24,920 bases of DNA from a virus. The DNA lies in IMG/VR virus record IMGVR_UViG_3300020390_000128, positions 1-24,920 of that record; one strand, given 5' to 3'. Of this stretch, positions 1-24,920 are shown piece by piece. The position numbers and the translations under genes were made by a program. Positions within the stretch are counted from its first letter, which is position 1, and each line of letters begins with the position of its first letter. Below the pieces are notes generated by a model that worked only from the letters and a program-made list of their open reading frames with translations, searched no databases and was not told the origin of the DNA.

Positions 1-83
1 GATGCGTCTTCTACGCCAAATGATTTTGCTACTTGCACTGAGTATTTTTGTAAAAACCCAGCAGCTGTTTGATTTAAGTGCAT
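1..83 (-). CDS. P2-type major capsid protein (gpN), 5' end only
   Basis: The ATG at 83-81 opens a frame of 27 complete codons that leaves the window at base 1. The peptide begins MHLNQTAAGFLQKYSVQVAK. Its pattern (xxFxxYxxxVAxxxGV) fits the N-terminus of P2-family major capsid proteins, which form the procapsid shell. A purine-rich GAGCGAGA lies just upstream of the ATG. The gene follows the scaffold/protease gene on the same strand after 43 bp, matching the P2 order O-N. The call rests mostly on this gene order, because only the N-terminus is visible. Confidence 0.7.
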   Translation of the reverse strand, partial: MHLNQTAAGFLQKYSVQVAKSFGVEDA

Positions 84-126
84 GTTTATCTCGCTCTGTT
101 ATGCATTAATAAAATGAAGAACTGGT

Positions 127-1062
127 TTAAACCAGATCTATGCTTTCGCCGCTCACTGGGTCAGGCTCTTGGCCTTGCTGCTCTTCGCTTAGCGCATTAA
201 ATTTGGTTTCTATGCCGTCCACTTTTTTGCCAAAGCCTTCGAGCTTATCCATTAACTGGCTGAATTGCTCAGCGGTTACACCTACTGCGCCTTTATCACC
301 TTCAGACTCTGCGGCTGGCGTGGTTTCTTCGGCCTTTGGTGGTTTCTCTTCGCCTTTTGGTTGTTTGCTGAATTTATTTTCAAGGTCGGTCACCTTGCTT
401 TCTAATCCTTCAAACTTGCCCATTACGGCATCAAACTGTTCTTTGTTCATAGGTTCGTCCTCGGTGGAATCGTGTTGTTCATCAACACTCGGCTGTTCAG
501 AAGTAAATAGGCTTGCCATTTGCGCAAATAAATTCATGAATTTAGATTGATTGTCTTTGGCTAAAGGTGTGGTTGGCTCTTCTTTGCTGAACACAAAATC
601 ACTCATGTGAAGTTCTTCAAGCTGGCTATATTCATGGCTTTTTTCAGTTTCGCCCATTGAGAACTTTAAACGGGTAGTGCCAGTGCTTGCAGGCGAATCG
701 GTAACAGCTAAGCCTTGTAAATAGCAACGGCCTTGATTCTGGTAATCTGGATTTGGCTCAATAGACATAAACAGCTTTTGGCCGTCTTTGTTAGCATCTA
801 ATAAGTATTGATTTGCTGTTAGCTTTACAAAAAGACGAAGCTTACCTTTATGTTTGGCCGCTTTTACTTCGTCAACTGTTCCCCAGTTTTTACCCTCAGA
901 TGGGCCCCAAAATGAGCGAAAATGTTCAGGCCAAATCATCGCAGTGTATTCATCAACCGAGTAAAGCTCGGCCATATCATTGATCCACTCTTTTGAAATA
1001 GCGCGGCCGTCAACCGTTGCACCTTCTGTTGCTGCAATTACCCAACCTGTTTGTTTACTCAT
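127..1062 (-). CDS. P2 gpO-like capsid scaffold and maturation protease
   Basis: This is a 311-residue protein from the ATG at 1062. The N-terminal half matches the P2 gpO serine protease. Its catalytic residues in P2 are Asp19, His48 and Ser107; the equivalents here are Asp18 in TVDGR, His47 in WPEHF and Ser100 in FMSIEPN, followed by the family signature LAVTDSPAS. The C-terminal half is polar and rich in Glu, Lys and Gln with heptad-like stretches, as expected of the internal scaffold. An upstream in-frame ATG at 1128 would add 22 residues unlike gpO, so I prefer 1062, although its ribosome site is weak. The protein shapes the procapsid and cleaves the capsid, portal and itself. It is divergent from the terminase gene, as in P2. 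Confidence 0.93.
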   Translation of the reverse strand: MSKQTGWVIAATEGATVDGRAISKEWINDMAELYSVDEYTAMIWPEHFRSFWGPSEGKNWGTVDEVKAAKHKGKLRLFVKLTANQYLLDANKDGQKLFMSIEPNPDYQNQGRCYLQGLAVTDSPASTGTTRLKFSMGETEKSHEYSQLEELHMSDFVFSKEEPTTPLAKDNQSKFMNLFAQMASLFTSEQPSVDEQHDSTEDEPMNKEQFDAVMGKFEGLESKVTDLENKFSKQPKGEEKPPKAEETTPAAESEGDKGAVGVTAEQFSQLMDKLEGFGKKVDGIETKFNALSEEQQGQEPDPVSGESIDLV

Positions 1063-1147
1063 TACGCTGCCGTGTAGCTTAAAACCAATATTTAAGCGCA
1101 GCATAGCCCTAAAAAATGGGCGTTTCATTCGGTTTGATTTTTAGAAA

Positions 1148-1170
1148 TTCCTAGATTGAAGTTCTAGGAA
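1148..1170. promoter_or_regulatory. Dyad between divergent late operons, candidate Ogr-type activator site
   Basis: The 8-bp arms TTCCTAGA (1148-1155) and TCTAGGAA (1163-1170) are perfect inverted repeats around 7 bases. The centre (1159) is about 97 bp from the gpO start and 101 bp from the terminase start. On the right, TATAAA at 1203-1208 would start transcription near 1215, placing the dyad centre at about -56. On the left, CATTTT on the minus strand (1118-1113) gives about -53. P2 Ogr/Delta proteins are known to bind dyads centred near -55 of late promoters. The repeat itself is directly seen; its role is inferred. No good -35 box is visible, which fits an activator-dependent promoter. 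Confidence 0.5.
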
Positions 1171-1259
1171 AAGGTAGGTTTTTTAGTCAGTTATAAGCTT
1201 ATTATAAATGAATACACTGTCGCTAGTTATCAATTTTTACATGAGTAATTAGCACCTAA

Positions 1260-3032
1260 ATGGCTTATTCACCGGAAATACGCGAAGCAGCAAAGCGGCT
1301 TTATTTACGACACTACACACCAAGTGAAATTCGTAGCGAATTAGACTTGCCTAATGATCGTGTTGTTTATTACTGGGCTGATAAATATAACTGGCGTGAT
1401 TTACTGCGTGAAGAGGATATAGAAGAAGCCATCCACCGACGCATTTTAGTTCTTACAGATATTAATGACAAAACGCCAGGGCAATTAAAAGAACTCGACA
1501 TGCTTATTGAAAAGCATGTAAAACTTAAAAAACAACGTGCGCAAGAAGAAGCGGCAAAAAATCCGCAACCTCAAAATAGTCAGGCCAACTCAAATCAACC
1601 AAGCGGCAAAAGCAACTCAAAACCAAAAGGCCGCAAACGTAAAAATGATGTAAGCCATTTAACCGAAGAAGATTTTGGCACCTGGTACGATTCACTTTTT
1701 GAATACCAAAAAACGATGCATGCAAACTTGCATCAACGTATTCGAAACATTCTTAAAAGCCGTCAAATTGGCGCAACCTATTACTTTGCAGGTGAAGCAT
1801 TTAAAGATGCGGTGTTAAGTGGTGATCCGCAAATATTCTTATCGGCCAGTCGTGCGCAAGCTGAGGTTTTCCGCAGTTACATTGTGGCAATTGCTCAAGA
1901 GTTCTTTGAGATTGAGTTAACCGGTAACCCAATTAACTTACACACAAAACACGGCGCTGCTGAGTTACGGTTCTTAAGTACTAATAGCAAAACAGCGCAA
2001 AGCTACCACGGTCATGTTTATGTAGATGAGTACTTTTGGATAGGTAAGTTTAACGAGTTAAATAAACTTGCCAGTGCCATGGCAACCCATAAAAAATGGC
2101 GTAAGACTTACTTTTCAACGCCGTCAACAAAAGCACACCCCGCTTATACCTTTTGGACGGGTGATCACTGGCGACAAGGCCGTGCTGAACGTGAAGAAAT
2201 AGAATTTCCTAGTTTTGATGAATTACGCGATGGCGGCAGACTTTGCCCAGACAAACAATGGCGCTATGTTGTTACCATTGTTGATGCGCAAAACGGAGGC
2301 TGTGACCTCTTTGACATTGACGAACTGCGCGATGAATACAACGCCGATGACTTTAATAACCTGTTTATGTGTATCTTTGTTGATGATGCAGACAGTATAT
2401 TCAAATTCAGCGACCTTGAAAAATGTATGGTCGATGCATCCCGTTGGCAAGATCACAAACCAAGTGCAGCACAGCCATTTGGTAACCGCGAGGTATGGCT
2501 AGGTTACGACCCTTCACGCACCCGCGACAATGCAGCTTTAGTGGTTGTTGCCCCGCCAGAAAAATCGGGTGAAAAGTTCCGTATACTCGAAAAACACTAC
2601 TGGCGCGGAATGAACTTTGCACACCATGTAAGTGAGATTCAGAAAATATACGCAAAGTATCGCGTTACCTACATTGGCGTTGATACCACCGGCATTGGTG
2701 CGGGTGTGTTTGATTCAATAAGCACACTTTATCCGCGTGAAGCCACCGCCATACATTACAGTGTAGGCAGTAAAACCCGCTTAGTACTTAAAATGATCGA
2801 CCTGATTGAAGGTAGCCGAATTGAATGGGATGCAACCCATAAAGATATAGCAATGAGCTGCCTGTCAATACGCCGTACCAATACCGATTCAGGTGGCGCG
2901 ATTACGTTTAAAGCCAGTCGTGATAACACCATAGGCCATGCAGATGTATTTTTTGCTATCAGCCACGCTGTTATTAACGAACCCCTTAACCATGCACATA
3001 AGAGAAAATCACGATGGACCATGCAGAATTAG
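1260..3032 (+). CDS. Terminase large subunit, P2 gpP-like ATPase/nuclease
   Basis: This 590-residue protein has the same length as P2 gpP. The N-terminus (about 1-50) is a helix-turn-helix of the terminase ATPase family. The stretch around 85-130 is a low-complexity Lys/Asn/Gln linker. The ATPase core shows the Walker-A-like SRQIGAT (167-173) and the Walker B VYVDE (Asp256, Glu257). The C-terminal RNase-H-like nuclease shows [11 protein letters not shown], then GVDTTGIG and the terminal HADVFFA. The protein pumps DNA into procapsids and cuts at cos. No clear Shine-Dalgarno precedes the ATG. The 3' end overlaps the portal gene by 19 bp, so the two are probably coupled. Confidence 0.95.
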
Positions 3033-4042
3033 ATCTAAACGCTGAGCAACAAGCAGACCAGCCAACCAAAAAGAATGCGCCCGTTGTGTTTAGCTTACCT
3101 GAACAAGTTATGCCAGATATGTGGCTTACCGATTATGACTCGCTGTTTTATAACGATATGGACGGTTATTGGGAGCCGCCCGTAGACCGTCATTTATTAG
3201 CAAATCTTACTCGCCGCAATGCCCAGCACGGCGGCATTGTAGTAAGCCGCGCCAATATGGCAGCTAGTCGTTATATATCAGGTGGTATGAGCGCCCAACA
3301 AGTACAGGCTGCATTTTTAAATCTAGTGCAATTTGGTGATGTGGCCTTGCTTAAAATTCGCAACGGCTTTAAGCAACCGGTGCGATTATTTCCGTTGCCA
3401 AGTTACCGAACACGCGTAGCTGGTGATGGTGGCGCCGTAGTACTCGAGCGTAATAGCCAAGTAAGAAAATACAAAGCCCGCGATATCATTTGGATTAAAC
3501 AGTATGATCCTGTTCAACAAGTGTATGGTTTAGCCGATTACTTAGGCGGTTTACAAGCCACACTTTTAAATGAAGATGCGACCCTGTTTCGCCGTAAATA
3601 CTACATCAACGGCGCGCACATGGGTTTTATCATGTATGCGACTGATTCTAACTTAGACCCTGAAATTGAAGACCAGCTAAGAGAAAAAATCCAAGAGTCA
3701 AAAGGTGTCGGTAACTTCAAGTCAATGTTTGTCAACATTCCTGGCGGTAGCGAGAAGGGATTACAAATAATCCCTGTCGGTAATTTTGAAAGTAAAGACG
3801 AGTTTATGAACGTTAAGAACGTATCAGCACAAGATGTGCTGAACGCTCATCGTTTTCCACCAGGCTTAGCGGGTATTATTCCGTCTAACACGGCTGGCCT
3901 TGGCGACCCAACAAAATACGATGCCATGTATTTTAAAAACGAGACTAAACCGTTAATCAAAAACATGGTCGATGCGGTTGAGCAAGATCCTGAAATAGGC
4001 ATCAAGTTAAAACTTAAGTTTGATTTAGAGCCAGCAGCTTAA
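3014..4042 (+). CDS. Portal protein, P2 gpQ-like (PBSX family)
   Basis: This 342-residue protein is close to the 344 residues of P2 gpQ. It has the family pattern: [13 protein letters not shown] near residue 55, the [15 protein letters not shown] block, SMFVNIPGG, and [12 protein letters not shown] followed by the GLGDP turn near the C-terminus. The portal is the dodecameric ring at one capsid vertex that takes DNA from the terminase and nucleates assembly. The gene overlaps the end of the terminase gene, reproducing the P2 terminase-portal pair in one rightward transcript. It is followed after about 20 bp by the promoter of the late activator gene. Confidence 0.95.
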
Positions 4043-4052
4043 TACACCTTAT

Positions 4053-4094
4053 TTGTTATAGATAGATACACTGTATATAATCACAGTGTATCTA
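4053..4094 (+). promoter_or_regulatory. Sigma70 promoter overlapped by a LexA (SOS) box
   Basis: TTGTTA (4053-4058) and TATAAT (4076-4081) are separated by exactly 17 bp. The -10 box lies inside a perfect inverted repeat with arms TAGATACACTGT (4063-4074) and ACAGTGTATCTA (4083-4094). The core CTGTATATAATCACAG (4071-4086) is CTG-N10-CAG with an AT-rich centre. This is the gammaproteobacterial LexA box, whose consensus is close to TACTGTATATATATACAGTA. Transcription would start near 4088, just before the late-activator gene. LexA bound here would cover the -10 box and block RNA polymerase. Confidence 0.85.
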
Positions 4095-4116
4095 AATTAT
4101 TTATATGGGTAATGCT

Positions 4117-4359
4117 ATGCGGGTAACATGTCCAAACTGTGGAAGTAAAGCGACTATTTCATCAAGAGAAAATCAATCAACCCATGTAGCTGATCTTTAT
4201 ATTTCATGTACTGACGTTAAAAACTGTGGGGCAACGTTTGTTAGTACACTGGCATTTAAACATTACCTAAACCCACCACGCCAAACAACGGCAGAACTCG
4301 CCGCATCGCTACTCAAAAATTTACCTCGTGAACAACAATTAGAATTAATGGGTTTATAG
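4117..4359 (+). CDS. Ogr/Delta-type zinc-finger late transcription activator
   Basis: This is an 80-residue protein from the ATG at 4117. An upstream in-frame ATG at 4105 would add MGNA, but P2 Ogr begins four residues before its first Cys, as this start does. Cysteines form the Ogr pattern CPNC (residues 5 and 8), then Cys31 and Cys37 in SCTDVKNCGATF, binding one zinc. Ogr/Delta proteins contact RNA polymerase alpha and switch on P2-family capsid, terminase and tail promoters. Here the gene lies directly behind the portal gene and its own LexA-box promoter, rather than near the tail genes as in P2. Its 3' end faces the Dam-like gene 6 bp away, with no obvious terminator between. Confidence 0.88.
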   Translation: MRVTCPNCGSKATISSRENQSTHVADLYISCTDVKNCGATFVSTLAFKHYLNPPRQTTAELAASLLKNLPREQQLELMGL

Positions 4360-4365
4360 CATTCG

Positions 4366-5049
4366 TTATTCAACGGCTAATAATGCAGCCATTATGGTTT
4401 GTCTTTCTGCTGGCGGTAAAGCTTCAAAGTTTTTTTTCCAACGCTCAGCTTTTCTTTTAATACGTTGACGGTCAGTAAAGTTCTCACCCGCAAAAGTGTG
4501 GTAATGCACATCACCTGGTTGATAGTTAAGCCAGATTGTTTCAGTACGAACGCCGCCACGGGTCATTGCTTGAAAGTCTTTACGCCACCAATCTTTTAGC
4601 ATTTCGTTGTATAACGGATTGTCATAGCCAGAAATAATGATTTTAACGTCTTCGGGGTTATGTTGTTTTGCAGCTAGTAACAAACGTTTGTGATCAGTTT
4701 CAGTCATTTCATGCTGATAACGTGCATTGCTTGTTCTTGTTTCTGGCATGTATGGTGGATCAAGATAAAGCTGGGTTTTACAAAATGGTTTAAAATTTTC
4801 TAGCCACTCAATAGCACAACCACAAATTTTGTTTTCTGGTACCACATAGCTAAATTTATCTAGCATGGTTTGTGACTTATCAATAACCACATTGTGCTTA
4901 GCCGATGCTTTCTTTTTAAATACTACGCCAGTGCCCAAGAACAGCTCACCGTAAAAGTCATGAGGGGCCATTACATTAATAATGGCTTGGTAAACACCAC
5001 TGCCACCTTTTGCACCTAAATAGCTTTCGTGTTCTGATTGATTCATCAT
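4366..5049 (-). CDS. Phage Dam-like N6-adenine DNA methyltransferase (D12 class)
   Basis: This 227-residue protein starts at the ATG at 5049. The next ATG (5046) is adjacent, and GGA lies 7 bases upstream; the ATG at 5079 would add an unsupported leader. Motifs are LGAKGGSGVYQ (11-21), the SAM-binding ELFLGTGVVF (35-44) and the catalytic DPPY (97-100), in the order of the Dam family. Later ISGYDNPLY matches motif VI-like sequence. It would methylate adenine in phage DNA, which may time replication or protect against host restriction. It is the last gene of the leftward early region, preceded by a 190-bp repeat-rich non-coding stretch. Confidence 0.88.
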   Translation of the reverse strand: MMNQSEHESYLGAKGGSGVYQAIINVMAPHDFYGELFLGTGVVFKKKASAKHNVVIDKSQTMLDKFSYVVPENKICGCAIEWLENFKPFCKTQLYLDPPYMPETRTSNARYQHEMTETDHKRLLLAAKQHNPEDVKIIISGYDNPLYNEMLKDWWRKDFQAMTRGGVRTETIWLNYQPGDVHYHTFAGENFTDRQRIKRKAERWKKNFEALPPAERQTIMAALLAVE

Positions 5050-5099
5050 TTTTATTTCCAGCAGCTGGCATAGCTGCATTTATCTAGTGTGGCCAATAC

Positions 5100-5224
5100 A
5101 GTTAAATTTAACTATGTTTGCCGTCGACTATAGCCTGGCTTAACTATGGCACCAGGTATAAACTGACATCAGGTACCACATAGTTAAATTTGTCTGTACT
5201 CGAGCGATAGTACTTCATAGTTAA
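5100..5224. repeat. Array of TTAACTATG repeats in both orientations
   Basis: TTAACTATG occurs at 5108-5116 and 5140-5148 on the plus strand, and as CATAGTTAA at 5179-5187 and 5216-5224. The two inner copies could form a 9-bp stem around a 30-base loop, the two outer copies a larger one. GTTAAATTTAAC (5101-5112) is itself palindromic. GTACT (5196-5200) and AGTAC (5209-5213) form a small hairpin. The segment 5172-5195 matches 22 of 24 bases of 4838-4861 inside the neighbouring methylase gene. There is no convincing gene here. Possible roles are a regulator-binding cluster, a replication origin or the packaging (cos) region. Confidence 0.7.
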
Positions 5225-5241
5225 AAATGGCTGTGCTGCAG

Positions 5242-5430
5242 CTACTTGTTTAATACTTTACCCATTGAGACTAAAAAGCACTTTTTAGCCACTTGGTTTT
5301 CAATATGTGTAGCGGCCGTTTTTAAAATACATGCAGCTTCTGGCCCTTCAACTCCACGACCTTCAAGGTATTCAATTACATCAGATACGACTGATAGCTC
5401 TTGTACTGTGGTCAATGATTTATTTTGCAT
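5242..5430 (-). CDS. Small unknown phage protein, 62 residues
   Basis: The ATG at 5430 gives 62 residues starting MQNKSLTTVQELSVVSDVIE. The frame is open back to a TTG at 5460, but the ATG has GTGAG upstream and lies inside the end of the preceding 27-residue gene. The sequence looks like an alpha-helical soluble protein with a central GRGVEGPEAACILKTAATHI segment. It has no recognisable motif. It is the last member of a chain of overlapping tiny genes running from 6176. The function is unknown. Confidence 0.65.
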   Translation of the reverse strand: MQNKSLTTVQELSVVSDVIEYLEGRGVEGPEAACILKTAATHIENQVAKKCFLVSMGKVLNK

Positions 5431-5503
5431 TTTGATTCTCACTTTCTTTAGGTTTAACAACTGAGTGATATACCCAGTTGCGGCGTTTAACGGTTGGTTT
5501 CAT
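5420..5503 (-). CDS. Tiny basic peptide gene, 27 residues
   Basis: The ATG at 5503-5501 overlaps the TGA of the upstream gene (ATGA), and AGGTG lies 5 bases before it. The frame runs 27 codons (MKPTVKRRNWVYHSVV, then a Lys/Glu/Asn-rich tail) to a TAA at 5422-5420. It overlaps the next gene's ATG by 11 bp. Both junctions look like translational coupling, so this short frame is probably translated even though its product is unknown. Lys, Arg and His make up about a third of it, so nucleic-acid binding is possible, but that is only a guess from composition. Confidence 0.55.
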   Translation of the reverse strand: MKPTVKRRNWVYHSVVKPKESENQNAK

Positions 5504-5673
5504 CGAACACCTATAGTTTCAAAATCTTCATATTCTGCCGAACCTTCTTTAACTTCACGCTCCATACATTCAGTGCAAACAAAGTTATCCATTTCATCAA
5601 TAAAATCGGCTTCATTTAAACAGCCTGCATAATCACATGGTTCATTTTTTTTAATAATTTTATCCATGATCAT
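5500..5673 (-). CDS. Small putative zinc-binding protein, 57 residues
   Basis: The ATG at 5673 is chosen because AGGAG lies 7 bases upstream; the frame is open further to a TTG at 5700 that has no such site. Two cysteine pairs, CDYAGC and FVCTEC, sit about 20 residues apart in an acidic protein, suggesting one small zinc ribbon. Such proteins are common, uncharacterised members of phage early operons. The gene overlaps the preceding gene by 14 bp and ends in an ATGA overlap with the following tiny gene. Confidence 0.7.
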   Translation of the reverse strand: MIMDKIIKKNEPCDYAGCLNEADFIDEMDNFVCTECMEREVKEGSAEYEDFETIGVR

Positions 5674-5902
5674 TGGTATTCTCCTGATACGTATTTTCAA
5701 GTTCTTTTAGTATTTGCTTTAGTTCCCTATCAAGCGTTAATAGCTGCCTTGGGTGTAGATTTTCGTCTTGAACGAAAGTTATGTGTTTAAACCTAAACGA
5801 ACTGCCATACAGCACACCGCATTCAGCTCTCATTGCAAGGTAAAAGTCCGTACCGCAATAAATCTTGTTTTTGTGTATATCGGTTTGATTATTCTCAAGC
5901 AT
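5660..5902 (-). CDS. Unknown phage protein, 80 residues
   Basis: The ATG at 5902 follows a G-rich GGGGG stretch and overlaps the end of the upstream gene by 8 bp. The protein begins MLENNQTDIHKNKIYCGTDF. Its central block, FYLAMRAECGVLYGSSFRFK, looks like a compact alpha/beta domain. The C-terminal third (LLTLDRELKQILKELENTY) is a likely amphipathic helix or coiled coil. I recognise no family. Its place in the overlapping gene chain argues that it is real and expressed together with the replication gene. Confidence 0.65.
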   Translation of the reverse strand: MLENNQTDIHKNKIYCGTDFYLAMRAECGVLYGSSFRFKHITFVQDENLHPRQLLTLDRELKQILKELENTYQENTNDHG

Positions 5903-6176
5903 GGCAGTTACCCCCTGCTAACAAAGCAGGACGCTTAAACAACAAAGCTTTGTTCTGCAATTGGTCGATAGTCACTCTACGGCCTTCAATAGCAACGACT
6001 TTCACCCGTCGATTTGGTAATTCGGTTTCAACTGTTTCGTAGCGAGAACCCATACGGATGTTATAGAGCCAGCCACTTCCTCGTTTTGCTGACTCCCCAA
6101 ACTCTCTACCGATCTCAAGTGCGGTATAAAATTTCCCTGTTTCGAGCATTTTCTCTGCTGCTGTATGGGTATTCAT
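5895..6176 (-). CDS. Unknown protein, 93 residues, possibly DNA-binding
   Basis: The ATG at 6176 has AGGAG 5 bases upstream. The N-terminal half (AAEKMLETGKFYTALEIGREFG, broken at its Gly turn) reads like a helix-turn-helix or winged-helix. It is followed by strands (RYETVETELPNRRVKVVAIE) that would suit a wing. This is a pattern-based guess rather than a family match. The gene is the first after the replication initiator and is separated from it by 78 bp filled with two overlapping palindromes, so its translation may depend on how those fold. Confidence 0.6.
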   Translation of the reverse strand: MNTHTAAEKMLETGKFYTALEIGREFGESAKRGSGWLYNIRMGSRYETVETELPNRRVKVVAIEGRRVTIDQLQNKALLFKRPALLAGGNCHA

Positions 6177-6202
6177 AATTACTCCTAAAGTAGCTAGTTA
6201 AA

Positions 6203-6253
6203 GGTACAGATAAACTTATCTGTACCCGCGGATTAACTAATCCGCGGGTACAG
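6203..6253. repeat. Two overlapping perfect palindromes after the replication gene
   Basis: Palindrome 1 has 11-bp arms GGTACAGATAA (6203-6213) and TTATCTGTACC (6216-6226). Palindrome 2 has 16-bp arms CTGTACCCGCGGATTA (6220-6235) and TAATCCGCGGGTACAG (6238-6253). Both have the same 2-base centre, AC. They share bases 6220-6226, so only one hairpin can form fully at a time. Palindrome 2 abuts the stop codon of gpA, and palindrome 1 ends 27 bp before the next ATG. Neither is followed by a U-run on the minus strand, so neither is a classical terminator. Confidence 0.9.
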
Positions 6254-9200
6254 TTACGCCATTAAATCTAATGCCCACCAGTCATTGTCACTGACGGCTG
6301 TTGCTTCACCTGCTAGAACGAGCCTAGCTAAATCAAGATCACCGATTACGTCTGCATGACCTTTCTTAAATTGGGTATTTGATGGCATGGTTCTGCCATC
6401 AACTTTTGCGTATGAGGTAGCCAAGTCGTAAAGCTCACGCGCATATTGATAATGTTTTTCGGTTGGGGTTGTTCTTAGTGCTGGTCGCTGTTTGCTAAAA
6501 TCAAACTTTTCAAAGCTATGTAGTTCGCGGCCTTGCATGTGATACACACGGCTACCAATAACCACAGTTCCGCCATCATTAAGCTGATCGATATGCTCTG
6601 GTGCAAAGTCATAAAGGCTGGTTTTAACAGGCGCAGATTCTTGCTGACCCGCTAATTTTTGCTGTTTTTGCATTTCTGTATGCGCAATGTATTCGACCGA
6701 TTCCTTGCGATATTCAATTAACTGCTTTTCTTCATCTAATACGAGTAAATTACCGTCTCGTATTAGGTAAATTTGGCTGTTTCGCCTGATCCTTTTACCC
6801 GCCACTAGATCCTTTTTAACCTTAGCGATCTGTTTTTTGGTAAACCCGATCATATCTAGCAATAATTCGTCTCTATCACCCACGGTGCAAGGCGTACAAT
6901 TATTCCCACTAGACCAAGATAGGTCGGCTGCGCCGACGTTGTTAGCATCCTGCCCGCCATTTACAGCGGTGTTGTCGTTAGCTGCGGCAGTACCAATAAT
7001 TTGTTTTTGCCAGGTGTGAACGCGGGTAATCAAAGTGCAAGGTTCGTGAAGGTCTTCAATGCCTTTAATACGCTTAACGCATTCAGCATATTGATTGCCA
7101 TATTCGGTATATTCATAAACAGGTTTGAAACGCGCATTTCGGCCAATGCCAAAGCCGCCCATTAAAGTAACAAAGGTTTTAAAGCTGCCCTCGTCCGCAG
7201 CTTTGCGGATTTGCTCAAGCTCTTCATTACCTTGTATTGCTTCACGCACACGGCGCAGCTCACGCCAAATAGTAATGGCGGGTGACTTTTGAAATTGGAA
7301 TTGACGAATGCCCCATGTGCTTGCCCATGCTTTAACAGGGTTAACAAGGGCTGACTGGGTAAACTTCTCGCCTGTTTCTGCATCGTATTCGTTGGCAAGA
7401 CCAAAGCCGTCTATATTCTTACTGACGTACTTAGCAATATAGGCTGCTGCACCGCCAATTCGTTTACCATCTTTGCCGATTTTTGCAGGCTCCATTTTCA
7501 TGGCGGTATAACGTGGGCTACTTGGGAAATAGTTTTTAACCGGCGCTTTGGTGTAAATGCCTTTTGATTTATTTAGGCCCCAAATTTTACGGTTATGCTT
7601 GTACTTCCTGCGGTAATGTTTACGGTTTTTAAAGCGCTGAAAAAATACCTCACGATCATCGCGAGTAAAATATCGGCGTAAAAGGTGGTTAACTTTGTCG
7701 TAGTACCTAGCGGGCATCCATAAAAGCATGTGCCAGTGGGTGCAACCATCTGCATGAGGTTCGGCTACGCGCACCCCAAAATACGGTATTTCTAGACGAT
7801 CTAATTTTGCCCTTGCTTGTGAATACAGCTTGTTTAAATAATTGCTTGCATCTTTTGGGGTTGAGCCATCCCATTTTGGGGAATTAGCATGAAAACGACT
7901 AGGTGCAGTAATATTGTAAAAACCGCCTACATAGCCCATTTCATCGGCTAGTTCTTCTGTTTCACGTATGCGTAGCATTAACTCATTACGCATGTTTTCA
8001 GGGTTAGCAATACCTGCTTCAACCGCTTTCATTAGCGATATAACATCGCTTTGTTCGTTAACTAATTCAAGGCTTTCAAGGTATCGTTTGCCACGTTCAC
8101 GATCAGCTTTATATTCATTAAGCGCTTGGTGTGAGCAATAAGCATTAATGCCTTTTCGTACTGTTTTAGTGCCTTTCTTTTTGTCGTATTTTGCAAACAA
8201 GTCTTTGCCAACTTCACCTGTTGCTATTTCTAAATGCTCAAGGTAACGGCGGCGAATATTTTTTAATTTACGTCCCCACCATTTGTAACATTGCGCTTTT
8301 AACAAACTTACTTCTGCATCTGGCTCTGTTAAGTAAATGCCTTTTTCAGCAGCAAAAAGAGTCACACCAAAGTTTTCAGCATACTGGCTGATCACATCAA
8401 ACTTATCTAAAGCGCCCCAGCTTGGGTTCTCTATGCCTAAGTCGTTAAGTATTTCGGTTACTTCACGGGCCAGCACTTCAGCATGTTTTTTGGTTTTGTC
8501 TACATTCGCTAAAATATGCCAAGGTAAAGGCATGCTGTCGGTTATTTGTTTAAGAATGGTAAGGCGAGGCTTAAGCGTTTTAATAGTACGTAATAGCCAC
8601 TGGTTAGCATTACGATGATCACGAATGCTCTCGAATATATTCGTATTTGTTGGTTTTTTAGTTGTGCCGTCAAATTGGTATAACTCAGCTGATTGCGAAG
8701 CAATTCTATCGGTGTATTGCTCTGTGTTTTCATTGCGCTTTTGTTTAAAGCGCTTAATGCTAGGTTCGTACTTATCAATAAAGCGTTTAGCCACACGCAT
8801 TTGTAATGGCTTTGGTACTTTGCTTAAGCATTTATATACAAATTCTTTTTCTGCAGTATCGTCGATTGCATCTATGATCGAGCGCACAGAGCTTGTTACA
8901 TCACCACCTACCAATTTTTGTAAAAATGCAGTTTCATCACTAGATGGTTGCATCTTTTTTTGTGCTAATACTTCACGCTGCTTTTCTGTAAAGCTAAGTG
9001 TTTCAGCTGTTCTACGCACAAAGCTAGCTTGAATACTCGCCTTGCGGTTAGAGCTAATAAGGTCACGCACAATGTAATTATGGTGATTATTGTTATGCAC
9101 TTTTTTAAGTGCTGACTTGGCAGGTTTGCTTAATTTAAAAAAGCTTACATCGATGCGATATTCTGCATTTTTAAGCACATCATAAAACCAAGCGTTTGCT

Positions 9201-9415
9201 TCATCGCTTGGGTTTATGGGCTCGTCTTTATACCAAACATCATTATGTGTCTGTACTTTAGCTAAATATTGCTTAGCCATCTTGTACTGCATGTAAGGAG
9301 TAAAACGGCTTAAGCCGCTTAGTAAGGTTTCCTTATGCTCAACGTTATCAACGGCTTCAACCATTGTTGAAACCGCTGTAATAACGTCGAAGTTAAGAGT
9401 TGGCCATAGAGCCAT
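6254..9415 (-). CDS. P2 gpA-like HUH replication initiator (rolling-circle endonuclease)
   Basis: This 1053-residue protein is clearly longer than P2 gpA (761). The HUH metal-binding motif is THWHMLLW with His560 and His562. The two active-site tyrosines are Tyr659 and Tyr663 in AAYIAKYVSKN, four residues apart as in P2 gpA. It would nick the phage origin, attach covalently to the 5' end and start rolling-circle replication with host Rep helicase. Regions before about 450 and after about 750 have no motif I can name and account for the extra length. The ATG overlaps the preceding stop (TAATG), indicating coupling. The origin cannot be placed by eye; in P2 it lies inside this gene. Confidence 0.92.
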   Translation of the reverse strand: MALWPTLNFDVITAVSTMVEAVDNVEHKETLLSGLSRFTPYMQYKMAKQYLAKVQTHNDVWYKDEPINPSDEANAWFYDVLKNAEYRIDVSFFKLSKPAKSALKKVHNNNHHNYIVRDLISSNRKASIQASFVRRTAETLSFTEKQREVLAQKKMQPSSDETAFLQKLVGGDVTSSVRSIIDAIDDTAEKEFVYKCLSKVPKPLQMRVAKRFIDKYEPSIKRFKQKRNENTEQYTDRIASQSAELYQFDGTTKKPTNTNIFESIRDHRNANQWLLRTIKTLKPRLTILKQITDSMPLPWHILANVDKTKKHAEVLAREVTEILNDLGIENPSWGALDKFDVISQYAENFGVTLFAAEKGIYLTEPDAEVSLLKAQCYKWWGRKLKNIRRRYLEHLEIATGEVGKDLFAKYDKKKGTKTVRKGINAYCSHQALNEYKADRERGKRYLESLELVNEQSDVISLMKAVEAGIANPENMRNELMLRIRETEELADEMGYVGGFYNITAPSRFHANSPKWDGSTPKDASNYLNKLYSQARAKLDRLEIPYFGVRVAEPHADGCTHWHMLLWMPARYYDKVNHLLRRYFTRDDREVFFQRFKNRKHYRRKYKHNRKIWGLNKSKGIYTKAPVKNYFPSSPRYTAMKMEPAKIGKDGKRIGGAAAYIAKYVSKNIDGFGLANEYDAETGEKFTQSALVNPVKAWASTWGIRQFQFQKSPAITIWRELRRVREAIQGNEELEQIRKAADEGSFKTFVTLMGGFGIGRNARFKPVYEYTEYGNQYAECVKRIKGIEDLHEPCTLITRVHTWQKQIIGTAAANDNTAVNGGQDANNVGAADLSWSSGNNCTPCTVGDRDELLLDMIGFTKKQIAKVKKDLVAGKRIRRNSQIYLIRDGNLLVLDEEKQLIEYRKESVEYIAHTEMQKQQKLAGQQESAPVKTSLYDFAPEHIDQLNDGGTVVIGSRVYHMQGRELHSFEKFDFSKQRPALRTTPTEKHYQYARELYDLATSYAKVDGRTMPSNTQFKKGHADVIGDLDLARLVLAGEATAVSDNDWWALDLMA

Positions 9416-9696
9416 TATGCGAACTCAATCGTACTTACATCGTCATGGACTTGAACCGCCTCTAGTACGCTCGCCATTTTATCGTAAACATGCGCATACT
9501 CAGGGTAGTCATCAACAATAAGCTTAATCACTGGCATAAAGTCAGTAAGGCAGTTTTCACATTCCATCAACATGGCAAACGTTGGACGCTTACCTAAGTT
9601 CCTTACCGTGAAATTAATCTGGTCAATGGCATGTAATACGATGTTGTCTACTAAACGCTGATTTTTAGATAGATCTTGGTCTTTGATAGTGGTCAT
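9415..9696 (-). CDS. Unknown early-operon protein, 93 residues
   Basis: The ATG at 9696 has AAAGGA about 8 bases upstream. The TAA stop overlaps the ATG of the replication initiator by one base, so the two are translationally coupled. The protein is mainly helical and acidic toward its end (VQVHDDVSTIEF). It carries a Cys pair, CENC, near residue 47 without a second pair. P2 has gene B near A, encoding a helicase loader, but I see no similarity to gpB. The function is unknown; position suggests an accessory to replication. Confidence 0.65.
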   Translation of the reverse strand: MTTIKDQDLSKNQRLVDNIVLHAIDQINFTVRNLGKRPTFAMLMECENCLTDFMPVIKLIVDDYPEYAHVYDKMASVLEAVQVHDDVSTIEFA

Positions 9697-9727
9697 TTTT
9701 AGTCGTCCTTTGGGGGTTTGGATTTGG

Positions 9728-10318
9728 TTAAATTACGAATATTTCTGCTGCGGCTGGATAGCCTTTGCAAAATACAAAATGAGCGTATTCGGTAGAGTCT
9801 GTTTGACTTGGTTTTTCAGGATTGAAACCTGGTCGTTTACTATGAACATAAACGGCCGCAAGCGGTAAGCGTTGCCACATTGGTTTACGCTTTTGGCTAC
9901 CAAGCCAATTTAAGCGTTGCAGCATAATAACTAAACCGCCCTCTTTAACCATTTCAAGTGCTTTTTCTGTAAATTCTTGAGCAAGCTTAAAGGGAGGATT
10001 TGTGATTATTACATGGTATGAAGGCAATAATGATGCTGGTATTGATAGAAAGTCTCGTCCAGTACAATCAGCGCGAGAGTCTTCACGTATATCCCAACTA
10101 TCAACAATAAAGCCATGCTCTCTTAATACTGTTGGGTAGCTCATTGGATATTTTTCACATCCACCCGCACTTGGGTCTAACACTAGTGGGTATTCTTCTG
10201 GTGAACAACCCAAAATGTTATTTTCAGCAAAGGCCGATAAAAAATCTTCAATTAGCCAATGTGGTGTTACATAGTAATCATCCGCATTGCGCACAGTTCC
10301 GCGATTTGTTGAGCTCAT
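9728..10318 (-). CDS. Phage adenine-specific methyltransferase-like protein (NPPF motif)
   Basis: This is a 196-residue protein from the ATG at 10318, with AAGGA 7 bases upstream. The sequence YYVTPHWLIEDFL is followed by the SAM-binding loop VLDPSAGG (46-53) and the catalytic motif NPPF (107-110) preceded by hydrophobic VIIT. This is an amino-methyltransferase order without a clear target-recognition domain. It probably methylates adenine in phage DNA. It is the second methyltransferase of this prophage and is unrelated in sequence to the Dam-like one. It sits between two unknown early genes, separated by 9 bp from the upstream one. Confidence 0.8.
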   Translation of the reverse strand: MSSTNRGTVRNADDYYVTPHWLIEDFLSAFAENNILGCSPEEYPLVLDPSAGGCEKYPMSYPTVLREHGFIVDSWDIREDSRADCTGRDFLSIPASLLPSYHVIITNPPFKLAQEFTEKALEMVKEGGLVIMLQRLNWLGSQKRKPMWQRLPLAAVYVHSKRPGFNPEKPSQTDSTEYAHFVFCKGYPAAAEIFVI

Positions 10319-10327
10319 AATCAGTCC

Positions 10328-10732
10328 TTAATGTTTCTGAGTATTAGTGTTTTGCTCAGCAATCAAATGCGGAACAGCATCAAATTTAGGTGGTGTTCTT
10401 TCAAAGTTTTCTCGCCCTAATACATTGGCATCAGTAAAAGCAGCAACAATCGCTTGTAAGGCTAAAATCCCGTTACGTACTGCATCACGCTCTTGTATGT
10501 TGAAATGATAAAAGCTCATATTTATGTGTCGTTGCTTAAGCCCTGCTATTGAGCAAAGCGCTCTGCGTTGCGGCTCAGTTAGCAACACATTAAACACATA
10601 TCCAGGCGTGCGTGTTCTATCGCTCATTAGCGCTTTAATTTCAGCAAGGCCTTTTGGTACTTTGCGCCCTTCAACGGCTTTGAGGGGGGCAGGTTTTTCA
10701 GTGTCAGTCGATTTAACAAGTGCATTTGCCAT
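10328..10732 (-). CDS. Unknown early-operon protein, 134 residues
   Basis: The ATG at 10732 has AGGAG about 6 bases upstream, inside the last codons of the AlpA-like gene, so the genes are contiguous. The N-terminal 30 residues are polar and probably flexible (TDTEKPAPLKAVEGRKVPKG). A soluble helical domain follows, containing LTEPQRRALCSIAGLKQRHI and NGILALQAIVAAF. I recognise no family. Its place second in the leftward operon, before the methyltransferase and replication genes, suggests a role in early gene control or replication. Confidence 0.65.
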   Translation of the reverse strand: MANALVKSTDTEKPAPLKAVEGRKVPKGLAEIKALMSDRTRTPGYVFNVLLTEPQRRALCSIAGLKQRHINMSFYHFNIQERDAVRNGILALQAIVAAFTDANVLGRENFERTPPKFDAVPHLIAEQNTNTQKH

Positions 10733-10741
10733 GGTTTGCTC

Positions 10742-11014
10742 CTAGTTTTCTTGATGTTGACCGTAAAACTCGTGAAACTTTTCAGCGCCTAGGCGCATCC
10801 ATTCTTCTATATCTTCTTCAATCCATACCACGCGTCCGCTTGATGCTTTGTGCGATTTAGGAAACTGACCACACTCCATTAAACGGTAAATAGACGAGCG
10901 GTGAATACCGCACTTTTCTGCTACATCGGCTGGGCGTAAGTAACGGTCGTTAATGGTAATAACTTCGCCACGTAAATTGCGGCGGTAGTGATCGGCTACG
11001 TTTGATTGACTCAT
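10742..11014 (-). CDS. AlpA-family excisionase-like regulator
   Basis: This 90-residue protein carries a MerR/AlpA-type helix-turn-helix: RPADVAEKCGIHRSSIYRLM (about 27-46), then the wing FPKSHKASSGRVVWIEEDIE. AlpA-like and excisionase proteins bend DNA at attachment sites and promoters. As first gene of the leftward operon it probably plays the part of P2 Cox, repressing the lysogenic promoter and directing excision. AGGAA lies about 10 bases before the ATG at 11014. A divergent unknown gene starts 95 bp away, with a long inverted repeat between them. Confidence 0.82.
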   Translation of the reverse strand: MSQSNVADHYRRNLRGEVITINDRYLRPADVAEKCGIHRSSIYRLMECGQFPKSHKASSGRVVWIEEDIEEWMRLGAEKFHEFYGQHQEN

Positions 11015-11046
11015 GCTGTATCTTCCTTTCCTATTTCTATAAAATC

Positions 11047-11101
11047 CCTTTTTGTTCTGGTAAGTTGTAAGTGCGAAAAACCACCAACCAAAACAAAAAG
11101 G
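11047..11101. repeat. Long inverted repeat in the divergent promoter region
   Basis: The arms 11047-11061 (CCTTTTTGTTCTGGT) and 11087-11101 (ACCAAAACAAAAAGG) pair at 14 of 15 positions around a 25-base spacer. The right arm contains the AAGG of the ribosome site of the rightward gene at 11110. If transcribed from upstream, a hairpin would hide that site. It could instead be a two-part operator for the flanking divergent genes. On the minus strand, TTACCA and TATAGA, 16 bp apart, are a possible promoter for the AlpA-like gene. Confidence 0.6.
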
Positions 11102-11109
11102 AAAAACTC

Positions 11110-11421
11110 ATGTCAAACCCAATCTTGAGCGACTGCATAAAAGCACTTTCAAGCAGCCTTACACCAGCAAATGGCCTCACCCATCCTGTTGACGACTCAA
11201 AAGCAAAATGCTTATTTAAAGCACTCCACAAAAAAGGCATTGCCTTAAGTGAAGATGAAGTACTCGCGCTGGCTATCGAAAATAATTGGCCTGAAAAACA
11301 CGCCAAAAAACTGGCCGACATAGCACAGCGCATTAACGATGGGCGCCCCGTTAAAATTGTTCGCCCAATAAGCTGGGGTGAAACCACTGCTGATAAAATC
11401 ATTCAATCTCACCAGGGTTAA
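11110..11421 (+). CDS. Unknown small protein, faintly DUF1889/YoaC-like
   Basis: The ATG at 11110, with AAGGA 6 bases upstream, gives 103 residues. The block KAKCLFKALHKKGIALSEDE followed by VLALAIENNW recalls E. coli YoaC (DUF1889), which has a similar AKxIFKxLxxxGV...A...W layout. That is from memory and uncertain. The gene is oriented against its neighbours: it diverges from the AlpA-like gene, and its 3' end overlaps the tail of the leftward gene at 11399 by 23 bp. It therefore needs its own promoter. The function is unknown. Confidence 0.65.
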   Translation: MSNPILSDCIKALSSSLTPANGLTHPVDDSKAKCLFKALHKKGIALSEDEVLALAIENNWPEKHAKKLADIAQRINDGRPVKIVRPISWGETTADKIIQSHQG

Positions 11422-11644
11422 AATCTTCTAACCATTTATCTACCAGTGTAAAAAGCTGGTTTTTAAACTTATCTACTCCACCATGAGCAGCAGCAAAGTA
11501 ATCGTGGCTTAGCGCATGTTTATACTCTGATGCAGCCAACGCCACTTTTTCTGACATGGTAAAACGCTCGTCATTCATTAACGCTTCTGTACGAACGCTA
11601 ATGTCCATCACATCAATTGGGTCAACTTCAATTTCATTATTCAT
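11399..11644 (-). CDS. Unknown small acidic protein, 81 residues
   Basis: The ATG at 11644 overlaps the stop of the Cro-like gene (ATGA), so it is translated with it. The protein is acidic and helical (IEVDPIDVMDISVRTEALMN at the start, LVDKWLEDFNPGEIE at the end) with no motif I recognise. Its 3' end overlaps the opposing gene ending at 11421 by 23 bp, leaving no room for a terminator. Being second in the leftward Cro operon, it may modulate the lysis decision. Confidence 0.6.
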   Translation of the reverse strand: MNNEIEVDPIDVMDISVRTEALMNDERFTMSEKVALAASEYKHALSHDYFAAAHGGVDKFKNQLFTLVDKWLEDFNPGEIE

Positions 11645-11859
11645 GCTGCATCGTCCTTGTTTGTTTTTTGATGATCGGCCAGTAAATCGTCTACCGATAC
11701 TTGGCCATGTGTTAATTCTGAAATACGTGGAATGTATTTAGCTGGGGCTTGCCCGTGACGGCTAATCCAATGAAATACAACAGATTGTTTTGTTCCTAAA
11801 ATATTAGCGAGCTTGGTTTGCCCACCAATTATTTCAACGGCTTTTTTTATGGCTGACAT
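11641..11859 (-). CDS. Cro/YdaS-like helix-turn-helix regulator
   Basis: The ATG at 11859 is chosen because GGAG lies 7 bases upstream; the frame is open to a TTG at 11871. The 72-residue protein has the Cro/YdaS fold pattern: KAVEIIGGQTKLANILG (helices 1 and 2), TKQSVVFHWISR (recognition helix), then YIPRISELTHGQVSVDDLL. Divergent from the CI repressor across a 190-bp operator region, it should be the lytic repressor that shuts off cI. Confidence 0.85.
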   Translation of the reverse strand: MSAIKKAVEIIGGQTKLANILGTKQSVVFHWISRHGQAPAKYIPRISELTHGQVSVDDLLADHQKTNKDDAA

Positions 11860-11893
11860 TTTAATCTCCAATAGCTGCTAACCACTTTTCTAT

Positions 11894-11923
11894 ATAATAA
11901 GATCTCTTTTATTGGTTTGTAAA
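11894..11923 (-). promoter_or_regulatory. Leftward early promoter for the Cro-like operon
   Basis: On the minus strand TTTACA (11923-11918) and TATTAT (11899-11894) are 18 bp apart, with transcription starting near 11887, ahead of the GGAG of the Cro-like gene. AACCACTTTT occurs twice, near the -35 (11922-11931) and downstream of the -10 (11879-11888). AACCA and TGGTT (11922-11926, 11931-11935) form a small dyad. These are plausible repressor sites. Confidence 0.55.
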
Positions 11924-11967
11924 CCACTTTTGGTTGTTTAACGGAAAATAAAACCAAAAATAGAGAT

Positions 11968-12021
11968 TTGACCAAAACAACTAAAAGTTGTGATAATCTC
12001 CCTATTACACAGATTATGTGT
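11968..12021 (+). promoter_or_regulatory. cI promoter with operator-like dyads
   Basis: TTGACC (11968-11973) and GATAAT (11992-11997) are 18 bp apart. Between the two boxes lies the dyad ACAACT-AAA-AGTTGT (11977-11991). Downstream is ACACA-GATTA-TGTGT (12007-12021). A repressor bound between the boxes would block transcription, while one at the second site could block elongation. Which protein binds which dyad cannot be read from the sequence. The transcript would include cI and probably the two following membrane-protein genes. Confidence 0.55.
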
Positions 12022-12048
12022 TCAAAAATAACAACTTTCGGAGATTAT

Positions 12049-12663
12049 ATGGATATTGCAAATCGCGTGAAAAAGCTAAGGAAAGCTTTAAATCTTACAC
12101 AATACCAATTGGCGGAACTGGTTGGCGTCGCACAAAACTCAATTCAAAAATTAGAAAAAGGTGAGACCAAGAACCCACGTAATATTGAATCCCTAGCACG
12201 AGCGTTAAAATGCACACCTGAATATCTACAGTTTGGTATTGGTGAAATAGATAACGCCACTTCTGCATCCGTAGCTAAGCACCAATTACCACTAATTAGT
12301 TGGGTTCAAGCAGGCACTTGGTCGGATATTGCTGAGGTGAACCCGCTCGATGCTGAAAGGTTTTTATGTCCGGTAAATTGCAGTGAACGTTCGTTTGTAC
12401 TCCGTGTACAAGGTATCAGTATGGAGCCGAAATTTAATGATGGTGATTTAATCTTTGTGGACCCTGAAGCAGAATGCATTCACGGTTCGTATGTTGTTGC
12501 CCGCTTAGATGATAACAACCAAGCCACATTCAAACAGCTGATCATCGAAGGCAATCAAAAATTCCTCAAAGCCGCCAACCCCAACTGGCCAGAACAACTC
12601 ATCCCCATCAATGGCAACTGCACGTTGGTAGGCAAAGTGATTTTTACAGGTAAATCTCTGTAA
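12049..12663 (+). CDS. CI-type prophage repressor with LexA-like self-cleavage domain
   Basis: The ATG at 12049 follows GGAG by 6 bases; the frame is open to a TTG at 11968, but that lies in the promoter. The 204-residue protein has an XRE helix-turn-helix (about 6-60, LTQYQLAELVGVAQNSIQKL) and a C-terminal S24 peptidase. The cleavage site is Ala88-Gly89 in WVQAGTW. The catalytic dyad is Ser124 (GISMEP) and Lys162 (ATFKQL), 38 residues apart against 37 in LexA. RecA filaments would trigger self-cleavage, so the prophage should be SOS-inducible. P2's own C repressor lacks such a domain, so immunity here is lambda/LexA-like. Confidence 0.93.
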   Translation: MDIANRVKKLRKALNLTQYQLAELVGVAQNSIQKLEKGETKNPRNIESLARALKCTPEYLQFGIGEIDNATSASVAKHQLPLISWVQAGTWSDIAEVNPLDAERFLCPVNCSERSFVLRVQGISMEPKFNDGDLIFVDPEAECIHGSYVVARLDDNNQATFKQLIIEGNQKFLKAANPNWPEQLIPINGNCTLVGKVIFTGKSL

Positions 12664-12688
12664 CGTTAGATAATTAAAGGACTAATAT

Positions 12689-13867
12689 ATGTTTTTTGAA
12701 AAAGAAGAAAATTCTAACACTATAAGAACTCTATTGTCTGTACTTTCGAGTCAAGACACAAAGGCAATGCTTAAAACTCAATTTAATGTCACAAAAGAGT
12801 TCTTTGATTTATTGTATGATTCATTAGCAATAATTAAGGAAATATCAAATAACCCTAGCATCTGGGATTCATTAGTAATTCCTGGAACAAAAAATTTAAC
12901 TGAGTTTATTGGAATATGTAAGTATTTTGGTAATTTAAATGATGTAGCTACTGATTTGCAAAATCCAATAGAAGTTCTATACCAATGTTCATTAAGAATT
13001 TTATTCGAAGCAGATTTCAAACTATGCCTGCAACCTAAATTTTCTGAGCTTTTTGAAAACTCAACATTTGAAAAGATTAAAATTAACGCAAGTCATAACT
13101 CAAAAAATTTGAATTATAGTGCTAACTTGAGAAGAGGTATTGATGAGCTTATATTTTCTGTTCCTTATGATGTTTGTAAAAGCTTTTTTAACTCTGAAGA
13201 AATAGAGCGATTCTCAAAGTTCGATGAAAAAAAGAAAGAAGCAAGCCAAACTCTACAGCAAATTCAAGAGTATTCTGATAATCTAAATATTCAGATAACT
13301 GAACTCGATAATAAATTAGAAGTAAGACAAGTCAAAGTTGATAAATTAGAGGAGACACTAAAAAAACAACAATCACGGCTTAACTTTGCTGGCCTATCTG
13401 AAGGTTTTTATAACTTATTAATACAAAAAAGTAGTGAAGCAGAATCTCTATATAAATGGTTAGTATCCATGGGTATCATAATGGTAATCCCACTCATATG
13501 TATTATTTTTGGTTGGCTTCCAGATTCAATACTGAAAGAAAATACCTCCCTCAATTATGTGATTAAAATAGTGCCCTTTATTTCTTTAGAAATAATACTG
13601 ATCTATTTTTTTAGAGTAATTCTACAAAATTACAAATCTGTTAAAGCTCAGGTTTTACAAATAGAGTTAAGACGCACACTTTGCCAATTTATTGAAAGTT
13701 ATACAGATTACTCGAATGATGTTAAAGGGGATAAAGAAACAAATCCATTAGAGAAATTCGAGAACTTAATTTTTAGTGGAATTATCAGCGACTCTGAGAA
13801 TCTACCAAGTACTTTTGATGGTATGGACCAAATAACTAAATTGCTTACTTCACTTAAAGGGAAATAA
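12689..13867 (+). CDS. Unknown membrane protein with coiled coil, in line with cI
   Basis: This is a 392-residue protein. A soluble alpha-rich N-terminal domain (1-180) is followed by a coiled coil (about 180-232). Two membrane helices come next (about 257-276, WLVSMGIIMVIPLICIIFGW, and 291-311), then an amphipathic region and a polar C-terminal tail. AAAGGA lies about 8 bases before the ATG. The gene starts 25 bp after cI with no terminator between and ends 4 bp before the putAbiC-like gene, so the three probably form one lysogenic transcript. It is visibly more AT-rich than the phage core genes, which suggests separate acquisition. I do not recognise a family. Position and partner suggest superinfection defence, but nothing in the protein proves it. 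Confidence 0.8.
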   Translation: MFFEKEENSNTIRTLLSVLSSQDTKAMLKTQFNVTKEFFDLLYDSLAIIKEISNNPSIWDSLVIPGTKNLTEFIGICKYFGNLNDVATDLQNPIEVLYQCSLRILFEADFKLCLQPKFSELFENSTFEKIKINASHNSKNLNYSANLRRGIDELIFSVPYDVCKSFFNSEEIERFSKFDEKKKEASQTLQQIQEYSDNLNIQITELDNKLEVRQVKVDKLEETLKKQQSRLNFAGLSEGFYNLLIQKSSEAESLYKWLVSMGIIMVIPLICIIFGWLPDSILKENTSLNYVIKIVPFISLEIILIYFFRVILQNYKSVKAQVLQIELRRTLCQFIESYTDYSNDVKGDKETNPLEKFENLIFSGIISDSENLPSTFDGMDQITKLLTSLKGK

Positions 13868-13871
13868 AAAT

Positions 13872-14912
13872 ATGAAAAGGATGATCATTATAACTTTTTG
13901 TTTGGCAGCTTTAGCGGCAGCCACTGCACTCGGGCTTTACGCTATTAAATTCGGATTTGGCTTTGCTTCAACTATTGGTGATTGGGGCTCGGTAGGTGAC
14001 TTCTTCGGTGGTGTCCTCAACCCCACATTTGCATTGCTTAGCTTAATTTTAATTGCCTATACATTAATGCAAAATAAGAAAGCTCTAGAGCAAAGTGAAA
14101 AAGCAATACAACAAGGTACAGAAGCTATAGAGCAAAATGAAAGGGCTTTACAAGTCAGCAATCAGGAACTAGCTCTTACTCGCAATGAACTTGCCAACTC
14201 AGCAACCGCGTTAGAAGAACAGGCAAAATTACTTTCTGTACAAAGCTTTGAAACCACTTTCTTCAATATGCTAGAGCTACATGGTCGTCTTCTGGACAAG
14301 TTTAATTACAATTATAGTGATTCTCATGATGAAATAAGTGAAAAACTTAGTATCCCCTACTTTGAGACAATTGCCGGTAACGCTCTAAATGGCACACAAA
14401 ATTTAGATAAATTACTCTCATCAATAAAATCCGCACACGAGGGAGTAGGTGATAAGTCATCAATCGTCAATATTTACAACACGTTTTACCTTTACGAAAA
14501 CAGAGTATTTGGAAGCTATTTTAGAAACCTTTATCAAATACTAAAACTAATAAAAACAAGTATCACGACATATCAAGAACAAAAAAAATACAGTAATATT
14601 TTGAGAGCTCAACTATCAAATCAAGAGCTCACACTTCTGCTTTTAAACTGTTTATGCTCTAGTATTGATAATGGTCAATTCAAGAAATTAGTAATTTACT
14701 TCGAGCTACTTGAGCATCTAGATATAACTTACAAAAAAGATAAAGATCACATCACTACTTTCACAATCAATAACCCAACATTACGACTAACTAGCAGTGA
14801 AATTGATCAGTACTTATCACGCGATTCAAATGACAGGCTCCTACGCTCTGCTTTTGGGCAAAACAATCAGATACTAGAATATTGTAAGTTTAGAAACATG
14901 GTTAATAAATAA
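13872..14912 (+). CDS. Putative phage abortive-infection (putAbiC-like) membrane protein
   Basis: This is a 346-residue protein. Membrane helices lie at about 5-25 and 45-66 around the loop DWGSVGDFFGGVLNP (37-51). A coiled coil follows at about 67-125 with repeating EQSEKAIQ, EQNERALQ and QELALTRNELA segments. A soluble C-terminal domain then starts at SFETTFFNMLELH. This arrangement (WGxxGDFxGGxLNP after a first helix, then coiled coil, then FFNML) matches my knowledge of the Pfam putAbiC family, named for similarity to lactococcal AbiC. Biochemical activity is unknown. It follows the coiled-coil membrane protein by 4 bp and is closed by a strong bidirectional terminator. Confidence 0.75.
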   Translation: MKRMIIITFCLAALAAATALGLYAIKFGFGFASTIGDWGSVGDFFGGVLNPTFALLSLILIAYTLMQNKKALEQSEKAIQQGTEAIEQNERALQVSNQELALTRNELANSATALEEQAKLLSVQSFETTFFNMLELHGRLLDKFNYNYSDSHDEISEKLSIPYFETIAGNALNGTQNLDKLLSSIKSAHEGVGDKSSIVNIYNTFYLYENRVFGSYFRNLYQILKLIKTSITTYQEQKKYSNILRAQLSNQELTLLLLNCLCSSIDNGQFKKLVIYFELLEHLDITYKKDKDHITTFTINNPTLRLTSSEIDQYLSRDSNDRLLRSAFGQNNQILEYCKFRNMVNK

Positions 14913-14915
14913 CAT

Positions 14916-14944
14916 AAAAAAGCCCGCATTTTGCGGGCTTTTTT
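14916..14944. terminator. Bidirectional intrinsic terminator
   Basis: The 13-base arms AAAAAAGCCCGCA (14916-14928) and TGCGGGCTTTTTT (14932-14944) are perfect inverted repeats with a 3-base loop. The GC-rich stem has a T-run on each strand, so it ends both the cI/putAbiC transcript and the convergent gene at 14943. That gene's stop codon lies within the T-run. Confidence 0.95.
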
Positions 14945-15758
14945 AAGCTTTTTTAACTGTTAAATAATCTAACCCTTTAGGCTTTATGAACTTCTTCCCT
15001 CTTTCAGAAATATACATATTACCCAGTACCAATACGCCTGCTCCTGCTAAAGCCTCTTCGTCTTCCAGCTTAAAGCGGTTATAAAATGATTGTACTAACT
15101 CACTTTCAATAAGCACACTGACAGAACTACGACCACCTGAGTTCAGCCAAAGATTACCATAACTGTCCTGCTGCGCATCCGCTAGAGCGCCCCAATAACC
15201 TTGGAACTCATACTCATATTTTTTTACCACACCAGAAAACTTAACAAAGAAATCTCTAACAGGAGAATTAACCTCTTCAATGTTAATGACTTGTTTTGAA
15301 TTTCTAAAATCTTTAGACCGAATAAGATTTCTTAGCAATGAGCTTAAACGACGATGTGAATGAGCATTTGGGCGAGTACCTTGACCAACATGACGACCTT
15401 TCCCTTGGGTACCTGTGTCATTATCATCTGGGTTTATGTCTATATTTGTTTTTGGTGTTGCACCAAAGTTCAAATCAATTTCTATCACTTGCCCTGGGTT
15501 ATTCTGAATATCTTCAATATCCGAATCTCCCTCTTCTCGGGTAGAGTCTGGTGCAGCTAATTCACACCCTTCATTATGAGGGGTCGCACCGAAACACGCA
15601 GCTTGTCCACTCTTAGACTCTTTTCTGAAGTAGGCATCTGATCCGCAACTAGTGCAAACCAAATTTCTTCTTTTTTCTGTTAATTCATCAACAGGTAATT
15701 TAGCAAAATTAACTGCTAAGTAAGTTTTACCGTCGATTGTGCATTTAGCAATATCCAT
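14943..15758 (-). CDS. Unknown protein with N-terminal zinc-ribbon-like motif
   Basis: This 271-residue protein starts at the ATG at 15758, with AAAGG about 10 bases upstream. Residues 1-70 contain CTSC (35-38), then CFGATPHNEGC with further Cys and His residues, resembling the CoiA-type N-terminal zinc module. Residues about 70-130 are a disordered Asp/Gly/Asn-rich linker. The C-terminal domain (KYEYEFQGYWGALADAQQDS, GNLWLNSGG, FIKPKGLDYLTV) has strand patterns that might be an OB fold, which would suit nucleic-acid binding. It is a single-gene unit between two terminators on the strand opposite the abortive-infection pair. The function is unknown. Confidence 0.65.
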   Translation of the reverse strand: MDIAKCTIDGKTYLAVNFAKLPVDELTEKRRNLVCTSCGSDAYFRKESKSGQAACFGATPHNEGCELAAPDSTREEGDSDIEDIQNNPGQVIEIDLNFGATPKTNIDINPDDNDTGTQGKGRHVGQGTRPNAHSHRRLSSLLRNLIRSKDFRNSKQVINIEEVNSPVRDFFVKFSGVVKKYEYEFQGYWGALADAQQDSYGNLWLNSGGRSSVSVLIESELVQSFYNRFKLEDEEALAGAGVLVLGNMYISERGKKFIKPKGLDYLTVKKA

Positions 15759-15785
15759 AAATATAATACCTTTAAACTTAAATTA

Positions 15786-15811
15786 GACTAAAAAGCCCAC
15801 GGGTGTGGGCT
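15786..15811 (-). terminator. Intrinsic terminator after the 49-residue gene
   Basis: Arms AGCCCAC (15794-15800) and GTGGGCT (15805-15811) enclose a 4-base loop. Read on the minus strand, the stem is followed by TTTTAG. It lies 25 bp beyond the stop of the small gene at 15836 and isolates it from the gene starting at 15758. Confidence 0.8.
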
Positions 15812-15835
15812 CAAATATGCAGACCTACAGGTTTA

Positions 15836-15985
15836 CTAAGCGCGGACTAAAAATGCCCAAGCTTGGTAACCATACTCATGAGCATCAAGACGTTTCTTTG
15901 ATTTGCCACGAACTTTGCGATAGCGACAAAAAATCCACTTGAACCCCTTTGGAGCAGGTTTGTTAACTAATTTTTTTAACTTCAC
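15836..15985 (-). CDS. Small basic protein with GTG start, 49 residues
   Basis: GTG at 15985-15983 starts a 49-codon frame ending at TAG 15838-15836. The sequence is protein-like: KPAPKGFKWIFCRYRKVRGK, then KKRLDAHEYGYQAWAFLVRA. It has aromatic and basic residues spread as in a small folded domain, and it is strongly cationic. AAGGAGG lies about 10 bases upstream. A closer ATG (15989) in another frame ends after 8 codons. Its own promoter may be TTTAGA-N18-CATAAT on the minus strand near 16065-16035, and a terminator follows. I believe similar short proteins occur in related marine prophages, but I cannot confirm it here. The function is unknown. Confidence 0.6.
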   Translation of the reverse strand: MKLKKLVNKPAPKGFKWIFCRYRKVRGKSKKRLDAHEYGYQAWAFLVRA

Positions 15986-16080
15986 TCATACAACACCTCC
16001 TTACCAGCAGAAATTGTTTCCTTGAGTTTTTGGTATTATGGTGCTAAATTCACCTGTGTCTAAATACTAAAACGCAAGGT

Positions 16081-16110
16081 CTTGATGCTGCTCGGCTCAT
16101 CAAGCTTTTT
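16081..16110 (+). terminator. Rightward intrinsic terminator
   Basis: Arms CTTGATG (16081-16087) and CATCAAG (16098-16104) enclose a 10-base loop and are followed by CTTTTT (16105-16110). The T-run faces right although no rightward gene precedes it, so it implies an unannotated plus-strand transcript. Confidence 0.6.
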
Positions 16111-16117
16111 GTTTGTA

Positions 16118-16152
16118 ACTCTAAATGAGTTGGCGCTCATTTAGAGTTTTTT
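16118..16152 (+). terminator. Second rightward intrinsic terminator
   Basis: Arms ACTCTAAATGAG (16118-16129) and CTCATTTAGAGT (16136-16147) are perfect over 12 bp with a 6-base loop, followed by a T-run to 16152. On the minus strand the stem is not followed by U, so it is a poor end for the ImmA transcript that stops at 16154. Confidence 0.75.
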
Positions 16153-16153
16153 A

Positions 16154-16690
16154 CTACCTAAAAAATTTACTCTGATAGGTAGCCGCTTCTAGAGAAACTC
16201 CACATAGGTCTGCTATTTCATGTGGTGTTTTCCCTATCAACAAATCTTTTTTTGTGTATGGCATCAATAATTCACCACCAAAACAATTGGCTTGCCATTC
16301 ACTGTCTTCGAATGCTCTCAGTTTTTCATCTGACCTAGCTAAACTAACTTCTAGGTTAGCATGCAATATATAGTGTCCTAACTCATGTGCAGCAGTCATC
16401 CTATCTCGTCCACAGCCATTTAACGCTCGTTCGTAAACATCTTCTCTTAGCATTATTGTTTTTTGGTCAGGTATAGTTAACCCATGATTGCCTCTCATCA
16501 CTGATTCTGGCAGAACTTCAAAATTAAACTCATCATCAAGTTTAGGTAATGTAAATTCCAGCATTTCAATAATAGGCAAGTATAGTGGACTACAACCCTG
16601 TTTTTTTTCTAATGTTAAACGCACAATAGAAGCAGCTTCACGAATAGTTTGTCTAGTTTCTGGTGGTACTTTAATAGGATAACCGCTCAA
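16154..16690 (-). CDS. ImmA/IrrE-family metallopeptidase
   Basis: The 178-residue protein has the zinc motif HELGH (102-106) with the third ligand Glu131 in EDSEWQANCF, followed by GGELLMP, which is diagnostic of the ImmA/IrrE (DUF955) family. These proteases cleave a partner XRE repressor and thereby relieve repression. The start is a TTG at 16690, supported by AAGGAG 6 bases upstream; no other start precedes the core domain. It is the second gene of a two-gene operon with the XRE regulator ending 10 bp upstream, the usual ImmR-ImmA arrangement. Confidence 0.9.
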   Translation of the reverse strand: MSGYPIKVPPETRQTIREAASIVRLTLEKKQGCSPLYLPIIEMLEFTLPKLDDEFNFEVLPESVMRGNHGLTIPDQKTIMLREDVYERALNGCGRDRMTAAHELGHYILHANLEVSLARSDEKLRAFEDSEWQANCFGGELLMPYTKKDLLIGKTPHEIADLCGVSLEAATYQSKFFR

Positions 16691-16700
16691 ATCACACTCC

Positions 16701-17051
16701 TTATTTCTCTAATAGTCTCTTTAAGTTTTCATAATCTTCATTATTTAAGTCATCAAAATTTCTTGCAAATAGAAGTGCAGCTTCTCTTGCTGTTTGATTT
16801 TTACCTTGTAAATTAACTTCTACGGAAGTTTGCGACAGCTCAGCATTCTTACGTAGCTCTTTTTCCATTTCAGTACTCGGCTTAAGCTGATTAATAATCT
16901 GCTCTAAAATATCACTAGTAACGGGTCTCTTACCTGTTTCTATTGCCGAGATATAAGATGAAGTTTTACCTAGCAATTCAGCTAAGTTTTTTAATGATAT
17001 CTCTAGGTCAATCCTCAGTTTCCGTACCGATTTTCCGAAAGGACTTAACAT
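16701..17051 (-). CDS. XRE-family repressor, ImmR-like partner of the protease
   Basis: The ATG at 17051 is supported by GGGAG 7 bases upstream; an open frame extends to 17159 but encodes an implausible hydrophobic leader. The 116-residue protein has a helix-turn-helix with LRIDLEISLKNLAELLGKTS and SYISAIETGKRPVTSDILEQ (about 12-55), then a helical C-terminus ending NDEDYENL-like. It should bind the dyads in the divergent region and hold back the AHH nuclease genes. The ImmA protease immediately downstream would cleave it on an unknown signal. Confidence 0.88.
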   Translation of the reverse strand: MLSPFGKSVRKLRIDLEISLKNLAELLGKTSSYISAIETGKRPVTSDILEQIINQLKPSTEMEKELRKNAELSQTSVEVNLQGKNQTAREAALLFARNFDDLNNEDYENLKRLLEK

Positions 17052-17082
17052 ATCTATTCTCCCAACCATGATGTAGTAATGA

Positions 17083-17242
17083 GTGAAATTCACCCAACAT
17101 AAAAAATAGTAACTTAACAAAGAAAAGAAATCAACAGAAATCTGATGATTTATTTTCAAAAAAAAGAAAACGCTATGAAATCAGTATATTAAAAGCATGT
17201 TGAAGTTCTAATTGCTTCAATTATCATATTCTGAAAGAATAT
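17083..17242. promoter_or_regulatory. Operator-like dyads between XRE and AHH nuclease genes
   Basis: Three dyads lie in the divergent intergenic region: GTGAA-A-TTCAC (17083-17093) near the XRE gene, TTGAAG-N9-CTTCAA (17200-17220), and ATATTCT-GAA-AGAATAT (17226-17242) before the nuclease gene. TTGAAG and TATCAT (17222-17227), 16 bp apart, may be the rightward promoter, in which case the second dyad covers its -35 to spacer region. Binding is inferred. Confidence 0.5.
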
Positions 17243-17270
17243 AGGTACACGTTATTTAAAAGGATTTATA

Positions 17271-17867
17271 ATGCGCCAACCATACGAGGAAGTAACGGTT
17301 CAAGAACTTGAACAAGATATTCTGACCGTTACTGGTGACCCAGTTCACGCCAAAGCCAAGGCTCAAGCCTTTTCTATTTACTACCGCAATGTTGTTATTG
17401 ATTCAGTACGATTTCGCCAAGGGCGCATTACTGAAGATGATTTAAAATACTCTCGCTCTATACAATGGGAGCACATGAAGTCCCATTCAAAGAAACTTGC
17501 TGAAAACATGAAAAAAGCAGGCAGAGGTAAACGACCAAGTAATACTGCTGCCCATCATATTGTTTCTTGGAACGATCAGCGAGCTGGTAGAGCAAGATTG
17601 CGCTTAGCTGCATTCGGGATTGATATTGATAACGAAGCAAATGGGGTGTACTTACCGCTTCATAAAGCACATGTGCCGATGAAGTCTCTACCTAATGCCT
17701 ATGCCCACAGTACAATACACACTGAAAAATATTACTTAAATGTCGAATTTTTAATTGAAGAATCCGTCATGGAAGGTTTGGGGCACAGAGGTATTATAGA
17801 TACACTAAGGGATATAGCCGATGACCTTGAAGATGGTCAGTTTCCTTTAAAGTCTTTAATTGAATAA
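17271..17867 (+). CDS. AHH-family HNH/ENDO VII-type nuclease, likely toxin
   Basis: This is a 198-residue protein. The N-terminal 88 residues are helical and unrecognised. The nuclease starts at NTAAHHIV (Ala94, His95, His96), continues with FGIDIDNEANGVYLP (Asn124, Gly125) and ends with HSTIHTEKYY (His146, His150, Tyr154). This is the full signature of the AHH nuclease family, known mainly as the C-terminal toxin of secreted polymorphic toxins. There is no signal peptide, membrane helix or secretion domain, so it should act inside the cell, cutting DNA or RNA. AAAGGAT precedes the ATG. An Imm11-like gene follows 19 bp later, as expected for toxin and immunity. Confidence 0.88.
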   Translation: MRQPYEEVTVQELEQDILTVTGDPVHAKAKAQAFSIYYRNVVIDSVRFRQGRITEDDLKYSRSIQWEHMKSHSKKLAENMKKAGRGKRPSNTAAHHIVSWNDQRAGRARLRLAAFGIDIDNEANGVYLPLHKAHVPMKSLPNAYAHSTIHTEKYYLNVEFLIEESVMEGLGHRGIIDTLRDIADDLEDGQFPLKSLIE

Positions 17868-17886
17868 CCAGTAGCAGAGTATATAA

Positions 17887-18477
17887 ATGCCAAATATAGA
17901 TAAAGTTTATCGTTTCGTTATCGACCCAGATAAATACCTTTACTTAAATGAAACAGGCTTTGAACAAACCATGCAGCTTAGCGAGGGCCAGCTTCTCAAC
18001 TTTGATGGCTCTTCAATGCGTGATAACTGGCGCACTTTAGGTATTAACTGGCTGATTCATGAATCAAATAAAGATTTAGACCTAGAAATTCCAGACATTG
18101 CAGGTTTGGGAGCAACCTCTTTTGTTCTATCACAAAAAGCTAAAACAATTTTAGAGCCTTATTTAGGCGACAACGTTGAATATTTAGAATGCGACTTAAA
18201 TGGTGAGCTTTGGTTTGCTATGAATGTATTAGGGTTTGAGGATGCAGTAGACCACGAACTTACTGAATTTAACTATAATAGACGCAGCCAAATTAGCAGA
18301 ACAAGACGCTTTAAGCGCTTAGTGATGGACAAAAAGAAAATCAATAACTCAGCTATCTTTAGAACCAAAGAGACAACGCTTAGGTACTTTACTACTGACG
18401 CTGAAAATAGCTTCTATCGATTAGTAAAAGAAAATAACTTAACAGGGTTAGAGTTTACAGAGGTTGAGGCAAAGTAG
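17887..18477 (+). CDS. Imm11-like (DUF1629) immunity protein
   Basis: This 196-residue protein has no signal peptide. It shows the Imm11 layout: an N-terminal YRFVIDPDKYLYLN segment, a central DNVEYLECDLNGELWFAMNV ladder before a conserved Asp-rich turn, and a C-terminal SAIFRTKETTLRYF leading to NNLTGLEFTEV. Such proteins neutralise polymorphic toxins. The gene directly follows the AHH nuclease, so it most likely binds and inhibits that enzyme. The family match is by remembered pattern, and the pairing with the nuclease gives it weight. A terminator-like hairpin lies 240 bp downstream. Confidence 0.78.
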   Translation: MPNIDKVYRFVIDPDKYLYLNETGFEQTMQLSEGQLLNFDGSSMRDNWRTLGINWLIHESNKDLDLEIPDIAGLGATSFVLSQKAKTILEPYLGDNVEYLECDLNGELWFAMNVLGFEDAVDHELTEFNYNRRSQISRTRRFKRLVMDKKKINNSAIFRTKETTLRYFTTDAENSFYRLVKENNLTGLEFTEVEAK

Positions 18478-18512
18478 TGATTACCATAACTGAATAAGTC
18501 TTAATTTAATCT

Positions 18513-18668
18513 GCCAAACTCAAACTTTATAGTTGAATCAAATTTTACAGTGAATAGCCGATTTGCTCAGAAAGCGACCGTTCCGATATAAATTATTTAT
18601 ACCAAAAATGAGTTAACGAAAATCCTTTATAGGCCTACTTTGAAAAATAACCAGATATTGAGTTTGGC
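18513..18668. repeat. Non-coding stretch bounded by 11-bp inverted repeats
   Basis: GCCAAACTCAA (18513-18523) and TTGAGTTTGGC (18658-18668) are perfect inverted repeats enclosing 134 bp without a coding frame. They could be the ends of a small non-autonomous element, though no clear target duplication flanks them. The whole 18478-18880 interval has no gene; besides this repeat it holds a terminator and the left edge of the cassette. Confidence 0.45.
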
Positions 18669-18720
18669 TTAAAATAATAGTTAATTGATTTCCATCCTGT
18701 GTAGTATGCGCATATATTCA

Positions 18721-18751
18721 AGAAAATAAGCGATGAGCGCATTTTCTTTTT
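18721..18751 (+). terminator. Terminator downstream of the AHH/Imm11 genes
   Basis: AGAAAATAAGCG (18721-18732) pairs with CGCATTTTCT (18738-18747) over 10 bp with a 2-base bulge and a 5-base loop, followed by TTTT. It would end the rightward AHH/Imm11 transcript before the cassette. Confidence 0.6.
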
Positions 18752-18880
18752 CTGAATACCGTTAGTCTCAATAAAAATTTTATAGTTGGCAATGCATTAC
18801 GTTATTTGTTAAAAATAGATTTTTTAATACATGAGCGTGACGTTGGCAGAAAGATGCGCGACGCGCGCACTATAAAATTG

Positions 18881-19708
18881 TTATATGCAAGTTCCCAAAC
18901 TAATCGAGTACAGTATGAAAAAAAAATATTGGTTTATTAGTGTGTCAATCCTTGTGATCTTCATTCCTATAGGGTTGTACTCTTTTAATTTTGGTCTCGG
19001 GTTATGGCAGGATCCGAATGACTGGGGAAGCTTGGGTAGTTACTTAAGTGGGATTTATTCTCCGATTTTAAGCTTTGGTACATTATTAATTCTATGGAGT
19101 CAATTTCAGCGGCAAAAAGAGACAGAAAAAGATAATATGGAGCTAGAAATAGCGCGCAGGCGCTTTGAGTTCTCTGTTAATGTGCTGGAACGTTTGAAGA
19201 TAATGGAAGGAGAAATAAGGTCTGGATTTGAAAACTTTAGCGAATTAAGTAGCTCTTCTAAGGATTCTATTAAAAAAATATATGACATATACTACGACTG
19301 GGTTTGCGGTCACGTTATCGCTATAAGAAAACCTGGTTGTAGTCAAATACCTATGACCCTTGCAGGAAAAGATAAGATAACATCAAGCTTTGAGTTGTAT
19401 ATATTATGTTTGGATCAACTTAAACAATCTTCGGGTAATGTTGAAGTCAAAGAAATCTATCAGCAAGCAAAACTACTAGGTCATACATATTATTATTCAG
19501 AATTACTTAAAAAAGCTGATGCAAAAAAAGAGCATTTTTATTAAGGATTCTAGATTAGGTTTAGTAAGTACTGGCGAGTGCTTTTTGCATATAACAAACT
19601 ATTTAAAAGTGATTCGCAACGCGTGGCACTTTCACTATGCGTTGCGTCTAGTGTTTAAGGTGGTATGCAGAGGCATTGGTATTGCGCTGCTCACACCTTA
19701 ACAGGGTG
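18881..19708 (+). mobile_element. Single integron-like gene cassette
   Basis: GTTATATGC (18880-18888) resembles the left junction of Vibrio-type cassettes. One gene follows at once, and a VCR-like attC ends the unit at GGGTG-TTA (19704-19711). Cutting after G in each GTT gives an 828-bp cassette with one gene and almost no spare DNA, the usual cassette economy. No integron integrase or second cassette is visible. It seems to be an isolated insertion into the prophage cargo zone. Confidence 0.6.
18915..19544 (+). CDS. Cassette-borne membrane protein with putAbiC-like N-terminus
   Basis: The ATG at 18915 (GAG 8 bases upstream) is preferred to the ATG at 18885, which lies in the cassette junction. 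The 209-residue protein has membrane helices at about 5-25 and 43-62 around the loop DPNDWGSLGSYLSGIYSP. A polar, charged helix follows (RQKETEKDNMELEIARRRFE), then a cytoplasmic helical domain. The first 75 residues resemble the equivalent part of the protein at 13872 (FGxG, DWGSxG, G, P at the same spacing), while the C-terminal domains differ. It may be a defence effector or sensor; the function is not known. Confidence 0.75.
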   Translation: MKKKYWFISVSILVIFIPIGLYSFNFGLGLWQDPNDWGSLGSYLSGIYSPILSFGTLLILWSQFQRQKETEKDNMELEIARRRFEFSVNVLERLKIMEGEIRSGFENFSELSSSSKDSIKKIYDIYYDWVCGHVIAIRKPGCSQIPMTLAGKDKITSSFELYILCLDQLKQSSGNVEVKEIYQQAKLLGHTYYYSELLKKADAKKEHFY

Positions 19709-19711
19709 TTA
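19592..19711 (+). repeat. VCR-like attC recombination site
   Basis: The 120-bp imperfect palindrome starts TAACAAAC and ends GGGTGTTA, so its ends TAACA and TGTTA pair. Inside, CAACGCGTGGCACTTTC closely follows the Vibrio cholerae repeat (CAACGCGTGGC). TTGCGCTGCTCACACCTTAA near the right end follows the VCR right end. The length matches the 120-130 bp of VCRs. Integron integrases recombine such sites as folded single strands. Confidence 0.75.
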
Positions 19712-19795
19712 CAGAATAAATACTATAACACATTTTTGTCCAAAAACGAGTTTACCTAACCCTTCACTCTTTGCAAACCTTTAACAATACTCAGT

Positions 19796-21031
19796 TTAGT
19801 TTATGGCACAATATATAAAGTCTTCCCACACCTCAATGCTTTGTATTTTCTCTTTCATATAGTCGTACCTATCATAATGCACACTTGATACGTCAAACTT
19901 GTTGTGCTGTTGGAGTATGTCGCGGTTTATTTTGTCTATACCCGCTTTGCCCATAAGTGTTTTACATGTTCGGCGCAGGTCACGTGGGTTAAATGGTTCC
20001 ATTTCATGTTTTTCGCACCAACGCAATATTGCCATTCTTATTGTAGATACATGTGCGGTGGCTGTTGGGTCGTCGCGATGCGGGAACATTTGCCCTGCCT
20101 TACCAGCTTGTTGCATTAGCTCTTTGATGATTGGTATTGCGATTTCGCATAGAGGCACTATGTGATCGCCCCGCTGTTTTACTTTGATACGATTTGCGGG
20201 GATGGTGAAAGTTTTGTTCTTTAAGTCAAAGTCACTTACGTAAGAGCCATAAACCTCGTTCACCCGTTGACCACCGAGTAGTAATGCTAGCTTTATATAT
20301 TGATGGGTGTAATAAGGTAGGTCATCAGCATTCCACACTTTTTTAAGTTCGACTTCACTTAACCAGCGCTCGCCTTTGTTTTTTGGCGTTTCAAAATTAA
20401 TGTCTCTGATGAAATTGGTTTTAATATCGTAAAGGTTAGGTTTTTTGTATTGCTCTGGTGAGTTATCAAAATCTATCGCAAATTTTAAGATGCTCATTAA
20501 TGTACTACGAACCAAGCGCGCTTGTTCTTTTGCTCCACGATTATAAACGCGGTAAATAATGTCGCGAGCCATGTCTATTGTGAACTCGTCAGGCATTAAG
20601 TCTTTTGCAATAAAAGGGGTGATGTTTCTTTTTATTAGTTTTTCAGTTCGGCCTATTGTTGACTCAGCCCAGCGAGTACTTATAAATACATTAAAGTCAT
20701 CAAGCATTTCTAACATAGTACGCTTTGCTGATGATACAAACTCCGCTTTTTGTTGTTCTAGTTTATGTTCTTGCGGGTCGATATTGTTGCTTAACAATAC
20801 TGATATTTCAGCATGTTTACTACGCGCTGTTTTGAGGTCAACTACGGGGTAATTACCAAGACCAATTACTTTGCGTTTATCGTTTAAATGATATTGCACG
20901 CGAAACGTTTTAGTGCCTGATTCGCTAACCCTTATTTGTAAACGCCCTTCCCCGTAGTTACCTGATTCAGTTAATACGTAACGTTTATCTTTTGCTTTAA
21001 GCGCTTTAATTGATTTGTCTGTAAAGTTCAT
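19796..21031 (-). CDS. Prophage tyrosine integrase, P4/DUF4102 type
   Basis: This is a 411-residue protein. The N-terminal DUF4102 arm-binding domain (1-90) contains LQIRVSESGTKTFRVQYHLN and VIGLGNYPVV. A core-binding domain follows at about 100-200. The catalytic domain has Arg256 (GGQRVNE), PRDLRRT with catalytic Arg353, His376 and the nucleophile Tyr386 in HYDRYDY. It integrates and excises the prophage. It is of the P4 type rather than the P2 Int type, and its start faces the host side with repeats directly upstream. Arg replaces the usual His at 350, which I believe is common in this marine subfamily. No good ribosome site precedes the ATG. Confidence 0.93.
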   Translation of the reverse strand: MNFTDKSIKALKAKDKRYVLTESGNYGEGRLQIRVSESGTKTFRVQYHLNDKRKVIGLGNYPVVDLKTARSKHAEISVLLSNNIDPQEHKLEQQKAEFVSSAKRTMLEMLDDFNVFISTRWAESTIGRTEKLIKRNITPFIAKDLMPDEFTIDMARDIIYRVYNRGAKEQARLVRSTLMSILKFAIDFDNSPEQYKKPNLYDIKTNFIRDINFETPKNKGERWLSEVELKKVWNADDLPYYTHQYIKLALLLGGQRVNEVYGSYVSDFDLKNKTFTIPANRIKVKQRGDHIVPLCEIAIPIIKELMQQAGKAGQMFPHRDDPTATAHVSTIRMAILRWCEKHEMEPFNPRDLRRTCKTLMGKAGIDKINRDILQQHNKFDVSSVHYDRYDYMKEKIQSIEVWEDFIYCAIN

Positions 21032-21044
21032 ATGATGCCGTTTG

Positions 21045-21298
21045 AAACTGTGACCACCACATTGGTCACAGTTTTGGTCACAGTTTAGTATGCGATAACA
21101 ATAACAGAATCAGATAGAATGAACAGCTTTAGACTAGTAAATACGGGGACTTATGATGAGTTACGACAATTTAATACTAAATAAAACCTAAAAAACGGAC
21201 ATGCCAAGCAACTCACACATAACAAGAAACCTAATTAAAAATCAATTGGTTGAAAAATAAAATAACCCTACATAGATTTACAGGTCACAGTTTTGGTC
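21045..21298. repeat. Integrase arm-site repeats at the prophage end
   Basis: AAACTGTGACCA (21045-21056) is inverted relative to TGGTCACAGTTT (21063-21074), which is repeated directly 12 bp on (21075-21086). A fourth copy, GGTCACAGTTTTGGTC (21283-21298), equals 21064-21079 over 16 bp. Repeats of this kind beside a P4-type integrase start are probably arm-binding sites, so the attachment core should lie within or near this interval. They may also let the integrase repress its own promoter. No tRNA gene is visible here. Confidence 0.65.
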
Positions 21299-21611
21299 TG
21301 ATATTGAAAAGAAAGGACCTAAGTGAATAATATTTTTCATTTATTTCGCTTATTGTTTATTAATACCCAGATAAAGGCAATACATCTAAAATAAGAAAAG
21401 GGCATTGCAGTCCCTTTTCTAGATAATTTGATTATTACATATGAAATTACTTTTTCAGTAGCAGACTCAAAAGCACCTCTAACTCAACAGGTTCAAAGTC
21501 ATCATAGCGATCTTCCCTCAAACAACTCACCTGCTCTACTTTCAATTAACATATTTTAGCTCAAAGTATATTTTTCTAAGCTATTTCAACACTGAGCTTA
21601 AAGTTATAGGA
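21299..21611. other. Intergenic region with a hairpin, no convincing gene
   Basis: AGAAAAGGG (21394-21402) and CCCTTTTCT (21412-21420) form a 9-bp hairpin with a weak T tail. Just before it a GTG frame of 23 codons (21323-21394) has GAAAGGA upstream. On the minus strand a 32-codon frame (21545-21447) ends DDFEPVELEVLLSLLLKK and could be the remnant of a gene end. Both are too short to call. This may be the host side of the attachment site. Confidence 0.35.
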
Positions 21612-22865
21612 CTACTCAATACTAACAATAGATGACCCACGGACTTTGTATGGTAAATTCAGTTTTTCTTGTACTGGTAATACACCTAAATTGTGATGAA
21701 ATACAGCTTGTTTAGCTTGAGGTGAAAGAGCGTTAAACTCTTCAATGATTATACCCTTTTCAGACTCAGCTAGAATAGTTTTATCTAAAAGCTCAGTAAG
21801 CTTCTCAGTTGATTTTTCATCAAAAACATTATTAGTAAATACATCTATTAAGCTTTGTTTTTTATCATCATCAGGAATATTGGAATCTACAAACTTATTA
21901 AAATTGTCTAATTCATTATTAATAGAATAACGCAACTGAACTTCTTTCCAATACAAAGCGTTATTCTTTAAAGCATCCTGCACATCAAGAGGATAGTTGG
22001 ATAATATAGAAAGTAATTTTTGAGCATTGTTATTTATTTCATTTTCATAATCACCTAGCAAAGAATTAATTTTTCTATCAAAATTTCTAGGCTGATATTT
22101 ATCATTTTGCATCTCCACCAGATAATAAATTGCACTTATTTGCTCAGAGTTTAATTTAGGTGCGCCTAAAACTTTCCTAAGATTTTCACCCAAATCTTGT
22201 AAATACGACTCTTTTTCCGGCACTTTGATATCCGCTTTTTCCATTGATTGCTGAACCAATTCATCTATTTTAGAAGAAGAACAAACAATAGAATAATTTA
22301 AAACTTCTTTAGCGGCTGCAGTAAAACTAGCAGGTCTTGATGATAAAGCATACTCTTCTTGTTTTTGGAGAGCTCTCTCAACTAAGTTTATTACACTTTT
22401 AGAGTCGGGCCCTAGAAGGTAATAGTTATTGTACAATTCACTCGAACTAACTAAAAAGCTACTCCAAAGGGCTAATTTTTCTATTGAATTTGAAGATGCA
22501 CCATTTAGACTCATTAACCCTGTTGCGAGAACTGTACCTATCAAAAATTCATCTTTTAACCATCGAGAGTTTTTACTTCCTTGGTTAATATCTTCTAAAG
22601 TGGTCATACAATTTGCTTTAGTTAAAAGTAAGCCCTCTTTTAAAAACTCACTTAAGAGCTCACTAGGAACATTGCAAACCTTATTTGCTGTCTCGGCTGT
22701 TTTACATAAAGACACTATAGAGTTGTATGATGGGTAATAACCACTCTCATTAAGTTCAATTTTCTTTTTCTGAATGTGGCTTTCGGTAATGTATTTATTG
22801 TGGTTTACAGTCTCACATCCAGAAGATAATATTGTTATAAAAGAAGCTATAAATACTTTTTTCAT
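21612..22865 (-). CDS. Hypothetical lipoprotein, 417 residues
   Basis: A lipoprotein signal is visible: MKKVFIASFITILSSGC with the modifiable Cys17, although position -3 is Ser rather than Leu. The mature protein is helical, Asn/Glu/Lys-rich and repetitive in style (LLGDYENEINNNAQKLLSIL, KLTELLDKTILAESEKGIII), and its C-terminus is GSSIVSIE. It has no motif I recognise. It should be anchored in the outer membrane facing the periplasm. A short hydrophobic segment (LATGLMSLNG) near residue 115 is probably buried rather than membrane-spanning. No strong ribosome site is visible. It lies just outside the integrase end and could be host or island cargo. Confidence 0.7.
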   Translation of the reverse strand: MKKVFIASFITILSSGCETVNHNKYITESHIQKKKIELNESGYYPSYNSIVSLCKTAETANKVCNVPSELLSEFLKEGLLLTKANCMTTLEDINQGSKNSRWLKDEFLIGTVLATGLMSLNGASSNSIEKLALWSSFLVSSSELYNNYYLLGPDSKSVINLVERALQKQEEYALSSRPASFTAAAKEVLNYSIVCSSSKIDELVQQSMEKADIKVPEKESYLQDLGENLRKVLGAPKLNSEQISAIYYLVEMQNDKYQPRNFDRKINSLLGDYENEINNNAQKLLSILSNYPLDVQDALKNNALYWKEVQLRYSINNELDNFNKFVDSNIPDDDKKQSLIDVFTNNVFDEKSTEKLTELLDKTILAESEKGIIIEEFNALSPQAKQAVFHHNLGVLPVQEKLNLPYKVRGSSIVSIE

Positions 22866-23108
22866 AATAAGTCATTTAAGTAGGAACGTTACATTTGTTA
22901 AAATGTAGTATGTAATTTTATTTGTTCAAGGTTTTACATGAATGAAAATTTCTACTTAACCACTGTAGACCCTCGTGCGCAGCATATGTTTATGCTAAAT
23001 CTATAAACTCCTTTAGCTTATGTATATCGCTCTTTATTTTTAGTATGGCAATTTGTCATAATTAGTCCTAAATATGTAACACATTCCAAGACAAGACATA
23101 GCCTAGAC

Positions 23109-23134
23109 TAAAAAGCCTGAATTTACTCAGGCTT
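23109..23134 (-). terminator. Intrinsic terminator of the secreted-protein gene
   Basis: AAGCCTGA (23113-23120) and TCAGGCTT (23127-23134) pair around a 6-base loop. On the minus strand the stem is followed by TTTTAG. It lies about 30 bp beyond the stop codon at 23166. The 240 bp from here to the lipoprotein start hold nothing else I can name. Confidence 0.85.
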
Positions 23135-23165
23135 ATATAATTAATAATGAATACTTCTACCAATC

Positions 23166-24038
23166 TTAGTATTCACTATAGTCAAAGCCCCACATAGTTA
23201 AGCTTAATGCTTTCTCTGGATTGTGTTCAGAGTTATATCCTTTACTCCAATACAACCCTTCCATAATCACATGCTCAGTATTGGGAAATGTTGTTTTATA
23301 ATTAGCAGTCGAGAACAATGTACCGTTAACATACACCTCAACAGACGGCTGTGGGGCAGAATTATCATCTCGAGTAATTATCTTAACGTAGTAGTTACCT
23401 ATACTAGAACCACTCCCCTGCCATGTATCAATTTCCATACTTCCATGTAACGTATCTGTTCTTGTACTATTAGGTGATCCACATTCATTATCTGGAATTG
23501 CAGGCTGATTTGAGCCATTGAGCTGCCATGAATTATCATAATGCTGTAAATAATATTTATTATCATTACATTTGCGAAGCTTCAGAGTTGTGATTGGCCT
23601 ATGACCAGTGGTCGGTATACCGTCTAAATCCACCCAATCTTGGAAAATTATTGCAAAGTCTGGAAACTCTGTGCCTGGTTTCACATTAAACACAAATTCA
23701 TGTTCACGCGTTTTACTCGGGGAATATAAGCTTCTTTTAAATCTGACCATCCCCTTTCTACAACGGCTTGATTCTGTATTTCCTTTACACAAAGAGCTAC
23801 GATGAGAGTTAATGATATACCCATTTATATCATCATAATACTCCATATCTGAACTGTACCCACTCAAACTATCCATTAAGTCAAACTCAGGTAGCTTGAT
23901 ATAGTTTGCAGCCTCCCAACCAGGTTTAGTCCCACCATAAACTCCTTCATGCGGTTGAGGAGAATAAATATTGGCAAGAGCACTGAATGATATTATTGAC
24001 CCACTTAAACATGTATATTTAATTATATTTTTGAGCAT
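23166..24038 (-). CDS. Secreted protein, possible jelly-roll (lyase or lectin-like)
   Basis: This is a 290-residue protein. A signal peptide (1-22) with the cleavage motif SALA|N is followed by a beta-rich, aromatic protein. Segments such as EHEFVFNVKPGTEFPDFAII, TLKLRKCNDNKYYLQHYDN and VEVYVNGTLFSTANY alternate strands and turns as in concanavalin-A-like jelly rolls of polysaccharide lyases and glycan-binding proteins. Six Cys residues lie in the exported part and may form disulfides. AAGGA precedes the ATG by 6 bases. It has its own terminator. A marine host would suit algal-polysaccharide binding or cleavage, but I cannot assign catalytic residues. Confidence 0.6.
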   Translation of the reverse strand: MLKNIIKYTCLSGSIISFSALANIYSPQPHEGVYGGTKPGWEAANYIKLPEFDLMDSLSGYSSDMEYYDDINGYIINSHRSSLCKGNTESSRCRKGMVRFKRSLYSPSKTREHEFVFNVKPGTEFPDFAIIFQDWVDLDGIPTTGHRPITTLKLRKCNDNKYYLQHYDNSWQLNGSNQPAIPDNECGSPNSTRTDTLHGSMEIDTWQGSGSSIGNYYVKIITRDDNSAPQPSVEVYVNGTLFSTANYKTTFPNTEHVIMEGLYWSKGYNSEHNPEKALSLTMWGFDYSEY

Positions 24039-24292
24039 TTCATTTCCTTATTATAGATTTAGTTCCAACTTCGTTAATATTATTAGCATGTTATAGAGAA
24101 AAATAAAACATAAAAACAAAAGAGCGAGCTTAGTTTATTCAACATTAAATGTTCGTTAATGCCGGTTCAAACTATATCTCATTTGTGTTCTTCAAGTACT
24201 TTCAATAAGCGACGCTATACACCTAATTTAAAACTATTCTACTTTTCGAAAACAAACCCAGCAGTAATTACTGTTTTATCCTTGTTCCCCTC

Positions 24293-24342
24293 TTGATAAT
24301 TGCTTGTTCTAGCGCTACTCTAAAAGAGGTGGTCTGACCTCT
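24293..24342 (+). promoter_or_regulatory. fadE promoter with FadR-like operator
   Basis: TTGATA (24293-24298) and TACTCT (24316-24321) are 17 bp apart, so transcription should start near 24328. The palindrome AGAGGT-GGTCTG-ACCTCT (24325-24342) covers that point and contains TGGTCTGACCT, close to the FadR core TGGT-N3-ACCA. A fatty-acid-responsive repressor here fits a beta-oxidation gene. The rest of 24039-24292 shows nothing I can name. Confidence 0.6.
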
Positions 24343-24357
24343 ATTAAGGAATAATCA

Positions 24358-24920
24358 ATGACTCTCATATTTTTACTAGGTTCACTCGTGCTGCTTAGCG
24401 TTGCGAGTTACCACAGATCAAGCTGGAATACCTGTTTAGGTATTGCCATTGCGACTTTACTTGTTGGCACATTTGCTGGCGCGTTTGGCGCAATTAGTTG
24501 GCTACTATTCTTACTTATTGCTGTGCCACTTTCTGTGACTAGCATTCGTCAACAATACATCATTAAACCAATCTTTGCTGTGTTTAAAAAAGTAACACCG
24601 ACTATGTCGGATACTGAAAAATCAGCCATTGATGCTGGTACTACATGGTGGGAAGCGGATCTATTTTGTGGCCGTCCTGACTGGAACAAATTACATCAGT
24701 ACCCTGCCCCGAAACTGACTATCGAAGAGCAAGCGTTTATTGATGGTCCAGTTGAAGAAGTATGTAGCATGCTAGATGACTGGCACGCAACGCACGAACT
24801 AACTGATTTACCGCAAGATGTTTGGCAATACCTAAAAGATAACAAATTCTTTGCCATGATCATCAAAAAAGAATACGGCGGTTTAGAGTTTTCTGCTTAT
24901 GCACAATCATGTGTACTGCA
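24358..24920 (+). CDS. fadE: Acyl-CoA dehydrogenase FadE, 5' part
   Basis: The ATG at 24358 has AAGGA 7 bases upstream, and the frame runs out of the window after 187 codons. The N-terminus has two hydrophobic helices (about 1-15 and 24-60), as in E. coli FadE. Near-identical family blocks follow: EKSAIDAGTTWWEADLF, PDWNKLH, EEQAFIDGPVEE, FFAMIIKKEYGGLEFSAYAQ. FadE is the membrane-associated FAD enzyme that performs the first oxidation of fatty-acid beta-oxidation. It marks the host chromosome to the right of the prophage. Truncation is only due to the window end. Confidence 0.95.
   Translation, partial: MTLIFLLGSLVLLSVASYHRSSWNTCLGIAIATLLVGTFAGAFGAISWLLFLLIAVPLSVTSIRQQYIIKPIFAVFKKVTPTMSDTEKSAIDAGTTWWEADLFCGRPDWNKLHQYPAPKLTIEEQAFIDGPVEEVCSMLDDWHATHELTDLPQDVWQYLKDNKFFAMIIKKEYGGLEFSAYAQSCVL

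Follow-up and report, generated by a model that had tools for sequence, protein, structure and literature searches.

A putAbiC/AbiP-like membrane protein and an unnamed coiled-coil partner behind the cI repressor of a P2-like prophage: a candidate abortive-infection module

Closest described systems

PdpSau, encoded by prophages of S. aureus, is a membrane-anchored, structurally AbiP-like protein whose action in abortive infection involves effects on membrane potential and permeability (PMC10127798). Repressor-linked pairs of the Rex type provide a second precedent. In lambda RexAB, RexABpp (PMC12894663) and Sbash gp30/31 (PMC6426596), two genes lie by the repressor, one of the partners is a membrane protein, and a sensor and membrane-effector logic has been proposed. 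The third precedent is one of position, as a defence hotspot has been described between cI and the integrase gene of P2-related Vibrionaceae phages (Rousset et al. 2022, PMC9122126).

The locus described here carries two adjacent genes, P0002 and P0003, and shares features with each of these systems. Like PdpSau, P0003 is a prophage-encoded, membrane-anchored protein, and each has its own likeness to AbiP, that of PdpSau being described in PMC10127798; PdpSau, however, is a single gene from a Gram-positive host and has one transmembrane (TM) helix. P0003 is related to putAbiC and the lactococcal AbiP and AbiC proteins by its PF16872 domain (above cut-off), its matches to both PADLOC models and an N-terminal anchor like that of AbiP, but it has a two-helix hairpin and a long coiled coil, and its gene is preceded by one of another family. 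The pair lies directly behind cI, as RexAB does. RexAB consists of a soluble DNA-binding protein and a four-TM protein, whereas P0002 and P0003 each show two hydrophobic peaks, and no Rex family occurs among their Pfam and NCBIfam matches. Rex membership was rejected due to the lack of RexA/RexB homology and of the soluble-plus-four-TM architecture.

The prophage and its cargo interval

The window, meaning the whole stretch of 24,920 nucleotides that was analysed, corresponds to one IMG/VR virus record in full length and covers part of a marine prophage of the P2-like type. Its landmarks are:

127–1128: scaffold/protease GPO
1260: terminase
3014: portal
6254–9415: gpA replication protein
12664–19795, unstranded: cI-to-integrase cargo interval of the defence-hotspot type, containing the pair
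19796–21031: integrase

The comparison covered 34 relatives of cI found in viral contigs, together with the Pseudoalteromonas genomes examined that carry cI. The interval behind cI is variable among them, and the pair occupies it in the window, L001 (=L132) and L002 (=L151). Other relatives carry RelA/SpoT genes (L134 and L183, gaps of 14 and 12 bp, E about 1e-17 to 1e-18), a TIR/SEFIR gene close behind cI (L191), an AAA ATPase with a subtilase 439 bp behind it (L133), or acyltransferase genes (L184 and L192), in one case followed by decayed putAbiC fragments. In L186, a solitary putAbiC gene, 29% identical to P0003 at the protein level, lies just behind cI on the opposite strand. The position, the kind of phage and the exchangeable cargo, which includes defence-type genes, are those of the hotspot as the main text of PMC9122126 presents it. 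That hotspot belongs to K139-like phages of Vibrionaceae, and the same main text does not name the P0002/P0003 combination. The location of the pair in this published hotspot supports the original prediction of a candidate phage-defence pair.

A transcription unit shared with cI

The pair and its repressor are arranged as follows:

11968–11997, plus strand: promoter-like site of cI with an extended -10 (TTGACC-18-GATAAT, 10/12, TG before the -10), a consensus match only
12049–12663, plus strand: cI-type repressor (HTH_3 and Peptidase_S24), with its ATG at 12049 and its stop ending at 12663
12689–13867, plus strand: P0002, 392 amino acids, unnamed membrane coiled-coil family (phrog_9373)
13872–14912, plus strand: P0003, 346 amino acids, putAbiC protein with an N-terminal TM hairpin and a long coiled coil
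14915–14945, unstranded: bidirectional terminator-like stem-loop of 14 pairs found by terminator scan, ending the unit

All three genes run on the same strand, and the gaps of 25 bp (cI to P0002) and 4 bp (P0002 to P0003), like the coordinates, are exactly those first reported. A/G-rich, ribosome-binding-like stretches precede the start codons of both P0002 and P0003 (AAAGGACTAATATATG; AAAGGGAAATAAAAATATG). The terminator scan from cI through the end of P0003 returned none between the genes, in line with the original prediction of no internal terminator and a strong bidirectional one after the pair. Terminator-like stem-loops are found at the same place in L001 and L044, and in L043 behind the P0002 relative alone. 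Promoter-like matches across the region are at chance level (15 observed vs 16.1 expected), with the exception of the good cI site, which presumably serves the whole unit. The layout supports the proposed linkage of the pair to cI, and we infer a single transcript shared with the repressor. The GC content of P0002 (0.294) and P0003 (0.354) is below the 0.418–0.439 of the terminase, portal, gpA and cI genes. This confirms that the pair is more AT-rich than the phage core (29% and 35% vs 42–44%) and supports its description as acquired cargo.

P0003, a relative of AbiP

P0003 matches the Pfam family putAbiC (PF16872) with an E-value of 7.9e-21 and 74.8 bits, against a curated cut-off of 22. The domain is located as follows:

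14496–14729, plus strand: putAbiC domain PF16872, P0003 residues 209–286

The PADLOC models for AbiP (E=2.1e-9, residues 190–275) and AbiC (E=2e-5) are also matched, each covering part of P0003, and the AbiP model is matched by 18 of 28 members of the P0003 family. By profile, P0003 is a real putAbiC/AbiP relative, as had been proposed. Hydropathy peaks at residues 4–26 and about 44–66 predict an N-terminal membrane anchor. In the AlphaFold2 model (pLDDT 84), the TM hairpin is continuous with a long helix that extends to residue 142 and is followed by a helical domain with a small beta tail.

The putAbiC family is a common phage moron, mostly solitary, that occurs in tail-gene and lysogeny regions of phage contigs from both Gram-negative and Gram-positive hosts. 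Tandem putAbiC genes, two in each, were seen in viral contigs L106 and L113. The literature search found no paper naming putAbiC, or AbiP together with AbiC.

P0002, a member of phrog_9373

P0002 matches phrog_9373, a family annotated as of unknown function, with an E-value of 9.7e-59 over residues 90–391. Pfam, NCBIfam and PADLOC gave no named family, either for P0002 alone or across 88 relatives. The family of P0002 is unnamed and spread across the proteobacteria, and the library entry for phrog_9373 describes no mechanism, pairing or domain exchange. Its hydropathy peaks lie at residues 257–277 and about 290–311. The AlphaFold2 model (pLDDT 85.5) has a helical N-terminal domain, a helix at 178–280 running into TM1 and a second at 287–345, these long helices being continuous with the TM hairpin. 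Hydropathy and models thus agree with the earlier claim of a two-helix membrane hairpin and a coiled coil in both products.

The structure-based homology search that had been recommended was run on both proteins. In the PDB, neither model found a significant relative (best E 0.15 for P0002 and 0.31 for P0003), the hits being chance helical and coiled-coil similarities. A sequence search of solved structures gave chance matches of the same kind, and the viral structure library yielded one uncharacterised phage protein for P0002 (E=8e-5). A match of P0002 to JetC (PADLOC E=5e-5) was rejected as coiled-coil similarity, being found in 1 of 88 members. Likeness to SLATT-type 2TM effectors lies in topology alone; one of the 88 members matches PADLOC RTasSLATT at 2e-4, and the structure search gave one viral SLATT structure at E=3.2. 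Homology between P0002 and P0003 was also rejected, as the hhalign probability was 21% and covered the hydrophobic stretch only.

Relatives of P0002 were gathered from about 100 loci. Solitary copies occur in Yersinia P2-like phages, where they lie between gpV and gpS, and in Klebsiella phage-plasmids. Further solitary copies lie beside urease genes in Acinetobacter (L085, L087, L089, L092–L097) and beside his genes in Pasteurellaceae (L050, L070, L072, L076, L078).

Exchange of outer domains around a membrane core

The two proteins divide into segments with different histories:

12689–13303, plus strand: P0002 residues 1–205, helical domain that varies and is swapped among relatives (proposed sensor)
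13376–13864, plus strand: P0002 residues 230–392, coiled coil, TM hairpin and conserved cytosolic tail; conserved core
13956–14246, plus strand: P0003 residues 29–125, TM2 and coiled coil, conserved core (81–94% amino acid identity among four pairs; synonymous sites saturated in 4 of 6 comparisons)
14247–14501, plus strand: P0003 residues 126–210, variable segment (26–72% amino acid identity among four pairs)

Across the P0002 family, information content is 1.0–1.2 bits per column in the N-terminal half and 2.7–3.1 bits behind the hairpin. Through the rest of P0002 from 13357 onwards, the DNA of the window and L001 is 92–100% identical, against 40–65% in the N-terminal half. At the codon level, dS between these two is 0.06 for residues 230–392, while residues 1–205 are synonymous-saturated (pS 0.74). 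The same is seen between L002 and L044, with a dS of 0.17 for residues 230–392 and saturation of residues 1–205. Phylogenetic trees of the two halves conflict: the N-terminal half groups P0002 with L001, L043 and L044 without L002 (96/91), and the C-terminal half groups L002 with L044 (98/91). In both trees, P0002, L001, L002, L043 and L044 form one group. Selection alone was rejected as the cause of N-terminal divergence on two grounds: synonymous sites pass from saturation to near identity within a few codons, and the trees conflict.

In the L002–L044 comparison, the conserved block crosses the gene junction into P0003 (dS of 0 for residues 1–28 and 0.56 for residues 29–125) and stops at the soluble part, where residues 126–346 are saturated. 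Between the window and L001, the block is broken at the first TM helix of P0003 (residues 1–28, pS 0.65), which leaves L002–L044 as the one comparison in which it is continuous across the junction. From these codon patterns and trees, the N-terminal half of P0002 has evidently been exchanged by recombination, as has the soluble part of P0003 in one comparison, and the outer domains have recombined around a retained membrane core.

Distribution of the two families

The original prediction named co-occurrence of the pair in other prophages and islands as a check. Such co-occurrence does not hold as a general rule. Among 395 genomes of the order, 10 carry a P0002 relative, 21 a putAbiC gene, three both, and one the two side by side; of the 108 Pseudoalteromonas genomes, four have a P0002 relative and seven a putAbiC gene. 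Solitary copies make up nearly all of the P0002 relatives (roughly 100) and of the viral putAbiC genes (about 20). Adjacent pairs are confined to the window, L001, L002 and L044, which represent one Pseudoalteromonas-linked lineage, and looser pairings are seen in L047 (an intervening gene) and L082 (order reversed). On these counts, two single-gene morons that usually occur apart have been combined in one lineage. Since the families are mostly found apart they are generally independent, and since both are mostly solitary a two-protein complex is not required.

This distribution bears on whether the two proteins cooperate at all. Each may be a single-gene defence moron that acts independently of the other, the two having only a slot and a transcript in common, a reading that is possible, if rather unlikely. 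It is consistent with the solitary P0002 relatives of Yersinia P2-like phages, Klebsiella phage-plasmids and sites beside housekeeping genes, with the solitary putAbiC genes of most viral contigs, and with L043, which keeps a P0002 relative without putAbiC. Against it, the junction of 1–4 bp between the genes is kept in all four loci despite strongly diverged alleles, and the L002–L044 block spans that junction, as expected for one unit. Short-range hitchhiking during recombination could, however, also produce this pattern. On the opposite reading, the two proteins would form a membrane immune complex, with the phrog_9373 protein as a swappable cytosolic sensor joined to its AbiP-like partner through the co-inherited TM and coiled-coil core; swaps of the sensor half and of the soluble half of P0003 would reset phage specificity while the core across the junction is kept. 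This reading is tentative and is likewise regarded as doubtful.

A moron with no role in defence, serving lysogeny regulation, host fitness or membrane physiology, is improbable. The hotspot does carry non-defence cargo such as the acyltransferases, and solitary P0002 relatives sit by urease and his genes, but the putAbiC/AbiP homology, the defence hotspot and the recombinational swapping of one domain point to conflict.

Cargo outside intact prophages

In two Pseudoalteromonas chromosomes, members of these families are found at sbcB. In Pseudoalteromonas sp. 3D05 (L044), the pair is preceded by a remnant of cI limited to its C-terminal part. This partial cI is joined to a duplicate of the sbcB promoter and first codons, in which 111 of 120 bases agree with the sbcB copy. 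The two copies of this duplication of about 120 bp (L044 7585–7704 and 11867–11986) flank the captured cassette. In P. distincta (L043), an eroded trace of cI (125 of 182 alignment positions; score 123 vs a shuffled maximum of 48) precedes an intact P0002 relative. Thus, at sbcB in these two chromosomes, cI is decayed, the P0002 relative is intact and putAbiC is intact once. Judged by these remains, the cargo outlasts the repressor after prophage decay. The duplication in L044 and the related insertion in L043 suggest that sbcB may be a capture site.

Proposed mode of action

The pair is put forward as a candidate lysogen-expressed, repressor-linked, AbiP-like membrane abortive-infection module with swappable sensor domains, a reading held with about even confidence. 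We infer defence, expression in the lysogen, sensing by the outer domains, depolarisation and complex formation. The pair would be made in the lysogen and, acting at the inner membrane, most likely makes infections by other phages abortive. Both hairpins are predicted to be N-in/C-in, leaving the bulk of each protein in the cytosol. The swapped outer domains would recognise a phage component, and this recognition would be relayed along the coiled coils to the hairpins. These may then depolarise or permeabilise the membrane, halting or killing the infected cell before phage is released, as reported for the AbiP-like PdpSau and for repressor-linked pairs of the Rex type. Of the two proteins, P0002 more probably does the sensing or regulating, with P0003 as its AbiP-like partner; each may act alone, because each family usually occurs without the other. 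The earlier suggestion of a sensor role for P0002 fits its variable N-terminal domain, and the role itself stays conjectural.

Superinfection exclusion would place the block earlier, with the proteins preventing genome injection at the inner membrane and the cell not killed. Membrane proteins expressed with a repressor resemble known exclusion systems, and swappable domains could set their specificity. Such a role is nonetheless quite improbable, as the loops predicted to reach the periplasm are very short, the larger part of each protein is predicted to be cytosolic, and the nearest characterised relatives, AbiP and PdpSau, act after DNA entry.

For the abortive-infection module, the natural mosaic of a shared core with different outer domains makes it possible to test directly where phage specificity is set, and whether AbiP-type proteins can work in a two-protein membrane complex. 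The phrog_9373 family of phage and chromosomal membrane proteins is widespread and, through the pairing with an AbiP-type protein at a defence hotspot, acquires a function that can for the first time be tested.

Other genes of the window and its relatives

A convergent gene for a 271-aa protein of no known family (14943–15758, minus strand) faces the pair across the shared terminator. At 16154–17159 (minus strand) and 17271–18477 (plus strand), genes for a CapP-like metallopeptidase (PADLOC E=1.5e-16) and a CapH-like HTH protein (1.5e-9) diverge from the gene for an AHH nuclease (PF14412, E=1.7e-13), which is followed by an Imm11 immunity gene (PF07791, 1e-8). In the same hotspot as the pair, a CapH/CapP-type switch may thus control a toxin-immunity pair with a nuclease as the toxin. 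A third protein of the interval (18885–19544, plus strand) has the N-terminal 'DWGSxGxxxxGxxxP' membrane hairpin of P0003 (BLASTP E=6e-10 over 64 residues) without the putAbiC domain, and the P0003-type hairpin looks like a shared, movable anchor. Before cI, a small ORF on the same strand as the repressor lies opposite to the early genes in the window (11111–11421, plus strand) and in L002 (4220–4573); a similar one is present in L107, the L002 ORF and the L107 similarity being judged by eye.
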